This document shows positions 1 to 64,000 of a stretch of 64,000 nucleotides of DNA, piece after piece (within the stretch, counting starts at the first letter, position 1; each line of letters begins with the position of its first letter). Origin of the DNA: Methylotenera mobilis 13 (GTDB taxonomy: Bacteria; Pseudomonadota; Gammaproteobacteria; Burkholderiales; Methylophilaceae); NCBI RefSeq assembly GCF_000384255.1, contig NZ_KB913035.1, positions 1,463,362-1,527,361 of the forward strand. Direction: 5' to 3'. Under the pieces are notes generated by a model, which was given only the letters and a program-made list of their open reading frames with translations, had not been told where the DNA came from and made no database searches. A program made the position numbers and the translations under genes.

Positions 1-32
1 GTTGACTAAGTTACTTTTGATATTGATATAAA

Positions 33-58
33 AAAACGACCGCATATGCAGTCGTTTT
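33..58. terminator. Bidirectional stem-loop terminator
   Basis: AAAACGAC (33-40) pairs with GTCGTTTT (51-58), and the loop contains the self-complementary GCATATGC. A-run on one side and T-run on the other let it act as an intrinsic terminator in either direction. It lies about 90 bases past the stop of the minus-strand HU gene, so it may end that transcript or a plus-strand gene left of the window. Confidence 0.65.
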
Positions 59-80
59 TAGCAAGACTTTTTCAGTGGGT

Positions 81-136
81 CAAGCCAAACTAGGAGGAAA
101 GACGAGGGTTTCGTCTTACACTAGCTGTTAGGCTTG
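81..136. other. Nested three-tier stem-loop in the HU 3' region
   Basis: Three coaxial pairings are visible: CAAGCC (81-86) with GGCTTG (131-136), CTAG (90-93) with CTAG (121-124), and AAGACGA (99-105) with TCGTCTT (111-117). There is no T-run after it, so it is not a classical terminator. It lies between the HU stop and the terminator at 33-58. It could be a 3'-UTR stability element or part of a 3'-derived small RNA; the function is not known. Confidence 0.35.
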
Positions 137-149
137 CTGAAGTTAACTA

Positions 150-422
150 TTAGTTAACTTTGTCTTTAAGTGTTTTGCCTGCTTTAAACACAGGAGCATT
201 ACGTGCAGCGATTTCAATCGCTGCGCCTGTAGAAGGATTGCGACCTGTACGAGCAGCTTTTTTAGTAACTTGGAATGTACCAAAACCTACAAGGGCAACA
301 TTGTCACCAGCTTTCAATGTGTCACCAACAGTGCTAATGATTGCATCTAGTACACGGTTTGCATCAGCTTGTGTTACACCAGCTTCTGCAGCTACTTTTG
401 CTACTAATTCAGATTTGTTCAT
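150..422 (-). CDS. hupB: DNA-binding protein HU (beta-type)
   Basis: A 90-residue histone-like protein that binds and bends DNA as a dimer in the nucleoid. The N-terminus [15 protein letters not shown] and the DNA-binding arm core [14 protein letters not shown] (about 61-74) are diagnostic of HU, and the length is exactly that of the family. The ATG is preceded by an AGGAT ribosome-binding site. It stands alone: the next gene upstream is a LysR regulator on the same strand more than 200 bases away. IHF subunits are slightly longer and differ in the arm, so HU is the better call. Whether it is the alpha or beta copy cannot be told from sequence alone. Confidence 0.95.
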
Positions 423-503
423 GTGAATATCCTAAATATGGTTAAGAAATTATCCCCAGCCCTTATTGGGCAAGGGGTAGGAGGGAATACATCGTAGCAC
501 TAA

Positions 504-532
504 TTTATATTAGTCGGCTAATTGCTTTGTAA
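504..532 (-). promoter_or_regulatory. Candidate sigma70 promoter for HU
   Basis: On the minus strand TTACAA (527-532) and TATAAA (504-509) are separated by exactly 17 bases, about 80 bases upstream of the HU start codon. The match is decent but the region is AT-rich, so a chance hit is possible. Confidence 0.4.
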
Positions 533-640
533 AAAAAGATGAAAAAATAATGAAAAATTGAAGATTTGACACGATATTGCTACTTTCTGTGCTGGACTCT
601 CAATTGAAAGTCACGATTTTAGTGCAATTATTACTCTCGC

Positions 641-1546
641 TTACTCTAAATCCCAGTATGGTTCAGTGCCGAAGCGTTCGATTAAAAAGTCTATCAGGAC
701 GCGAATTTTTAATGGCAAGTTCCGCTTTGGCAGATACAGTGCATATACGTGTTGATGCACAGGAATATATTCTGACAACACAGATTTTAAACGTTTGGCT
801 TGAATGTCTTTACCAATAATAAACGTTGGTAGTAATGCTAAACCAAATCCGCCTAACACGACTTGCGATAAAGCTTCGTCATCATTGATACGTAATCTAC
901 CCGATACTGGCACAGAAACTTCACCCCCTGGTCCATTAAAGCGCCATAAGCCCTTATCTCCAGAGTGAATGTAATCTAGGCAGTTGTGGTTAACGAGGTC
1001 CTGTGGAAGAAGCGGGGTGCCGAACTCTTCAAAATAATCAGGCGTAGCGCATAATTTACGTCGTATCGGCGCTAACTTTCTGGCAACCAAAGCTTGTGGC
1101 AAGTCACGAGTAACACTGATGACAACGTCATAACCCTCTTCAGTTAAATCAACCACGCGGTCAGTAATCGTCATGTCAATATCAAGTTCTGGATAATGGC
1201 GCAGAAAATCACCTATCGCTGGCGCAATATGTAGCGTTCCGAATGCAACTGATGCAGCCACCTTAAGCACTCCGCGGGGTTGCGCGTTCAGACTGTCAAT
1301 CATCTTATGGGCTTGATCTGCTTCGTAGCTAATGCGTGTGCAATAGTCAAAAAAAGCAGTGCCTACTTCAGTTAAGCTTAGGTGCCGTGTGCTTCGATTA
1401 AGCAAACTGGCCCCAAGCGATTGTTCTAGTTTTGAAACCGCTTTACTCACGGATGATCGTGAAACACCAAGCTTTCTAGCTGCAGCTGAAAAGCTTTGTT
1501 CGTTCACGACATGGGCAAAAGTAATCATCAGATTTAAATCATACAT
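641..1546 (-). CDS. LysR-family transcriptional regulator
   Basis: A 301-residue LysR-type regulator. The N-terminal winged helix-turn-helix (about residues 1-60) is typical, with FSAAARKLGVSRSSVSKAVS followed by LEQSLGASLLNRSTRHLSLT. It is followed by a LysR substrate-binding domain (about 90-295) close to the CrgA/AaeR-like subfamily, whose members often control neighbouring oxidoreductases or efflux genes. Here the neighbours are HU downstream and rnk divergently upstream, so the target cannot be inferred. The effector is unknown. The family call is secure, any finer function is not. Confidence 0.9.
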   Translation of the reverse strand: MYDLNLMITFAHVVNEQSFSAAARKLGVSRSSVSKAVSKLEQSLGASLLNRSTRHLSLTEVGTAFFDYCTRISYEADQAHKMIDSLNAQPRGVLKVAASVAFGTLHIAPAIGDFLRHYPELDIDMTITDRVVDLTEEGYDVVISVTRDLPQALVARKLAPIRRKLCATPDYFEEFGTPLLPQDLVNHNCLDYIHSGDKGLWRFNGPGGEVSVPVSGRLRINDDEALSQVVLGGFGLALLPTFIIGKDIQAKRLKSVLSEYIPVHQHVYALYLPKRNLPLKIRVLIDFLIERFGTEPYWDLE

Positions 1547-1664
1547 AGTGTCATTGTAGCGCTAAGGGAAACAATTATGTTCAATTGTATGGACTAATTT
1601 AATTGATACGTAAAGATTAATATTGAGCCTTGCCAATAGATGTGGCGTATTAATTTTGTATGGT

Positions 1665-2039
1665 ATGGATATCACGATGGAACTAGAAAATTTAATCATT
1701 TCAGATAAGGATTTTGTTCGATTATCTAAGCTAGATAATCATGGATTGTTGAGCTATGAGTTGAGCCGGGCAGTTGTCGTGCCAGAAGACCAAGTGCCGC
1801 CAAATGTCGTAAGAATGAACACCCGAGTGGTCTATTTAGATGAAAGTAACGGCATTAGTCGAGAGGTGGAGTTAGTGTTTCCAGAAGACGTAGATTTAGA
1901 TGTCGGGAAAATTTCAGTGCTGTCACCAGTGGGTTCAGCGTTGCTTGGGCTTGAGGAGGGGCAAACGATTGATTGGTCATTCCCTAACGATCCTTCTCGA
2001 CGCCTGAGAGTCATGAGTGTTGCTAAAGTAAATACATAG
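1665..2039 (+). CDS. rnk: Nucleoside diphosphate kinase regulator (Rnk, GreA/B C-terminal fold)
   Basis: A small protein made of a short N-terminal segment and a GreA/GreB-type FKBP-like C-terminal domain, recognisable from VELVFPEDVDLDVGKISVLS, then SPVGSALLGLEEGQTIDW. Rnk proteins bind RNA polymerase and compete with Gre factors. The reading frame is open back to a TTG at 1623, but homologous sequence begins around MELENLIISD. I therefore use the ATG at 1665; the ATG at 1677 is equally possible, and neither has a strong ribosome-binding site. It is followed after 12 bases by a membrane-protein gene, probably co-transcribed. Length (about 125-130 residues) fits Rnk. Confidence 0.85.
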   Translation: MDITMELENLIISDKDFVRLSKLDNHGLLSYELSRAVVVPEDQVPPNVVRMNTRVVYLDESNGISREVELVFPEDVDLDVGKISVLSPVGSALLGLEEGQTIDWSFPNDPSRRLRVMSVAKVNT

Positions 2040-2051
2040 GAGAATAAAATC

Positions 2052-2438
2052 ATGAACAAAACATTAGATAACGCAGCAATATTTGTCACAACTTATATTG
2101 TTTTTATGTTGCCGACTTATGTTTTGCCGTACTTGCGGACGAGTCCAGCTTCGCTTCATGGTCTAGATGATGCTGGTGCTAATGTGTTTAGTTTTACGTT
2201 TTTTATCCATTTAGCCTCAATGATTTTGCTGTGTTGGGTATGTTTAGTAAGGGGAGCAATGGTAGGTAAAAACTGGTTGTTCTTATTACCAGTGGTTGCG
2301 TTTGCTTTTGAGTTTATTTCAAAACTGAGTGTTATCCCCTATATTCCAACGATGTATCACATATTGGCAATTATCGTTGGAGCGACTTCGGCTAATATTT
2401 CAGTGCCAGATAAATTAACCAGATACAGTAATGATTGA
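2052..2438 (+). CDS. Small multi-pass membrane protein, unknown function
   Basis: I do not recognise this 128-residue protein. It has four hydrophobic stretches that look like membrane spans (about residues 8-28, 47-67, 75-95 and 98-115), few charges and no obvious catalytic motif. It begins 12 bases after rnk, with an AGGAG ribosome-binding site lying across the rnk stop codon, which argues for translation from the same mRNA. The gene is followed by a long inverted repeat. Confidence 0.7.
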   Translation: MNKTLDNAAIFVTTYIVFMLPTYVLPYLRTSPASLHGLDDAGANVFSFTFFIHLASMILLCWVCLVRGAMVGKNWLFLLPVVAFAFEFISKLSVIPYIPTMYHILAIIVGATSANISVPDKLTRYSND

Positions 2439-2474
2439 AGTTAAATGATTTAAGCTAGTAGATGACATCTTTGT

Positions 2475-2517
2475 TTAAGCGTTGCTCAATTTAATCATCA
2501 AATCGAGCAACGCTTAA
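2475..2517. terminator. 13-bp perfect inverted repeat between convergent transcripts
   Basis: TTAAGCGTTGCTC (2475-2487) is perfectly complementary to 2505-2517, with a 17-base loop. It sits between the end of the rnk-membrane protein unit (plus) and the end of the receiver-GGDEF-EAL gene (minus), where a bidirectional terminator is expected. No strong T-run follows, so termination efficiency is uncertain. Confidence 0.5.
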
Positions 2518-2567
2518 GATTATTCAGTGTGATATGAAACTATGTATTGCATGATGCCTAGTTTTTA

Positions 2568-4427
2568 TTAGGCAGATGCGTACATACTTTTCAGCTTAGT
2601 CTCGAACTCATTTACAGGCAAGGGTTGGCTAAACAAATACCCCTGACAGAGGTTACATTTATGTTTCTCTAAAAACGCACGCTGACTCTCTAATTCAACG
2701 CCTTCAGCTATTACTTCTATTCCTAAGTTGTTTGCCATACCAATGATGGTTTGTACTACAACAGCATCTCTTTCATTCATACTCATATTACGTATAAAAG
2801 ATTGATCTATTTTTAACTGATCTAGCGGTAATTTTGTTAAGTAAGACAATGACGAGAATCCAGTCCCAAAGTCGTCCATTGAAAAGCGCACACCAACGTC
2901 TCTGAGCGCATGCATTTTAATAATCGCTTCTTCAACGTTATCTAGTACTAGGCTTTCAGTAAGTTCTAATTTAAGTTGGCTAGTTTTAATTTGATGGCGG
3001 GTTAACATTTCGCTTACTTGATAAACGAAATTAGGGTCATGAAATTGGCATGCGCTGACATTGACTGCTATTTGTAAATCACGTGTCATGGGCTCACTTT
3101 CCCATGATTTAATCTGTTTACATGCAGCCTCCATTACCCATTGCCCAATTGGGATAATGAGACCAGTTTCTTCGGTTAATGGAATAAATTGCAAAGGGGG
3201 CACTAATCCTTTTTGAGGATGTTGCCAACGAATTAGCGCTTCTGCACCGTGTACCTTCCCAGCGTGATCTACTTGCATCTGATAGTAGAGTCTAAATTGA
3301 TTTTCTTTAATCGCTAACCTTAAATCGTTTTCTAATGCTGTCCGTGCTTCTAATGCCGCCTGCATGGTCGGATCGTAAAAGCGCAATGTGTTCCGCCCAG
3401 CATTTTTTGCTTGGTACATGGCGATATCAGCCCGTTTCAGTAACTCATCTACTGTAATGGCTTGGTTGCAAAATAAGCAAATGCCAATGCTGGCGGAAGT
3501 GTGATGTAGGTAGCTGTCGAGATAATAAGGTAGATTAATCACTGAAATGATTTTGGCGGAGACTGTTTCCGCTTGGACGGCTGCTTGAGATGGGTCTTCA
3601 CTGAGATCTTGTAAGATGACAACGAACTCATCACCACCTAATCTTGCAAGCGTGTCACCTTCACGCATACAGGTTTGTAGGCGTTTAGCGACTTCTATAA
3701 GTAACAGATCACCAACACTATGACCTTTAGTGTCGTTCAGAGTTTTAAAATGGTCTAAGTCGATAAATAACAATGCACCATGATTCTGATGTCTAGCACT
3801 TACTGCCAAAGTATGTTGCAGGCGGTCTATTAAAAGTAATCTATTAGGCAAGTTGGTGAGTAGGTCGTAGTAGGCTAGATGCTGAATTTTGTCTTCCGCT
3901 TCTTTTCTTCTGGCAATATCTTGCTGCAAAAATTGATTAGCTTCTTCTAATTGGAGTGTTTTTTCTTCAAGCTTACGTATCAGTATGACACTGTAGTCTT
4001 TAAGTGTGTCGCTATCATCCCCGTCGCTTGAGCTTACTTCGTCAGGAACAGCAACCACACCTTTAGATAGCACTTCACGAAAGCGGGCAATAAAATCCTC
4101 AGGCTCGGAAGGTTTTAAAATAAAGGCATCAGCGCCAAGATTAAGGGCTAGTTTTTCATCCTCAGGCTCTGTGTAGGTTGCTGTGTAAACAATGAACGGA
4201 ATGGATTTAAGCCTTGCATCGCTTTTCCAGTGGCGCAATAACGTATAACCATCCATCACTGGCATGAGTAAGTCGGAGACGATAAGTTGAGGCGGATGTT
4301 GACGAGCTTTCGTTAAGGCCTCCGCGCCGTGCCGCGCAGACTCTACAAGGTAACCGTTACCAGTTAAAAGTGCTTGCAGGTAATAGAGGTTTTCTTCCTT
4401 GTCATCAACAATTAAAACATGCGTCAT
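2568..4427 (-). CDS. Response regulator with GGDEF and EAL domains (c-di-GMP metabolism)
   Basis: A cytoplasmic receiver-GGDEF-EAL protein. Receiver (about 3-120): acidic pair in IVDDKEEN, phospho-acceptor Asp52 in SDLLMP, Lys105 in LKPSEP. GGDEF domain (about 185-345) has the intact RLGGDEF signature, so cyclase activity is possible. EAL domain (about 360-615) keeps GAEALIRW, DDFGTGFSSL and a KIDQSF loop, so phosphodiesterase activity is also possible. The ATG at 4427 is chosen because AGGGAGA lies just before it; the frame is open to an ATG at 4448 and a TTG at 4451, which would overlap the upstream gene's stop. It is the last gene of a kinase-receiver-output operon and presumably receives phosphate from that system. 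Confidence 0.9.
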   Translation of the reverse strand: MTHVLIVDDKEENLYYLQALLTGNGYLVESARHGAEALTKARQHPPQLIVSDLLMPVMDGYTLLRHWKSDARLKSIPFIVYTATYTEPEDEKLALNLGADAFILKPSEPEDFIARFREVLSKGVVAVPDEVSSSDGDDSDTLKDYSVILIRKLEEKTLQLEEANQFLQQDIARRKEAEDKIQHLAYYDLLTNLPNRLLLIDRLQHTLAVSARHQNHGALLFIDLDHFKTLNDTKGHSVGDLLLIEVAKRLQTCMREGDTLARLGGDEFVVILQDLSEDPSQAAVQAETVSAKIISVINLPYYLDSYLHHTSASIGICLFCNQAITVDELLKRADIAMYQAKNAGRNTLRFYDPTMQAALEARTALENDLRLAIKENQFRLYYQMQVDHAGKVHGAEALIRWQHPQKGLVPPLQFIPLTEETGLIIPIGQWVMEAACKQIKSWESEPMTRDLQIAVNVSACQFHDPNFVYQVSEMLTRHQIKTSQLKLELTESLVLDNVEEAIIKMHALRDVGVRFSMDDFGTGFSSLSYLTKLPLDQLKIDQSFIRNMSMNERDAVVVQTIIGMANNLGIEVIAEGVELESQRAFLEKHKCNLCQGYLFSQPLPVNEFETKLKSMYASA

Positions 4428-4447
4428 AAATCTCCCTGGCTCGCTCA

Positions 4448-4816
4448 TCAAGACCGTAGGTAAGTTGAAATTTCTGCAACAAAAGTTTCTGGATTAATCG
4501 GCTTTTCAATATAACCAGTACAGCCAGCCGCAAGGCATTTTTCACGGTCGCCAACCATTGCGTATGAAGTGACAGCAATAATGGGAATAGGTTTCAGTGA
4601 ATCTACTTCTCTTAACGCTTTAGCCACCGCATAACCATCCATCATAGGTAGTTGAATATCAAGGAGAATTAAGTCGGGTATTAGTTTTTTTGCTGTATCG
4701 ATTCCTATGGAACCATCTGGCGCTGCAACTACATTAAAACCATGTGTTTCTAAAAGAAATGTAGTCAAATAACTATTTTGTTCATTATCTTCGATGAGCA
4801 GGATGGTTTTTTTCAT
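4448..4816 (-). CDS. Stand-alone CheY/DivK-like response regulator
   Basis: A 122-residue single receiver domain with no output domain. The canonical residues are present: Glu9-Asp10 acidic pair, phospho-acceptor Asp53 in LLDIQLP, Thr83 and Lys105 in EKPINP. It overlaps the upstream histidine kinase by four bases (ATGA), implying translational coupling, and is followed immediately by a receiver-GGDEF-EAL gene. It likely acts as a phosphate relay or sink between the kinase and the c-di-GMP output protein. That role is inferred from position, but the domain call is firm. Confidence 0.92.
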   Translation of the reverse strand: MKKTILLIEDNEQNSYLTTFLLETHGFNVVAAPDGSIGIDTAKKLIPDLILLDIQLPMMDGYAVAKALREVDSLKPIPIIAVTSYAMVGDREKCLAAGCTGYIEKPINPETFVAEISTYLRS

Positions 4817-7350
4817 GATTTGATAGCACCTTGTAAAGGTAGTAGGACGATAAACTCACTGCCTTTTGACCACTCACTCACCGCAAAAATTTGTCCGCCC
4901 ATCAGTTCTAAAAGGCGCCTGCAAATTGCCAATCCCAATCCGGTGCCATCATGCGTGCGTGAAAGGCCGCTATCTATTTGACGAAATGGCTGAAATAGCA
5001 AATCTAAATCTTCAGGTTTTATGCCGATACCTGTGTCAGCGATGCTGAGTTTTAAAAACGGTGTAGGTGGGGCATTAAACGAAGGTTTGAAATCGTTTAG
5101 CAACTCTGCGGTGACCGTCACGCTTCCTTCTTCAGTAAACTTGATTGCGTTATTGATTAGGTTGATTAATATCTGCTCTAGACGTCTGCGGTCACTATTA
5201 ATGTGACCTAAATCGTTACTGATGTATGTGTAAAGTTGTAATCCCTTTTTTTCTATGGCTGGTCTTAGTCCATTGACGACTCTATCAATCAAATCAACCA
5301 AATCAAATCTTTCAGCACTTACTTCCAATTGGCCAGCTTCTATTTTGGAAATATCAAGGACATCGTTAATTAGTTCTAGCAAGTGTTTTGCACTACCTCT
5401 TACCATGCCGAGCTGCTTAGATTGTTCGGCATTCAATGGACCAGCCATCCCCTGTAAAATGATGCCAGTAAACCCGATAATAGAGTTCAATGGAGTTCTA
5501 AGCTCATGTGACATGGTGGCCAAAAAAGCTGATTTTATTTTATCAGCAGCTTCAGCTCTCACTAGCGCCTTTTGTAGTTCTTCTGTTCTCTCTATTACTC
5601 GTTTTTCTAGGGTGGCGTTTAATTGTCTAATCTCTTTTTCAGCCTTTAATCTTTCTGTGATATCGTTCCCAATACTCAGAATCTCCAGTACTTGGCCATG
5701 GGGGTCAAGCACCACTTTATTTGTCCACGATATCCATACACTTTCACCATTTCTTCGTATATTTTCATTCACATTCTGTTCAAACACCTTGGTATCTAAA
5801 CAGATCTGCTGCATTAGGTTTTGAAGGTCTCTGCCGGCGCTGTCTGTGGATGGTACAATCGTGCCAATCACGTGTTGACCAATAATTTCCTCAAATGAGT
5901 ATCCGAAAAACTGCAGACCGAATGAGTTCAGAAATGTAATGTAGCCCTGTGCGTTCCAGCGCAGGATAATACTGTTGGCCGACTCCACAAGCTCACCGTA
6001 TTTTTGCTCACTTTCATCTAATTTAGATTCAGCATTTTTACGTTCGCTGATATCAATCCCCATGCCGACTAGGCAGTCTGTACCTTTAAAATTAACGTTT
6101 CTGCCTGTAAATAAATAAGGTGTCTTTGTTCCGTTTTTAGACAGTAGGTTAGCCTCAATAAAGGCTTGGCCATGCTTGAATACTTCCGAAATTTTTTCAG
6201 CAAGCGCTGATTTTTCTTCATTGGCAAAAAAGTCCAATGGGTGCATTTTTGCAATTTCTTTGTTTGAATAACCAGAAACCGTTTGGAAGTTGTTATTCCA
6301 ACGTAGAAATCTTCCTTCATGATTATAAAAATAGAGAATCCCTGGCATGCTTTCTATCATCATGTCTGAAAAAAGTGATTCATTTTCAGCGATGCTTTCT
6401 GCTTCCTTTCGTTTCTCTTCACGTTCTAGATTTTCTAAAGAAAAAGAAATGTTGCCAGTAGCCTCGGTTAGTAATGCAATTTCTTTATCATGAAAAAACA
6501 TGGCTTGATCTGTATAAACGCTTAGCGTGCCACCAATTTTGTCTTTTAATTGAATTGGAAAGACTGCCGATGCTCGGAAGCCAAGATGTACTAATTCGTC
6601 TCGCCATGAGTCAGTGATCGACTCATCGAGCATATCGTTAAAAATATAGGGCTCACCAGAGATAAATGCAGCGTTAGTTAAGCCCAATCCTTCGTGGCTA
6701 TCGTCAGAGTAGATTTTAATATTTTTCAGATGATTGTTTTTTTCACCCCAAGATGCCACTGGAATCAGTTGGTTGGTTTCATCGTCATTCCAGCCAATCC
6801 AAGCCATATGAAAGCCACCTTCATCTACAAGAATTTGGCATACCTTCTTGAATAAATCTTCTCGGGTAGGGAGCCAAATGATGGCTCGATTGATTTTGGT
6901 TAAAGCTGCATAAAGACGAGAAAGCTGAGAAATTTCGCGTTGCTGCTCTTTGAGTACTGTGATGTCACGTATCACACCAAGCAGATTGCCATCAGGCATT
7001 GTGGTAGCGATAATTTCAGCACTAAATACGGAGCCATCTTTGCGCTTTAATTGCCACTCGCGCATATAGTCAGAGTCCGCTTTAATAGCATCTAATGCTG
7101 GTTGAATATATTGCACTTCAGTTTGCACAATAATGTCAGATGCGTGCATGCAGACCAGTTCGTCCCGCGTATAGCCTAACATCTTGCAAATACTAGGATT
7201 GGCATCCAGATAGTGGCTCTGAGAATCAGCAATAAGTATTCCGTCGGGCGCATACTCAAAGAGCGCTCGATACCTCGCTTCACCAGTTTGACGCCCCGTA
7301 TCTTCCCCTGCGTCATTGGTTGATTGATTCTTAACACTAAGTTTTGTCAA
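4813..7350 (-). CDS. PAS-GAF-PAS-PAS sensor histidine kinase
   Basis: An 845-residue histidine kinase with no membrane span, so probably a cytoplasmic sensor. Domains in order: PAS (about 25-135), GAF (about 150-310), PAS (about 330-440), PAS (about 450-570), coiled coil, HisKA with the phospho-His615 in TMSHELRTPLN, and HATPase_c with the N-box (INLINNAIKF), G1 (DTGIGI) and G2 (GTGLGLAI). There is no C-terminal receiver; the receivers are the two genes that follow, the first overlapping by four bases. The ligand of the PAS/GAF domains is unknown, and no haem- or flavin-specific residues were identified. Confidence 0.92.
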   Translation of the reverse strand: MTKLSVKNQSTNDAGEDTGRQTGEARYRALFEYAPDGILIADSQSHYLDANPSICKMLGYTRDELVCMHASDIIVQTEVQYIQPALDAIKADSDYMREWQLKRKDGSVFSAEIIATTMPDGNLLGVIRDITVLKEQQREISQLSRLYAALTKINRAIIWLPTREDLFKKVCQILVDEGGFHMAWIGWNDDETNQLIPVASWGEKNNHLKNIKIYSDDSHEGLGLTNAAFISGEPYIFNDMLDESITDSWRDELVHLGFRASAVFPIQLKDKIGGTLSVYTDQAMFFHDKEIALLTEATGNISFSLENLEREEKRKEAESIAENESLFSDMMIESMPGILYFYNHEGRFLRWNNNFQTVSGYSNKEIAKMHPLDFFANEEKSALAEKISEVFKHGQAFIEANLLSKNGTKTPYLFTGRNVNFKGTDCLVGMGIDISERKNAESKLDESEQKYGELVESANSIILRWNAQGYITFLNSFGLQFFGYSFEEIIGQHVIGTIVPSTDSAGRDLQNLMQQICLDTKVFEQNVNENIRRNGESVWISWTNKVVLDPHGQVLEILSIGNDITERLKAEKEIRQLNATLEKRVIERTEELQKALVRAEAADKIKSAFLATMSHELRTPLNSIIGFTGIILQGMAGPLNAEQSKQLGMVRGSAKHLLELINDVLDISKIEAGQLEVSAERFDLVDLIDRVVNGLRPAIEKKGLQLYTYISNDLGHINSDRRRLEQILINLINNAIKFTEEGSVTVTAELLNDFKPSFNAPPTPFLKLSIADTGIGIKPEDLDLLFQPFRQIDSGLSRTHDGTGLGLAICRRLLELMGGQIFAVSEWSKGSEFIVLLPLQGAIKS

Positions 7351-7788
7351 GATAGCTCATTCTGTAGGATTTTTTTATTCTTCAATTTTATAATCGTTAA
7401 GAAAATAATATTCCGTACGATTAGTAATCTACTCTCAATTTTATTGAAGCGGAATATAAAAGTTGAAATAAATCGTTTAATTGCATGCAATTAGCTGACA
7501 TTAGTTCAGTCATTTAGTAAATTGAAACGCAATAAAACTATTGGGCGAACCATCGCAGATAAACTTGCTCCAAGACATGAGTGCTAAAAAATAAATCGAT
7601 GAATTGCACTCATATTGTGCAATATTAACTAAAGATACATTTGGCACATTTTTGGTGCTTTATGTATACTGTAATTGGCTGAATAAAATAATGTTTTTTA
7701 AGTTTGAGTGTAATCAAGGCTATCTTGCCTATAACTTTTGGTGCTTTAAGAAAGAAGGTTTTTCTGTTCTTAATTACTGAGGCTTATT
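7351..7788. other. Divergent intergenic region with a 13-bp direct repeat
   Basis: This AT-rich stretch of about 440 bases separates the divergently transcribed sensor-kinase operon and the CHASE3-GGDEF gene, and must hold both promoters. TTTTGGTGCTTTA occurs twice, at 7650-7662 and 7736-7748, 86 bases apart. I see no protein-coding frame, RNA gene or convincing terminator in it. Confidence 0.5.
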
Positions 7789-8961
7789 ATTACCACTAAT
7801 CTAAATTACAGAAAGCAGATTTTACTGCCGCCGATAGTTGCGTCAATCATCCTGTTGATTGCAATGTCGTGGGTGTTTTTTAGCGCACAAACTTTGATGG
7901 CACTCACTAATCGTAAAGTGGAAATTTCAGATACACGTTACGAAATAGTGAAGCTGATGAACACTATTGTCGATTCTGAGACTGGGCTAAGAGGCTATCT
8001 AATGACAGGTAGTGTGCAATTTCTTGAGCCGTACAAGCGCTCCGCTAAAGAAACCTCATTACTATTTTCCAAAATAAAAAGTCGTGAAGAAGATTTCACT
8101 CGCTTCAAACCTTCGCTGATTACGCTAGATAAGCTGATACAAGAAAAATCCAACATTATTAAATCCACACTTAGAATTCAGCTCACTGCTGGTTCATACT
8201 CTCCGCATCTAACGCTTTCGGCTGATGCCAGTAAAACGCTGATAGATAAAATTGGTCTAGAAATTAATCAGTTAGACAAGATTATGCAGGAAGAGGCTGA
8301 GTTGGTTGATGTGAAGCTGAGTCTCACTATTAACCGCTTGAAGTTAGGCTCATTAATCGTTGTAATTCTAATTATTACTATATTGTTGATTAACTATAAA
8401 AGAACAATTTGGCTATTTGAACATGCATCGTCAAGCCAAGAGCTGGCTGAAGAGTTTGGTTACCTTGCGATGCATGATGCATTAACGCATTTACCTAACA
8501 GAAGAAATTTTGAGCAGTATCTTAAAAAATCAATTTCACAGGCAAACCGACATTGGCAAAAAGTTGGCTTGTTATATATGGATCTTGATGGATTTAAGTT
8601 AATTAATGACCAATATGGGCATGACGTTGGAGATGATGCTTTGATTGGATCTGTTGCTAAAATTAACGAAGTACTACGTGACTCTGATTTTCTTGCAAGA
8701 ATAGGCGGGGACGAGTTTGCACTTGTTGTGCATAATTTTAATGACCCTAAAGAGCTGTTAGTGTTGGCTAATCGAATTATTCAGGCACTTAAAACACCAG
8801 TGATGACGATTGAAGAAAATGATGTATTGATGGGTATTAGTATTGGTATTGCTATTTACCCTGATCAAGTTAAAAATGTTAAAGAGTTAATTACTGCTGC
8901 AGATGAAGCTATGTATAAAGCAAAGGCGACGGGTAAGAATCAGGCTGTGTTTCATGCTTAG
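7789..8961 (+). CDS. CHASE3-domain membrane diguanylate cyclase (GGDEF)
   Basis: An inner-membrane diguanylate cyclase: first membrane span, periplasmic CHASE3 sensor (signature DSETGLRGYLMTG), second span (around LIVVILIITILLIN), then a GGDEF domain with an intact RIGGDEF and LYMDLDGFK. No EAL domain follows. The start is unusual. The first standard start codon in frame is a TTG at 7855, which falls inside the first membrane segment. The frame is open back to 7774, and a GAGG at 7779-7782 is placed correctly for an ATT start at 7789 (or 7786), which would restore a complete membrane segment. Product call is firm, the start is tentative. Confidence 0.85.
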   Translation: MTTNLNYRKQILLPPIVASIILLIAMSWVFFSAQTLMALTNRKVEISDTRYEIVKLMNTIVDSETGLRGYLMTGSVQFLEPYKRSAKETSLLFSKIKSREEDFTRFKPSLITLDKLIQEKSNIIKSTLRIQLTAGSYSPHLTLSADASKTLIDKIGLEINQLDKIMQEEAELVDVKLSLTINRLKLGSLIVVILIITILLINYKRTIWLFEHASSSQELAEEFGYLAMHDALTHLPNRRNFEQYLKKSISQANRHWQKVGLLYMDLDGFKLINDQYGHDVGDDALIGSVAKINEVLRDSDFLARIGGDEFALVVHNFNDPKELLVLANRIIQALKTPVMTIEENDVLMGISIGIAIYPDQVKNVKELITAADEAMYKAKATGKNQAVFHA

Positions 8962-8997
8962 CTGCAATCAGCTTAATCCATACATTTTAACGTTTGA

Positions 8998-9930
8998 TTA
9001 AATACTCTCCCATGTATGAGGGATAGACGTCATGATATGACTAACAAACGCCTTTACTTTCAGGGTCATTGCATGATGGTCGCGAAAGCAGGCATAAAAT
9101 TCTAATGGTTCGTTATCTGAACGAACAGTAGCGTCGTTTGCTATTTCTTGTTCAAATAACGCAACTAGTTTTCCATCTTTGATGAGCGGGTTTGCAATAA
9201 ATGCGGAAAGCCTTGTGATGCCTGCGCCTGCAATTGCTAACTCTGCTAGTGAGTTGATGTCATTACTGATGATGGATGGTTTAATGTCTGCTTCAAATCG
9301 CAATTCATCACGTAAAAATCCCCAACTTAACAGCCGCCCGTTGGTTGGCATGCGGAACATTAAACAGTCATGAAGTTGTAAGTCTTCAGGTGTCTGTGGC
9401 TGGCCTTTACGTGCGATGTAAGTGGGGGACGCGCAAAATAAAACAGGAACAGTAGCGATTTTTCTCGCGACTAAGCCAAGTTCCAATTGTTGTTTAAATC
9501 GAATACTGATGTCGATATCTTCTTTGACATGGTCAATATTTTGATCTGTGAGTATTAACTCAATAAATAGTTTTGGGTATAGCGCAGTAAATGACGGAAT
9601 GATAGAAGATAGTACGTGCCGACCAAATGCTGCTGATGATGCTATTCTTAGTTTACCTTGAGGTTCGCCATGAAACTCTGTTACTAGGGATTTTGCATTT
9701 TCAATATCACTCGCGACATGGCGCACTTTCGCATAGTAAATTTCACCTGCTTCGGTGAGTGCTAAGCTGCGTGTTGTGCGCGTAAGTAAGCGCGCGTTTA
9801 ATGATGCCTCAAGCCTTTGAATGTTCTGGCTTGCTGCCGCTGGAGTGATGCCTTGCATACGAGCACCAGCGGCGATACTGCCACCTTCAATGGCTTTAAC
9901 AAAACTTTCAATGCTTCTTAAAGTGTCCAT
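8998..9930 (-). CDS. LysR-family transcriptional regulator
   Basis: A 310-residue LysR-type regulator with N-terminal helix-turn-helix (about residues 1-60, IAAGARMQGITPAAASQNIQ then LEASLNARLLTRTTRSLALT) and a CrgA-like substrate-binding domain (about 90-300). It is transcribed divergently from a small DUF2798 membrane protein, and a 9-bp-arm inverted repeat lies just upstream of its start, suggesting autoregulation and control of that neighbour. Effector unknown. Confidence 0.9.
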   Translation of the reverse strand: MDTLRSIESFVKAIEGGSIAAGARMQGITPAAASQNIQRLEASLNARLLTRTTRSLALTEAGEIYYAKVRHVASDIENAKSLVTEFHGEPQGKLRIASSAAFGRHVLSSIIPSFTALYPKLFIELILTDQNIDHVKEDIDISIRFKQQLELGLVARKIATVPVLFCASPTYIARKGQPQTPEDLQLHDCLMFRMPTNGRLLSWGFLRDELRFEADIKPSIISNDINSLAELAIAGAGITRLSAFIANPLIKDGKLVALFEQEIANDATVRSDNEPLEFYACFRDHHAMTLKVKAFVSHIMTSIPHTWESI

Positions 9931-9935
9931 AATAG

Positions 9936-9963
9936 CTATCGAATTAAACTAATTATTCGATAG
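9936..9963. promoter_or_regulatory. Inverted repeat, likely LysR operator
   Basis: CTATCGAAT (9936-9944) and ATTCGATAG (9955-9963) form a perfect 9-bp dyad with a 10-base spacer, immediately upstream of the LysR start at 9930 and facing the divergent small membrane-protein gene. Position and symmetry fit a LysR-type recognition site; this is inference. Confidence 0.5.
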
Positions 9964-10057
9964 TTTATATTGATACTGGTGTTAGCGTTAGTCTACTATC
10001 ACTTTATTTACTTAATGTATAAAGTAGCATGATGATTCTCTAATTTGGAAGTATTTA

Positions 10058-10294
10058 ATGAATATAAAAATACCTAAACGTCATTCCCATGTCGTATTTG
10101 CATTTTTTATGGCTGGCATCATGGCGATTTTGATGTCTGCAATCATCGTTGCCGTTAGTAGTGGCATTGACACTGGCTATTTAAAGCGAGTAATTCATGC
10201 TTACACGCTAGCAATGCCTTCCGCATTTATTTGCGTACTTTTTGTCAGGCCTATCGTGGTTAAATTAGTTTCGTTAGTGGTTGCGACGGATTAG
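10058..10294 (+). CDS. DUF2798-family two-span membrane protein
   Basis: A 78-residue protein with two membrane spans (about 9-33 and 45-70). The second half, HAYTLAMPSAFICVLFVRPI, matches the DUF2798 pattern, whose members are short inner-membrane proteins of unknown function, often beside regulators or stress genes. It is divergent from a LysR regulator and ends before a strong terminator at 10337-10367. No enzymatic role can be claimed. Confidence 0.8.
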   Translation: MNIKIPKRHSHVVFAFFMAGIMAILMSAIIVAVSSGIDTGYLKRVIHAYTLAMPSAFICVLFVRPIVVKLVSLVVATD

Positions 10295-10336
10295 CAAACA
10301 ACTTAATAAATAATGGCTAGCTTAATCGCTAAATTG

Positions 10337-10367
10337 AAATACCACGACCAGATTAGTCGTGGTATTT
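10337..10367. terminator. Strong bidirectional intrinsic terminator
   Basis: AAATACCACGAC (10337-10348) pairs with GTCGTGGTATTT (10356-10367), a 12-bp perfect stem with a 7-base loop, followed by TATTTTAT. It sits between the convergent DUF2798 gene and the esterase gene and can serve both. Confidence 0.85.
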
Positions 10368-10409
10368 ATTTTATGGAACAAGCTTAGTGTTATGTATAGA
10401 TTAGCTGAG

Positions 10410-11429
10410 TTATTTTAATCTTTTTTTCAGTTCCTCCGCTGCTTGCGTCATGGCAGATTGTGTAGCCGTTAGCTGGCTTAAAATGTTAAGTAGTCCAAAA
10501 TCATGAATCATGCCGTTATAACGTGTAGATACAACATTTACTCCCGCTGTATCTAGTTTTCTGGCATAAGCCTCACCTTCATCACGCAGTACGTCTTTCT
10601 CAGCAGTTTGCACTAGTGCAGGAGGTAAATCTTTAAGTTGCTCAGGTGTTGCCAATAGTGGAGAGGCGTAAATATTCTGGCGTTGTAACGCGTCTGTTGT
10701 GTAGTTATTCCAAAACCATTTCATCATGCCTGTGGTTAAGAAGTGACCGGTGCCGAACTCATCGTAAGAAGCGTTTTCAAAGTTCGCGTTCGTCACTGGC
10801 CAAAATAATACTTGGCTACGAATGCTAGGTGTACCTTTATTCTTAGCCATCAAGGCAACTACTGCTGCCATGTTTCCACCCACACTGTTGCCAGCCACAG
10901 CCAAACGTTTTCCATCTACATTAATTTCTGCACCGTTTTCAGATACCCATTTGGTGGCAGCATAGGCTTCATTAATCGCAACAGGATAGCGTGCTTCGGG
11001 GGATGGGCTGTAGTTGACAAAAACGGCAACTGCACCAGAGCCTACCACTAGATCACGAACGAAGCGTTCGTGTGTTGGAAAATCGCCCAATACCCATCCT
11101 CCACCGTGGAAAAACATAAATACAGGTAATGTGCCACTGACGCCTGCTGGACGTACGATATGAAGTTTGATGTCGTGACCATCCGCCTTAATAGTCTTAG
11201 TGCTGATATCAACTTTTGGTAAATTTAATTGTGGGCTAGCTTGTACGCTTGATAGTACAGCTCTAGCCTCAGTTGGTGACAATTGCTCGAGTGGCTTACC
11301 ACCTCCTGCCTCAACTGCGTTTAGAAATTCTTGTACATTATGCTCTACACCATAGCTTCCTGCAGCCAAAGTAAGTTGTGAAACTAGAGCCATTGTTATA
11401 GCGACCAATATTTTTTTATAACTATTCAT
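10410..11429 (-). CDS. Secreted alpha/beta-hydrolase, acetyl-esterase / HSL family
   Basis: A 339-residue esterase/lipase of the hormone-sensitive-lipase (alpha/beta hydrolase_3) family. The oxyanion-hole motif HGGGW (about residue 109), nucleophile motif GNSVGG, an acidic residue in DVLRDEGEAYA and catalytic His in MIHDF are all present. An N-terminal signal peptide ending near LTLAAGS suggests a periplasmic enzyme. It is the third gene downstream of ohrR and ohr on the same strand (41 bases from ohr), so it may be co-induced by organic hydroperoxides. Substrate unknown. Confidence 0.88.
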   Translation of the reverse strand: MNSYKKILVAITMALVSQLTLAAGSYGVEHNVQEFLNAVEAGGGKPLEQLSPTEARAVLSSVQASPQLNLPKVDISTKTIKADGHDIKLHIVRPAGVSGTLPVFMFFHGGGWVLGDFPTHERFVRDLVVGSGAVAVFVNYSPSPEARYPVAINEAYAATKWVSENGAEINVDGKRLAVAGNSVGGNMAAVVALMAKNKGTPSIRSQVLFWPVTNANFENASYDEFGTGHFLTTGMMKWFWNNYTTDALQRQNIYASPLLATPEQLKDLPPALVQTAEKDVLRDEGEAYARKLDTAGVNVVSTRYNGMIHDFGLLNILSQLTATQSAMTQAAEELKKRLK

Positions 11430-11470
11430 GATTAATTTCCTTTATATAAATGATGTTGGTTGGTAATAAA

Positions 11471-11899
11471 TTAGATAATAGTGAGATGTACATCAATATT
11501 TCCACGAGTTGCATTTGAGTAGCGACAAACAATGTGAGCTTTAGCAACCAACGCTTCAGCTATTTCGTGTGATAGTCCAGGTAGTGATATCTTTAAATCA
11601 ACTTCTATAATGCCGAAACCGTTTGGAATTGCACCAATACCTGCGCTACATTCTATTGACACATCATCTGGTATTGTTATTTTGTCTCGCTCTGCTACGA
11701 ATTGCAGTGCGCCTAGAAAGCATGCGCTGTAGCCTGCAGCAAATAACTGTTCTGGACTTGTAGTATCACCTTCGTTGCCCTCTATTTCTTTTGGTGAGGT
11801 TACTTTTAACTCTATATTTCCCGCGATGATGCTGACTTGGCGATTACTATTACTAGTAGCGCTTGCGTTAGCTCGGTACAAAACTTTTTTTATTGACAC
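11471..11899 (-). CDS. ohr: Organic hydroperoxide resistance protein (Ohr)
   Basis: A 142-residue OsmC/Ohr-fold thiol peroxidase that reduces organic and lipid hydroperoxides with electrons from lipoylated proteins. The two redox cysteines are visible, Cys60 in GYSACFLGAL and Cys125 in HIVCRYSNATRGN, as are the family's Arg20 and Glu50. It is the Ohr rather than the OsmC subfamily, given the SPEQLFAAGYSACF motif. It lies downstream of an OhrR-type MarR regulator, with an operator-like repeat in the intervening promoter region. Confidence 0.94.
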   Translation of the reverse strand: MSIKKVLYRANASATSNSNRQVSIIAGNIELKVTSPKEIEGNEGDTTSPEQLFAAGYSACFLGALQFVAERDKITIPDDVSIECSAGIGAIPNGFGIIEVDLKISLPGLSHEIAEALVAKAHIVCRYSNATRGNIDVHLTII

Positions 11900-11960
11900 A
11901 GTAGAGCTCCTATAAAAATAAAGTTATTACTTTGCGTTATTTAATAAATTACATTTACCC

Positions 11961-11999
11961 TATATATTGTGTGCTATTTAATAGTGCGCTATATATAGG
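11961..11999 (-). promoter_or_regulatory. OhrR operator candidate upstream of ohr
   Basis: The dyad CTATTTAATAG (11974-11984) is flanked by TGTG on the left and TGCGCTATATATAG on the right, giving an AT-rich inverted repeat just upstream of ohr. The 12-base core GCTATTTAATAG recurs exactly in front of ohrR at 12511-12522. OhrR operators are AT-rich dyads containing TTAA-type centres, so OhrR is the likely binder. Confidence 0.6.
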
Positions 12000-12024
12000 A
12001 TGAAAAAAAAGAGCTCTCATTTGC

Positions 12025-12498
12025 TCATTTAGTATTTCTAAACAATCTATCGCGAAGCTGAATTAGGTTTTCGCGAATAGAGGATAACTCATCTGGGGTA
12101 CATTCAGTAGCGCAGAAAACTCCATTTGGGACTTCCTTGGCAACTTGTTGCAAAATACGACCTTGTTCAGTAAGGTTAATGATCACTTGACGTTCATCAG
12201 ATTTAGCACGAATTCTCAATAACAAACCCTGTGTTTCCATGCGTTTAAGTAACGGTGTCAGCGTTGCAGAGTCTAGAAAAAGGCGCTCACCAATTTCTGA
12301 TACTGTTAACGTATCTTGTTCCCACAAAACTAAAAGTACTAAATATTGAGAATAGGTAACCCCTAATTTTTTTAGAAGTTTGCGATAAACCTTGTTTATT
12401 CCCAACATTGTCGAATAAAGTGCAAAGCACAGTTGCTCATCTAGTAGCAATGATGCATTGTTTGTAGAAAGTTGCTTTTGTGTTGACATGTTTGACAT
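12025..12498 (-). CDS. ohrR: MarR-family organic peroxide sensor (OhrR)
   Basis: A MarR-type winged-helix repressor of about 157 residues. The peroxidatic Cys of OhrR is present in [11 protein letters not shown] near the N-terminus (about residue 24). A Cys pair in [10 protein letters not shown] near residue 125 suggests the two-Cys Xanthomonas type. The frame opens at a TTG (12525), but that codon lies inside the operator, so the ATG at 12498 is preferred; the ATG at 12489 is also possible. It precedes ohr on the same strand, the classical arrangement. Confidence 0.9.
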
Positions 12499-12504
12499 AA
12501 TACA

Positions 12505-12523
12505 TAGTGCGCTATTTAATAGC
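12505..12523 (-). promoter_or_regulatory. OhrR operator candidate upstream of ohrR
   Basis: The core GCTATTTAATAG (12511-12522) with flanking TAGTGC lies immediately in front of the ohrR start and repeats the sequence found before ohr at 11973-11984. The pair suggests autoregulation of ohrR plus separate control of ohr. Confidence 0.6.
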
Positions 12524-12616
12524 AAGATTTTTTAAGTTATGTATCGTTAATGATAAAAGTGATGCATGATGAACAAAATTGATTGCCTATAGCAATCTTT
12601 AAAGGTTATTCTGATA

Positions 12617-13543
12617 TTAGATATTAATACTATTTAAAAGCTTAATTCCTTTAAGATGAGCCGCGCAGGTGTTTTTAATAATGTTAACTAAATCGATAGT
12701 GTAGGGTAGCGTGATTGTTTCTGCTGAGCCTGTAGCATGTAGTTCTGACCATAGCCCCTTTTTTCCTATTGATTTTGCAATCACATATTCATGGTCGACA
12801 TAATTTTGGATGCCCCAGCTTGGTAGCGCAGCTATTCCTCTGCGACTAGCAACCAGTTGCATAATCGCAATGGTTAGCTCAGCGGTGCGTCTTCCAAAGT
12901 TGATATTAGCTGGTTTGAGCACATGACGAATGATGTCGATTCGTTCTTCAGGTACTGGGTAAGTAATCAAGGTTTCGTTGGTAAAGTCTTCCGCTACAAA
13001 TCTAGCTTTCTTATGTTTGCTATGATTTGGAGGAATGACCGCCATAATTTCAAACTTAAATAGTGGCTGGTGGGCCAGCGTGCCTATTTTTTCTGGTAAG
13101 CCACCAATTACTAAGTCAGCTTTGCCCTCATGCAATAAATGCCAGGGGTCGCTGTGAAACCCTGCGACTAAATCAATTTCCACCTCTGGCCATGCTCTTC
13201 TAAAAACATCCATTACTGGCGTTAACCAATCGAAGCAAGTGTGACACTCTAGTACGATTCTTAGTTCACCAGACTGTTTGCTTTTTAGGCGGACTAAATC
13301 ACGTTCCGATTTGTCGATGAGCGGTAATAGTTCATTGGCTAAATCTAACAATCGCTGCCCAGCAGGTGTGAAGCGAAGGCCGTGAGCACCTCGCTTGAAT
13401 AGTGTAATTTCGTAATGCATTTCTAATGCGCGAATTTGGTGAGATAGCGCTGACTGTGTCAAAAATATGCGCTCAGCCGCAAGGCCAAGCTTGCCTGTTT
13501 CTGCGATAGCTTTCAGTGATTTTAGGTGACGAATTTCTAGCAT
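12617..13543 (-). CDS. metR: LysR-family regulator MetR
   Basis: A 308-residue LysR-type activator of methionine genes that uses homocysteine as coeffector. The N-terminal HTH (LGLAAERIFLTQSALSHQIR) and the following sequence LRIVLECHTCFDWL are MetR-like. It is divergent from metE, with a perfect TGAA-N5-TTCA MetR box between them. Length is close to the E. coli protein (317). Assignment rests on both sequence character and the metE neighbour. Confidence 0.9.
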   Translation of the reverse strand: MLEIRHLKSLKAIAETGKLGLAAERIFLTQSALSHQIRALEMHYEITLFKRGAHGLRFTPAGQRLLDLANELLPLIDKSERDLVRLKSKQSGELRIVLECHTCFDWLTPVMDVFRRAWPEVEIDLVAGFHSDPWHLLHEGKADLVIGGLPEKIGTLAHQPLFKFEIMAVIPPNHSKHKKARFVAEDFTNETLITYPVPEERIDIIRHVLKPANINFGRRTAELTIAIMQLVASRRGIAALPSWGIQNYVDHEYVIAKSIGKKGLWSELHATGSAETITLPYTIDLVNIIKNTCAAHLKGIKLLNSINI

Positions 13544-13568
13544 GATCTTTTAATATCTGGCTTTGATA

Positions 13569-13581
13569 TGAATTTAATTCA
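13569..13581. promoter_or_regulatory. MetR binding box
   Basis: TGAA (13569-13572), a 5-base spacer, and TTCA (13578-13581) exactly match the MetR consensus TGAA-N5-TTCA. The site is 25 bases from the metR start and about 80 from metE, suitable for metE activation and metR autoregulation. Confidence 0.75.
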
Positions 13582-13662
13582 AATTTATCACAAAAACTTT
13601 CGCTTTATTAAATTATTTTCGCAGCACAAAATGCACAACTTGCTTTTCGATGAGAATAAAAA

Positions 13663-15972
13663 ATGAAAGAAAATAAAATTAAGAGCCATATTCTAGGATA
13701 CCCACGGATAGGTGATAAACGTGAATTAAAGTTCGCACAAGAGTCATTTTGGCGTGGTGAGTCTTCACCAGATGATCTGCAAACAACAGCACGAAAACTA
13801 CGTGTTGAAAATTGGAAAAAACAACAAAGTGCTGGTTTGAGCTTTATCACAAGTAACGATTTCTCGCTTTATGACCATGTGCTTGATCACAGCGTGTTGT
13901 TTGGAGCATCACCTAGCCGTTTTAGTAAGCTTCCTTTTGGTGCAAAAAACGTATCTGCTGAAACTGCCTATTTTGCAATGGCACGCGGCAATATTGAGCA
14001 ACCAGCGATGGAAATGACTAAATGGTTGGATACTAACTATCATTATATTGTCCCTGAGCTTAATGAAGACACAACATTTTTGATTAATGCACATGATTAT
14101 TTAGTGCAGCTTGATGAAGCACAAAAGCTAGATAAACAAGTGAAACCTGTGTTGTTAGGCCCTGTGAGCTTTTTGTATTTAAGTAAAGCACGCAACGTGA
14201 ATAAGCTTGATTTGTTAGATACGTTATCACAGCAATATGCACATCTGTTACAAGAGTTACGTGCTAGAAAAATAGAGTGGGTGCAGATTGACGAGCCTAT
14301 TTTTGCGTTAGATTTAGAGGATATTTGGTTAAAAGCCTTTGAGCGTGCATATGCATGGTTTAGAGCTTCGCGCCCCAAATTGTTACTGACTACTTATTTT
14401 GGAAATGTGTCACGTTACCAAGCGTATATATCAACTTTACCTGTCGATGGCATTCATATCGATTTAGCAAGGGCGCCTGAGCAGCTAGGGCCTTGGGTCA
14501 ATGCAATCCCTAGCCATTGGGTGTTGTCTGCTGGTGTCGTAGATGGTCGTAATATATGGCGTAATGATTTAGACAAAACGATAACCTTATTGACACCTTG
14601 GGTTCAGCGCCTTGGTGAGCGCTTGTGGGTGGCACCTAGCTGTTCATTGCTACATACGCCGGTGACGTTGGCGCATGAGGTAAAGCTTGATGCGGCGATT
14701 AAACCATGGCTGGCTTTTGCCGATGAAAAAATTGCTGAGTTAAGTATTATCGCTAAGGCTTTGAATCATGGGGTCGAGTCAGTAGCCAATGAGTTGGCGC
14801 TATCACGTGCTGCTATCGCTACACGTCATCAATCTACATTGGTACATTCTGCCAGTGTTAAAGAGCGTGTTGATTCGATTAGTACAATAAACGAACACCG
14901 CGATAGTCCTTTTTCTATAAGAAAAGTTGCACAAAAGGCACGTTTGAATTTACCGCTATTACCCACCACCACAATTGGTTCTTTCCCGCAAACGCGTGAC
15001 ATACGTGCAGCGCGTGCGGCACTTAAAAGGGGCGAGATATCTTTAGTTGAGTATGAAGTGGAAATTAGGTCGCATATCACACATGCTATTCGTGAGCAGG
15101 AGTCTTTAGACCTCGATGTACTTGTTCATGGTGAGGCAGAGCGCAATGATATGGTGGAGTTCTTTGGCGAACAATTGTCTGGCTACGCATTTACTGAAAA
15201 TGGCTGGGTACAAAGCTACGGTTCTCGTTGCGTAAAGCCGCCAGTGATTTATGGAGATGTTTATAGACCTAAACCGATGACAGTTGATTTAGCACGCTTT
15301 GCACAGTCGTTATCTGACAGGCCTGTCAAAGGCATGCTCACTGGTCCAATTACGATGCTGCAATGGTCTTTTGTCCGTGATGATCAGCCACGTTCGACGA
15401 CGGCTATGCAATTAGCATTGGCGATACGTGACGAGGTGGATGATTTGCAAAAAGCTGGTATTGCGATTATTCAAATAGATGAGCCAGCATTACGTGAGGG
15501 CTTGCCTTTGCAAAAGACTGTATGGGAACATTATTTGGCTTGGGCAGTACGTGCATTTAAGCTGAGTGCCAGTGTGGCAGATGATAGTACGCAGATACAC
15601 ACTCACATGTGTTATGCCGAGTTTAACGACATTTTGCCAGCTATTGCTGCCATGGATGCTGATGTGATTACGATAGAAACGTCGAGATCAGCTATGGAGT
15701 TGCTAGATGCGTTTGGTGAATTTGACTACCCCAATGAAATTGGCCCTGGTGTTTATGATATTCACTCACCGCGTGTGCCTAGTGTTGATGCAATGGAACA
15801 TCTGATGTATCACGCGATTAGGGTGGTACCTGTCGAGCGACTTTGGATTAACCCAGATTGCGGACTTAAAACTCGTGGCTGGGATGAGACAAGGCAGGCG
15901 TTACAGAACATGGTCAATGTCGCAAAGTCATTAAGAAAGCAATTCAGCCTAACCACTGCACTCGATTCATAA
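13663..15972 (+). CDS. metE: Cobalamin-independent methionine synthase (MetE)
   Basis: A 769-residue 5-methyltetrahydropteroyltriglutamate-homocysteine methyltransferase that makes methionine without B12. Two homologous halves are present: the N-terminal domain starts with SHILGYPRIGDKRELK, and the catalytic C-terminal half starts around LPTTTIGSFPQT. The zinc ligands are in place: His and Cys in HTHMCYAEFND, Glu in ITIETSRS, and Cys in NPDCGLKTR. Length matches the E. coli enzyme (753). It is divergent from metR, whose box lies in the shared promoter region. nrdA follows on the same strand after 530 bases, but with its own promoter and riboswitch. Confidence 0.97.
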   Translation: MKENKIKSHILGYPRIGDKRELKFAQESFWRGESSPDDLQTTARKLRVENWKKQQSAGLSFITSNDFSLYDHVLDHSVLFGASPSRFSKLPFGAKNVSAETAYFAMARGNIEQPAMEMTKWLDTNYHYIVPELNEDTTFLINAHDYLVQLDEAQKLDKQVKPVLLGPVSFLYLSKARNVNKLDLLDTLSQQYAHLLQELRARKIEWVQIDEPIFALDLEDIWLKAFERAYAWFRASRPKLLLTTYFGNVSRYQAYISTLPVDGIHIDLARAPEQLGPWVNAIPSHWVLSAGVVDGRNIWRNDLDKTITLLTPWVQRLGERLWVAPSCSLLHTPVTLAHEVKLDAAIKPWLAFADEKIAELSIIAKALNHGVESVANELALSRAAIATRHQSTLVHSASVKERVDSISTINEHRDSPFSIRKVAQKARLNLPLLPTTTIGSFPQTRDIRAARAALKRGEISLVEYEVEIRSHITHAIREQESLDLDVLVHGEAERNDMVEFFGEQLSGYAFTENGWVQSYGSRCVKPPVIYGDVYRPKPMTVDLARFAQSLSDRPVKGMLTGPITMLQWSFVRDDQPRSTTAMQLALAIRDEVDDLQKAGIAIIQIDEPALREGLPLQKTVWEHYLAWAVRAFKLSASVADDSTQIHTHMCYAEFNDILPAIAAMDADVITIETSRSAMELLDAFGEFDYPNEIGPGVYDIHSPRVPSVDAMEHLMYHAIRVVPVERLWINPDCGLKTRGWDETRQALQNMVNVAKSLRKQFSLTTALDS

Positions 15973-15999
15973 TATTTGCTAATAAATAATATCTTGTAA

Positions 16000-16046
16000 A
16001 ACATATGTATAGCTATTTATATTAAATATTTAGCTATATATTGTGT
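16000..16046 (+). promoter_or_regulatory. Tandem NrdR-box candidates upstream of nrdA
   Basis: The 16-mer at 16031-16046 agrees with the NrdR consensus (acaCwATATnTwGTGT) over its last 13 positions, CTATATATTGTGT. A weaker copy at 16000-16015 lies exactly 31 bases upstream, within the 31-32 base pitch usual for paired NrdR boxes. NrdR is the ATP/dATP-sensing repressor of ribonucleotide reductase genes. The pair ends 8 bases before the -35 element. The TATAGCTA/TAGCTATA symmetry shared by the boxes could also fold as a weak hairpin. Confidence 0.6.
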
Positions 16047-16053
16047 TTTTAAG

Positions 16054-16083
16054 TTGAAATAACACGCCATATTGCGTTATAGT
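16054..16083 (+). promoter_or_regulatory. Candidate sigma70 promoter for the nrdA leader
   Basis: TTGAAA (16054-16059) followed after 17-18 bases by TTATAG/TATAGT (16077-16083). Transcription from here would start just before the cobalamin riboswitch, giving a leader of about 410 bases. Confidence 0.5.
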
Positions 16084-16119
16084 GAGCGAGTACGGTTCTT
16101 AAATTTTAATCTTAATTTA

Positions 16120-16285
16120 AGATAATAGGGAATACGGTGCGCAATTTCTATCGTTGAAATTGCAATGCCGAAGCTGCCCCCGCAACTGTAATCAGCGAGT
16201 ATTTTGTCTGATACGCCACTGCCTTTTAATTAAGGTGGGAAGGCTGACAAACTATATTGACCTGAAAGCCAGGAGACCTGCCGTA
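16120..16285 (+). promoter_or_regulatory. Cobalamin (B12) riboswitch upstream of nrdA
   Basis: The conserved Cbl-riboswitch blocks appear in the right order: AGGGAATACGGTGC at 16126-16140, GCTGCCCCCGCAACTGTAA at 16173-16191, GCCACTG at 16215-16221, TGGGAAGGC at 16236-16244, and the B12 box AAAGCCAGGAGACCTGCCG at 16265-16283. TACGG (16091-16095) can pair with CCGTA (16281-16285) as a possible P1 extension. The element is downstream of metE and upstream of nrdA, so it controls ribonucleotide reductase rather than metE. Adenosylcobalamin binding should lower expression of the B12-independent class Ia enzyme. Confidence 0.93.
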
Positions 16286-16362
16286 GACATTTTTTACATG
16301 GTTTAACTTTGAGTAGTTTGATTGTGTAAAAGTATTTTATAACGTTTGAGGCGGGGTGTCCT

Positions 16363-16418
16363 CGGCAGATGGAGTGGTTTGTCTTTGCGCATTCACTCCG
16401 CCATGCTGGTTTTTATTT
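16363..16418 (+). terminator. Riboswitch expression-platform terminator
   Basis: ATGGAGTG (16369-16376) pairs with CACTCC (16394-16399) and CAT (16402-16404) across a small bulge, extended by CAG/CTG (16366-16368 with 16406-16408), and followed by GTTTTTATTT. This is a credible intrinsic terminator about 95 bases before nrdA. CGGCAG (16363-16368) at its base is the exact complement of CTGCCG (16278-16283) at the end of the aptamer, so the two can form an alternative antiterminator. Confidence 0.65.
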
Positions 16419-16502
16419 AAGCAAGTAGTCTTTTCTCAGCTTTCTGGAAATGATTTGCGCTGAATAAAAAGTGTCCTGCCCTTTGAAAAAAGGGAAATAA
16501 AA

Positions 16503-19349
16503 ATGGATGATGCAGTTTCACATCTTATCAATACATCTAATAACAATGGCTCTAGTCATACTATTGGCTTAGGCTCTGATTCGTTACCTACACTGCAGGT
16601 CATTCGCCGTAATGGTGATGTTGTTGCCTATCACCTTGATAAAATCTCAATAGCCATTACCAAAGCATTTTTGGCGGTAGAGGGCAATCAAAGCGCAGCT
16701 TCACAGCGCGTGCGCGAGCAAGTCGCTATTTTGAGTCAGTTGGTGAACAACGCACTATTACGCAGATTGCCTGCTGGCGGTGCGATTCATATTGAAGATA
16801 TTCAAGATCAGGTTGAGCTTGCCCTGATGCGTAATGGTAACCATGATGTTGCACGCGCTTATGTGCTATATCGTGAAAAGCGTAATGCTGAGCGTGCAAC
16901 TGATAAGCAAAATCACACTGCGCCAGCATCAAGCCACACACTCAATATTAATGTGAATGGCAAGCTTATCCCTTTAGATATCAATCTATTAAATTCGATG
17001 GTAGCAGAGGCATGCCAAGACCTAGGTGCAGAAGTTAATCCTGATATTGTCGTCGAGCAAGCGATACGCGATCTGTATGACGGGATTCCATTTGATGAAG
17101 TCCGTAAAGCGCTGATCTTATCAGCACGTAGCCTGATTGAAACTGAACCAGCATACAATTATGTAACCGCACGACTCCAGTTAGATTTAATCCGTACCGA
17201 AGTGCTAGGGGAGAGTGTACGCCAAACGGAAATGAAAAGCCGTTATGTCGAGTATTTCCCGCGTTATATCAAAATGGGGGTGGAAGCCGGCTTGTTGGAT
17301 GCTAAATTAGCGCAGTTTGATTTAAGTAAATTAAGCGCAGTATTTGTGGCAGAGCGTGACTTTCAGTTTGGCTATTTAGGTCTGCAAACTTTGTATGACC
17401 GCTATTTTTTACATATTGAAGAACGCCGTATTGAATTGCCACAAATATTCTTTATGCGTGTTGCGATGGGTTTAGCGATTAACGAGATTGACCGTGAAGA
17501 CCGCGCAATTGAGTTCTATCACGTGCTATCCAGCTTTGATTTTATGAGCTCAACACCTACATTATTCAATAGCGGAACTTTGCATTCTCAACTTTCTTCT
17601 TGTTACCTGACTACGGTAAGCGATGACTTGGATGGTATTTATCAAGGTATTAAAGAGAATGCATTGCTACAGAAGTACGCGGGTGGTTTGGGTAACGATT
17701 GGACGCCAGTACGCTCTTTAGGCTCACGGATTAAAGGGACCAATGGTAAGAGCCAAGGCGTGATTCCCTTCCTGAAAGTCGTGAATGACACTGCTGTTGC
17801 GGTCAACCAAGGTGGCAAGCGTAAAGGGGCGGTGTGTGGATACTTAGAAACTTGGCATTTAGATATTGAAGAGTTTCTGGATTTACGCAAAAACACTGGC
17901 GATGACCGTCGCCGTACACATGATATGAACACCGCGCACTGGATCCCTGATTTATTCATGCGCCGTGTCACTGAAAATGGGGAGTGGACATTATTCTCGC
18001 CGTCAGACGTGCCTGACCTGCATGACAAATATGGCCAAGCGTTTGAAGCGGCTTATGTTGAATATGAGCGCCGTGCAGATAATGGCGAAATCAAATTGTT
18101 TAAACGTATTCCTGCATTGCAAATGTGGCGCAAGATGCTTTCTATGCTGTTTGAAACAGGTCATCCTTGGATTACTTTCAAAGACCCATGCAACATTCGT
18201 TCACCACAGCAGCATGTAGGTGTGGTGCATAGCTCTAACCTTTGTACAGAAATTACACTGAATACGTCAGATACGGAAATTGCCGTGTGTAACTTAGGCT
18301 CTGTCAACTTATTGCAGCACCTGAAAGAAGTGGATGGCCAGCTAGTATTAGATAACGATAAGCTACAGGCGACCATTAAAGTGGGCATGCGTATGCTGGA
18401 CAACGTGGTTGATATTAACTTCTACGCAGTGGGAAAAGCGCGCAACTCTAACTACCGTCATCGCCCAGTCGGCATGGGTATTATGGGTTTTCAGAACTGC
18501 CTGCATGCAATGCGTATCCCCTATGCAAGCAATGAAGCGGTCGAGTTTGCTGACCGCGCCATGGAAACCGTGTGTTACAACGCTTATTGGGCGTCGACGG
18601 TGTTAGCGGAAGAGCGTGGTGCATATTCAAGCTTTAAAGGCAGCTTGTGGGATCAAGGCATTCTGCCACTGGATACATTAGATTTACTATCGAATGAACG
18701 CGGCGGCAACGTAGAGGTAGATAGAAGCAAAACGCTAGATTGGGATGCATTGCGTACACGCATTCAAACAGTGGGTATGCGTAACTCTAACTGCGTAGCG
18801 ATTGCACCTACTGCGACTATCTCTAATATCGTCGGTGTTTCTGCCAGTATTGAGCCTGAATATCAAAACCTTTACGTTAAATCTAATCTTTCAGGTGAGT
18901 TTACGATTGTGAATGAGCAGTTGGTGATTGATCTTAAAAACCGTGGTTTGTGGGATGCTGTCATGGTCTATGACTTGAAGTATTTTGATGGCTCACTCGC
19001 ACCGATTGACCGTGTACCTGCAGACTTGAAACAGCTGTATGCAACCGCTTTTGATGTTGACCCAAGTTGGTTGATTGAAGCTGCCGCGCGCCGTCAAAAA
19101 TGGATAGACCAAGCACAATCACTTAACCTGTATTTTGCTGTTCCATCAGGCAAGAAGCTCAATGATACCTACATGCTGGCTTGGAAGCGTGGCCTGAAAA
19201 CGACGTACTACCTGCGCTCATTAGGTGCAACAGCAGCGGAGAAATCAACTGGCAGCGGCGGTGAGTTGAATGCGGTCGCATCGAGTGCCTCAGAACCAGC
19301 GCCGAAGATGTGCAGTATAGACAACCCAGAGTGCGAATCTTGCCAATAG
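16503..19349 (+). CDS. nrdA: Class Ia ribonucleoside-diphosphate reductase, alpha subunit
   Basis: A 948-residue catalytic subunit that reduces ribonucleoside diphosphates. It is longer than E. coli NrdA (761) because of the N-terminus: an ATP-cone at about 31-133 and a second, more diverged one at about 145-235, as in Pseudomonas aeruginosa NrdA. Active-site elements are present: Cys in SSCYL, the radical Cys and Glu in SSNLCTEI, the partner Cys in AVCNLGS, the Tyr-Tyr radical-transfer pair in TTYYLRS, and the C-terminal swinging-arm cysteines in CSIDNPECESCQ. nrdB follows after 222 bases. Expression is probably governed by the NrdR boxes and the cobalamin riboswitch upstream. Confidence 0.97.
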   Translation: MDDAVSHLINTSNNNGSSHTIGLGSDSLPTLQVIRRNGDVVAYHLDKISIAITKAFLAVEGNQSAASQRVREQVAILSQLVNNALLRRLPAGGAIHIEDIQDQVELALMRNGNHDVARAYVLYREKRNAERATDKQNHTAPASSHTLNINVNGKLIPLDINLLNSMVAEACQDLGAEVNPDIVVEQAIRDLYDGIPFDEVRKALILSARSLIETEPAYNYVTARLQLDLIRTEVLGESVRQTEMKSRYVEYFPRYIKMGVEAGLLDAKLAQFDLSKLSAVFVAERDFQFGYLGLQTLYDRYFLHIEERRIELPQIFFMRVAMGLAINEIDREDRAIEFYHVLSSFDFMSSTPTLFNSGTLHSQLSSCYLTTVSDDLDGIYQGIKENALLQKYAGGLGNDWTPVRSLGSRIKGTNGKSQGVIPFLKVVNDTAVAVNQGGKRKGAVCGYLETWHLDIEEFLDLRKNTGDDRRRTHDMNTAHWIPDLFMRRVTENGEWTLFSPSDVPDLHDKYGQAFEAAYVEYERRADNGEIKLFKRIPALQMWRKMLSMLFETGHPWITFKDPCNIRSPQQHVGVVHSSNLCTEITLNTSDTEIAVCNLGSVNLLQHLKEVDGQLVLDNDKLQATIKVGMRMLDNVVDINFYAVGKARNSNYRHRPVGMGIMGFQNCLHAMRIPYASNEAVEFADRAMETVCYNAYWASTVLAEERGAYSSFKGSLWDQGILPLDTLDLLSNERGGNVEVDRSKTLDWDALRTRIQTVGMRNSNCVAIAPTATISNIVGVSASIEPEYQNLYVKSNLSGEFTIVNEQLVIDLKNRGLWDAVMVYDLKYFDGSLAPIDRVPADLKQLYATAFDVDPSWLIEAAARRQKWIDQAQSLNLYFAVPSGKKLNDTYMLAWKRGLKTTYYLRSLGATAAEKSTGSGGELNAVASSASEPAPKMCSIDNPECESCQ

Positions 19350-19373
19350 AAAATTAAAAGTTCGAAACCTGTC

Positions 19374-19393
19374 ATTCCCGCGAAAGCGGGAAT
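19374..19393. repeat. Palindromic interspersed repeat in the nrdA-nrdB gap
   Basis: ATTCCCGC (19374-19381) and GCGGGAAT (19386-19393) form a perfect 8-bp hairpin around GAAA, within the longer unit GTCATTCCCGCGAAAGCG...ATCCA. This unit resembles the widespread proteobacterial/Neisseria ATTCCCGC-type intergenic repeats. Only one copy is seen in this window. Between nrdA and nrdB it may attenuate readthrough or stabilise the nrdA mRNA. Confidence 0.7.
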
Positions 19394-19571
19394 CCATTTT
19401 TGGAACGATTTAATCGTATTAAATATATAAACGTTTAGCTTCTAAACTCAATATAACACTGACTTTTAAACCACTAGCCTATAGATTAAATACAATGAAG
19501 TATCAGTGCGATCGATGTAGGGGTGACTTAGTTAAGCCGTAAATTAGAAGCTGAACTATTAAGGAAAAAAC

Positions 19572-20705
19572 ATGCTTTCATTTGAAGATGAAGTTTACGA
19601 AGCACCAGTTTCACCAAAGCTTGTGCCAGTACCAACAACACACACAGAAACTACAACACCGCTAGCCGCCAATCAACCTTCTATTTCAGGCCGTGTCAAC
19701 GCCTCTGATAAACGTATGATTAACGGCCAAACCGACGTGAATCAACTGGTGCCGTTTAAGTATCACTGGGCATGGGATAAATATTTAGCGGGTTGCGCCA
19801 ACCACTGGATGCCGCAAGAAGTATCCATGAGCCGCGATATTGCACAGTGGAAAGATAGCACTGCACTCACGGATGATGAGCGCTTGATTGTGAAGCGTAA
19901 CTTAGGTTTTTTTACCACGGCAGACTCACTTGCCGCAAACAACATCGTGTTAGGCACCTATCGGCACATTACGGCACCAGAGTGCCGCCAATACTTACTA
20001 CGCCAAGGTTTTGAAGAGGCGATTCACACCCATGCCTATCAATACATCGTTGAAAGCCTAGGTTTAGACGAAGCAGAAGTCTTTAATGCTTACCAAGAGA
20101 TACCGAGCATTAAAGCAAAAGATGACTTTTTGATACCTTTTATCAATACGCTAACAGACCCAGAGTTTAAAACGGGTACACCAGAAGCTGATCAGCAACT
20201 GTTGCGCTCACTCATCGTTTTCGCCTGCATTATGGAGGGGTTATTTTTCTATGTAGGTTTTGTACAGATTCTAGCATTGGGCCGCCAAAACAAGATGCAA
20301 GGTGCGGCCGAGCAGTATCAATATATTCTGCGTGATGAATCGATGCATTGCAATTTTGGTATTGATGTTATCAATACCATTAAGCTAGAGAACCCACATT
20401 TATGGACGTCTGAATTTAGAGATGAGATTAAATCCTTAATGCGGCATGGGGTAGAGCTTGAGTATCACTATGCTGAAGCCACGATGCCTCGTGGTGTACT
20501 TGGGCTTAATTCAGCCATGTTTAAAGAATACCTACGCTTTATTGCTAATCGTCGTTGTCAGCAGATTGGTTTAGAAGCGCTTTATCCCGGCGCGAATAAC
20601 CCATTCCCCTGGATGAGTGAAATGATGGACCTGAAAAAAGAGAAAAACTTTTTTGAGACACGGGTCACTGAGTATCAAACTGGTGGTGCATTAAGTTGGG
20701 ATTAG
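19572..20705 (+). CDS. nrdB: Class Ia ribonucleoside-diphosphate reductase, beta subunit
   Basis: A 377-residue radical-generating subunit. The di-iron ligands are visible: Asp in [10 protein letters not shown], Glu and His in [10 protein letters not shown], Glu in IMEGLFFY, and Glu/His in RDESMHCNF. The tyrosyl-radical Tyr is present in THAYQYI, arguing against the metal-only class Ic. No nrdI or nrdH follows, which argues against class Ib. The first 35 residues are Pro/Thr-rich and look disordered. It has an AAGGA ribosome-binding site and is probably co-transcribed with nrdA through the 222-base gap carrying the palindromic repeat. Confidence 0.96.
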
Positions 20706-21083
20706 TGTCTTAGTACTTAGCTTAAGGTGCCATATTCATCTCACCTTAACTCAGTCATTAACCTTGGTGGGGTGATTTTGGTGAATTAATCTTAGTTTCA
20801 TGTCTGTACATTTTAATGGCTACTTGATTTAACAGATGTGTCACTGGAGTGCTTAGCACCTCTCAGTTGCCTTGAGATGATGAACTTTATGTCCCGTCTA
20901 AGTTTAGGTTGATGTTTATTCACCTATTTTAGAACGGGGCAGCTTTGTTGATTGCCTCTTTCGTGTAGGGTTAATCAAATTTTTTTAGATGATTGTTGCA
21001 TAAATAAAAAAATACATAAAAACAGGAACGTATCAGATTAAATAAGTGTCTTTGTAGGAGATCAATTAAAACAGAGCGCTAAA
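20706..21083. other. Intergenic region after nrdB with two inverted repeats
   Basis: This stretch of about 380 bases contains TTAAGGTG/CACCTTAA (20722-20729 with 20742-20749), just after the nrdB stop and probably its terminator although a T-run is lacking. It also contains a longer imperfect hairpin with CCCGT at 20893-20897 pairing to ACGGG at 20934-20938. The remainder is AT-rich and presumably carries the promoter of the next operon. I see no coding frame beyond about ten codons. Confidence 0.45.
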
Positions 21084-21236
21084 ATGAATACTAACCAAAC
21101 GATTGAAAAACAGTTGGAAGTTTTGAGTGAGAAGTTATCCCAAATTAATCACAATATGCTGAAAGTTTTTTGGATTGTTGCAATCTTTGCATTACTGTAT
21201 TTTGGCCTAATGATTTATATGCTTTTTTTAAGATAA
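21084..21236 (+). CDS. Small single-pass membrane protein (50 aa), unknown function
   Basis: ATG at 21084 opens a 50-codon frame ending at TAA 21234-21236. The N-terminal half is an amphipathic, Gln/Glu/Lys-rich helix (EKQLEVLSEKLSQINHN), followed by one membrane span (about residues 27-49) that runs to the C-terminus. It lies 14 bases before the protease gene on the same strand, so it may be co-transcribed. The ribosome-binding site is weak (GGAG lies about 24 bases upstream). The helix-plus-span organisation makes chance less likely, but expression is unproven. Confidence 0.5.
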   Translation: MNTNQTIEKQLEVLSEKLSQINHNMLKVFWIVAIFALLYFGLMIYMLFLR

Positions 21237-21250
21237 GTGAATCAGCTATC

Positions 21251-21964
21251 ATGAATAAATTCGGTGTGTTATTTCTTTTGATGGCGAGCACGTCTTACGC
21301 CGAGCATATGCCAGCGCCCACAGATGAGTTTTTATACCAACTTAAACAGTCATTAGTCAAAGTAGCCACTACCACCAAGTCTGGTGGTCACGGTTTTGGC
21401 ACCGGTGTGGCAATCAGCAAAGATCATGTGGTGACCAATTGTCATGTGCTGACAAATGCAAATGGTATCAGCATTAGTAAATGGGGGGTTGAATATGCCC
21501 CCTTATCGTTGCAGGCGGACTGGAAGCACGATTTATGTATTTTAAAGTTTGAGTGGGCAGATCTTAAGCCTGTTGCAATGTCTGACAACGATAGCCTGCA
21601 ATACGAACAACCTGTGATTTCTATTTCAATGCCAACGGATTCTCCAGCACCTTATGTTGCATTGAGTAACATTAAAGCTTTATATCCGATGGATGATGCA
21701 GAGGTGGTCAGAACGGAAGCAGCGTTTTCTATAGGAGCTAGTGGAAGCCCCATTTTTGACTATGCAGGTAAACTGATTGGTATTAGTACGTTTAAAAGCC
21801 CTGGACGTAAGGCTTATTACTACAATATGCCAGTGAAGTGGATTAAAGCGCTATTGACGCATGAGTCCACAGACTTAAATGCATTACACGATTTACCTTT
21901 TTGGGATGCCCCCGAAGATAAGCGTCCGTTTTTTTATGCGTATTGTGATGCCTTTTCAAAATAA
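21251..21964 (+). CDS. Secreted trypsin-like serine protease, truncated by a frameshift before its TPR domain
   Basis: A periplasmic chymotrypsin-fold protease. The signal peptide ends at TSYA, and the catalytic triad is in TNCHVL (His), KHDLCIL (Asp) and IGASGSPIF (Ser). Unlike HtrA/Deg proteins it has no PDZ domain. The paralogue at 57795-58802 continues from the protease into TPR repeats; here the frame stops after RPFFYAYCDAFSK. Removing one T from the T7 run at 21929-21935 restores RPFFMRIVMPFQNNRW and joins the downstream TPR frame. The catalytic domain is complete, so a shortened protease could still be made. Start chosen at ATG 21251 because of the signal peptide. Confidence 0.85.
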   Translation: MNKFGVLFLLMASTSYAEHMPAPTDEFLYQLKQSLVKVATTTKSGGHGFGTGVAISKDHVVTNCHVLTNANGISISKWGVEYAPLSLQADWKHDLCILKFEWADLKPVAMSDNDSLQYEQPVISISMPTDSPAPYVALSNIKALYPMDDAEVVRTEAAFSIGASGSPIFDYAGKLIGISTFKSPGRKAYYYNMPVKWIKALLTHESTDLNALHDLPFWDAPEDKRPFFYAYCDAFSK

Positions 21965-22280
21965 CCGATGGCTTGATGTACAAAAAGTAGCGATGGATTG
22001 GGTTGTCGATCAGCCAAAAAATGCAGAAGCGTGGTACTACTTAGGTGCATCATTCCAACATTTAGGAGATATGGCAAATGCCATACAAAACTACAAAAAG
22101 GCGCTTTCATTTCACCAGTTACACCCAGCAAGCCTAAGTGCGTTAGCTCTGATTGCTCAATCTCAGGGCGATTCAGTAGCACTAAGTAAGATTAAATCTC
22201 AAGTAAAAGGTATTAGCCATGAGGCGTTAGAGGGGTTAAACGACATACTCAGTGCCAATCAATCGCCTGTTAATCATTAA
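21936..22280 (+). pseudogene. TPR tail of the frameshifted protease gene
   Basis: This frame encodes tetratricopeptide repeats (for example AEAWYYLGASFQHLGDMANA) and aligns residue for residue with the C-terminal part of the intact paralogue at 57795-58802, including the junction PFFM. It overlaps the end of the protease frame in the +1 frame and has no ribosome-binding site of its own. It is therefore best read as the separated C-terminus of a single protease-TPR gene (21251-22280, about 342 residues when repaired). Alternatives are a sequencing error in the T7 tract, slippage-based expression, or true decay. Confidence 0.8.
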
Positions 22281-22298
22281 TTGATATCATCAAAAGTA

Positions 22299-22733
22299 AT
22301 GAAAAAATATTTTAAATATGGCTTGCTAGCAGTCTCGTTACTTTTAGTATTGTTTTATTGCTTAGTGGATGGAAGTAAATTATCTCCCAGAAACCAACCC
22401 AGCGAGATTTCTAGCAAATTAGTACATTCAATTAACAACTGTCAGGGGATAGCAGCCAAATCTGTAGCCAATTTAAATGCGTTTTTAGAATTTCAAAAGC
22501 TTGAGATTGAAGGGCGAAAAATGCATGTTTTTCAACGGTGTATGAATGACCAAGGCTACATGGAAAATCCTGAGTGGGTCAAGTTTGCCGAGCCAATTTC
22601 TCAAAAAGAGGCTAAAACTTCAGGTGTTTCATTGAATGAAGCATATGAAAAATTTAGGCGCACACAGATGGTGTTAATTAGGGTGCCTCATCATCACCCC
22701 TTGTATTGGAAGACATCTAGGGAAAGCAAATGA
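22299..22733 (+). CDS. Hypothetical protein with N-terminal membrane anchor
   Basis: I do not recognise this 144-residue protein. It begins MKKYFKYGLLAVSLLLVLF, a signal peptide or membrane anchor, followed by a soluble domain containing two cysteines (NNCQGIA and QRCMNDQG) that could form a disulfide in the periplasm. The frame is open to a TTG at 22281, directly abutting the TPR stop, but the ATG at 22299 gives a proper membrane signal. It is the last gene of the small unit starting at 21084 and is followed by a hairpin terminator. Confidence 0.65.
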   Translation: MKKYFKYGLLAVSLLLVLFYCLVDGSKLSPRNQPSEISSKLVHSINNCQGIAAKSVANLNAFLEFQKLEIEGRKMHVFQRCMNDQGYMENPEWVKFAEPISQKEAKTSGVSLNEAYEKFRRTQMVLIRVPHHHPLYWKTSRESK

Positions 22734-22782
22734 CAATTGAATATAGGCAAATTAGGTATTTATTCGGTTGATAGTTTGTTTC

Positions 22783-22809
22783 TACCTGTGTGGATACATC
22801 ACACAGGTA
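22783..22809. terminator. Stem-loop between convergent genes
   Basis: TACCTGTGTG (22783-22792) and CACACAGGTA (22800-22809) form a perfect 10-bp stem with a 7-base loop. It overlaps the last codons and stop of the minus-strand SulP gene and lies after the plus-strand hypothetical gene. No long T-run follows on either strand. Confidence 0.5.
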
Positions 22810-24424
22810 CGTTAAGCATATGAATATGACGAATGATATTCTCTTCCCCCATTTTTTGCGCAATACCGGCGCGTTCCATTTTTTCTAAGATATTAGGTCT
22901 TACCTGACAAAGTATCAGGCGAGTATGGTTACGTTCGCATTTCTTCATGAGGTCCCAAAAGGTTTGCAGGCCAGTCGCATCAATAATCGGCACATTCTCC
23001 ATACGTAATACCAATATATCTGCATGTGTATGTGCTGTTTCTAGCGCAATCATTAAGCGCTCTGTGACGCCAAAGAAAAAAGGCCCTTCCATGGTGAAGA
23101 TAGCCACGTTATCTGGCAATATTAGGCTTTTATTGCCAGTTTCCTGAATCAGTTCTTCAATACTTTGCTGTTTGATGCTGACGGCTTCGCTCATGCGTTT
23201 CATAAACAAAAGTGCGGCCAACATTACCCCAATATTTACTGCAAGAACTAAGTCAGTCAATATAGTCAGTAGAAAAGTAATGATAAGCACTACCACATCT
23301 GCTTTAGGTGCGGTGCGTACCATGTGTGAGAAACGGTGCATTTCACTCATGTTATAGGCGACAATAAATAATATTGCAGATAATGTACACAATGGAATGT
23401 GTGCTGCCAAAGGTGCAAACACCAGCACAATGAAGACTAATGTGATGGTGTGAACAATACCAGCCAATGGGCCTGTAGCGCCGTTTCGGATGTTGGTTGC
23501 TGTTCGAGCAATGGCGCCAGTAGAAGCAAAACCGCCAAACAAAGGTGAGAAAATGTTGGCAACCCCTTGACCAATAAGCTCTTGGTTTGAATCATGTTTA
23601 GTATTGGTCATGCTATCCGCGACTACAGCAGAAAGTAGTGATTCAATGGCGCCAAGTAATGCAATGGTAAAAGCTGGACCAATGAGTTGCAACACTTGTG
23701 AAAAGCGAATTGGTAAAAATTCAAACTCAGGTAAGCTTTGCGGTATACCGCCAAATGCCGAGCCAATGGTGGCTACCCCTTTAAAGTTAAAACTTGCCTG
23801 AATCGCTGTTACCACAACCATGGCTATTAAAGGGGAGGGGATGCGTTTAAATACTCTGGGGGAGTAAATCACTATTAGCAAGGTTAATAGCGCTAGTAAT
23901 GTCGTTTGAAGATGCACGCTAGGAAATGCTACTATTAAATCCCATACTTTCTCATGAAAATGCGCTGCGCCTAACGTTGGGTTTAAGCCAAAAAAGTCTT
24001 TCCATTGACCTACCCAGATAATAATAGCGATACCGCTAGTAAAGCCGACAATCACAGGGTCTGGAATATATTTGATTACCGCGCCAAACCGCACCAACCC
24101 CATCATCAGCAATATAAATCCAGCCATGAGCGTGGCCATTTGTAAGCCAGCAATCCCATATTCTGCGGTAATACCAGCAAGGATGACGATAAAAGCCCCT
24201 GTAGGCCCTGAGATTTGTAAACGGCTACCACCCAGTAGTGAGCTTATGCCGCCAGCGACTATCGCAGTATAGATACCTTGCTCAGGTTTTGCGCCAGATG
24301 CAATGGCAAATGCCATGGCTAGAGGGAGCGCCACAATGCCCACAATGATGCCAGCAAGTAGATTATTAGCCCAATGTGGTTTTTTAAATAAACCAGCGCG
24401 TTTGGCTTCTAGGTAGGCAATCAT
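22799..24424 (-). CDS. SulP/SLC26-family anion permease with STAS domain
   Basis: A 541-residue inner-membrane transporter. About 10-12 hydrophobic spans (residues 20-400) carry SulP hallmarks (LLGGSRLQISGPTGAFIVIL and the LIGQGVANIFSPLFGGF region). A C-terminal STAS domain (about 430-541) contains VLRMENVPIIDATGLQTFWD. Family members move sulfate, bicarbonate or dicarboxylates; the substrate cannot be read from sequence and no carbonic anhydrase or sulfur gene is adjacent. It is transcribed alone, divergent from hrpA. Confidence 0.92.
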   Translation of the reverse strand: MIAYLEAKRAGLFKKPHWANNLLAGIIVGIVALPLAMAFAIASGAKPEQGIYTAIVAGGISSLLGGSRLQISGPTGAFIVILAGITAEYGIAGLQMATLMAGFILLMMGLVRFGAVIKYIPDPVIVGFTSGIAIIIWVGQWKDFFGLNPTLGAAHFHEKVWDLIVAFPSVHLQTTLLALLTLLIVIYSPRVFKRIPSPLIAMVVVTAIQASFNFKGVATIGSAFGGIPQSLPEFEFLPIRFSQVLQLIGPAFTIALLGAIESLLSAVVADSMTNTKHDSNQELIGQGVANIFSPLFGGFASTGAIARTATNIRNGATGPLAGIVHTITLVFIVLVFAPLAAHIPLCTLSAILFIVAYNMSEMHRFSHMVRTAPKADVVVLIITFLLTILTDLVLAVNIGVMLAALLFMKRMSEAVSIKQQSIEELIQETGNKSLILPDNVAIFTMEGPFFFGVTERLMIALETAHTHADILVLRMENVPIIDATGLQTFWDLMKKCERNHTRLILCQVRPNILEKMERAGIAQKMGEENIIRHIHMLNVPV

Positions 24425-24569
24425 TTTTTATGAGAGGCTTATGGGTAATGGTAATTAATAGTAGCACGCTGCATATGGTTATTTCAAATGGCCAAGCGCA
24501 TCAATCATCTTAATTAAATAATAGATTATTGATGCTTTTGCATGATTCACTCAAGCAGACGGGCGCGGC

Positions 24570-27500
24570 ATGATAAAATTTACGTCTATGAATGTGAGTA
24601 AACCTGATAATTTAATTCCTGCTAACTTTGATCAAGCGCTACAAAGCTGCATACTGGTAGATCGGCATGCTTTGCGGCGTAAAGTGCAGGAGATCAAAGT
24701 ATTGCAAAAAGCGACGGATGAGAAGTCCTTAGCAAGAGCACAACGCATGGTGAATGAAGTAGTGCAAAAGTTGCACGCTTCACAGCAAAAGTATCAACAA
24801 CGGCTAAAACATCTACCCAAGCCGGAATATCCACCAGAACTGCCAGTCAGCGGTAAACGAGATGAAATCTCCAAAGCCATTAGCAAGCACCAAGTAGTGA
24901 TTGTGTGTGGTGAAACTGGCTCTGGTAAAACAACGCAGTTACCTAAAATTTGTTTAGAACTTGGCCGTGGTGTCTCAGGGTTGATTGGGCATACACAACC
25001 AAGGCGTATCGCAGCAAGGTCTGTTGCCAGCCGTATTGCACAAGAGCTGAAAACGCCGCTGGGTGAGGCTGTTGGTTATAAGGTGCGGTTCAACGATAAA
25101 TTGTCAGAGTCCAGCTATGTTAAGTTGATGACGGATGGTATTTTGCTCGCAGAAACGCAGGGTGATAAGTTTCTTAATGCTTATGACACGATTATCATTG
25201 ATGAGGCGCATGAACGTAGTCTGAATATCGATTTTCTACTTGGATATCTCAAGCAACTTTTACCCAAGCGCCCAGATTTGAAAATCATCGTCACTTCAGC
25301 CACCATTGATGCTGATCGATTCTCACAACATTTTAACGGCGCACCTGTGATAGAGGTCTCAGGTCGTACTTTCCCTGTAGAGATTCGCTATCGTCCGCTA
25401 GGTGCAGCAGGTTTCCGTGCTAAGGAAATTGCCGAGGCAGAAAACGCTCAGTTTGATTTAGATGATGACACCATCTTTGGCATTGCACGTAAAGCCAAAA
25501 CAGAAGCGCGTTGGCTAGAAGAAGATGACGAAGAAGAGGCGATTGAAGAAGCCATTTTAGATGCTGCCGATGATTTGCTACGTCAAGGTGATGGCGATAT
25601 TTTAGTATTTTTACCAGGTGAGCGAGAGATTCGTGATGTTGCTGACCATTTGCGCAAATACCAAGGGCGTTCTGCCAAACTAAAGCATATAGAGGTATTG
25701 CCTTTATTTGCACGCCTAAGTATTGAAGATCAGCAAAAGATTTTCAAAAGCCATAGTAGTCGGCGCATTGTGCTGGCGACTAACGTAGCAGAAACGTCAT
25801 TGACAGTGCCTGGTATTAAGTATGTGATTGATGCTGGCTTAGCGCGGGTCAATCGATACAGTACTCGTGCAAAAGTTGAGCAGTTACAGATTGAAAAAAT
25901 TAGTCAGGCTGCCGCCAAGCAGCGAGCAGGGCGTTGCGGCCGAGTTTCAAACGGTATTTGCGTCAGACTTTACTCTGAGCAGGACTTTAATGGACGCCCA
26001 GCGTTTACCGAGCCCGAAATCTTACGCAGTTCACTAGCCGCTGTGATTTTACGCATGGCCGCATTACGTTTGGGCGATGTCACAGAGTTTCCTTTTATTG
26101 AAGCGCCATCATCCCGTTTAATTGCCGATGGTTATCTGTTGTTGCAAGAGCTTGGCGCGGTAGATGCACGTCGCCAGATTACTGAAACTGGCTTGCAACT
26201 GGCTAAGCTACCGCTAGACCCAAGGGTGGGGCGGATGATACTTGCCGCTAAGCGCGAGCATTGTTTAAAAGAAATCTTGATTATTGCCAGTGTGCTCAGC
26301 ATACAAGACCCACGTGAACGCCCGATGGATAAACGTGAAGCGGCGGATAATGCACACGCCAAGTTTGCAGGTGAAGGCTCAGACTTTATGAGCTACCTTA
26401 AGTTATGGGATTTCTTTGACAGCGCATTAAAAACCAAAAAATCTAACAAAGACTTGCTTAATCAATGTCACAGTAATTTTTTATCTTTCTTACGTTTGAA
26501 AGAATGGCGTGAGTTACATGGGCAGTTGTTAGATATTATTTTAGAGATGGAATTTAAGCTCAATGAGAAAGAAGCTAACTTTGAGCAGATTCACAAAGCG
26601 CTGTTGGCTGGCCTATTAGGTAACATTGGCTTTAAAGATGGAGATAGTGACTCATATGCGGGTGCGCGTAGTATCCGTTTCCACGTTGCGCCTGGTTCTA
26701 CCCTTAAAAAGACACGTCCAAAATGGGTGATGGCGGCAGAACTGGTGGATACCACCAAATTATATGCGCGATGTGTCGCCAAAATTGAACCAGACTGGAT
26801 TGAACCGCTAGCCAGAGGCCTAACAGAAAGCCATTATTCAGACCCGCGTTGGGATAGAAAAATGGGCATGGTCAACGCGTGGGAGCGTGTGAGCTTATAT
26901 GGGCTGACGATTATTCCAAAGCGCCGCGTACATTACGGCCCCATTAATCCTGCTGAATCCCGTGAGATATTTATACGCGAGGCGCTGGCAAATGGCGAGT
27001 TTGATACCAAAGCTGCATTTTTCACAGCCAATGAGCGCTTAATAGCAGAAGTTGAAGAGCTAGAACATAAAGCGCGCCGACAAGACGTGTTAGTGGACGA
27101 GCATAAACTTTTTGCATTCTATGATGCCAAAATACCAGCGGATATTTTTAATGCTGCAAGTTTTGAAAAGTGGCGTGCAGATGCTGAAAAAATATCTCCA
27201 CGGCTGCTATACCTGACGCGCGATGATTTAATGCGGCATGGTGCAGATGCGATTACGGCTGTGCAGTTTCCTGAAAAAATCATGTTAGATGGCGTTGAAA
27301 CTACGTTGAAATATCGCTTTGAGCCAGGTCATGTATTAGATGGTGTGACTGCTACCGTGCCACTTGCTTTGCTGAACCAATTGAACCCTGTTCAAACCGA
27401 GTGGCTAGTACCTGGTATGTTGCGTGAGAAAATTACTTATCTGATTAAGGCATTACCTAAAACATTTCGTCGTGTATGTGTACCTGTGCCAGAGTTTGTC

Positions 27501-28628
27501 ACGGGTTTTTTAGATGATGTGAATGATCGGTTTTCACAGCCTATGCTGGATACTTTAGCAGCGTATATACATCGCAAAACAACGCTAAAAATTAGTAAAG
27601 AAGATTGGACGCTTAGTGACATACCGCCACACCATTTAATGAATTTTAGCGTGTTGGATGATGATGGAAGAGAACTTGCAATGGGGCGCGATTGGAACGC
27701 GCTTAAAAAGCAGCTTGGGTCTGCGGCACAGCTCACTTTTAGAAACACTTCACCTGACATCGAAAAAACAGGGCTAAAACAATGGGATTTTGGCGACCTG
27801 CCACAGACGCTTAGTTTTGAGCGAGACGGCTTAAAAGTCACTGGATATCCAGCGCTTGAAGATGCTAATGACAGTATTGCCGTTAAGCTATTTGATACTG
27901 AACGTGAGGCTGAGTTGAGCCATCGTAAGGGCGTATGCCGCTTGATGCGTTTTGAGCTAAAAGAGCAAATGAAACAGTTGGAGAAAAGCCTACCAAACTT
28001 TAATCAATATGCGCTTACCCTACGTAATGTGATGTCAGCTGAAGACCTGCGAGAAGATATGATTTTGGCAATTGCAGACCGTGCATTTATTGGCGAAGAT
28101 GATTTGCCACGCACTAATGCGGATTTTATGGTGTTGAAACAACGTGCCAGAACACGCTTGCCAGCAGTGACACAAGCTGTTGCGCGACAAGCGCAGGCCA
28201 TTGCTACAGAGTATCAGTTGCTTGTACAAAAGCAGGGCCAAATGGCTGCAACCGTTAATCGCCTAAAGCGAGATTTAGAACAGCAAATTGGATTGTTAGT
28301 ATACAAAGGATGTTTTAGCCAAACGCCTTGGGAGCAGTTACAGCATGTTCCACGTTATTTAAAAGCGCTAAGACTTCGGATAGAGAAGCATCCAGCCAAC
28401 CCTGACCGTGACGGTAAAAACGCTGCTAGTGTTGGCTTGTTCTGGCAAAAGTGGCAAGACAAAGTAAATGCGCTGAATGCGGCACATTTGGATATTCCAC
28501 AAAGCTTGCAGGATTTTAGATGGCTGATTGAAGAGTTGCGCGTATCTTTATTTGCACAGGAGCTTAAAACACCGTTTCCTGTGTCATTAAAGCGTCTTGA
28601 GAAAACATGGGCAGACCTTCGCCTGTAA
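24570..28628 (+). CDS. hrpA: ATP-dependent RNA helicase HrpA
   Basis: A 1352-residue DEAH-box helicase, a length close to E. coli HrpA (1300). Motif I is GETGSGKTTQLPK, motif II DEAHERS, motif III TSATID, and motif VI QRAGRCGR, all in the N-terminal 450 residues. They are followed by the HA2 and OB-fold regions and the long C-terminal extension typical of HrpA (DUF3418). In E. coli it acts on ribosome-stalled mRNA and fimbrial mRNA processing. The start at 24570 is used; an in-frame ATG six codons later is possible. Its end lies next to, and may overlap, the start of the TonB-like gene. Confidence 0.95.
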   Translation: MIKFTSMNVSKPDNLIPANFDQALQSCILVDRHALRRKVQEIKVLQKATDEKSLARAQRMVNEVVQKLHASQQKYQQRLKHLPKPEYPPELPVSGKRDEISKAISKHQVVIVCGETGSGKTTQLPKICLELGRGVSGLIGHTQPRRIAARSVASRIAQELKTPLGEAVGYKVRFNDKLSESSYVKLMTDGILLAETQGDKFLNAYDTIIIDEAHERSLNIDFLLGYLKQLLPKRPDLKIIVTSATIDADRFSQHFNGAPVIEVSGRTFPVEIRYRPLGAAGFRAKEIAEAENAQFDLDDDTIFGIARKAKTEARWLEEDDEEEAIEEAILDAADDLLRQGDGDILVFLPGEREIRDVADHLRKYQGRSAKLKHIEVLPLFARLSIEDQQKIFKSHSSRRIVLATNVAETSLTVPGIKYVIDAGLARVNRYSTRAKVEQLQIEKISQAAAKQRAGRCGRVSNGICVRLYSEQDFNGRPAFTEPEILRSSLAAVILRMAALRLGDVTEFPFIEAPSSRLIADGYLLLQELGAVDARRQITETGLQLAKLPLDPRVGRMILAAKREHCLKEILIIASVLSIQDPRERPMDKREAADNAHAKFAGEGSDFMSYLKLWDFFDSALKTKKSNKDLLNQCHSNFLSFLRLKEWRELHGQLLDIILEMEFKLNEKEANFEQIHKALLAGLLGNIGFKDGDSDSYAGARSIRFHVAPGSTLKKTRPKWVMAAELVDTTKLYARCVAKIEPDWIEPLARGLTESHYSDPRWDRKMGMVNAWERVSLYGLTIIPKRRVHYGPINPAESREIFIREALANGEFDTKAAFFTANERLIAEVEELEHKARRQDVLVDEHKLFAFYDAKIPADIFNAASFEKWRADAEKISPRLLYLTRDDLMRHGADAITAVQFPEKIMLDGVETTLKYRFEPGHVLDGVTATVPLALLNQLNPVQTEWLVPGMLREKITYLIKALPKTFRRVCVPVPEFVTGFLDDVNDRFSQPMLDTLAAYIHRKTTLKISKEDWTLSDIPPHHLMNFSVLDDDGRELAMGRDWNALKKQLGSAAQLTFRNTSPDIEKTGLKQWDFGDLPQTLSFERDGLKVTGYPALEDANDSIAVKLFDTEREAELSHRKGVCRLMRFELKEQMKQLEKSLPNFNQYALTLRNVMSAEDLREDMILAIADRAFIGEDDLPRTNADFMVLKQRARTRLPAVTQAVARQAQAIATEYQLLVQKQGQMAATVNRLKRDLEQQIGLLVYKGCFSQTPWEQLQHVPRYLKALRLRIEKHPANPDRDGKNAASVGLFWQKWQDKVNALNAAHLDIPQSLQDFRWLIEELRVSLFAQELKTPFPVSLKRLEKTWADLRL

Positions 28629-28633
28629 ACGTT

Positions 28634-29578
28634 ATGCAGTCTAATCAAGCTAATATTAACCAGAGTAATGAGCAAAACTTTGATGAGTTTTTAGCGCAGG
28701 CATATCGTCTGCGTAGCGTTAATGATCAATCTATTAGCGTTAATATTAGCCGCAATACCATCATTGCGATTGTCCTTTCGCTATTGATTCATGCGATTTT
28801 TTTCTTTTTTGCACCCAATGTTAAATTTGATGAGCCGCCAGCAAGCCCACCGACCACCATTGAAGTAAGCTTGGCGCAACCAAAAGCTAAGCCAGTGGTT
28901 GAGGCATTGCAAGAGCCAACGCCAGAACTGGTGCCTGAACCAGTGCCTAAGCCAGAGAAGGCGCAGCCAGTTGTTAAACCTGTCAAGCAGCCTAAAGTGA
29001 TAGCAAAGGCAGCTAAACCGTTAAGTAAACCAGAGTTTACGGTGCCAGAGCCTACCCCTGAACCTAAGCCGCCAACCAAAGAGCCTGTATTAGACCCAGC
29101 GAAATTTCCTGATATGGCATCCTATATGAAAGCAGTGCAAGCCAGTAGAAAGGGCACTGAATATGATGCAGCGAGACAAAATGCTGAGGCTGTCGCCAGT
29201 CAGCGTGGACCAAGTGAAGAGCAGCTCAGAGATGAACGTATTAAAAATAACTTTAAAAGTGGTACTAACGGAATTTTTGAGATTACGAGCAAAAGTTCTC
29301 GCCACGCCACTTTTGTATTTAAGGGGTGGACGAATGACTACAGTAACGCGAGGCTTCAATACTTTGAGGTTGAAGCTAGCACTGGTCAAGATATTCGGTT
29401 GTCAATAATAAAACGCATGATTACGCTTATTCGTGAACATTACCAGGGTGACTTTACTTGGGAATCACATCGACTTGGTCGCTCAGTAACGCAATCTGCA
29501 AGACTAGAAGATAACGCTGGCCTCGAAGACTTCTTAATGATGGAATTTTTTGGTAGTAATTACCGAAATACCCAGTAA
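28634..29578 (+). CDS. TonB-like proline-rich single-pass membrane protein
   Basis: About 314 residues: a short cytoplasmic N-terminus, one membrane span (about 41-60), then SPPTTIEVSLAQPK and a Pro/Lys/Glu-rich rod (about 75-165, PEPTPEPKPP), and a C-terminal globular domain (about 215-314). The architecture is that of TonB/TolA energy transducers, but the C-terminal domain lacks a recognisable TonB motif and no exbB/exbD lies beside it. A start at 28607 inside hrpA is possible; the ATG at 28634 comes 6 bases after the hrpA stop. It probably forms an operon with hrpA. Function unknown. Confidence 0.75.
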   Translation: MQSNQANINQSNEQNFDEFLAQAYRLRSVNDQSISVNISRNTIIAIVLSLLIHAIFFFFAPNVKFDEPPASPPTTIEVSLAQPKAKPVVEALQEPTPELVPEPVPKPEKAQPVVKPVKQPKVIAKAAKPLSKPEFTVPEPTPEPKPPTKEPVLDPAKFPDMASYMKAVQASRKGTEYDAARQNAEAVASQRGPSEEQLRDERIKNNFKSGTNGIFEITSKSSRHATFVFKGWTNDYSNARLQYFEVEASTGQDIRLSIIKRMITLIREHYQGDFTWESHRLGRSVTQSARLEDNAGLEDFLMMEFFGSNYRNTQ

Positions 29579-29636
29579 CTCTTAGCCTATTTGTTGATCG
29601 ATTCTTGCCTAATTGGTATTGCTTATTTAACAACTT

Positions 29637-30230
29637 TTACTTTAGCTTTTCTTCGTTAAGTGCGCGACGGTATTGTTCTAATCTTTCCTGATAATTCTCG
29701 GCATCACCATATTCTATAAAACGTGAATAGCGTGAGTGGGCGCCTAATACTTTTCTTGCGTGTTTGATCGGGCAGAAGTATTGCTCTGTACGCGCGACAA
29801 TCTCGCTGATGTAAGCAATCATGCCAGTGCCGTATGCGCAGTAGGTGCAGTGAAATTTTTCTATAAAATTGAGGTATTGCAGTTGTTGACGGTCATAGAT
29901 GATGTAATCTGCTCTGCGCACTTTTTTAATACCGTATATAGGAAAGCAAGTCAGTTGGTAAAACGTGATGAAAATATCAGTAATCACCAACGGGATAATC
30001 ATGGCGTATATGATAGGTCCCGTAATCAGATTTTGTGGTCGATTAGTGACCAGCCATGTAAAGAAGTTTCTTTTAAGTCGCTTGTGTGTCTCTTTCATGG
30101 ACTTTTCAAACTCAACACGCTTGCCTTTAATCTGAAAAAATATCGTGGACTGTTGCTCATTAAGGACCGTGCGTAAATCATCTTCTAGTTCGGTAATCTG
30201 GTTCAGTAGCTGTTGAATACGATCATTCAT
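29637..30230 (-). CDS. Hypothetical membrane protein with CxxC motif
   Basis: A 197-residue protein: an N-terminal coiled coil (about 1-50), a membrane region of about 30-40 hydrophobic residues (about 70-105, NLITGPIIYAMIIPLVITDI), then a conserved-looking segment FHCTYCAYGTGMIAYISEI with a CxxC pair and further Cys/His residues (YFCPIKHA). The Cys/His pattern could bind metal or a cofactor. I cannot name a family or function. It stands alone, convergent with the TonB-like gene. Confidence 0.65.
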   Translation of the reverse strand: MNDRIQQLLNQITELEDDLRTVLNEQQSTIFFQIKGKRVEFEKSMKETHKRLKRNFFTWLVTNRPQNLITGPIIYAMIIPLVITDIFITFYQLTCFPIYGIKKVRRADYIIYDRQQLQYLNFIEKFHCTYCAYGTGMIAYISEIVARTEQYFCPIKHARKVLGAHSRYSRFIEYGDAENYQERLEQYRRALNEEKLK

Positions 30231-30438
30231 GCAAACTCCTTGATTGATGTGATAATTGCATGGTCTAAGTCAATGAGATGTACTGTAAGCCTAAGCTGTA
30301 CGCTATTAGTATAGCGTTATATTAAGTAATTGTTTTGTGGCTTAAATTAATTTTAGTCGTTAATTGGCAAAAGGTATACACATCTGTATACTTTAAAACA
30401 AATGTTATGCACTGATGACAAATATAAGGATGCTAGTG

Positions 30439-32244
30439 ATGTATAAGTACTTGAACTTTCAACAGTTAAAATCTATTAGCGGGTATGTGATGCTTGTTGG
30501 CGCTATCGCTTCAACCGCTGCCTGTTCAGGGTTAAGCAAGCACTCATCTTCTACTGGTCATCACGATTGGCCGGTTTACGGAGGGGATTATACAAATCAG
30601 CGTTTATCGCCACTCACACAAATCAATACGAGTAATGTTAAGAATTTATCACTGGTATGGGAGTTTAAAACAGGTGTTTCTGCTAGCTTTCAGGCCACGC
30701 CAATTGTCAAAAGTGGTGTGATGTACGTCTCCTTGCCTTTTAACCATGTCGCAGCACTAGATGCAAAAACAGGCAAAGAGATCTGGCGTTATCAACATGC
30801 ACGTAAAGCTGATTGGAAAATGTGTTGCGGCCCAGCTAATCGTGGTGTGGCAGTCAGTGACGGTAAAGTATTTATTGGTACTGTAGATGCTAGGTTAATT
30901 GCTTTAGATGCTAAATCTGGCGCAAAACTATGGGATATTAATGTCGCTGAAGATACCGCTTTAACTGAAAATACAGGTTTGTTAAGTAAGGCGGATGCTA
31001 AAAGTAAAAAAGAAATCTATGGTGGTACCGGTATTGGTATCGCGATGGCTCCAGTTGTTTATCGGGGCAAAGTGATTGTTGGTGTGACTGGGGTTGGTTA
31101 TGGCTTGCATATTGATCAGCCAAGGATAGATGCACCCCTTGGAGCAGTGGTCGGCGTCAGTGGCCAATATGGTCGCCCTGGTTTCTTAGCTGCATATGAT
31201 ATTAAAAACGGTGAAAAAGTATGGCAGTTTGACACAATTCCATCCCAAGGATGGGAAGGGGTGTTTACTGAAACAACCTCAGATGGTTTAGTGTTAAACC
31301 GTGATATTGCAACAGAAAAAGAGAACCTCAAAACACATCAGGATGCTTGGAAGTATGGTGGCGGCTCTGCATGGACTACCCCAGCGATTGATACCAAGAC
31401 CAACACATTGTTTTTTGGTACAGGAAATCCCTCTCCGCAAATGAATGATGTATCACGTCCTGGTGATAATTTATACACAGTGTCTCTAGTTGCTTTAAAC
31501 ACGGAAACAGGCAAGATTAAATGGCATTACCAGCAAGTGCCACATGATGTTTGGGGCTACGATGTAGCTAGTCCACCAGTATTGTTTGATTATGTCAAAG
31601 ACGGTAAAACAATACCTGCAGTAGGGCAGGCTGGTAAAACAGGCTGGTACTACGTCAATGATAGAAAAACAGGCGTACTCTTAACAAAGTCAGATGCTTT
31701 TGTTCCACAGCATAATTTATTTGCTAAAGCCACAAAAGAGGGGACAGTCTTGTACCCAGGTATTTTAGGAGGTTCTAATTGGAGTCCAAGTGCATTAGAC
31801 GAACGCAGTCAAACCAGCTTTGTTGCTGGCATTCATGCGCCAATTAAATATACTTTGGTCGATGAACCAGCGAAAGCAAACTTACCTGCTATTCAATATG
31901 TGTCCTCAGAACCTACTAAAGATGCACGCTGGGGTATATTGTCAGCAATTAACCTAACGACAGGAAAAATGCGTTGGCAAGTGAAAACAGAGCAGCCTCT
32001 GATGGGAGGCGTATTAGCTACGCGTGGCGACTTGGTGTTTATGGGTGAGGGTAGTGGTCGCTTTAATGCCTATAACAGCAAAACTGGCCAATTAATCTGG
32101 CAGACAAAGGTGACTGCTGGTGTCAATGCACCGCCTATCAGTTATGAAATTGACGGCGTACAATATGTAGCAGTAGTTGCTGGCGGCAATGCAATTTTTG
32201 GCTTCCCGTCTGGCGACCAAGTGCTTGTTTACGCGCTTCCTTAA
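30439..32244 (+). CDS. PQQ-dependent alcohol/sugar dehydrogenase, predicted lipoprotein
   Basis: A quinoprotein dehydrogenase of about 601 residues with the eight-bladed propeller repeats (for example VAALDAKTGKEIWRY, LIALDAKSGAKLWD). The adjacent-cysteine pair that stacks on PQQ is in KMCCGPANRG, an active-site Asp candidate is in RPGDNLYT, and the family motif PHDVWGYD is present. There is no C-terminal haem domain, so it resembles a type I enzyme. The N-terminus has a hydrophobic segment ending in STAACSG, a weak lipobox. ATG 30439 is chosen over 30415 because AAGGA lies 8 bases before it. No pqq or cytochrome genes are adjacent, and the substrate is unknown. Calcium or lanthanide use was not determined. 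Confidence 0.88.
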   Translation: MYKYLNFQQLKSISGYVMLVGAIASTAACSGLSKHSSSTGHHDWPVYGGDYTNQRLSPLTQINTSNVKNLSLVWEFKTGVSASFQATPIVKSGVMYVSLPFNHVAALDAKTGKEIWRYQHARKADWKMCCGPANRGVAVSDGKVFIGTVDARLIALDAKSGAKLWDINVAEDTALTENTGLLSKADAKSKKEIYGGTGIGIAMAPVVYRGKVIVGVTGVGYGLHIDQPRIDAPLGAVVGVSGQYGRPGFLAAYDIKNGEKVWQFDTIPSQGWEGVFTETTSDGLVLNRDIATEKENLKTHQDAWKYGGGSAWTTPAIDTKTNTLFFGTGNPSPQMNDVSRPGDNLYTVSLVALNTETGKIKWHYQQVPHDVWGYDVASPPVLFDYVKDGKTIPAVGQAGKTGWYYVNDRKTGVLLTKSDAFVPQHNLFAKATKEGTVLYPGILGGSNWSPSALDERSQTSFVAGIHAPIKYTLVDEPAKANLPAIQYVSSEPTKDARWGILSAINLTTGKMRWQVKTEQPLMGGVLATRGDLVFMGEGSGRFNAYNSKTGQLIWQTKVTAGVNAPPISYEIDGVQYVAVVAGGNAIFGFPSGDQVLVYALP

Positions 32245-32270
32245 TTAATACAATCCTCATAGGACACTGA

Positions 32271-32912
32271 ATGGTCAGAAGATTTTTTCTCGGTATCATC
32301 GTCGTTTTATTTGCATCATGTGATTCTGGACATCAATATACGACGCTTTCTCCTAATGCAAACGTTGTGGTGTTAGGTGATAGCCTCACTTACGGTACTG
32401 GTGCCGCAGATGGTGAAGATTACGTGAGCCTTTTAAGCGCAGATACTGGCTGGAAAATCAAAAATGCTGGTGTGCCCGGTAATACATCTGCTGATGGGTT
32501 AAGTCGGTTGGATGGTTTGTTAGCATTGCATGACGATGGTATTCAGAAAATTGATTTATTGATTGTAGAGTTAGGCGGTAATGACTTTCTGAAACATGTA
32601 CCTGAAACAGAGACCATGCGTAATCTAAATGAGATACTAGTGCAAACTAAAGCGCGGAATATTCAGACTGTATTGATCGCAATACCAAGGTTTAGTCCGA
32701 TAGGTGCAGCGTTCGGTAATCTGGAAGATCATCCCTTGTATGAGAGGCTGGCAGATGAAACAAACACACCTCTGGTTGATAGTGTATTTTCTGACGTCTT
32801 AGCAAAAAATAGCTTGAAGGCCGATCCGATACATCCAAACGCAGATGGCTATCGGATTGTGGCTGCTGACTTAAAAAGTGCTTTGTCGGACTTCGGCTTT
32901 CTGAAAAACTAG
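32271..32912 (+). CDS. GDSL/SGNH-family esterase (TesA-like lipoprotein)
   Basis: A 213-residue SGNH hydrolase. The catalytic blocks are complete: GDSLTYG (Ser), NAGVPGNTS (oxyanion Gly), LGGNDFL (Asn) and DPIHPNADGY (Asp/His). This resembles TesA-type acyl-CoA thioesterase/lysophospholipase. The N-terminus MVRRFFLGIIVVLFASC ends in a lipobox-like FASC, so it may be a lipoprotein rather than the soluble periplasmic TesA. It starts 26 bases after the PQQ dehydrogenase and is probably in its operon. Confidence 0.88.
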   Translation: MVRRFFLGIIVVLFASCDSGHQYTTLSPNANVVVLGDSLTYGTGAADGEDYVSLLSADTGWKIKNAGVPGNTSADGLSRLDGLLALHDDGIQKIDLLIVELGGNDFLKHVPETETMRNLNEILVQTKARNIQTVLIAIPRFSPIGAAFGNLEDHPLYERLADETNTPLVDSVFSDVLAKNSLKADPIHPNADGYRIVAADLKSALSDFGFLKN

Positions 32913-32925
32913 TGGTTTATATACA

Positions 32926-33177
32926 CTAATCTTTATGCGTGATTTTTAAGTATAACACTACACATGCGAGCATGAAGGTGACGCTGTTGGCGACAATAAT
33001 AGGCCAGCTCATAATCATGATGCCATAAATTAGCCAGCCAAACACACCTAGACTAAATAGGCTATACATAGGCAGAGAAACGCCAGATAAATCTCTTGTT
33101 TTCCAAGAATGTAGTGCCTGCGGCACAAATGCAAATGTTGTTAAAAACGCTGAAAAATAACCAACTAAATCCGTCAT
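32926..33177 (-). CDS. SemiSWEET family sugar transporter (PQ-loop)
   Basis: An 83-residue, three-span protein with the PQ-loop motif FVPQALHSWKTRDLSGVS near the first span. This is the signature of bacterial SemiSWEET half-transporters, which dimerise to pass sugars down a gradient. It lies 8 bases after the YedI-like gene on the same strand, so the two are likely co-transcribed. The substrate is not known. Confidence 0.88.
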   Translation of the reverse strand: MTDLVGYFSAFLTTFAFVPQALHSWKTRDLSGVSLPMYSLFSLGVFGWLIYGIMIMSWPIIVANSVTFMLACVVLYLKITHKD

Positions 33178-33185
33178 ATCTAACT

Positions 33186-34118
33186 TTATTTCACTTTAAT
33201 TATCTTTAATAGTTTTTTAGCAGCTAGCATCACCATCAGTACAGCAATTCCTGCAATAACGCCAAATACGCCATCCAACAGTGTTGGCAAGACGGTTTGT
33301 AAGAACCCGTTATTTATTCCATTGCTTATATGCTGAATTGTATGGTGCACCATTGGGATGCCATGTACTAAAATTGCACCACCTACTAAGAACATCGCAG
33401 CGGTACCGACTACTGATAAAGTTTTCATCATATGCGGTGCAAACCATAGGATGCCAAAGCCTAGCTTGCGCTTTAGCGCGGCAACCAAGTTTTTACCTTT
33501 GCAACTGGCTAGATATAAGCCACCATCGTCTAGTTTAACGATACCAGCAACTAATCCATAAACGCCAACTGTCATCACTGCAGCAATACCTGTTAATACT
33601 AATATTTGCTGTGTAAAAGCGGCGGTTGCTACAGTTCCTAACGTGATGACAATAATTTCTGCAGAAAGCACAAAATCTGTGCGGATGGCTCCTTTGACTT
33701 TTTCTTTTTCTAATACTTCTAGTGTTTTACTCTCATCCTGGCCAATCAACTTTTTAGGGTCATGATGGATATGTTCTTCAGCATGAAAAAACTTATGAAA
33801 CAATTTTTCAACACCTTCAAAACATAGAAATAATCCTCCCAGCATAAGTAGTGGCGTCACTAACCAATTAGCTAAACCGCTAATCACTAAAGCTAAAGGT
33901 ACTAGGATGATTTTGTTAATGGCAGAGCCCTTGGCCACAGCCCAAACAACGGGGAGCTCTCTATCGGCATTGACACCTGATACCTGCTGTGCATTCAGCG
34001 CCAGATCATCCCCCAATACGCCTGCTGTTTTTTTAGCCGCCACTTTAGTCATGACAGATACATCATCTAAAATAGTTGCTATATCATCAATAAGTGTTAA
34101 AAGACTTGCACCGGCCAT
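33186..34118 (-). CDS. YedI/DUF808-family inner-membrane protein
   Basis: A 310-residue multi-span membrane protein. The N-terminus [19 protein letters not shown] and the sequence [20 protein letters not shown] are characteristic of the DUF808 (YedI) family. Family members have about seven or eight predicted spans; the molecular role is unknown. It is divergent from copA and followed by the SemiSWEET gene. Confidence 0.88.
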
Positions 34119-34231
34119 GATTGCTCGTTTCTAAACAAAAGTTATCTAAATAAAACTAGATAGGTTTAATTACAATGACGAGGATTATAATGGATTACCA
34201 TCACAATCATCTTTATCGATATTAAAAAATC

Positions 34232-36457
34232 ATGACTAATCAAGTAAGTAATGAGTGGACTTTAGCGATTAAGGGCATGACCTGTGCGTCTTGTGCTGGT
34301 CGTGTTGAGAAGGCACTACTGAATGTGTCTGGTGTAGTGACTGCTGAGATTAATCTTGCTTTAGAAACGGCAAAGGTTTCTGGTGTAGATAAAGTGACCA
34401 CAAAGCAGTTAATTGCTGCAGTGGATGCTGCTGGTTACCAAGCACAGTTATTAACTGCGCAAAACGATAGTGCTGAGCATCTTGCTGACTCTTACAGACG
34501 GAATCAGTGGTGGCCAAGTGCGCTTGCTGCTGTGTTGTCATTGCCCTTAGTGATTGCAATGGTTGCTGAGTGGTTAGGTTGGCAAGGTCAACTTTCTGGC
34601 TGGTTGCAGTGGGCATTAGCAACACCTGTGCAGTTTTGGTTAGGCTGGCGTTTTTATAAAGCGGGATGGCATGCGCTTAAAGCTGGCGCTGGGAATATGG
34701 ACTTACTGGTTGCGATTGGTACCTCTGCGGCTTACGGCTTGAGCGTTTATTTGTTATTTAGCCCTTCTCATAGAGCAGGTGCACATCATTTATATTTTGA
34801 ATCTTCCACGATAGTGATTACCTTAGTATTGTTCGGGAAATGGCTTGAAGGGCGTGCGAAGTCACAAACGACAGAAGCAATACGGGCGCTTAATACATTA
34901 AGGCCTGAGTTTGCTACAGTGGTAAAAAACGGACAGCCTGAACTAGTTTCTATCGCCTTGGTGAAGGTGGGGGATTTAGTTTTAGTGAAGCCTGGTGAGC
35001 GTATTGCTGTTGATGGAACAGTGCAGAATGGTGATAGCCAAGTGGATGAGTCCTTAATTACTGGTGAGAGCCTACCAGTGTCAAAAAAAGTAGGTGACAA
35101 AGTGACTGGCGGCGCCATGAATGGCGAGGGTCTTTTAACTATTATTACCAATGCAGTAGGTACTGAAACTGTACTTGCGCGTATTGTGCGCTTGGTAGAG
35201 TCTGCACAAGCGAAAAAAGCGCCAATTCAGCGATTGGTGGATAAAGTGAGTGCAGTTTTTGTGCCAGTGGTACTTGTGATTGCAACATTGACTTTGATTG
35301 TGTGGGGGCTGTTAAATGGAAATTGGGAGGCTGCCATCATTAATGCGGTCTCCGTTTTAGTGATTGCTTGCCCATGTGCGCTGGGTTTGGCTACGCCGGC
35401 TGCTATTATGGTTGGTACGGGCGTTGCTGCGCAACATGGTATTTTAATTAAAGATGCAGAGGCATTAGAGCTTGCGCATGCTATTAAAACGGTTGCCTTT
35501 GATAAGACTGGTACTTTAACAGAAGGTCATCCTAAGTTAATCACCATGCAATCGTCATCTAAAGACAGTGATGCTCGAGCTGCAGACGAGCTTCTCATGT
35601 TAGCTGCAAGCTTACAAGCAGGTAGCGAGCATCCCTTGGCCAAAGCCGTTACCAATGCCGCCAACGCTAAAGATTTACCGTTACAAGTCACGCAAAATTT
35701 ACAGGCATTGGCAGGTAAGGGTGTAGTGGGCGAAGTGGGCGAAGTGGGAGTGCAAAGGTTATATTTTGGCAGCACCCGTCTCATGAATGACTTAAAAGTC
35801 AATCTGTCTAAATTCAAAGATGATGCTTTAGTGCTCGAGCAGGAAGGACGTAGTATTTCTTGGTTAGCACAAGCAAGAGCTCTTGATCATTTTGCACCTA
35901 AGCTATTAGGTATGTTTGCATTTGGTGACGCCATTAAAGCAACAGCTCATCAGGCAATTGATGATTTAGAGAAATTAGGCATTAAAACGGTATTAATATC
36001 AGGGGATAATCAAGGCAGTGCCTCCAGCGTTGCTAAGCAATTAGGGATTTCAGAGTTTTATGCCCAAGTCTTACCCGGTGAAAAAGCATCTATCGTGACA
36101 CAGCTAAAACAAGATGGCTTAGTTGCTATGGTGGGAGACGGGTTGAATGATGCCCCGGCACTAGCCGTCGCGGATGTTGGGATTGCAATGTCTAGCGGCA
36201 CCGATGTTGCGATGCACACATCAGGCATCACGTTAATGCGGGGCGACCCTGCTTTAGTTGCGCATGCGATTGATATTTCTAAACGTACTTATCAGAAGAT
36301 TAGACAAAATTTATTTTGGGCATTTATCTATAACGTCGTGGGTATTCCACTGGCTTCTATGGGGATATTGAGTCCAGTATTAGCTGGGGCGGCAATGGCA
36401 TTAAGTAGTGTAAGTGTGATTTCAAATGCGTTATTGCTTAAGCTATGGCGACCCTAA
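34232..36457 (+). CDS. copA: Copper-exporting P1B-type ATPase (CopA)
   Basis: A 741-residue Cu(I)-translocating ATPase. There is one N-terminal heavy-metal domain with MTCASC (about residues 15-20), eight expected membrane spans, the intramembrane metal site CPC in [12 protein letters not shown], the phosphorylation motif DKTGTLTEG, the HP motif in SEHPLAKA and the hinge [11 protein letters not shown]. These features identify the Cu+ subgroup (P1B-1). No CueR-type dyad was seen upstream and no chaperone or regulator gene is adjacent. It removes copper from the cytoplasm or supplies it to cuproenzymes. Confidence 0.94.
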
Positions 36458-36601
36458 AATGCAACATACTTTTAGCGAATTAATTTCGTTGAATAGGATG
36501 TATTCAGACGGCATTTTGCCAGTATTTTTCTACATACTAACTAACATAACATTCTAGTTAGACGGTACTTGTTAACATGTATTTAGGTTAAGTTAGAATT
36601 T

Positions 36602-37864
36602 TTACTTGGCAATGCTTTGATTAATTTTCTTTAATTGCTGATCAACAAAGCTAGAAAGTGCTGGGCTGAGAGCGCCAGTTTGTTGCGCTTTAATGAATGC
36701 TTGTTGGGCGCTTTCGAGCTTGCCAACTGTTTGTAGAGAAATACCTAAACCAACTAGCGTATTTGTTTTTACACCTCCAGCATTTGTTTCAAGTGAAACA
36801 GCTTTCATGTAATGGTTAACGGCCTCTTCATGTCTGCCGCTACGTTGCAACAATGTAGCGAGAAAGGCTTGATAGTCGGCTTGGTTAGTCGCATATTGCA
36901 GCCCTTGTTCTAAGGTATTTAACGCCGTTGTTTGATCTCCAGCACTAATTTGCAAACGCGCTAGCGCAATACGAAACTCATTCTGCTCTGGACTAATTTG
37001 CAAGCCTGCATTCAGTACCTCTTTTGCATCATTCAGCCGTTTGTTATCAAGTAATAAGCTTGCAAGTGTCAGTCTAGCCTCATGATGCGCTGGGTTAAAT
37101 TCAAGTGCTTTGGCCAAATTAGCCTGAGACTCTGCAACTCTACCTTGTTGTAAATAAATGAGAGCTTGCTGATAGTAACTATTGGCATTTTGTTCAGGAC
37201 TTATTCTTTTGTTGATATTTGCCACGTGCTTGGTAGCAAACGCTGGTGAGGTACTTAGCTTGCTGTTCGTGTCGGTGGCAACCTCTCTTTTTGCAGGCTC
37301 ACTTGATTCAATCAACGCTGTGGTTTTTTTTTCACTTTCAACGACTGGCTGCGTTGGTTTTTTTTTGGTGGTAGTTGCTGTTGTGCTTGCTTGCTGTTCA
37401 GAGTTGTTCTCTACGTTGTACTTAAGCGATGTTTCAAATAAGCTGTTAGGTTGAGCTAGTTGTTGTGTTTTGGTACTAAGACCTAATTCAATTGCGTCAT
37501 TAGCCGACGTAATTGGAGTATCAGGCAAAGCTTCATTGGTGATTCCTTTGTCCTCAATTGCTTGGCCAAACTTTGCTGGTTGAGCACTGATTGTTTGGAT
37601 TTCAGCTCTTTTTTCACTCGTCGTGTTGATTTCATCATTCTTATTTAAACCAAGCAAATCTTTGAAGTTGTTTTGCTGGTCTAACACAGAAAATAGCGTA
37701 TACCCAAAAGCTAAAATTATGAGGACTAATCCAATGCTACCAATACGTCTACTGTTACTTTTTTTTGTGACTGCGCCAAACTGGGGAATAATTGATGGCT
37801 GAACATCAGTGGAATTCGCACCACGTTGTTCAAGGTCTTTTAGCATTTGATTGATTAAACTCAT
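36602..37864 (-). CDS. mshN: MSHA pilus biogenesis protein MshN
   Basis: A 420-residue protein with the conserved MshN N-terminus SLINQMLKDLEQRG, a single membrane span (about 42-62), a Ser/Thr/Lys-rich linker, and TPR repeats in the C-terminal half (about 225-410). It is predicted to face the periplasm and to help secretin or pilus assembly. It is the last gene of the locus, 24 bases after mshM. Confidence 0.88.
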   Translation of the reverse strand: MSLINQMLKDLEQRGANSTDVQPSIIPQFGAVTKKSNSRRIGSIGLVLIILAFGYTLFSVLDQQNNFKDLLGLNKNDEINTTSEKRAEIQTISAQPAKFGQAIEDKGITNEALPDTPITSANDAIELGLSTKTQQLAQPNSLFETSLKYNVENNSEQQASTTATTTKKKPTQPVVESEKKTTALIESSEPAKREVATDTNSKLSTSPAFATKHVANINKRISPEQNANSYYQQALIYLQQGRVAESQANLAKALEFNPAHHEARLTLASLLLDNKRLNDAKEVLNAGLQISPEQNEFRIALARLQISAGDQTTALNTLEQGLQYATNQADYQAFLATLLQRSGRHEEAVNHYMKAVSLETNAGGVKTNTLVGLGISLQTVGKLESAQQAFIKAQQTGALSPALSSFVDQQLKKINQSIAK

Positions 37865-37888
37865 TGTTAGTCTTTTTATAATCGAGAT

Positions 37889-38809
37889 TTAATATGGCTT
37901 TGGGTTATTAATCAACATCAATAAGATAATACCAAACAGCCCGAATAGCATTGTCACAGACAAGCTTTTTAATCCTATTTTCCGCCATGTAGTTTCAATC
38001 GACTGAGTATCTGATACTGCCGCTAGCACTTCGCGCATACCAACTTGATGCTTACCTTTGCCATAAGTGGCTAATAAAGCTTTGTGCGCTAGGATGTTAA
38101 TCAGCCTTGGCACGCCTTTTGAATGAAAATACATCAGGAATAAAGCGATGCGCCCAAACATACGGCTACCATGATAACCCGCAATGCTGAGGCGATGGTT
38201 TAAGTAGTAAGCCATTTCATCACGGCTTAGCAAATCAAGCTGATAATTAAAAGTGATTCTTTGCTTAAGTTGCCTGATAGAGGGGTGGTTTAATTTATCT
38301 TCCAGTTCTGGTTGGCCAAAAATAACCACTTGTAGCAATTTTCTTTTTTCAGTCTCAAGATTGCTGAGTAAGCGTAGTGCCTCTAAAGTTTCTATCGGCA
38401 TAGCCTGTACCTCATCAAGACATACCACTACTTTAATATTATCTCGCGCAAAGTTTAATAGGGCGTGTGTCAGAGCATTCAATATCAGATGTTGTGTTAC
38501 TTGCGTATCAGATGGCAAACTAATATTTAGCTCTTCAGCCAAGACCATTAGAAGTGATTGTGGCTCAAGATATGGGTTGGGTACATATGCTATTTTGTAA
38601 CTTTGGTCTAAGCTTGACATTAGCTTGCGGCATAACAAGGTTTTACCTGTACCGACTTCCCCCGTGACTTTAATAAAGCCCTCGCCAGTAGTCACTGCAA
38701 ATATGACGGTATTTAATGCATCCTGATAGCTAGCCGATGCAAAATAATAGCTTGTATCTGGCGTAATACTGAAAGGAAACTCATTAAGCCCGAAATGTTG
38801 CAAGTACAT
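37889..38809 (-). CDS. mshM: MSHA biogenesis ATPase MshM (ExeA-like)
   Basis: A 306-residue AAA-type ATPase beginning MYLQHFGLNEFPFSITPD, typical of ExeA/MshM. Walker A is GEVGTGKTLLC (about 50) and Walker B VVCLDEVQAM (about 125). A hydrophobic C-terminal segment (about 283-301) may anchor it in the inner membrane. ExeA homologues help place the secretin through the cell wall. It lies 3 bases after mshL. Confidence 0.9.
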   Translation of the reverse strand: MYLQHFGLNEFPFSITPDTSYYFASASYQDALNTVIFAVTTGEGFIKVTGEVGTGKTLLCRKLMSSLDQSYKIAYVPNPYLEPQSLLMVLAEELNISLPSDTQVTQHLILNALTHALLNFARDNIKVVVCLDEVQAMPIETLEALRLLSNLETEKRKLLQVVIFGQPELEDKLNHPSIRQLKQRITFNYQLDLLSRDEMAYYLNHRLSIAGYHGSRMFGRIALFLMYFHSKGVPRLINILAHKALLATYGKGKHQVGMREVLAAVSDTQSIETTWRKIGLKSLSVTMLFGLFGIILLMLINNPKPY

Positions 38810-38812
38810 GGG

Positions 38813-40558
38813 CTATTTATCCTCTGTAGGCACTGGTCTTTGCATTTCTTCGATGCGTTGCTTGCTAGATAGCATATCGTTTGCCCAATTTTCTTGGCCT
38901 TGAACAACGGATGCTTTAAGTAGAATCACTAACTCAGACTTAGTCTTAGAAGCACCTTGTTGGCGGAAGGCAGCACCTATACCTTTAACATCACCTAGTC
39001 CAGGTACTTTTGATTTTGAGCTAGTTGCACTTTCAGTCATTAGGCCGCCAATAACAATCACACGTCCATCACGTGTGCGTACAATGCTATCAGTTTCACT
39101 GATATTACTGGAAGCTAAAGGCAAGTTAATTTGACCGGCAGTACCACCTAAGGTTACTTGCTTGTTCACCGTAGATACTTGGCTAATAGAAGGGTGCATG
39201 TGCAAGATGATATTGTCATCTTTGTCAATTTGCGGTGTGACATCTAACGTAATGCCAGAAAAGAATGGTTGTAGTATGACTTCTGGCACTGTGGTCGTTG
39301 CACCAACAGATGCTGTGGTGTTGGATGAAATGCCCGTCACAAAAAACTCATCAGTACCCACTTTTAGCACAGCTTTCTGGTTGTTAATGGATGAAATGCG
39401 TGGGCTAGAAAGCACTTGTACATCGCCTTGCGTTTCTAAGAATGATAGCAAAGTTGAAAAATTAGCCCCTTGTAGTGCGATGGCAAACAATGGACCACCC
39501 AATGCTGTTGTCGCTGCATTGGCGATTACGTTGCCATTAGCAGCCGCTAAATCACCACTAATTAAGTTACCATTACCACTACTTGCCAGTTGTGTATTTG
39601 CGTTGATATTACCTACGATACCTGTGTTCGAGCCGCTACTGCCAAAAATAGACCAATTGACCCCACTTTGCGATAAATCATTAAGTTGAACATTGATGAT
39701 TTTTGCTTCAAGAATTACTTGTCGTTCAATTGACACCTGCATTAAGCGTAAAAAAGATTCAACATTACGAATCTCATTTGGCATTGCACGTACAACAATC
39801 ACGCCAGACTGAAGATTCACAATAATTCGGCGGCCATTTTCGTTACCGACAATTCCGTTAAGAGAGTCAGTTAAGTCTTGCCAGAAATCATTGTTGGAAG
39901 AGGTCGTAATACTAGTGCTAGTCAGTGGGCGGCTGTTATTGTTGCCGGAGCCACCGATATTGTTTGTTACTTGTGAAGTATTGCCAGTGTTATTAGCACC
40001 TTGTTGGTTGTTTTGCCCACCACTAATCGAGCCTGATGTAACACGTGTGTCTGAAGAGCCTCTACGTTGACCAACAATGTAATTCACTTGGAATACTCGT
40101 GTTTGCATTGACTGTTGCTCAATGAAAATGCGTGAACCATCCACTTTGTATTCGTAACCATACAGAGATCTTAGTGCGTCTAACGCCTCAAATACCGTCA
40201 CATCTTTTAAGTTCACCGAGATATTGCCATTGATGTCTGGATGAACAAGCATGCTATAGCGAGTGCCGCCAACAATGCCCATTAATACTTGGTTGGCAGG
40301 TGCATTATTAATGACTAAATCAAAACGTTGCTCAAGCTTTTTAGCTGTTGTTTTTGGAATCTCAATTTTAAGTGGAGGTAAGAGTGCATCGTTGATTTCA
40401 ACTGGCGTTGGTGCCACAGGTTTACTTTCTGCGCCAACGGTTAACTCATCTTTGATTGTATTAATCGTGCTTTGGTCATGAGCCTGCATAAACCCTGCAC
40501 AGCTGGTAAGTAGCATTACAATCAATAGTGGAGATAGTCTTATTGCAATTGTCGGCAT
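38813..40558 (-). CDS. mshL: MSHA pilus secretin MshL
   Basis: A 581-residue outer-membrane secretin that forms the pilus exit pore. A signal sequence ends in a lipobox-like LTSC, then come an N0/STN domain (about 75-150), a Ser/Gly/Asn-rich insert (about 170-220), and the secretin core in the C-terminal half with VLSSPRISSINNQKAVLKVG and RDGRVIVIGGLM. mshK lies upstream and mshM downstream, the standard order. The low-complexity insert resembles those in other MshL/PilQ-type secretins. Confidence 0.94.
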   Translation of the reverse strand: MPTIAIRLSPLLIVMLLTSCAGFMQAHDQSTINTIKDELTVGAESKPVAPTPVEINDALLPPLKIEIPKTTAKKLEQRFDLVINNAPANQVLMGIVGGTRYSMLVHPDINGNISVNLKDVTVFEALDALRSLYGYEYKVDGSRIFIEQQSMQTRVFQVNYIVGQRRGSSDTRVTSGSISGGQNNQQGANNTGNTSQVTNNIGGSGNNNSRPLTSTSITTSSNNDFWQDLTDSLNGIVGNENGRRIIVNLQSGVIVVRAMPNEIRNVESFLRLMQVSIERQVILEAKIINVQLNDLSQSGVNWSIFGSSGSNTGIVGNINANTQLASSGNGNLISGDLAAANGNVIANAATTALGGPLFAIALQGANFSTLLSFLETQGDVQVLSSPRISSINNQKAVLKVGTDEFFVTGISSNTTASVGATTTVPEVILQPFFSGITLDVTPQIDKDDNIILHMHPSISQVSTVNKQVTLGGTAGQINLPLASSNISETDSIVRTRDGRVIVIGGLMTESATSSKSKVPGLGDVKGIGAAFRQQGASKTKSELVILLKASVVQGQENWANDMLSSKQRIEEMQRPVPTEDK

Positions 40559-40602
40559 CTTGTTCTCGTTCAGTTCATTCTATCTATATGGAGCAATATT
40601 CT

Positions 40603-41028
40603 TTACTTGGATTGACTTCGTTGTTTAGACGGTATTGCCGAGCTTTTTGCCGGCAATATTTTTTTCTGTATTGAAAAATCCATCGTTAATGTTTTTAAGC
40701 TTCTATCAGGATTGCGTAACACGGCTTCACGTTCGTTAAGCTTAATTAACGTAGCACCATCGTATTTTTGCCCTAGCATAATTTTTTGCCCATTGATTAT
40801 CGCTGCATGGTAATTCGAACCAAGGATAATCGATTGTAACACGGGGCCACTCAACAACTCACCACCTTGCCCGCTAGATGATTGATTATAAAAGGCTGCA
40901 GGGGGTTGCGTTGGGTCATTGAGAGTTTCAGCGAACACAGTATTTAGCGAAAATAAACACGCTGTACCAATTAGCCAATTTGACGTTATTTTTATCAAGT
41001 GTTTAAAAGTAATGAAGTGCGTGTTCAT
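40603..41028 (-). CDS. mshK: MSHA biogenesis protein MshK (PilP-like)
   Basis: A small periplasmic protein of about 141 residues: a signal sequence ending near TVFAET, then LNDPTQPP, a motif shared by MshK and PilP/GspC-type linkers, and a beta-rich domain. The ATG at 41028 starts 2 bases after the mshJ stop; an upstream in-frame ATG at 41046 would overlap mshJ and place extra residues before the signal peptide. It is predicted to link the inner-membrane complex to the MshL secretin. Confidence 0.85.
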   Translation of the reverse strand: MNTHFITFKHLIKITSNWLIGTACLFSLNTVFAETLNDPTQPPAAFYNQSSSGQGGELLSGPVLQSIILGSNYHAAIINGQKIMLGQKYDGATLIKLNEREAVLRNPDRSLKTLTMDFSIQKKILPAKSSAIPSKQRSQSK

Positions 41029-41030
41029 GC

Positions 41031-41738
41031 TTAAATACTCAACCATGCTTTATCTAAACTCAGCGTGTAAACTGTGAGTTTAAGTTGATTGTTAGGATAC
41101 GCTTTTGTTGAAAGCTCAGCGTTGTTCCAAAGCACATGCCAATCCATTTTTTCTATCGTAGAGACATACTCTAGTAAATCTAAATAACGACCTTCTATTG
41201 TAATTTCTACAACATGTTTGAAGACTGGATTTTCCAGCTGCTCTTCCTGATTAGTGTTTAGTTCAGCAGTTGGCAGTTCAGTAGTATCAACAGGTTGCGC
41301 TAGTAAATTTTGTGTAGGCAACGTATTGAGTGCAATTAACTTCAGTTTGCCATTTTTAGCTAACAAATCTCTTAGCAACTCTGGCATTTTATCAGGGCTA
41401 ATTAAGGTGATATCTAGTTGTTTTTTTGCTGTATCAATAGCAGCTAGCTCAATTTCTAAAGACGAAATACGTTGTTTGTTAGATGCATTTGGGTCAATAG
41501 GCTGTTTGTTTTTCAATATGCTAACTTGTTGCTGTAAATCTAAGATGACTGATTGATCTGTAGAGACTTCAGATAAGAATCTTTGTTTGCTAATTTCTAA
41601 TGGGCTGATTAATAGCATGTTGATGGCTGTGTAAACTACTAATGCAGATGCTCCAAATACCATTAAACGTTCACGATTATTGAGCGCATCAAATTTACTA
41701 GAAAGAGATGACCATTTTTCTATCAGTGCAGCTTTCAA
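41031..41738 (-). CDS. mshJ: MSHA biogenesis protein MshJ (PilO-like)
   Basis: A 235-residue inner-membrane protein with one span (about 27-47), a periplasmic coiled coil (about 55-105) and a ferredoxin-like C-terminal domain, the PilO/GspM architecture. The sequence SKFDALNNRERLMVFGA matches MshJ N-termini. It overlaps the upstream PilN-like gene by four bases. It should form the inner-membrane platform with the PilM- and PilN-like proteins. Confidence 0.88.
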   Translation of the reverse strand: MKAALIEKWSSLSSKFDALNNRERLMVFGASALVVYTAINMLLISPLEISKQRFLSEVSTDQSVILDLQQQVSILKNKQPIDPNASNKQRISSLEIELAAIDTAKKQLDITLISPDKMPELLRDLLAKNGKLKLIALNTLPTQNLLAQPVDTTELPTAELNTNQEEQLENPVFKHVVEITIEGRYLDLLEYVSTIEKMDWHVLWNNAELSTKAYPNNQLKLTVYTLSLDKAWLSI

Positions 41739-42511
41739 GATTTACCTCCAGTTGCTGGCGCTTGGCTAGCTGCATTTGATAGGGTGCTAATAGCCCGACT
41801 TGATGTGTTATCCAATTTTGACTCTAAAGAGAACTCAATGAAATTGGGGATATTGGTCGTCGTTGTTGGGTTTTGTTCATTAAGCCTCACATCGTTTAAT
41901 TTATCTGATTGCGTTTGAGGTATAGCGGCAGGTATAGATGGACTATTGGATAACGTATCTGCTTTAGGTAAGCTAATATTCAACCCTGAGAATAGTTTTC
42001 CTTTTAACGCAGGCTCGTTGCTTAAGCGGTTTATGTACTGAGGGACTAAATCACCTTGTAGTGCTCTACCTTGAATATTAAGCGTATCTGTTTGGCTATC
42101 AACACTAAATCCTGTTAACCATAAGCCCTCAACACGTTGCCTAGCAAACGCGCGCATTAAGGCGGCGTAGCTGTTATCAGGAGTGTTTGTGCTGTGGCTG
42201 AGTAAAGTCAGTATTTGTTGTTGAACTTTTACTTTTTGCTCTAATTGGGTAATTTGTTTCTCAAGCGAAGTATCTTTATCATGAGGTGCGTGCAGTAGTG
42301 CTAAGGCTTTGAGTTCATTTTGCACGTTGATGAGATCATTCGCCATTTGCTCGCGTTGCAGACTGAGCGCTGAAACCTCTTTTTGCAGATAAGTATAGTA
42401 ACCCAGCAGAATAAACGCCATTGCAACTATCATGGCAGCCATGCTGTTGAGTGTTAGAAACGGCTTTTGTTTGATTAAAGCAATATTGACGAGATTTATC
42501 TGTTGACTCAC
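41735..42511 (-). CDS. MSHA biogenesis PilN-like assembly protein
   Basis: A 258-residue protein with a short cytoplasmic N-terminus (MSQQINLVNIALI, the PilN-type peptide that docks on PilM), one membrane span (about 22-44) and a coiled coil. Its place between mshI and mshJ, with four-base overlaps on both sides, matches the second MshI-like/PilN gene of msh loci. The C-terminal 70 residues are Ser/Thr/Asn-rich. Confidence 0.85.
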   Translation of the reverse strand: MSQQINLVNIALIKQKPFLTLNSMAAMIVAMAFILLGYYTYLQKEVSALSLQREQMANDLINVQNELKALALLHAPHDKDTSLEKQITQLEQKVKVQQQILTLLSHSTNTPDNSYAALMRAFARQRVEGLWLTGFSVDSQTDTLNIQGRALQGDLVPQYINRLSNEPALKGKLFSGLNISLPKADTLSNSPSIPAAIPQTQSDKLNDVRLNEQNPTTTTNIPNFIEFSLESKLDNTSSRAISTLSNAASQAPATGGKS

Positions 42512-43455
42512 AGTTCATCTCCATCACGTAACGCAGCGCCTAGCGCAGGGAAGAACAGGGCTTGGGATTCTAAGGTATTAAGCTTTGCACTACCTTCAAA
42601 GTCAAAAATATCTGCTAAATCTAATCGCTCAACTTTAATGTACAAATAAGAGGTAAGGTAGTCATAAAAGTCTTCGCGACCAACGAACGGGGCCAATACC
42701 AGACGATTGATTGCAAGTTGAGGAAACTGACGTTCAAAGTTATCGAGTGAGCGCTGAATCTCTAAGGAAAATCTTTCGAATATGCTAGATTTTTGTTCAC
42801 TGTTTTCACTCGAAATAGCGTCAGTGTTTAGTTCAATCTGCCTAGCATGATATAGCGCTTTATTGGCTGTGAATGTAAGTAACCCGCCGTTTTTGTTAAT
42901 AGATAACAAAGCTAACCCACGGTTTTCTTCTTCAATATACGATGCTATATTTCTCTGTGCCATTTCAGGAATATCAATGACCTCTAGTCCTGATTTAGCA
43001 ATATCAGTAAACTTTTGCATGAAGTCACCAATCAGCACATTTTTGGCAGATACGGCATAAACATAAGACTGTCGATTGGATTTACTATCATCAGCGGGAA
43101 TGTTGATCACATCTATGGTTGCTTGCTCAACAGGATAGTCAATCATATCCTTTAGTTTCCAGCCAATCGCCTGCTTTAGTTCATTGTCAGGTACATTTGG
43201 TTTTTCAATCTGAAATATTTGGTATTCACCTTGCTTTATCAGCATGGTGCAATGATAGTTATCTAAATCAAGTTCAATGTCTGAAATGATAGACTCAATA
43301 TCAAAAGGCTCTTTAGCATTTTTAACCTGAGAAAAAGTCATTTTAACCATAGGTTTTCTCCCATGGCTTTTTTCTATATGAGCTAATTGTGTGCTCTGTT
43401 CTGACGGCTCTATAGAAAGCCAACCTTGCAATTTTTTCTTGGTAAAAAATTTCAT
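42508..43455 (-). CDS. mshI: MSHA biogenesis protein MshI (PilM-like)
   Basis: A 315-residue cytoplasmic actin-fold protein of the PilM type without membrane spans. It starts KFFTKKKLQGWLSIEPSEQ and contains ELKQAIGWKLKDMIDYPVEQ, typical of MshI. It should recruit the PilN-like protein encoded next, with which it overlaps by four bases. It is the first gene of the displaced I-N module, and the 191 bases before it contain a candidate promoter. Confidence 0.88.
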   Translation of the reverse strand: MKFFTKKKLQGWLSIEPSEQSTQLAHIEKSHGRKPMVKMTFSQVKNAKEPFDIESIISDIELDLDNYHCTMLIKQGEYQIFQIEKPNVPDNELKQAIGWKLKDMIDYPVEQATIDVINIPADDSKSNRQSYVYAVSAKNVLIGDFMQKFTDIAKSGLEVIDIPEMAQRNIASYIEEENRGLALLSINKNGGLLTFTANKALYHARQIELNTDAISSENSEQKSSIFERFSLEIQRSLDNFERQFPQLAINRLVLAPFVGREDFYDYLTSYLYIKVERLDLADIFDFEGSAKLNTLESQALFFPALGAALRDGDEL

Positions 43456-43501
43456 CTTGGGTATTTAATCGAAACCTAAGTCTCTTGTCGTTTACAAACA
43501 G

Positions 43502-43530
43502 TATATACTACATTAAGTTGTACGGTGTAA
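43502..43530 (-). promoter_or_regulatory. Candidate promoter for the mshI-N module
   Basis: On the minus strand TTACAC (43525-43530) and TATATA (43502-43507) are exactly 17 bases apart, about 45 bases before mshI. This is the only sizeable gap inside the locus besides those around the pilin genes. The match is modest in AT-rich sequence. Confidence 0.35.
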
Positions 43531-43646
43531 CTTATTGTAATATATGTACTTGTTACCGTTAATTTGTAAAAAAATGCTATTTTTAACTATTAACAGATGG
43601 CTTTGATTCATCAAGCTAACAAAACATTACTGGCAAGTTTTGTAGA

Positions 43647-46600
43647 TTAGTAGTTTTCACGAATGTAAATAATGGGGGTTTTGTAGATACCAAAAGTAGC
43701 CCGTGCACTTGGGTTCGTGATTCCAGACCCTGTCCAGTTATATTTTAGCCAATTAGGTACGGTTGCTGTAACGTTCATGGTGCCTGAGTTGCCACTGCCA
43801 GGTGCTTTTAAAGTTAAATTGAAATTGCCATTTTCTGGTGGTTCTTTAAATCTTTTGGCAACACTACCTGCAGTGCTACAACCTAAGCCGCTATTACCAG
43901 GGCTTCCTGTATCTAAGACGCATAGCTCGCTCGGAATCAGTCCGTCTCCTGTGTTTGGATCAGCAAATGCAAGACTAATACCTGTTGTACAGAGATCACT
44001 GCTATTAAGTACCCACGAACCATTACTCCAATATTGGGCAATCAATGACATAGGTAAATCTAATAACTCAGAGCCATAGGCATTTTGTAGTCGCATACGA
44101 CCACTTCGCACTAGTGTGCTTCCCTCAATGCTACTTGAAACTACAGCTCTTAAAGAGCTGACAGCATCTGTATCAATCGCTCTTAATGTAATCGTTGAAG
44201 GAGAGGTGAGTGCGCTGCTGAATATAAAGCTTGGTGTAGCATTAGCTGTGCCCTGTGAGTAAGCAGCTGCAGCAACACTGTTATTTAATAACGAGCCACT
44301 TGTGACAGCATTACCATCACTAAGTGTGGTTGATTTAGAAAAATTAGGAGTGGTGTTTGCTGTGCCATCATAGTTTTGAGTGATATTGCCAGAGGCGTTC
44401 ATTGCTTTAACTTGCAGATTAAAGGGTTGCGCAGAGTAGGTAAAGCCACCGGCATTACATCCTTGCGTCACGATGGTATCAAAATGGTCAGGGATAAATC
44501 TGCCAACATTGCCGGTCCCACTGCATACCGTACCACTTGTGCCAGTATTCCCTGTAACATTAATGCCCGAGCCTAAATAGCTACCACTATCTAAAGTTGC
44601 TGTGATGTCTCCGTTGCCAACTTCAGACCATTTGAGATTGCTGGCTGTCGCAACCCCATTTGTGAAAGATCCTAACGAACCTGTAAAACTACCACTGGCA
44701 GCATTAACGCCGGTGGGCTGACATTTACTAAAAGTAAGTTCAGCTGTTTCTGGAGTGCTTTCTCTGCCGAAATTAGGGGTGGTTGCGTTTAAGGCATTTC
44801 TTGCTGTTACTGTTGTGTTGAAGTTGTTACCAGCTTTGATAGGTGCAGTAGTGGTGTTGCTAAACACAAAGTCTTTAGGCGCTGAAGTGAAGTTATCGCT
44901 ACCAGTCATACTCAATCCAGCATCTGTTCCTGCACCTGTATAAGTTGCATTGAGCAATATATCACCTGTATCAGCATACTGAAAGCTAGTGTTAGCAACG
45001 CCGGATGCGTTAAATGTTAGACTAATATTTCGACCTGTCATATCACATGCGGCTGAGGTGCTGTTGGCAGCATTCAGCGGCGTATTATTAATGCGAACAG
45101 GCAGTGTGCCTACAACTGGATTATTGTAGCTACATTTGAAGTTGACACTCTTACTAGTATTTGCAAAAGCTGGAGTGCATGCCAGTGTGTTGTTCGATTT
45201 TCTTACTGCACTAACATTAACGGTTTGAGTGGTTTCAGCGATATGATGAGGTACATCAAAGATAAAGCCGGAATCGTTATAAGTGTGGCTGCAACTTGAG
45301 GTGCTACCATTCCAGCAAGTCCATAAATTCGCTGGTGTCACTGATAGGTTGCTAGTTTCAAATGTGACGGTTTGTGCTGATGTAACAGGTACGTTGATGG
45401 TTGTGGCACTGCTACCTACAGGAATAGTAAATGGCACGGTTGTTAATATGGTTCCACTAGCACTTTTAGCAATAACACTACCGCTTAGTCCATTAGTATT
45501 CGCAGTGCAGCTATTTGCAGTGTCAAAGCTATTGCATGCATTAACGGTCACGATTGAAGCTGTACAGGTCAGACCACTTCCTGCGTGGCTTAGTCTTACA
45601 TGGTCTAGCGTTGCGCATGCATTGGTATCTTGACGAACTGCGTTGAGCTGGCTGCTATTTAATGCGGATTGGAAGACTTTTAATTCATCAATATTGCCTG
45701 CAAAGCCAAAATTGTTATTACCTTCTCCCGAGGCGTTAGTTTCACCACCAATCGATGCAATCCCGTTATCTGAGCCAAAAGCACTTTCTGTCCATGTTGC
45801 ACTTACGTTCGTTAGTAGTGTTCCAGATGTATTAAATATATAAATAAGTTTTCTTTTGTTAGGGATGTCCGCCACTGCGGCTACAAAATACCAAGTGTTA
45901 TTTGCAATAACATTTCCAGTGTCTAAACTTAGTGCGGATGGAGTTCCTCGACTAAAAAAACGTAGTCTGCCAGTAGCGTTTTCATCGCCGATACTAAAAC
46001 CAAAACCACCACTATTATTTTCATCATCAACAAAAATACGTTGGCCAGGAAGAGTGTTGTTTGTTGTTCTAATCCAAGCTGTAATGGTAAATGCATTGCC
46101 GTTCGCACCCATATTAGGAAAACTTGAGGGTAGAGCAACATAATCTTTGTTTGTGCGATTAAAAACGCCATAGCGACAGGTCCCAGGACTTCCAGTAATT
46201 GCTGGGGATGTGTTTGCTGTTGTTGGCTTTGTTGCACTTAAACTAGAAGCCCTGCTTGAGTAGCTTCCAATAGAATCGAGTACTTCCCCTGTTGTACCAG
46301 ACCAAACCGATTCATTCATACGGAACTCTGCTATTTGCACAGGGGCAGGAGGTGCTGTACATTTGCTGTTGCTGGGAGAGCAATAACCCGTAACCGTAGT
46401 ATTGTTGTTTAAATCTAGTCTATCTGCTGTTAAATTTCCAACGACACTTGCGTTATTGCCAAATCTAATTCTGTCGTTAGCGGTAAAGTTCACGTTTCCA
46501 GTAAAATTAGTACCGATATCTACATCTTCCCCATCATCTAGTACATTAATGTTGAATTCGTAACCGTTACTAGTAATCGTAAGGCCATTACCTGCATTGA

Positions 46601-46850
46601 ACGAGCCTGAGGTAAGATTCAGCGTGACGGGGCTTGTAACGTTAATAGTGCCGTTATTCCCCAGAGATATGTCACCCGAACAGTTATAAGTAGTTCCACT
46701 TGAAAGACTGCAATTGTTAAAAGGTGAAGTTCCAATATTAGCAGGTAGATTGTATGCAAATGCATTTGGTATTGATAATAGCGTTGCAATAAACAGTAGA
46801 GTGCTTAGTTTTACACAAGGTTTTATCTGTAGAAGATTGATGATATTCAT
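43647..46850 (-). CDS. mshQ: MshQ-like adhesin/tip protein with LamG domain (DUF6701)
   Basis: A 1067-residue secreted protein with a signal peptide ending at NAFA. The first 165 residues resemble a short beta-helical stretch; residues about 170-410 form a LamG/concanavalin-like domain (FRMNESVWSGTTGEVLDSIG marks its start). Cys-rich Ig-like modules and the C-terminal DUF6701 region (about 500-1067) are typical of MshQ. The protein is rich in Asn, Thr and Ser, which leaves many spurious open frames on the opposite strand. It closes the structural half of the msh locus and is a candidate minor pilin-associated adhesin. Confidence 0.85.
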   Translation of the reverse strand: MNIINLLQIKPCVKLSTLLFIATLLSIPNAFAYNLPANIGTSPFNNCSLSSGTTYNCSGDISLGNNGTINVTSPVTLNLTSGSFNAGNGLTITSNGYEFNINVLDDGEDVDIGTNFTGNVNFTANDRIRFGNNASVVGNLTADRLDLNNNTTVTGYCSPSNSKCTAPPAPVQIAEFRMNESVWSGTTGEVLDSIGSYSSRASSLSATKPTTANTSPAITGSPGTCRYGVFNRTNKDYVALPSSFPNMGANGNAFTITAWIRTTNNTLPGQRIFVDDENNSGGFGFSIGDENATGRLRFFSRGTPSALSLDTGNVIANNTWYFVAAVADIPNKRKLIYIFNTSGTLLTNVSATWTESAFGSDNGIASIGGETNASGEGNNNFGFAGNIDELKVFQSALNSSQLNAVRQDTNACATLDHVRLSHAGSGLTCTASIVTVNACNSFDTANSCTANTNGLSGSVIAKSASGTILTTVPFTIPVGSSATTINVPVTSAQTVTFETSNLSVTPANLWTCWNGSTSSCSHTYNDSGFIFDVPHHIAETTQTVNVSAVRKSNNTLACTPAFANTSKSVNFKCSYNNPVVGTLPVRINNTPLNAANSTSAACDMTGRNISLTFNASGVANTSFQYADTGDILLNATYTGAGTDAGLSMTGSDNFTSAPKDFVFSNTTTAPIKAGNNFNTTVTARNALNATTPNFGRESTPETAELTFSKCQPTGVNAASGSFTGSLGSFTNGVATASNLKWSEVGNGDITATLDSGSYLGSGINVTGNTGTSGTVCSGTGNVGRFIPDHFDTIVTQGCNAGGFTYSAQPFNLQVKAMNASGNITQNYDGTANTTPNFSKSTTLSDGNAVTSGSLLNNSVAAAAYSQGTANATPSFIFSSALTSPSTITLRAIDTDAVSSLRAVVSSSIEGSTLVRSGRMRLQNAYGSELLDLPMSLIAQYWSNGSWVLNSSDLCTTGISLAFADPNTGDGLIPSELCVLDTGSPGNSGLGCSTAGSVAKRFKEPPENGNFNLTLKAPGSGNSGTMNVTATVPNWLKYNWTGSGITNPSARATFGIYKTPIIYIRENY

Positions 46851-46921
46851 TACCCAGCTCTGTTTATTTGGCGGTTAAAATAAAGTTTTTAGACATTTAT
46901 TATGTAGTGTATTTATCGGTT

Positions 46922-47371
46922 TTATTGGCACTCATAAGCTGGTGTTGCATCCGTAGCACGGCATTTGCTTACGGTTGCTTGTAATTGGCGCTCGCTGTAA
47001 TCAATTGTACCAGCAACACCAAAACTTGCTCTGGATGTGATTTCAAATAAACGAATCGTACGATCTGTTCCTTGTTCGTTATAATCAACAGATTGAGTAC
47101 AGGTAACATTGACTGTGAATCCTTCAATAGTCAAAGTCGTTGGAGTAGGGCAGTTGACAAGATTGGCAGTTCCTGGAGCGAGCACCTGAAATATAGCCCA
47201 TTCCAGGCCGGCACGAGCAGCCTGATAAGCCCTTGAACCCTGAATATCTTGCTTAGAGGTTGCCTGTTGAGTGCTACTGATATTTAAAGCGTAAGCACCT
47301 AGTGCCGCTAAAATGACCAATAAGAAAATGGCGGCTGGCAGTAAAAAACCACGGCTAGTTTGTTTATTCAT
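46922..47371 (-). CDS. mshP: MSHA minor pilin-like protein MshP (PilX-like)
   Basis: A 149-residue protein with the PilX/MshP-type N-terminus SRGFLLPAAIFLLVILAALG, one hydrophobic helix, and four C-terminal cysteines in CTQSVD, SKCRAT and YECQ. It overlaps mshO by four bases (ATGA). Such proteins are minor pseudopilins that prime pilus assembly. Confidence 0.88.
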   Translation of the reverse strand: MNKQTSRGFLLPAAIFLLVILAALGAYALNISSTQQATSKQDIQGSRAYQAARAGLEWAIFQVLAPGTANLVNCPTPTTLTIEGFTVNVTCTQSVDYNEQGTDRTIRLFEITSRASFGVAGTIDYSERQLQATVSKCRATDATPAYECQ

Positions 47372-48186
47372 GGTGAGTTAGCCACATTGATTTGGTGCAT
47401 CAAGGTTACCTTGGCGCTGTCTTCTATCATACTGATATTGATAAACACAATCCCTGATCTTTGTAAGATGCCAGCTGTGTAAGTGATCTGGCAACTAGAC
47501 AAGTTGTTAGCTAGCTGGTGCCGCTGTACAGACGGCAAGCCATCCAGTGTAGCAATGCTTGCTGGCTGTGTTGCTTGAAAAGCATAGCCTTGATAGCGCC
47601 ATAACACGCGATTGGTCATGTCACATGCATAGGTCACTGGATTTGATACCACATAAAACCTACTAGATGGAGAGCTCAATGGAAAGCTACTGCCAGTGAA
47701 ACTGAGTGTATTACTATTGCTGGCACTATTCAATAAGCGCCGATTAGAGCCTTCATAAACATCGGCCCCAGCAATGCCTAAATTGTAGATAACCAGCGAA
47801 TCGCTATTGGCGACAGTCATTGCCGAGCCTAATATATTAAAACTTGTATCAGCCGGATTAGAAAAGTCTAAAGGATTATCTGTTGCTGATGTACCAGCCT
47901 CCGCTCTATAGCGTCCTGCGTTAATGACTGGTGTAAATTCAAGTAAGCTGTCAGTGCCACTTGTGGTGATTCTGACGCTATTGGGTAATGCGTTTCTGAT
48001 ATCTCGTGCAATTCTACGTAGCGCAGTATCTGCACGGTCAGATAAATCAGCACGTCGCTCAGTATCAAAAAATGATTGCGTAGGCCTGCCAATAAATAGC
48101 GCCACACCGCCCGCGAGTATGCCCACAATCGTAATGACCATGACCAATTCAACGAGTGTGAACCCATGATGTGTAAGTATGCGCAT
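47368..48186 (-). CDS. mshO: MSHA minor pilin MshO
   Basis: A prepilin-type protein with the class III cleavage motif [17 protein letters not shown] and a long C-terminal domain, about 272 residues. The frame is open to 48327, but an eight-residue leader from ATG 48186 suits prepilin peptidase best; ATG 48246, overlapping the mshD stop, is the alternative. It shares a four-base overlap with mshP. Two Cys residues in TYACDMTN and LSSCQITY could form a disulfide. Confidence 0.88.
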   Translation of the reverse strand: MRILTHHGFTLVELVMVITIVGILAGGVALFIGRPTQSFFDTERRADLSDRADTALRRIARDIRNALPNSVRITTSGTDSLLEFTPVINAGRYRAEAGTSATDNPLDFSNPADTSFNILGSAMTVANSDSLVIYNLGIAGADVYEGSNRRLLNSASNSNTLSFTGSSFPLSSPSSRFYVVSNPVTYACDMTNRVLWRYQGYAFQATQPASIATLDGLPSVQRHQLANNLSSCQITYTAGILQRSGIVFINISMIEDSAKVTLMHQINVANSP

Positions 48187-48229
48187 CTGTGATTGCGAAT
48201 CACGTAATCTTTTCGATGATAATTGACGG

Positions 48230-48823
48230 TTAAATGTTAGGTGCATATCGAACACGATAACCTGATAGCGTAACTGTAGTATTAGCAGGGCCGGTGACAC
48301 TGACATTAATTCTAAGCGCAGCATCATTATTTAATCCTAAAACATTGCCGGCTCTGTTAATAGTCACCGAAGCGGCGTATCCATTTAAACCAGCAAGCGG
48401 GGTATTGTCGCCTGGAATACAAATGCCAGCGCATTGTGCATTAGGCATGGTAAAGCCTCCGTAATCAGCAACATTGTCATAAGAGGCTGTATTGCTGTAG
48501 CGACTTTCAGTATTAGGAAATGGGCCTGTCATTGCAGCTGTTCCAGCAGGGTCTGTATCTTGTGTTTGAGTTGCGCATCCCGCATTGCTTGTTGCGGATG
48601 ATGCGTTAGCGTCCTCGGGGTCACAAAAGGTAAAGGACTGTTGTTCTATCTCTAGCAGTAATGATTCCGCTATTGATAACGCTTGCTTTCTGATGAGAGG
48701 GTCAGCACTATTGCGACTAGTGATTTCAAGTACTTTAAGCACGCCAGCCAGTGCAACCCCCATAATCACAATAAAAACAACTAACTCAACTAAAGTCACG
48801 CCAGCTTCAAATGTTCTATTCAT
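48230..48823 (-). CDS. mshD: MSHA minor pilin MshD
   Basis: A prepilin-type protein of about 197 residues. The leader and helix are FEAGVTLVELVVFIVIMGVA, and CIPGDNTPLAGLNGY in the C-terminal part is typical of MshD. The frame extends to ATG 48877, overlapping mshC by 11 bases; the ATG at 48823 gives a conventional short leader and is preferred, although coupling from the upstream codon is possible. Confidence 0.86.
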   Translation of the reverse strand: MNRTFEAGVTLVELVVFIVIMGVALAGVLKVLEITSRNSADPLIRKQALSIAESLLLEIEQQSFTFCDPEDANASSATSNAGCATQTQDTDPAGTAAMTGPFPNTESRYSNTASYDNVADYGGFTMPNAQCAGICIPGDNTPLAGLNGYAASVTINRAGNVLGLNNDAALRINVSVTGPANTTVTLSGYRVRYAPNI

Positions 48824-48866
48824 TAAATATGGCTTACGATTATTAAGTGAACGCTGATTGATAAAG

Positions 48867-49328
48867 TTATCGAACATAGCCAGTTTCTGCTTCTACCGTA
48901 ATGGTGCGTGTAGGTTCTGTAGGCACAACAGTATTTTGAATCTGAAAAGTCGCCTGAGTATTGGGAATTGGTCTACCCAAGCCATCAAAAGCAATATTAG
49001 GCGTAGTGGAAGCAAGAGACACACCATTCGGTAATGTTTTAGCGTAGGGCGCTTGTGTAGCAGGGTCAATGACTGCTGGATTGCAAGTATTTGTATAACC
49101 TAAGCAGATTGTCCTTGCGCCTAAGTCAACGTTGATAAATACATTGGTACGCTGCGCAATCGCTGTTTTTTGGGCATAACGTAACGAAGAAATAAGGGTG
49201 CCATAAGCACCCCTAGCATCAAAAGCATCTCGGCCAATAAAACGCGGAGCAGCAATTGCGGCAATGATTCCTGTAATCACAATGACTGCTACAAGTTCTA
49301 CTACAGTAAAGCCACTATATCGGTGCAT
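48867..49328 (-). CDS. mshC: MSHA minor pilin MshC
   Basis: A 153-residue prepilin with leader MHRYSG and mature start FTVVELVAVIVITGIIAAIA, followed by APRFIGRDAFDARG, a MshC hallmark. Two cysteines (TICLGYTNTC) lie mid-protein. It follows mshA after 62 bases that contain a stable stem-loop. Confidence 0.9.
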   Translation of the reverse strand: MHRYSGFTVVELVAVIVITGIIAAIAAPRFIGRDAFDARGAYGTLISSLRYAQKTAIAQRTNVFINVDLGARTICLGYTNTCNPAVIDPATQAPYAKTLPNGVSLASTTPNIAFDGLGRPIPNTQATFQIQNTVVPTEPTRTITVEAETGYVR

Positions 49329-49359
49329 TTGTTAAGTTCAGTTTAAACGCATAGCATTT

Positions 49360-49381
49360 TCCAAACATCTTGTTGTTTGGA
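49360..49381 (-). terminator. Stem-loop between mshA and mshC
   Basis: TCCAAACA (49360-49367) and TGTTTGGA (49374-49381) form a perfect 8-bp stem with a 6-base loop just after the mshA stop. No U-tract follows in the direction of transcription, so it more likely stabilises the mshA mRNA 3' end or attenuates than fully terminates. This would let the major pilin outnumber the minor pilins. Confidence 0.5.
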
Positions 49382-49390
49382 CATGTGTTA

Positions 49391-49843
49391 TTAACAACCT
49401 GTAGTTGTAACAGTTACTGCGCCAGTTGTGTCGTTATAACTCGCTTGGCAAGTGGCACTTCCGCCATTAGTGGGTCTGAAAGTCACTGCTGTTGTGGTAG
49501 TGTAATCTACGGTAAATCCATCCGTAGAGGTAATTGCACGACCAATACCAGTCGCTGCACCTGTAGGTATTCCTGAAGCAGCAGTAACAGTAACATTTGT
49601 ACCAGCACCTGTAGCGCCAACCATATCAACTGTAGTAGCAGTTGTATCACCAGTTGCAAAATATCTCGCTTGTGCCACACCTACTGCAGAACGCAGACCT
49701 CCAGCCATACCATTTACAGCAGAAATACGTGCATCACCAGTTAAGTTAATAAATCTAGGCAATGCAGTCGCTGCCAAAATACCTAAAATCACAATTACCA
49801 CTACTAACTCTACCAATGTAAAACCTGATTGTTGATGTTTCAT
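49391..49843 (-). CDS. mshA: MSHA major pilin MshA
   Basis: A 150-residue type IV pilin: leader MKHQQSG, mature start [20 protein letters not shown], then [17 protein letters not shown] disulfide loop is likely between the two cysteines in SATCQAS and TTTGC at the C-terminus. Much of the domain is Thr/Ala/Val repeats. Compared with the neighbour at 49946 it is shorter and directly precedes mshC, the MshA position in Vibrio, so I take it as the major pilin. It has its own GAGGAGT ribosome-binding site. Confidence 0.88.
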
Positions 49844-49945
49844 TACAGATGACTCCTCAAACGTTAAATTAATACTTTAAATAAATCTGAAATTCCTAAA
49901 TTACTTTTATACTATTTTGCAAATCTAACTTGATACTTAATTAAG

Positions 49946-50491
49946 TTAGCATCCTGTGGTTACAGCAGCGCTAATTGTAGGTGCGCCATTGGCAGCTGCC
50001 TCAGTGTAAGTAAATTGGCATGAACCAATAGTTGGAGCACCTTGAATTTGAAACGTTGCAACGTTACCTGTACTTGTATAGTTGTAACCATCAGCTCTTA
50101 ATTGAACAAGAGTAGGATTAAAAGCGGTAGTTAGGCCAGCTGCTGAAAGGATACCCGCAGTAGTGCCTATAGCTGTTACATCAGGATATGCATTTACCAA
50201 GTTAACCAAACCATTTTCCGTACAGACTGTGCCAGTTGCCGCATTGCTGTTATTAGCGGTTCCGCCACCAGGACATGCGGTAATATCTGCAATATTAGCT
50301 CTAGCAAGAACAGTCGCATGCAGTAATGCTGCTGATGCCGCAACGCTACCTCTTGCCGCATTAAGCTTGGCAATACGTGCATCACGTTGTAAGTTCGTAA
50401 ATCTAGGCAATGCAACCGCAGCTAAAATGCCAAGAATAATAATCACGACAATTAACTCAATGAGGGTGAAGCCTTTAACTTTATTATTCAT
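49946..50491 (-). CDS. mshB: Second MSHA pilin (MshB position)
   Basis: A type IV pilin of about 181 residues: leader [27 protein letters not shown], then [16 protein letters not shown]. There are four cysteines, a pair in TACPGGG and TVCTENG and a C-terminal pair ending in TTGC, the latter shared with the pilin downstream. ATG 50491 is chosen since AAGGAA lies 6 bases before it. Position between mshF and mshA matches mshB, but the sequence is close to MshA, so a duplicated major pilin is an alternative. Confidence 0.82.
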
Positions 50492-50521
50492 TAGCATTTC
50501 CTTTATTTGATAAAACTATTG

Positions 50522-50986
50522 TCATTCTACCGGTGCTAAATCTAGACCGCCAGCACTGAGCAGAGAGCTGCTTTGTCTCATAGCTGTGTTGGTTAATGCG
50601 TATCTTACTTCGGTAGCATCACTGTATACGTATACTAACTGTTTTCTAAATGTATCGAAATACCATATACCATATAAATCTACTGGTTTGGCCGATTTCT
50701 CACCAATATAGTTGCTTGGTAGCTCGTTAATGAAGCGCATAGGGTTAGTGTTGACTAAATTTTTTACGTTCACAGACTCATGAGTAGCGTGTTTATGCAC
50801 CCAACTTTCAGCAATCGCCAACCTAATATTGTTAAGTTCAGCTTCATGTGTCATCTTCTCAATATTACTTTGAATGCGATTTACACTATAAAGAAGCAGT
50901 GTCGCTAACACACTAATAATCATCAATGTAATAGCAAAATCAAATCGATGTAAGCCAATGTGATGCTTTTTTAAAAAAGCGGGCAC
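50522..50986 (-). CDS. mshF: MSHA biogenesis protein MshF
   Basis: A 154-residue single-span protein (hydrophobic segment about 15-33, RFDFAITLMIISVLATLLLY) followed by a coiled coil and a small domain. It lies between the MshG platform gene and the pilins, the standard mshF position. Sequence alone gives only moderate support, with synteny deciding the name. Confidence 0.78.
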   Translation of the reverse strand: MPAFLKKHHIGLHRFDFAITLMIISVLATLLLYSVNRIQSNIEKMTHEAELNNIRLAIAESWVHKHATHESVNVKNLVNTNPMRFINELPSNYIGEKSAKPVDLYGIWYFDTFRKQLVYVYSDATEVRYALTNTAMRQSSSLLSAGGLDLAPVE

Positions 50987-50990
50987 TGTA

Positions 50991-52217
50991 TTAACCTTTA
51001 TTCAATGCAATACTGCCTAAATCCCATATTGGCAAGAATATACCTAAGGCCAGAATCAGCACCATTACGCCTAAAAACACGATTAAGATCGGTTCAATCT
51101 GTGCACCTAAAGTTTTAATTTCGTATTCAACATCACGTTGGTACATATCAGCGACTTCTTCCATCAGATCATCTAATGAGCCTGACTCTTCGCCTACTGC
51201 AATCATTTGTAGAACAATCGGGTTAAATACGCCGCTATTAGTGGCCGTGCGTAAAATACTCTCGCCACGCTCTACACCTTCTCGCATTTGGTCAATACGA
51301 CTGCCTACATAATCGTTATCGGCAGTTTGGGCAACAAGCTTTAACCCATTGGTAATAGGAACACCACTTTTGCTTGCTAAGGCAAAACTTCTGGCAAAGC
51401 GTGCCATAGTAGCTTTATGAATAATTTTGCCGGCGATGGGGGTCTTTAATTTGAAACTATCCCAGTTATACTTGCCAATACTAGTAGCGACATAAGAGCG
51501 GAACATCAAGATTGCACCTATCCCTGCAACTAGCAAATAAGGCCATGAGGCTTGCATAAAGCCTGAGAATCCTAGTAACACTCTAGTCATTAATGGGAGT
51601 TCAGCTCCAAAGCTTTCAAACACTTTTGCAAATGCTGGAATCACAAATAAGTTCACGACGACAATTGCAATCGCCATCGCAATCACAACGAAAGTAGGGT
51701 AACGAAGTGCTGCCTTAATTTGATCACGCATAAACCGTTCAAATTCAAGATGTTCGAATAGCCTCAAGAATACGCTGTCTAGTAAGCCTGTACTTTCCCC
51801 AACACGCACCATACTGATATAAAAGCTTGAAAACACTTTAGGATGTTGTGCTAGTGCCACTGACAACTCTCGCCCCCCAGCAAGACTTTCGCGGATATTG
51901 CCTATTACTAAACCAAAGGTTTTGTTTTGTGTAGATGCTTGCAAGCCATTGAGCGCATTCATGATAGGAATGCCTGCTTTGAGCAAGGTATACATTTGCC
52001 GGCTAAACAACATCACATCCAGCGTGCTGATTTTCTCTTCAAAAAAATCTAAGCTTACTTCTTTAGTCATTGTTTTGGCTGTTTGCGGTTTTATTTCTAT
52101 AGGGGTGATATTGAGGCTTGATAGCTGAGAAGCGACATTGCTACTGTCTGTGCTTTCTAAAGTGCCTTGTACTAGCGCACCTTGATTATCTCGACCTTTA
52201 TATGCAAACAAAGGCAT
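50991..52217 (-). CDS. mshG: MSHA inner-membrane platform protein MshG (PilC/GspF)
   Basis: A 408-residue platform protein with two GspF domains (about 70-190 and 275-395) and three membrane spans. It starts MPLFAYKGRDNQGALVQGTL and shows SRQMYTLLKAGIPIMNAL and GEESGSLDDLMEEVADMY, hallmarks of PilC/GspF. It lies 5 bases after mshE. It couples the ATPase to pilin extraction. Confidence 0.94.
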   Translation of the reverse strand: MPLFAYKGRDNQGALVQGTLESTDSSNVASQLSSLNITPIEIKPQTAKTMTKEVSLDFFEEKISTLDVMLFSRQMYTLLKAGIPIMNALNGLQASTQNKTFGLVIGNIRESLAGGRELSVALAQHPKVFSSFYISMVRVGESTGLLDSVFLRLFEHLEFERFMRDQIKAALRYPTFVVIAMAIAIVVVNLFVIPAFAKVFESFGAELPLMTRVLLGFSGFMQASWPYLLVAGIGAILMFRSYVATSIGKYNWDSFKLKTPIAGKIIHKATMARFARSFALASKSGVPITNGLKLVAQTADNDYVGSRIDQMREGVERGESILRTATNSGVFNPIVLQMIAVGEESGSLDDLMEEVADMYQRDVEYEIKTLGAQIEPILIVFLGVMVLILALGIFLPIWDLGSIALNKG

Positions 52218-52222
52218 GCCAC

Positions 52223-53923
52223 TTACTCCTCAAATTGGTTGCTAATGCGCATGGCCTCAGCAACCGTTGTGCGTTTAGCTAGCACGAGATCAATGGCGCT
52301 TTTTCGCAAGGTTTTGCCGGCCATAATTTGCCGACCTAATTTAATAAAATGGTTAGGGTCATGATGGCTTGCGGCATCTATCAATTCATTATTCATTTCT
52401 AGTAGTTCATAAACACCTAGTCGACCTTGGTAGCCAGTACCATTGCACAAGCTACAGCCTTTACCATGCGCATATTGATGTAGCTCTGTATCTTTTAGTT
52501 CATGCCTTAACCATGCTTGTTCAAATAGTTGTGGTTCATAAGGTTCTGAGCAACCATCGCAGATGAGGCGTACCAAGCGCTGTGCAATCACTGCTAATAC
52601 TGAGGTTGCTACCATATAGCGCGGCGCACCCATGTCAATCATTCGAACTAGGGTGCTTGTTGCATCGTTGGTATGCAGTGTTGATAGCACTAAGTGACCA
52701 GTCATCGCCGCTCTTAAGCCGATTTGCGCCGTTTCCTGATCCCGCATTTCACCAACTAGAATGATATCTGGGTCTTGCCTTAAAGTTGAGCGTAGTACAC
52801 GAGAGAAGTCCAAATCTATTTTTTCATTCACTTGCACTTGGTTGATGCCGGGTAATCGGTATTCAACAGGGTCTTCAACAGTGATGATTTTATTTGATGG
52901 TGAGTTAAGCTCATTTAAGGCTGCATATAGCGTCGTTGTTTTACCACTACCAGTTGGGCCTGTCACTAACACCATGCCACTTGGGCGATGTATCAGTTTG
53001 CGAAAACGCTCTAGCATGTCAGGGGGCATGCCTAGTTTTTCTAGTGAAAAATTACTGCTGTTTTGAATCAATAGACGCATCACTACAGATTCGCCGTATT
53101 GTGTTGGCATTGTTGATATACGCACATCAACTGGCTGCTGTTTAACTTTTAGTGCAAAGCGTCCATCTTGGGGTAGGCGTTTTTCTGAAATGTCTAGACT
53201 AGACATTAATTTGAGACGCAAAACCAATGCTGAAGCAATTTTTAATTCGGCCTCAGTTTGCAGGTGCATGACGCCATCGATTCTAAACCGAATAAACAGC
53301 TTGTTTTCTTGGGGCTCTATATGAATATCAGATGCGCGGACTTGTGCTGCATCCTCAAAAATAGTTTGTAGTAGTTTAACAACTGGAGCCTCTTCGCTAT
53401 TGCCCGTAATGCCCAGTGCAGCAAAGTCGATAGCCGTGTCACCTAAATCTTGCCCAAGCTCCATGGCAAGGTTTGATATCTCGTCGGTGCGACGATAACT
53501 ACGGTCAATTAACTGTAATAACGCATTTTCTTGTACAACAGCAAGCTCAATATCTTTATGTAATATGCGTACGATTTCATCGTAGGCAAACAGGTCGGTT
53601 GGGTCAACCATACCTACAAGGTAAGTGTTGCCTCGGTCTTCTAATACAGCACTACGAAAACGCCTTGCCTGTGCCTCAGGTAGCTTGTTAATGGTTTCAG
53701 TTTTGGTAGTGAATTGCTGGATGTTGATGTAAGGAATTTTTAGCTGATGCGCTAATGCTTCAGAAATTTGTGTCTCTGTGACATAGCCACTATCGACAAA
53801 AATTCGGCCAAGTTTACGGCCTGTACGTTTTTGTTCTTCAAGTGATTTGTTTAAATCTTCAGCAGAAATTAAATTCTGCTGAACCAATACTTCACCAAGG
53901 CGAATCTTTTCAGGACGTGCCAT
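52223..53923 (-). CDS. mshE: MSHA pilus extension ATPase MshE, with c-di-GMP-binding N-domain
   Basis: A 566-residue GspE/PilB-type ATPase. Walker A is GPTGSGKTTTLY, the Walker B region VGEMRDQETA, and a tetracysteine zinc site is formed by CDGC and CSLC near residues 455-490. The N-terminus carries two 24-residue motifs, Arg8-Gln31 and Lys37-Gln60, separated by 5 residues. This is the arrangement described for the c-di-GMP-binding MshEN domain of Vibrio MshE. The first motif has Asn for the usual Gly, the second Lys for Arg. It is the first gene of the locus, with a GAGG ribosome-binding site. Confidence 0.95.
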   Translation of the reverse strand: MARPEKIRLGEVLVQQNLISAEDLNKSLEEQKRTGRKLGRIFVDSGYVTETQISEALAHQLKIPYINIQQFTTKTETINKLPEAQARRFRSAVLEDRGNTYLVGMVDPTDLFAYDEIVRILHKDIELAVVQENALLQLIDRSYRRTDEISNLAMELGQDLGDTAIDFAALGITGNSEEAPVVKLLQTIFEDAAQVRASDIHIEPQENKLFIRFRIDGVMHLQTEAELKIASALVLRLKLMSSLDISEKRLPQDGRFALKVKQQPVDVRISTMPTQYGESVVMRLLIQNSSNFSLEKLGMPPDMLERFRKLIHRPSGMVLVTGPTGSGKTTTLYAALNELNSPSNKIITVEDPVEYRLPGINQVQVNEKIDLDFSRVLRSTLRQDPDIILVGEMRDQETAQIGLRAAMTGHLVLSTLHTNDATSTLVRMIDMGAPRYMVATSVLAVIAQRLVRLICDGCSEPYEPQLFEQAWLRHELKDTELHQYAHGKGCSLCNGTGYQGRLGVYELLEMNNELIDAASHHDPNHFIKLGRQIMAGKTLRKSAIDLVLAKRTTVAEAMRISNQFEE

Positions 53924-53997
53924 TTAAACCTCAAGCTTATTCATTTTTATTAGTATCTAGTGATTGAATGGTTAATTTTTATAATACTGAACATTAC

Positions 53998-54543
53998 TCA
54001 GTGACGAGGCAACATTCTTGTTAGCGTATTGTCTTTGAGTATGTAATGATGAAATAACGCTGCAATTGCGTGAATGCCAATTAGGTAATAACCCAATACA
54101 CCAATCGTTTCATGTAGCTCTTTGAGCGATGATGCCAACTCCTTATTCTTAGCAACTAGTGCCGGAAGCTCCAAACCGAAAAAAGGAATAGGTTTACCAG
54201 CAGCACTTAATATGAACCAGCCAAGCACGGGCATGCCAATCATTAGTGCATAAAGCGCTAGGTGCCCTAATTTTGCAGAGATCATTTGCCATTGTTTTGG
54301 TTGAGGATAGATGAGGGGGGTAGGTGAGGTGACTTTAAAGTACAAGCGCACCGCAACTAGAACTAGTATCGAGAGTCCAAGCATAAAGTGCCATACTTTT
54401 AGGGCCTCACGTGGGTCGCTTCCTTTAGGATAAAGCTCTCGTAGCTCAATGCAAGCGTATACGCCGATAAATACTAATGCCATTAACCAGTGCAAAATGA
54501 TCGAAACACTTCCGTAGTGTGTGTTTGAATTTTTCCAGAGCAT
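53998..54543 (-). CDS. Cytochrome b561 family protein
   Basis: A 181-residue four-span di-haem cytochrome b561 (CybB type). His residues are placed in or near spans 1 (ILHWLMALVF), 2 (VWHFMLGLSI), 3 (LGHLALYALM) and 4 (LHETIGVLGYYLIGIHAIAALFHH). It starts SVSIILHWLMALVFIGV, typical of the family, which shuttles electrons from ubiquinol (superoxide:ubiquinone oxidoreductase activity is known for E. coli CybB). It lies upstream of mshE on the same strand but appears unrelated to the pilus. Confidence 0.92.
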   Translation of the reverse strand: MLWKNSNTHYGSVSIILHWLMALVFIGVYACIELRELYPKGSDPREALKVWHFMLGLSILVLVAVRLYFKVTSPTPLIYPQPKQWQMISAKLGHLALYALMIGMPVLGWFILSAAGKPIPFFGLELPALVAKNKELASSLKELHETIGVLGYYLIGIHAIAALFHHYILKDNTLTRMLPRH

Positions 54544-54695
54544 GCTTGCTTATACCTTAAGTTGAGACATACGTTATATATTGCACTGAACGTATTGAAT
54601 GTGCAACAAGCTAAGCTGTATTTATGCTGATGAATATCAGCCTGTCGCTAAGTGTTGATGTTACGTTGATTGGAAGGGGATAACCTTAAAATGAA

Positions 54696-54721
54696 AAAGC
54701 CTTGCATTTCTGCAAGGCTTT
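54696..54721 (-). terminator. Terminator downstream of the tRNA-Asn genes
   Basis: AAAGCCTTGCA (54696-54706) and TGCAAGGCTTT (54711-54721) form an 11-bp stem with a 4-base loop, followed on the minus strand by TTTTTC. It lies 7 bases after the 3' end of the second tRNA-Asn. Confidence 0.8.
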
Positions 54722-54728
54722 ATGTGTC

Positions 54729-54804
54729 TGGCTCCTCAACCTGGGCTCGAACCAGGGACCTACGGATTAACAGTCCGGCGCTCTACCAACTGAGCTATTG
54801 AGGA
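54729..54804 (-). tRNA. tRNA-Asn (GTT)
   Basis: A 76-base cloverleaf on the minus strand. The acceptor stem TCCTCAA/TTGAGGA, anticodon GTT in ACTGTTAAT, TTCGAGC T-loop and encoded CCA are all present. It is almost identical to the copy at 54856-54931, with a single D-loop difference, and is transcribed after it. Confidence 0.97.
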
Positions 54805-54855
54805 ATATTGGGTATCACTCGACAAAAGTTCGCATCTGTATACGAAACAAAAAAT

Positions 54856-54931
54856 TGGCTCCTCAACCTGGGCTCGAACCAGGGACCTACGGATTAACAG
54901 TCCGGCGCTCTACCGACTGAGCTATTGAGGA
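54856..54931 (-). tRNA. tRNA-Asn (GTT), second copy
   Basis: A 76-base cloverleaf on the minus strand with encoded CCA and anticodon GTT. It is the first of two tandem tRNA-Asn genes separated by 51 bases, and differs from the other copy by one base in the D-loop (TCGG instead of TTGG). The two probably share one transcript that ends at 54696-54721. Confidence 0.97.
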
Positions 54932-55005
54932 ATCGGTGAAGGCGCTATAATACTTATCGAGCGCACTTTGGTCAATCACTACTCGCTAAATTCTAGGAAA
55001 TTTTA

Positions 55006-56340
55006 ATGAAAAAAAATAAAAAAATATTAATTGGAATTTTGGTTTTAATTAGCGTGTTGATTATTCTACCTTTTTTCATTCCAATCAGAACTTACCTAAA
55101 TGAAGCGGAGAAGCTCGCTAGTGATCAGTTAGGAGTACCTGTCAGCATTTCTACTGGTCATTTTGTATTTTTCCCTAGTCCACGCGTTGTGATCAGCGGT
55201 CTGAAAGTGGGCAAGGATAGTGAGCTAGAAGTTGAGCAGCTTGCTGTTATTCCATCTTTAAGTACTATTTTTTCTGAAACTAGAGTGATTGATGTGGAGG
55301 TGACTAATCCAATCGTCAAAAAAACAGCGATAGGTATCGTATCTTCTATTCTGGATAAGCGTTCAGAATCACCCATTGAGACTGATGCCATCAATATACG
55401 GCACATTAATATAGATCAGCTTACCTTAGATTGGCCTGGTATCAAGCTGCCAGTGCTTACTATGGACATTAATTTAACTAAGGCTAATCAATTAGAGTCA
55501 GCGAAACTAGAGACTAAGGATGCTACTTTAACGTTAAATATTGCACCTAAGGCTGATGCGCATTTAATCTCAGTGAGCATGAAGAAATGGACTCTACCAA
55601 TTGGATTGCCTTTGACTATTGAGAGTGCAGAGTTTGATATGCACTTAAAGTCAGACCATTTAGAAGTTCCTCGCGTTGATTTGGATATGTATGGCGGTAA
55701 AGTAACGGCTAACTTAAATGTGTTTTGGGGTAAAAATTGGCGTACTAATGGCAATGTAAAAGTTGTGAATCTTTCGGTCAAAAGTCCAAGTAGATTGGTG
55801 AGTAAGTCAGTTTATTTGAGTGGAAGTTTGTCTGGTAGCGGTCATTTCTCAGGATCCGCAAAAGATATTGGTACGTTAGCTGATCATATCAATGCAGATT
55901 TTAAATTTAAAGTGAATGATGGTGTGCTGCATGGATTAGATTTAATTAAAGTGGCTAGCATTCTAACCAAGCAGACTGTAGGTGGTGAAACAGCTTTTGA
56001 TGAGTTTTCAGGAACATTGAATGCTAAAGGTCAACAATACGACTTAAATGACCTTAAAATGAGCTCAGGGTTATTATCAGGGTCAGGCAGAGTTAAGATT
56101 AATGCAAATAAAGAGTTGGATGGCACAGGAGAGGTGGCACTCAAGCGCAGTATAAGTCTAGTTGCAATACCACTTGATATTTCTGGCACTATTGAGAATC
56201 CAGTCGTTTTACCTTCTAAAGCAGCGCTTGCTGGCGCCGTCGCAGGGACTGCAATTTTAGGCCCAGGCTTAGGCACAAGTGTGGGAATAAAAGCCGCAGG
56301 GGCGATAGATAAATTTAAAGGCTTATTTCAAGACGATTAA
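55006..56340 (+). CDS. AsmA-family inner-membrane-anchored protein
   Basis: A 444-residue protein with one N-terminal membrane span (about 7-27) and a large periplasmic beta-rich domain. The AsmA N-terminal pattern (ASDQLGVPVSISTGHFVFFP, then VVISGLKVG) and the C-terminal repeat LDISGTIENPVVLPS are present. AsmA-like proteins are related to bridge-type lipid transporters and affect outer-membrane assembly. It is shorter than E. coli AsmA (617). It is transcribed alone, with a terminator after its stop. Confidence 0.85.
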   Translation: MKKNKKILIGILVLISVLIILPFFIPIRTYLNEAEKLASDQLGVPVSISTGHFVFFPSPRVVISGLKVGKDSELEVEQLAVIPSLSTIFSETRVIDVEVTNPIVKKTAIGIVSSILDKRSESPIETDAINIRHINIDQLTLDWPGIKLPVLTMDINLTKANQLESAKLETKDATLTLNIAPKADAHLISVSMKKWTLPIGLPLTIESAEFDMHLKSDHLEVPRVDLDMYGGKVTANLNVFWGKNWRTNGNVKVVNLSVKSPSRLVSKSVYLSGSLSGSGHFSGSAKDIGTLADHINADFKFKVNDGVLHGLDLIKVASILTKQTVGGETAFDEFSGTLNAKGQQYDLNDLKMSSGLLSGSGRVKINANKELDGTGEVALKRSISLVAIPLDISGTIENPVVLPSKAALAGAVAGTAILGPGLGTSVGIKAAGAIDKFKGLFQDD

Positions 56341-56393
56341 CTGTTCGAAATAAGCCTGATAGGGTGTTGTAAAGTAAAACTTATATCATGACA

Positions 56394-56429
56394 AGCACGG
56401 CTAAAATGTATTTTCATTAAAGCCGTGCT
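56394..56429. terminator. Terminator between convergent genes
   Basis: AGCACGGCT (56394-56402) pairs with AGCCGTGCT (56421-56429), a 9-bp stem with an 18-base AT-rich loop, followed by GTTATTAGTTTT on the plus strand. It lies between the ends of the AsmA gene and the aminotransferase gene. Confidence 0.6.
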
Positions 56430-56439
56430 GTTATTAGTT

Positions 56440-57642
56440 TTAGTTTAGTGCTTTTTCAATGCGATCAAGTGCGTTACGTAGGTTGTCCATTGAGGTGGCA
56501 AATGAAATTCTAAAGTATCCTTCTGCACCAAATGCAGAGCCTGGCACAACCGCAACATCAAATTCTTCAAGCAAATATTCAGCTAATGCCATATCGGTCG
56601 CTGATTTGATTTTTCCAGCACTAAATAAGGTGTCAATTGCACCACGTGCGTCAGGGAATGCATAAAATGCACCGCCAGCCATTAGGCAGCTTAGCCCCGG
56701 CATACTGTTGAAGCGATTCACTACATAAGTGTGGCGCTCTTTGAATGCCGTTACCATCGGCACGATACACTCCTGAGAACCTTCAAGCGCTGCTTGCGCG
56801 GCTACTTGAGAGATTGACGTAGGGTTGCTAGTTGATTGAGACTGTAAGATCTCCATCGCTTTGATGATGTAAGCTGGTCCTGCTGCATAGCCAATTCGCC
56901 AGCCTGTCATGGAGTACGCTTTAGATACGCCATTAAGTACAATGCAACGGTCTTTTAGTGCTGGCGTTGCATTCAGAATGTTGTAAAACTTGTTGCCAGT
57001 TAAATTGACATGTTCATACATATCATCTGTTGCTACTAAAACATGTGGATGTTTAAGTAACACTTCCCCAAGTGCTTGTAGTTCAGCAAGTGTGTAAACA
57101 GCACCAGTCGGGTTTGACGGTGAATTGATCATAAACAACTTTGTTTTAGGGGTGATGGCTGCCTCTAATTGTGCAGATGTTAGCTTGAATCCTTGCTCAA
57201 TGCCACATTCCAAAATGATTGGATTAGCTTCAGCTACGAGTGCGATATCCGCGTAAGAGACCCAGTAAGGTGCTGGAATAATCACTTCGTCACCTTTGTT
57301 TAATACGGCTAAGCAAAGGTTGAAAATAGTTTGTTTGCCACCAACCCCTACAATCACTTCATTGAGTGCGTAGTCGAAACCATTCTCGTTCTTAAATTTT
57401 GCAACAATTGCTTTTTTAAGTCCTGGAATACCAGCAACTGGCGTGTACTTTGTAAAACCAGCATCAATCGCGGCTTTGGCTGCATCTTTAATATGTTGAG
57501 GCGTGTCAAAGTCTGGCTCTCCAGCAGCTAAGCCGATAATGTCTCGACCTTCAGCTTTGTATTTTCCTGCTTTAGCAGTAATGGCTAATGTAGGAGACTC
57601 TTTGATTGATAAAACGCGTTGAGATAATACGGAGTGTGACAA
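56440..57642 (-). CDS. Class I aspartate aminotransferase
   Basis: A 400-residue PLP-dependent aminotransferase of the Ib (Bacillus/Thermus/Rhizobium AatA) type. The PLP lysine is in GVSKAYSMTGWRIGYAAG, with NSPSNPTGAVY and RISFATSMDNLRNALDRI at the expected places. It probably interconverts aspartate/oxaloacetate with glutamate/2-oxoglutarate; some relatives accept prephenate or alanine. It has an AAGGA ribosome-binding site and stands alone. Confidence 0.93.
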   Translation of the reverse strand: MSHSVLSQRVLSIKESPTLAITAKAGKYKAEGRDIIGLAAGEPDFDTPQHIKDAAKAAIDAGFTKYTPVAGIPGLKKAIVAKFKNENGFDYALNEVIVGVGGKQTIFNLCLAVLNKGDEVIIPAPYWVSYADIALVAEANPIILECGIEQGFKLTSAQLEAAITPKTKLFMINSPSNPTGAVYTLAELQALGEVLLKHPHVLVATDDMYEHVNLTGNKFYNILNATPALKDRCIVLNGVSKAYSMTGWRIGYAAGPAYIIKAMEILQSQSTSNPTSISQVAAQAALEGSQECIVPMVTAFKERHTYVVNRFNSMPGLSCLMAGGAFYAFPDARGAIDTLFSAGKIKSATDMALAEYLLEEFDVAVVPGSAFGAEGYFRISFATSMDNLRNALDRIEKALN

Positions 57643-57794
57643 GGTCTGTTCCTTAAGACAAATTTGTATGTAACCGGTTGAATTGCCGCCATTTTACGCA
57701 TAAATATGTTTATTAGGAATAGCACTGCATCTAAAAAGTTAAAGAAGGCAACATGTAATAGCATGCTGCCGTGAGCCGTGATGCTAAGGCTTTG

Positions 57795-58802
57795 TTAGCA
57801 TTGAATATTGCAGCCTAGCATTTCACTAAATTCTTTTGCTAGATTTTCATCAATTTTGGCAATCGTTGAATTGATTTTGCTCATGCTGTCCTGGTCTCCT
57901 GCCGACTGTGCAATAGCACCGAGCCTAAACAGTGCATTGGTGTTATTTGCATCAACGGCAACTGATTGTAAGTATGATTTTTTTGCATCGTCTATTTTAT
58001 TTAACTTTTCTTGGGCCACACCAAGCTCATACCATCCTTCAGTATCTTTAGGGTAGGTTTCTGTCCATTTAGTGGCAACTTGCATTAGTTTTGGCCAGTC
58101 TTGGTTAATTTCAGGAATGGCCATCTGCATGAAAAATGGTTTGTTATTATCATCCTCTTCCCAAAATGCTTTGCCTGTAATGGGGAATGTTGTTTCAACA
58201 GGTAATTTTTCTAAGTTTGCAAGCCATTCGATAGGAAGTGAGTAAAAGTAGGCCGGTCGACCAGGTGTTTTAAAAGTATTAATACCTAAAAGATTGCCTT
58301 CAAGATCAAATATGCCGCTACCGCTTGCCCCCATTAAAAACTTAGCACTACTGCGAATAACCATGCCACCATCAAAATGATAAGTGGTTTTAATCACTCC
58401 AGATGAAGTGAGTGGGGCAAGAACGCCGTTAGAATGACCAATAGATAATATCTCCTGACCTCTTTTGATATTTGAGCTGCTGCCAATTGGTGCTGGAATG
58501 AATGGAAGTTTTGCTGTGACCAAACACAAGTCATGCCAACGATCTGCCTGAACTGAATCTATTTCGTAAGTGTCTTCGCCACGGGCAACCCAAGGAGACT
58601 TGGTGCTGCGGAATATATGACAATTGGTAATCACTTTATTTTCAGCAACAACAACACCAGAGCCGTAAGCGAGACCGCCGCTACTGTTGTATCCACGTAT
58701 CATTACAACTGATTGTAAAGATTTAAGTACTTTAGCTTGGTCTAAAGCCATGGCTGACTGCACAAGGCTCATCAGGGCTGCTAGCAGAATAAATCTACGC
58801 AT
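57795..58802 (-). CDS. Periplasmic trypsin-like protease with C-terminal TPR repeats
   Basis: About 335 residues: a signal peptide ending near AMA, a chymotrypsin-fold domain with TNCHIFR (His), WHDLCLV (Asp) and MGASGSGIFD (Ser), then two or three TPR repeats (about 225-320, for example TEGWYELGVAQEKLNKIDDA). The C-terminus GCNIQC contains two cysteines. It has no PDZ domain. It is the intact paralogue of the frameshifted gene at 21251-22280, and the two match across the protease-TPR junction (PFFM). ATG 58802 has GGAG 7 bases upstream; an ATG four codons earlier lacks this. Confidence 0.88.
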   Translation of the reverse strand: MRRFILLAALMSLVQSAMALDQAKVLKSLQSVVMIRGYNSSGGLAYGSGVVVAENKVITNCHIFRSTKSPWVARGEDTYEIDSVQADRWHDLCLVTAKLPFIPAPIGSSSNIKRGQEILSIGHSNGVLAPLTSSGVIKTTYHFDGGMVIRSSAKFLMGASGSGIFDLEGNLLGINTFKTPGRPAYFYSLPIEWLANLEKLPVETTFPITGKAFWEEDDNNKPFFMQMAIPEINQDWPKLMQVATKWTETYPKDTEGWYELGVAQEKLNKIDDAKKSYLQSVAVDANNTNALFRLGAIAQSAGDQDSMSKINSTIAKIDENLAKEFSEMLGCNIQC

Positions 58803-59047
58803 GAGTGACTCCAAAAAATAATTGTTACTTATTGATAATAGATGCTGAATAAAACCGGTAGTTACTAACCACTTAAGATGATTGATATTTTTGTCATCTG
58901 TTGGCCTGATGTTTGTTTAATGACTATGCATCATTAGCAAAGTTCGAGTCATTATTAAATTTAAGAAATTTCTAGCTGAGATTAGTTGGCAGTTGTTATT
59001 GAAATTTCTGTTAAAATTTAAGTGTTTATATCAATACAAAGCATAAC

Positions 59048-61081
59048 GTGTTCGTTACATTTCCTAATAGTAAATATCAACTCCATCAACCTTTTCCTCC
59101 TGCCGGTGATCAACCGCAGGCGATTGATAAATTAACGCAAGGCGTTAATGATGGGCTTAAGTTTCAAACACTGCTTGGTGTGACTGGCTCTGGCAAAACT
59201 TTTACGATGGCTAACGTGATAGCACGTACTGGCCGTCCTGCGATTGTGATGGCCCCGAATAAAACCTTGGCAGCACAGTTATATAGTGAGTTTCGAGAGT
59301 TTTTTCCGAACAATTCAGTGGAGTATTTCGTGAGTTATTACGATTACTATCAGCCTGAGGCTTACGTACCATCGCGTGATTTGTTTATTGAAAAAGATTC
59401 CAGCATCAATGAGCATATTGAACAGATGCGGCTTTCAGCCACCAAAGCGTTGCTAGAGCGTGAAGATAGTATTATTGTGGCGACTGTATCAGCCATTTAC
59501 GGTATTGGTGACCCAACTGACTACCACGGCATGGTGTTGCATGTGCAGCAGGGTGAGAAAATAGCTCAGCGTGACATGATTACACGCTTGGTAGGTATGC
59601 AATACGATCGTAATGAGTTTGATTTCTCGCGTGGCACTTTCCGAGTGCGCGGAGATGTTATCGATGTGTTCCCAGCAGAAAATAATGAAACTGCGGTTCG
59701 CATCTCTATGTTTGATGATGAAATTGAGTCAATCACCTTATTTGACCCGTTAACAGGCCAGATTTTTAATAAAATCCCTCGTTATACGGTTTATCCATCA
59801 AGCCACTATGTTACGCCTCGCGAAACTACGATTCGTGCGATGGAAAAAATCAAGCATGAACTTAAAGACCGTGTGAGTTTTTATATTCAAAACAATAAGC
59901 TAGTAGAAGCCGCCAGAATAGAACAGCGTACAAGATTTGATCTTGAAATGCTTAATGAAATCGGCTTTTGTAAGGGCATTGAAAATTATTCACGTCATTT
60001 ATCAGGGCGCAACCCTGGTGATCCGCCACCTACATTGATTGATTATTTGCCAGAAAATGCGTTAATGATTATTGATGAAAGCCATGTGACCGTACCGCAA
60101 GTAGGTGGCATGTATAAAGGTGACCGTTCGCGTAAAGAAAACTTGGTGGATTATGGTTGGCGTTTACCATCTGCATTGGATAACAGACCTTTAAAGTTTG
60201 AAGAGTTCGAGCACATTATGCGTCAATGTGTATTTGTTTCTGCTACGCCTGCGGACTATGAAAAAAATCACCAGCAACAAGTAGTTGAGATGATTGCACG
60301 TCCAACAGGGCTAATTGACCCAGAAATTATCGTTAAACCGGCAGATACGCAAGTGGATGACCTGTTAGGAGAGATTAAAAAACGTGTTGAGATTGGTGAG
60401 CGCGTTTTAGCAACTACGCTTACTAAGCGTATGGCCGAGGATTTAACTGACTACTTAAGTGAGCATGGCGTTAAAACGCGCTATTTACATAGCGATATTG
60501 ATACCGTAGAGCGTGTGGAAATTATCCGCGATTTGCGTCTTGGTGAATTTGATGTATTGGTTGGTATTAACTTGTTGCGTGAAGGTTTGGATATTCCTGA
60601 AGTATCTTTGGTTGCGGTATTGGATGCCGATAAAGAAGGTTTTCTGCGGTCTGAACGTAGCTTGATTCAAACGGCAGGGCGTGCGGCACGTAATTTAAAT
60701 GGCCAAGTAATCTTTTATGCCAATAAAATCACGCGCAGCATGAAGCTGGCGATGGATGAGACTGAGCGTAGGCGAGGTGTTCAGCGGGCGTTTAACGAAG
60801 CGCATGGAATTGTGCCTAGAGGCGTATCTAAACGCATTAAAGATATTATTGATGGTGTTTATGATAAAGATGAAGCATTGCGTGAGCGTAAAGCTTTGCA
60901 AGATCAAGCGAATTACGAATCTTTAAGTGAAAAACAAATCACAAAAGAAATGAAGCGTTTGGAAAAAGCGATGCACGATGCAGCCAAAAATCTAGAGTTT
61001 GAAAAAGCTGCAGACTTTAGAGATCAACTCAAAAAGCTCAGGATTAAGTTTTATGGCGCAGAGATGCCGGATCTTGTTTGA
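59048..61081 (+). CDS. uvrB: UvrABC excision nuclease subunit B
   Basis: A 677-residue DNA-damage recognition helicase of nucleotide-excision repair. Walker A is [14 protein letters not shown], a beta-hairpin region contains [13 protein letters not shown], helicase motifs include IDESHVT and QTAGRAARN, and a C-terminal UVR motif ([18 protein letters not shown]) binds UvrC. The start is a GTG. Length is the norm for the family (about 670). No CTG-N10-CAG LexA box was seen in the 233 bases upstream. Confidence 0.97.
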
Positions 61082-61171
61082 AAATTAGACCGTAGTTAGA
61101 CATTAGATTGAATCTTAAAAAGTATTTGATAGCGTTCAGGTCACAAACCGGTTGATTTTATTAAATATAAT

Positions 61172-61200
61172 TTGATTAGTCGTGTGCTTTTGTCTATAAT
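61172..61200 (+). promoter_or_regulatory. Near-consensus sigma70 promoter for the rpsF operon
   Basis: TTGATT (61172-61177), a 17-base spacer and a perfect TATAAT (61195-61200) lie about 95 bases upstream of rpsF. The resulting leader has CTCG/CGAG pairing near 61210-61230 and could hold an autoregulatory S6:S18 site, which I could not confirm. Confidence 0.75.
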
Positions 61201-61294
61201 CCTGCGCTTGCTCGGTAGTGATGTCGAGTAGTTTTTGTTTTTTTACCTTGTCACACTGCATAAAGCAGGTGGCTTTTATCCAAAAGGAGTGTCT

Positions 61295-61678
61295 ATGAGA
61301 CATTATGAAGTAGTATTTATCGTCCATCCGGACCAAAGCGAGCAAGTGCCAGCGATGATTGAGCGTTACCGCGCACTCATCACGACTAACGGTGGCGCAA
61401 TTCACCGTTTAGAAGACTGGGGCCGTCGTCAATTGGCTTATCCAATCCAAAAAATTCACAAAGCACACTATGTGTTAATGAACATTGAATGTAACCAAAC
61501 AGTGTTAGAAGAATTAGAGCATGGCTTTAAATTCAACGACGCAGTATTGCGTCACCTAACAATGGCTACAAAAACTGCTGTTACTGCACCATCACCAATG
61601 ATGAAAGAAGAGAAATCTAAATCAGTGTTGAGTAAAGATGCAGCACCAGCTGCACCAACAGAGGCAGCTGCTGCTTAA
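61295..61678 (+). CDS. rpsF: 30S ribosomal protein S6
   Basis: A 127-residue S6 protein beginning [19 protein letters not shown] and containing [16 protein letters not shown], which binds S18 and 16S rRNA. The last 30 residues are an Ala/Pro/Lys/Glu tail. The start is ATG 61295, preceded by AAAGGAG. It is the first gene of the S6-PriB-S18-L9 operon and its stop directly abuts priB. Confidence 0.97.
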
Positions 61679-61963
61679 TTGAATAAATTGGTGATACAAG
61701 CTGAGGTGGTGCAAATTGAACCGCTTCGCTACACACCAGCAGGCATACCGTTGTTAAGTGTTGTATTGCGACATGTTTCAGAGCAAATTGAAGCTGGCAT
61801 GAAGCGAAAAGTAGAATGTGAAGTTAATGCAGTGGTCTTAGGTGACTTAGCATTAAAAGGTTTAAAGCAGGGCGTTCAAATTTTGGCGCAAGGTTTTCTA
61901 GCTAAACGCAGTCTTAAAAGCACACAATTGGTTATGCATATTAATGACATAAAAACTATGTAA
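61679..61963 (+). CDS. priB: Primosomal replication protein N (PriB)
   Basis: A 94-residue OB-fold ssDNA-binding protein of the replication-restart primosome. It starts with NKLVIQAEVVQIEPLRYTPAGIPLL. The start is TTG at 61679, directly after the rpsF stop with no separate ribosome-binding site, so it is translated by coupling. The position between rpsF and rpsR is diagnostic for beta/gamma-proteobacterial PriB. Confidence 0.92.
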   Translation: MNKLVIQAEVVQIEPLRYTPAGIPLLSVVLRHVSEQIEAGMKRKVECEVNAVVLGDLALKGLKQGVQILAQGFLAKRSLKSTQLVMHINDIKTM

Positions 61964-62001
61964 GCAGTGCTTACATAAATTAAAGAATTTAGGAGTTTAA
62001 G

Positions 62002-62235
62002 ATGGCAAGAGATATGTACAAACGCCGCCGTTACTGCCGTTTTTCAGCAGAAGGCATCAAAGAAGTAGATTACAAAGATGTTGATCTTTTAAAAGACTTC
62101 ATCTCTGAAAATGCAAAAATCATCCCAGCACGTATGACGGGTACTAAAGCTCGCTATCAACGTCAATTAACGTCAGCGGTTAAACGCGCTCGTTTCTTGG
62201 CATTGTTACCATACACTGACAAACACCCAGGCTAA
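62002..62235 (+). CDS. rpsR: 30S ribosomal protein S18
   Basis: A 77-residue S18 protein with [20 protein letters not shown] and the C-terminal [20 protein letters not shown] signature. It pairs with S6 on the platform of the 30S subunit. The single Cys near the start may be part of the family's zinc-type CxxC, here incomplete. The ribosome-binding site AGGAG lies 6 bases upstream. Confidence 0.97.
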
Positions 62236-62246
62236 GGAGATTTAAG

Positions 62247-62696
62247 ATGCAAGTAATTTTATTAGAAAAAGTAGCTAACCTTGGTGTGTTAGGTGATGTT
62301 GTTAAAGTTAAAGACGGTTTCGGTCGTAACTTTTTGATCCCACAAGGCAAAGCTAAACGTGCAACCGAAGCTAACAAAGCTGAATTTGCGGCACGTCGTG
62401 CTGAATTAGAAAAGCAACAAGCTGCAATTTTAGCTGCATCACAAGCACGCGGCGAAAAACTAGCTGGTTTTGTTGTGACAATCGCTCAAAAAGCTGGTGT
62501 TGATGGTCGTTTGTTCGGTTCTGTAACAAACGGTGACATCGCTGAAGCTTTAGTTGCTCAAGGTCATGAAGTTGCTAAATCATTGGTTCGTTTACCAAAC
62601 GGCCCGTTGAAAACAATTGGTGACCACGCGGTAACAGTAGCTTTACATCACGACGTTGTTGTAGATATCACTGTAACAGTAGTTGCTGAAGCATAA
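62247..62696 (+). CDS. rplI: 50S ribosomal protein L9
   Basis: A 149-residue L9 protein: N-terminal RNA-binding domain ([36 protein letters not shown]), connecting helix and C-terminal domain. It has the full-length two-domain form. It lies 11 bases after rpsR with AAGGAG upstream, and is followed by a strong terminator. Confidence 0.97.
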
Positions 62697-62716
62697 CTAA
62701 GCAATTCGTTTCAAAT

Positions 62717-62743
62717 AAAGCCGGCCTAAATGGTCGGCTTTTT
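62717..62743 (+). terminator. Intrinsic terminator after rplI
   Basis: AAAGCCG (62717-62723) pairs with CGGCTTT (62735-62741), extended inwards by GCC/GGT, followed by TTTTTGC. It ends the rpsF-priB-rpsR-rplI operon before dnaB. Confidence 0.85.
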
Positions 62744-62939
62744 GCATTTGGGTGCTAGGTTGTCAATTTTCCTTCAATAAGTAACGCTCAAGCATCAGTG
62801 AGCTATGATTCGTTGTTCTTGAATCAATTCATTTATCTCTTGCATCAAAAGCCATTAAGTAGCTGTCATTCCGTAAAAAGTAATAATAAAATTTTGATGA
62901 TATAAACCCTTAGCGAGTTAATCCTGCACTGATATAATC

Positions 62940-64000
62940 ATGGCTATGGCTGATAATCAATTAGATGCACTTAAAATCCCCCCACACTCTGTAGAAGCAG
63001 AGCAATCCGTTATTGGCGGCTTGCTACTTGAAAATGAAGCGCTTGATAAGATTGCTGATATTCTTAGCGGTAAAGATTTTTACCGCTACGACCATAAGCT
63101 TATTTTTGAGCATATTTCCAAACTGATTGAGCACAATAAGCCTGCTGATATTGTTACAGTGGCAGAGTCCCTGGAAAATTCCGCTGAACTTTCTGGCGTT
63201 GGTGGTATTGCCTACCTAGGATTATTGGCACAAAACACTCCAACTGCGGCTAATATTCGTCGGTATGCAGAGATTGTGCATGAGCGTTATGTGATGCGCC
63301 AACTGGTGGCGGTTGGTTCAGGCATTGCTGAAAGTGCATATGCGCCAAATGGCCGCGATGCGCAACAGTTGTTAGATGAGGCTGAAGCCAAGATATTTCA
63401 GATTGCTGAAGGTGGTAAGCGTAGCACTGAGGGTTTTATTGATATTAAAGTGCTGTTGCCGCAGGTAGCCGATCGTATCGATCAACTATTCTCACGTGAC
63501 AATCAATCAGATGTCACTGGTATTCCAACTGGTTTTGCAGACTTAGATTCGATGACCTCAGGCCTTCAAGGCGGTGACTTGGTCATTGTTGCAGGTCGCC
63601 CATCTATGGGTAAGACAGCTTTCTCACTGAATATTGCAGAAAACGTGGCGCTTGATACAGGTTTGCCTGTTGCTGTGTTCTCAATGGAGATGGCAGGTAC
63701 ACAGCTTGCAATGCGTATGATTGGTTCTGTAGGTCGATTAGACCAGCATCGTATGCGGACAGGTCGGTTAGAGGATGAGGATTGGGAAAAGCTAACAACA
63801 GCGCTAGGTAAGTTAAACGAGGCACCTCTCTTCATTGATGAAGGAGCTGGTTTGAGCAGTTTTGATGTGCGCGCAAGGGCGAGAAGGCTGCATCGTCAGA
63901 CTGGTAAGCTTGGCTTAATTGTCATCGATTACTTACAGTTAATGACAGCCCCATCAGGTAAACAGGGCGAAAATCGTGCAACAGAAATTTCTGAAATTTC
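62940..64000 (+). CDS. dnaB: Replicative DNA helicase DnaB (partial, runs off the window)
   Basis: The first 353 residues of DnaB are present; no stop is reached before the window ends. The N-terminal domain (IPPHSVEAEQSVIGGLL), the linker region (GIPTGFADLDSMTSGLQGGD), Walker A GRPSMGKTAFS and the Walker B region LIVIDYLQLM are all visible. The start at ATG 62940 is chosen from the family's N-terminus; an ATG two codons later is possible. DnaB downstream of rplI is the usual proteobacterial order. A terminator lies between the two genes. Confidence 0.95.
   Translation, partial: MAMADNQLDALKIPPHSVEAEQSVIGGLLLENEALDKIADILSGKDFYRYDHKLIFEHISKLIEHNKPADIVTVAESLENSAELSGVGGIAYLGLLAQNTPTAANIRRYAEIVHERYVMRQLVAVGSGIAESAYAPNGRDAQQLLDEAEAKIFQIAEGGKRSTEGFIDIKVLLPQVADRIDQLFSRDNQSDVTGIPTGFADLDSMTSGLQGGDLVIVAGRPSMGKTAFSLNIAENVALDTGLPVAVFSMEMAGTQLAMRMIGSVGRLDQHRMRTGRLEDEDWEKLTTALGKLNEAPLFIDEGAGLSSFDVRARARRLHRQTGKLGLIVIDYLQLMTAPSGKQGENRATEISEI

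Follow-up and report, generated by a model that had tools for sequence, protein, structure and literature searches.

A B12 riboswitch at the nrdABS operon of Streptomyces was reportedly described by Borovok in 2006. In the available part of a published account, this operon encodes a class Ia ribonucleotide reductase (RNR) under an AdoCbl riboswitch, and the class II enzyme NrdJ is the primary reductase (PMC4991794). In Propionibacterium acnes, nrdAB carries an nrd-box over its promoter and a cobalamin riboswitch in its 5′ UTR, a B12-dependent NrdJ is encoded elsewhere, and in RNA-seq a large part of transcription seems to end ahead of the first gene (PMC3848588). More generally, cobalamin riboswitches regulate isozymes of B12-dependent enzymes (PMC3766115, PMC9600662), and an L5-L13 kissing loop is a defined part of these riboswitches (PMC9600662).

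The locus described here lies in a window, the whole stretch of 64,000 nucleotides that was analysed (C1:1463362-1527361 of the 2.80 Mb, one-contig genome of Methylotenera mobilis 13, G000), and positions below are counted within it. The gene for the B12-independent methionine synthase, metE (13663-15972, plus strand; TIGR01371, 1056.4 bits, over cut-off), is followed on the same strand by nrdA (16503-19349, 948 aa; PRK07207, 1695.8 bits) and nrdB (19572-20705, 377 aa; PRK07209, 684.6 bits), confirming the neighbourhood of metE and nrdAB named in an earlier note on this DNA. NrdA and NrdB both pass the cut-offs of models that are themselves for class I alpha and beta only; the "a" of class Ia is our assumption. 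Divergent from metE lies an ORF for a LysR-family regulator (12617-13543, minus strand), which is MetR-like at 229.2 bits to PRK15421, below the cut-off of 382, and a candidate for the MetR control of metE put forward in the earlier note. The metE-nrdA gap holds NrdR-type boxes, a promoter-like site, a full aptamer, a post-aptamer element, a terminator hairpin and a hairpin over the ribosome-binding site (RBS). Inspection by eye of the nrdA-nrdB gap (19350-19571) also showed a sequence of the CATTCCCGCGAAAGCGGGAATCC type that can fold into a hairpin; it may be a REP-like element and could influence nrdB expression.

This layout resembles that of P. acnes in having nrdAB with an NrdR-type box and a cobalamin riboswitch together with a separate nrdJ, so that the combination follows a known principle; however, P. 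acnes is an actinobacterium with a single nrd-box at nrdAB, and the available text on it mentions neither an adjacent metE nor an exchange of enzymes behind the leader (PMC3848588). With Streptomyces it shares a class Ia RNR with a B12 riboswitch and a class II enzyme alongside, a precedent which the earlier note had named, whereas the Streptomyces operon includes the AraC-like nrdS, and in the part of the account available no metE neighbour is told of and NrdR is not mentioned (PMC4991794). PMC9600662 describes metE itself as carrying a riboswitch, as far as its available text goes, whereas in the window the riboswitch sits on nrdAB; our RF00174 search found no second cobalamin riboswitch at metE in the window. 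In the main text of PMC3766115, as available, nrdA does not occur. The portion of the open-access literature covered here contained no account of the arrangement from methanotrophs, Methylophilaceae or other betaproteobacteria; some of the sites may already appear in earlier comparative work on B12 elements.

At the promoter, candidate NrdR boxes were scored against the NrdR box consensus and its spacing rule of about 31 bases. Box 2 (16031-16046, 13/16) lies just upstream of the −35 element and is conserved over relatives; box 1 (16000-16015, 9/16) is 31 bases upstream of it, and box 3 (16062-16077, 12/16) 31 bases downstream, within the promoter spacer and less certain because of this overlap. 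The sigma70-like promoter which the earlier note had placed between the NrdR boxes and the aptamer, TTGAAA-18-TATAGT (16054-16083, plus strand), is present at 10/12 and is weak as a single match, because the metE-nrdA region contains 6 promoter-like matches compared to 2.2 in shuffles. A scan of the window at up to 3 mismatches returned 34 NrdR-box matches versus 26 expected, and a box of at least 12 with a partner of at least 8 at 31 bases upstream occurs at five places, two of them at the nrdA leader. Viewed without conservation, single box matches at this leader would be weak evidence. Across 49 upstream regions, the mean box score peaks at offsets +32 (8.43) and −31 (7.49) from the central box over a background of 5.44 (sd 0.77); the two box sets comprised 52 and 49 rows after thinning by identity. 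The strongest peak, at +32, is the position of box 3, and since this box overlaps the promoter, some of its score may come from the promoter itself. Boxes 1 and 2 are strong in most methanotroph leaders and boxes 2 and 3 in several genera, and Methylotenera-type leaders carry weaker traces of all three. The box pair at a 31-base pitch noted earlier is therefore right as far as a pair goes, and there are likely up to three NrdR boxes before nrdA in Methylophilaceae.

In line with an NrdR regulon, nrdR itself is present in the genome (TIGR00244, 195.6 bits) and boxes about 31 bases apart stand at the promoter. The upstream region of the genome's own nrdJ carries an NrdR-like box, ACACAATATATAGTGG, at 15/16. 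A box of at least 12 within 350 bases was found at 9 of the 11 nrdJ loci scanned in Methylophilaceae, the other two (L040, L043) having been scanned on the wrong ORF; among random window stretches of the same length (n = 300), 29 had a best match of at least 12. Elsewhere in the window, the stretch at 11957-12001, flanked by genes for an Ohr-type peroxiredoxin and an OhrR-like MarR protein, holds a pair of palindromes that resemble NrdR boxes and are spaced about 29 bases apart; they are probably an OhrR operator, and caution against trusting single boxes.

Downstream of the promoter, the complete cobalamin riboswitch proposed in the earlier note passed the covariance-model check: RF00174 matches 16076-16299 on the plus strand at 115.3 bits (E 3.4e-28) compared to a gathering score of 31.5, with all 189 model positions covered, and a chance or partial match was rejected. 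By sequence and fold placement, L5 is CCCCCGC (16177-16183) and the B12 box is GCCAGGAGACCTGCCG (16268-16283). Just past the aptamer, a 22-base element conserved before class I nrdA (16345-16366) forms by fold placement the P13/L13 hairpin GAGG-CGGGGTGT-CCTC, and its loop GCGGGG (within 16348-16363) is complementary to L5 at −14.7 kcal/mol, as an L5-L13 interaction requires.

The element is followed by a terminator hairpin (16363-16408; −17.4 kcal/mol, z −2.19) that begins at CGGCAG and has a T run directly after it, GTTTTTATTT (16409-16418). Its stems covary in relatives, native halves pairing at −11.9 compared to −6.9 (sd 0.52) for swapped ones, with 0/300 swaps as low among 22 different stems. 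A simple consensus terminator scan of 15950-16550 found 0 where 0.3 were expected, which probably reflects the bulges of the hairpin and a loop beyond the length that the scan permits. Two further pairings could compete with this hairpin and the aptamer. Over 31 leaders, not thinned, L13 fits the terminator 3′ arm at a mean of −13.9 versus −11.3 (sd 0.44) for shuffled arms (0/200 as low); the pairing reaches −18.4 in the window, and CCGCC is present in 18 of the 31 arms. The element also pairs with the B12 box at −24.4, versus −14.7 (sd 3.0) for shuffles (11/2000 as low), and this is the weakest of the three pairings because at five further window positions the fit to the B12 box is at least as good. 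Folded alone, 16345-16420 has the L13-terminator-arm pairing as its optimum (−23.2), which would correspond to the proposed B12-free state. Free folding of the leader, which cannot model B12, does not favour this model: the optimum lies at −131.2, compared to −129.0 with the terminator forced and −127.1 with the antiterminator forced.

The earlier note had predicted a class II reductase or a B12 uptake route elsewhere in the genome, and its suggested search for nrdJ, metH, btuB and nrdR returned nrdJ, metH, nrdR and a btuB-like gene. A class II, B12-dependent RNR, as expected if nrdAB is a B12-repressed backup, is encoded by nrdJ at C1:173592-175508 (TIGR02504, 571.4 bits, over cut-off), and metH scores 1675.5 bits. 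The genome has two RF00174 matches; behind the second (2724765-2725017) lie genes for a TonB receptor, a corrinoid adenosyltransferase, a CobB/CobQ-type amidotransferase, a nitroreductase-family protein, a periplasmic binding protein and CobU. From this context we take the receptor to be BtuB-like. Judged by these matches, the genome encodes a B12-dependent and a B12-free version of each of the two enzymes, together with a B12 route.

From these directly observed sequence elements, complementarities, conservation patterns and gene contents, we infer ligand binding, termination, NrdR binding and the direction of regulation as follows. NrdR would repress the nrdAB promoter according to the dNTP pool, as its boxes suggest, and may do so at nrdJ, which has such a box too. 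Transcripts once started would run into the cobalamin aptamer. When B12 is bound, L5 (CCCCCGC) would pair with L13 (GCGGGG) of the hairpin just past the aptamer, blocking L13 from the terminator 3′ arm (GGCGGGGUG/CACUCCGCC) and the element from the B12 box; because L13 is held by L5, the terminator would form, nrdA would be off, and NrdJ would supply dNTPs. Without B12, L13 would be free, the terminator would be opened and nrdAB would be made, serving as the backup ribonucleotide reductase when B12 is short. With good confidence, we regard nrdAB as a B12-shortage backup reductase under NrdR and under B12-dependent termination via L5-L13.

The riboswitch might instead act on translation or Rho access, with B12 hiding the nrdA RBS, which already lies in the CCCTTT/AAAGGG hairpin (16479-16494), and no intrinsic terminator involved. 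This hairpin is stable (−7.7 kcal/mol, z −3.93, 0/200 shuffles), C-rich stretches are seen by eye before the start codon in many leaders, and the strict terminator form is present in only 33 of 66 leaders. Even a looser search left several Methylovorus-, Methylobacillus- and Methylophilus-type leaders without a terminator, and in many type B leaders (see below), as in the Methylovorus-type ones, it saw no hairpin with a T tract; leaders of this kind must use another mode of control. However, the terminator occurs and covaries in the window and in closer relatives, its arm is a better partner for L13 than shuffled arms are, and the element lies about 140 bases upstream of the start codon. We consider translational or Rho-mediated control rather unlikely and retain termination via L5-L13.

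Conservation analysis showed that the riboswitch precedes 54 of the 55 class I nrdA genes with upstream DNA among the matches listed for 187 Methylophilaceae genomes. This set derives from 57 genes among the matches listed, two of which (L098, L100) were dropped because a contig end cuts their upstream region; 16 came in addition from the RNR search of the 187 genomes, in which lower-scoring or partial matches beyond those listed stayed untyped. The 54 riboswitches are composed of 39 from a search of 100 family genomes and 14 plus 1 from two locus searches, the family-wide and order-wide riboswitch searches having used stricter filters that lose weak matches. Within the 100-genome sample, 97 genomes have a cobalamin match and 41 carry class I nrdA, namely 26 of type A (the window's) and 15 of type B, which is class 1a by PRK09103 as tested on the G043 protein. 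By position, a riboswitch lies 0.8-1.35 kb upstream of the PF02867 match in 39 of the 41. The genome G010 was added later: a locus search found its aptamer before nrdA (L090 5862-6272), with a long insertion and only 61.3 bits, which removed it as a second exception. An apparent second class I gene without a riboswitch in G128 was discarded as well, the ORF being class II (NrdJ_Z, 603.9 bits); besides nrdJ, this genome encodes a second, longer class II reductase of 983 aa (L107 2364-5315). Three genomes (G014, G045, G083) show no RNR alpha match at all, even though G014 is rated 99% complete. This likely reflects assembly gaps or an unrecognised enzyme, and some gene absences are accordingly gaps.

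Genomes without class I mostly (55/59 in the 100-genome sample) have a single cobalamin riboswitch, which fits an OM43 strain whose only one is described at btuB (PMC9004378). In a survey of the order (50 genomes from 49 families; 80 of 85 RNR rows, without the five fragments from G204 and G232), a riboswitch stands before an RNR alpha gene in three genomes, i.e., the window genome, G010 and G226, and thus in 1 of the 48 sampled genomes outside Methylophilaceae. The latter, G226, has the same order as the window: metE (52% identical), an NrdR-like box, the riboswitch and nrdAB (73 and 79%). The earlier note had called the arrangement unfamiliar in betaproteobacteria; this holds for the order, where it is rare, but not for Methylophilaceae with class I, where it is usual. 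We report as new that the riboswitch is kept at 54 of 55 listed class I nrdA genes of the family, the exception being a decayed aptamer in a genome without a class II match.

This exception, G043, is the sole class I genome without a class II match in the 100-genome sample and likewise among the matches listed for the 187 genomes. A search of the 9.5 kb surrounding its nrdA gave no cobalamin match with E values allowed up to 10. An alignment with five leaders of its genus shows that NrdR box, promoter region and RBS are kept and L5, B12 box and L13 are degraded, indicating that the aptamer is decayed in place, and the genome retains two other cobalamin riboswitches elsewhere. Such decay is expected if the nrdAB switch is useful only beside nrdJ. 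It concerns one genome of about 20 contigs and completeness 99, and nrdJ may lie in an assembly gap; moreover, G240, outside the family, keeps the leader with no nrdJ match. The metE beside the G043 nrdA is shortened to 366 codons (L083 1951-3460), with a full metE on another contig. On the same locus, the ORF following the shortened metE on the opposite strand is thioredoxin-like by eye, and a fluoride riboswitch (L083 180-260, 51.8 bits) precedes an ORF that is crcB-like by eye. These data bear on the idea that the riboswitch is a relic of a shared leader, that nrdAB is no longer regulated by it, and that NrdR alone controls both reductases. The NrdR-type boxes before both nrdA and nrdJ would suit such a scheme, but the aptamer has been retained in 54 of 55 listed family cases, including where the downstream enzyme differs, and is decayed where nrdJ was not found. 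This makes a relic very unlikely in our view and speaks for a working switch.

The grouping of B12-free isozymes pointed out in the earlier note turned out to be a family-wide pattern. In the 100-genome sample, metE is matched in 40 of 41 genomes with class I compared to 1 of 59 without (G092, a partial 87-bit match), a co-occurrence of nrdAB and metE that appears in these gene contents and is reported here as new. The two could form an optional module allowing life without B12. Mere neighbourhood might also account for their co-presence, one event of gain or loss affecting both genes with no joint role in B12 independence, and the genes are indeed close: in 25 of the 41 genomes metE lies no more than 3 kb upstream of nrdA in the same orientation, and in 31 no more than 15 kb. 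However, of the other 10 genomes, 9 still have a metE match elsewhere (just downstream in G002 and G025), the tenth, G064, having none in a broken assembly; in five genera of mixed content, metE is likewise missing from all 12 genomes without class I, three of which are the genomes with no RNR match (G014, G045, G083); and four Methylophilus-type loci have a nearby metE of another type, so that the pairing is not one inherited block everywhere. Neighbourhood as the sole cause thus seems improbable to us, and we favour the optional module.

The post-aptamer 22-mer, TTTGAGGCGGGGTGNCCTCGGC, allowed us to follow the leader beyond the family. In a collection described as 84,980 species, from which records of the window's own or near genomes may be left out, we found 50 stretches, and all 50 precede a class I nrdA of the same orientation, with the first aligned NrdA codon (better-fitting type) 93-318 bases away. 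Their hosts are ten methanotrophs (Methylovulum, Methylobacter, Methyloglobulus, Methylomicrobium, Methylococcaceae), one unplaced MAG (L127) and 39 of Methylophilaceae type. All 11 loci outside Methylophilaceae have RF00174, and 10 of these 11 genomes encode nrdJ over cut-off, the exception, G240 (L133), having class I and no nrdJ match. Among the stretches found, the 22-mer thus appears confined to class I nrdA leaders of Methylophilaceae and gammaproteobacterial methanotrophs, which we report as new. Two other origins were rejected: a general part of B12 leaders, given the 50/50 placement and an L13 in the genome's own btuB leader that differs by eye, and a phage-borne leader, given that the viral collection contained no exact match.

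The two NrdA types, A and B, share about 28% identity, and the placement of both behind the same leader is likewise reported here as new. A leader tree (66 rows, 305 columns) needs three type changes: Methylophilus-group leaders of both types fall together (83/59), one type A leader stands beside 15 of type B (97/92), and the type B leader of G016 groups with Methylovorus-type A leaders (88/95). A single clade of all type B leaders is disfavoured (p-AU 0.022). The metE tree, which left out L075, L076 and L157 (downstream matches, probably another gene) and matches below 280 aa, also needs three changes; it places G016 with the Methylovorus type (98), and the metE of another type near the four Methylophilus-type B loci beside the G226 metE. 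In a quick tree of type A NrdA without pieces below 600 aa, the methanotroph proteins (7 rows) branch from within Methylophilaceae (98 and 96). Given a short leader alignment and a count of changes that cannot separate gain from loss, it is with moderate confidence that we read the trees as an exchange of nrdAB behind a kept leader and its transfer to methanotrophs. The wider proposal is that the leader forms a stable "socket", with two or three swaps to a class I reductase of about 28% identity in Methylophilaceae, and that gammaproteobacterial methanotrophs received the leader together with nrdAB. Bacteria that perhaps trade B12 with one another would then have a B12-independence module in common; we see the case for this proposal as evenly balanced.

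Among the methanotrophs, Methylovulum miyakonense HT12 needs cobalamin despite having B12-free versions of methionine synthase and ribonucleotide reductase, and in the available part of a review its cobalamin function is said to need more work (PMC5023238). The nrdAB of this strain carries the same riboswitch (L112). If the switch works as proposed, nrdAB would be on without B12, and the cobalamin need of HT12 would not be explained by B12 repression of nrdAB. The family offers a natural experiment on riboswitch retention: some genomes have the switch along with both enzymes, others do without the B12-free module, and in one, where the B12 enzyme was not found, the switch has decayed. In these methanol-eating bacteria, the switch should turn the B12-free reductase off when B12 is present.
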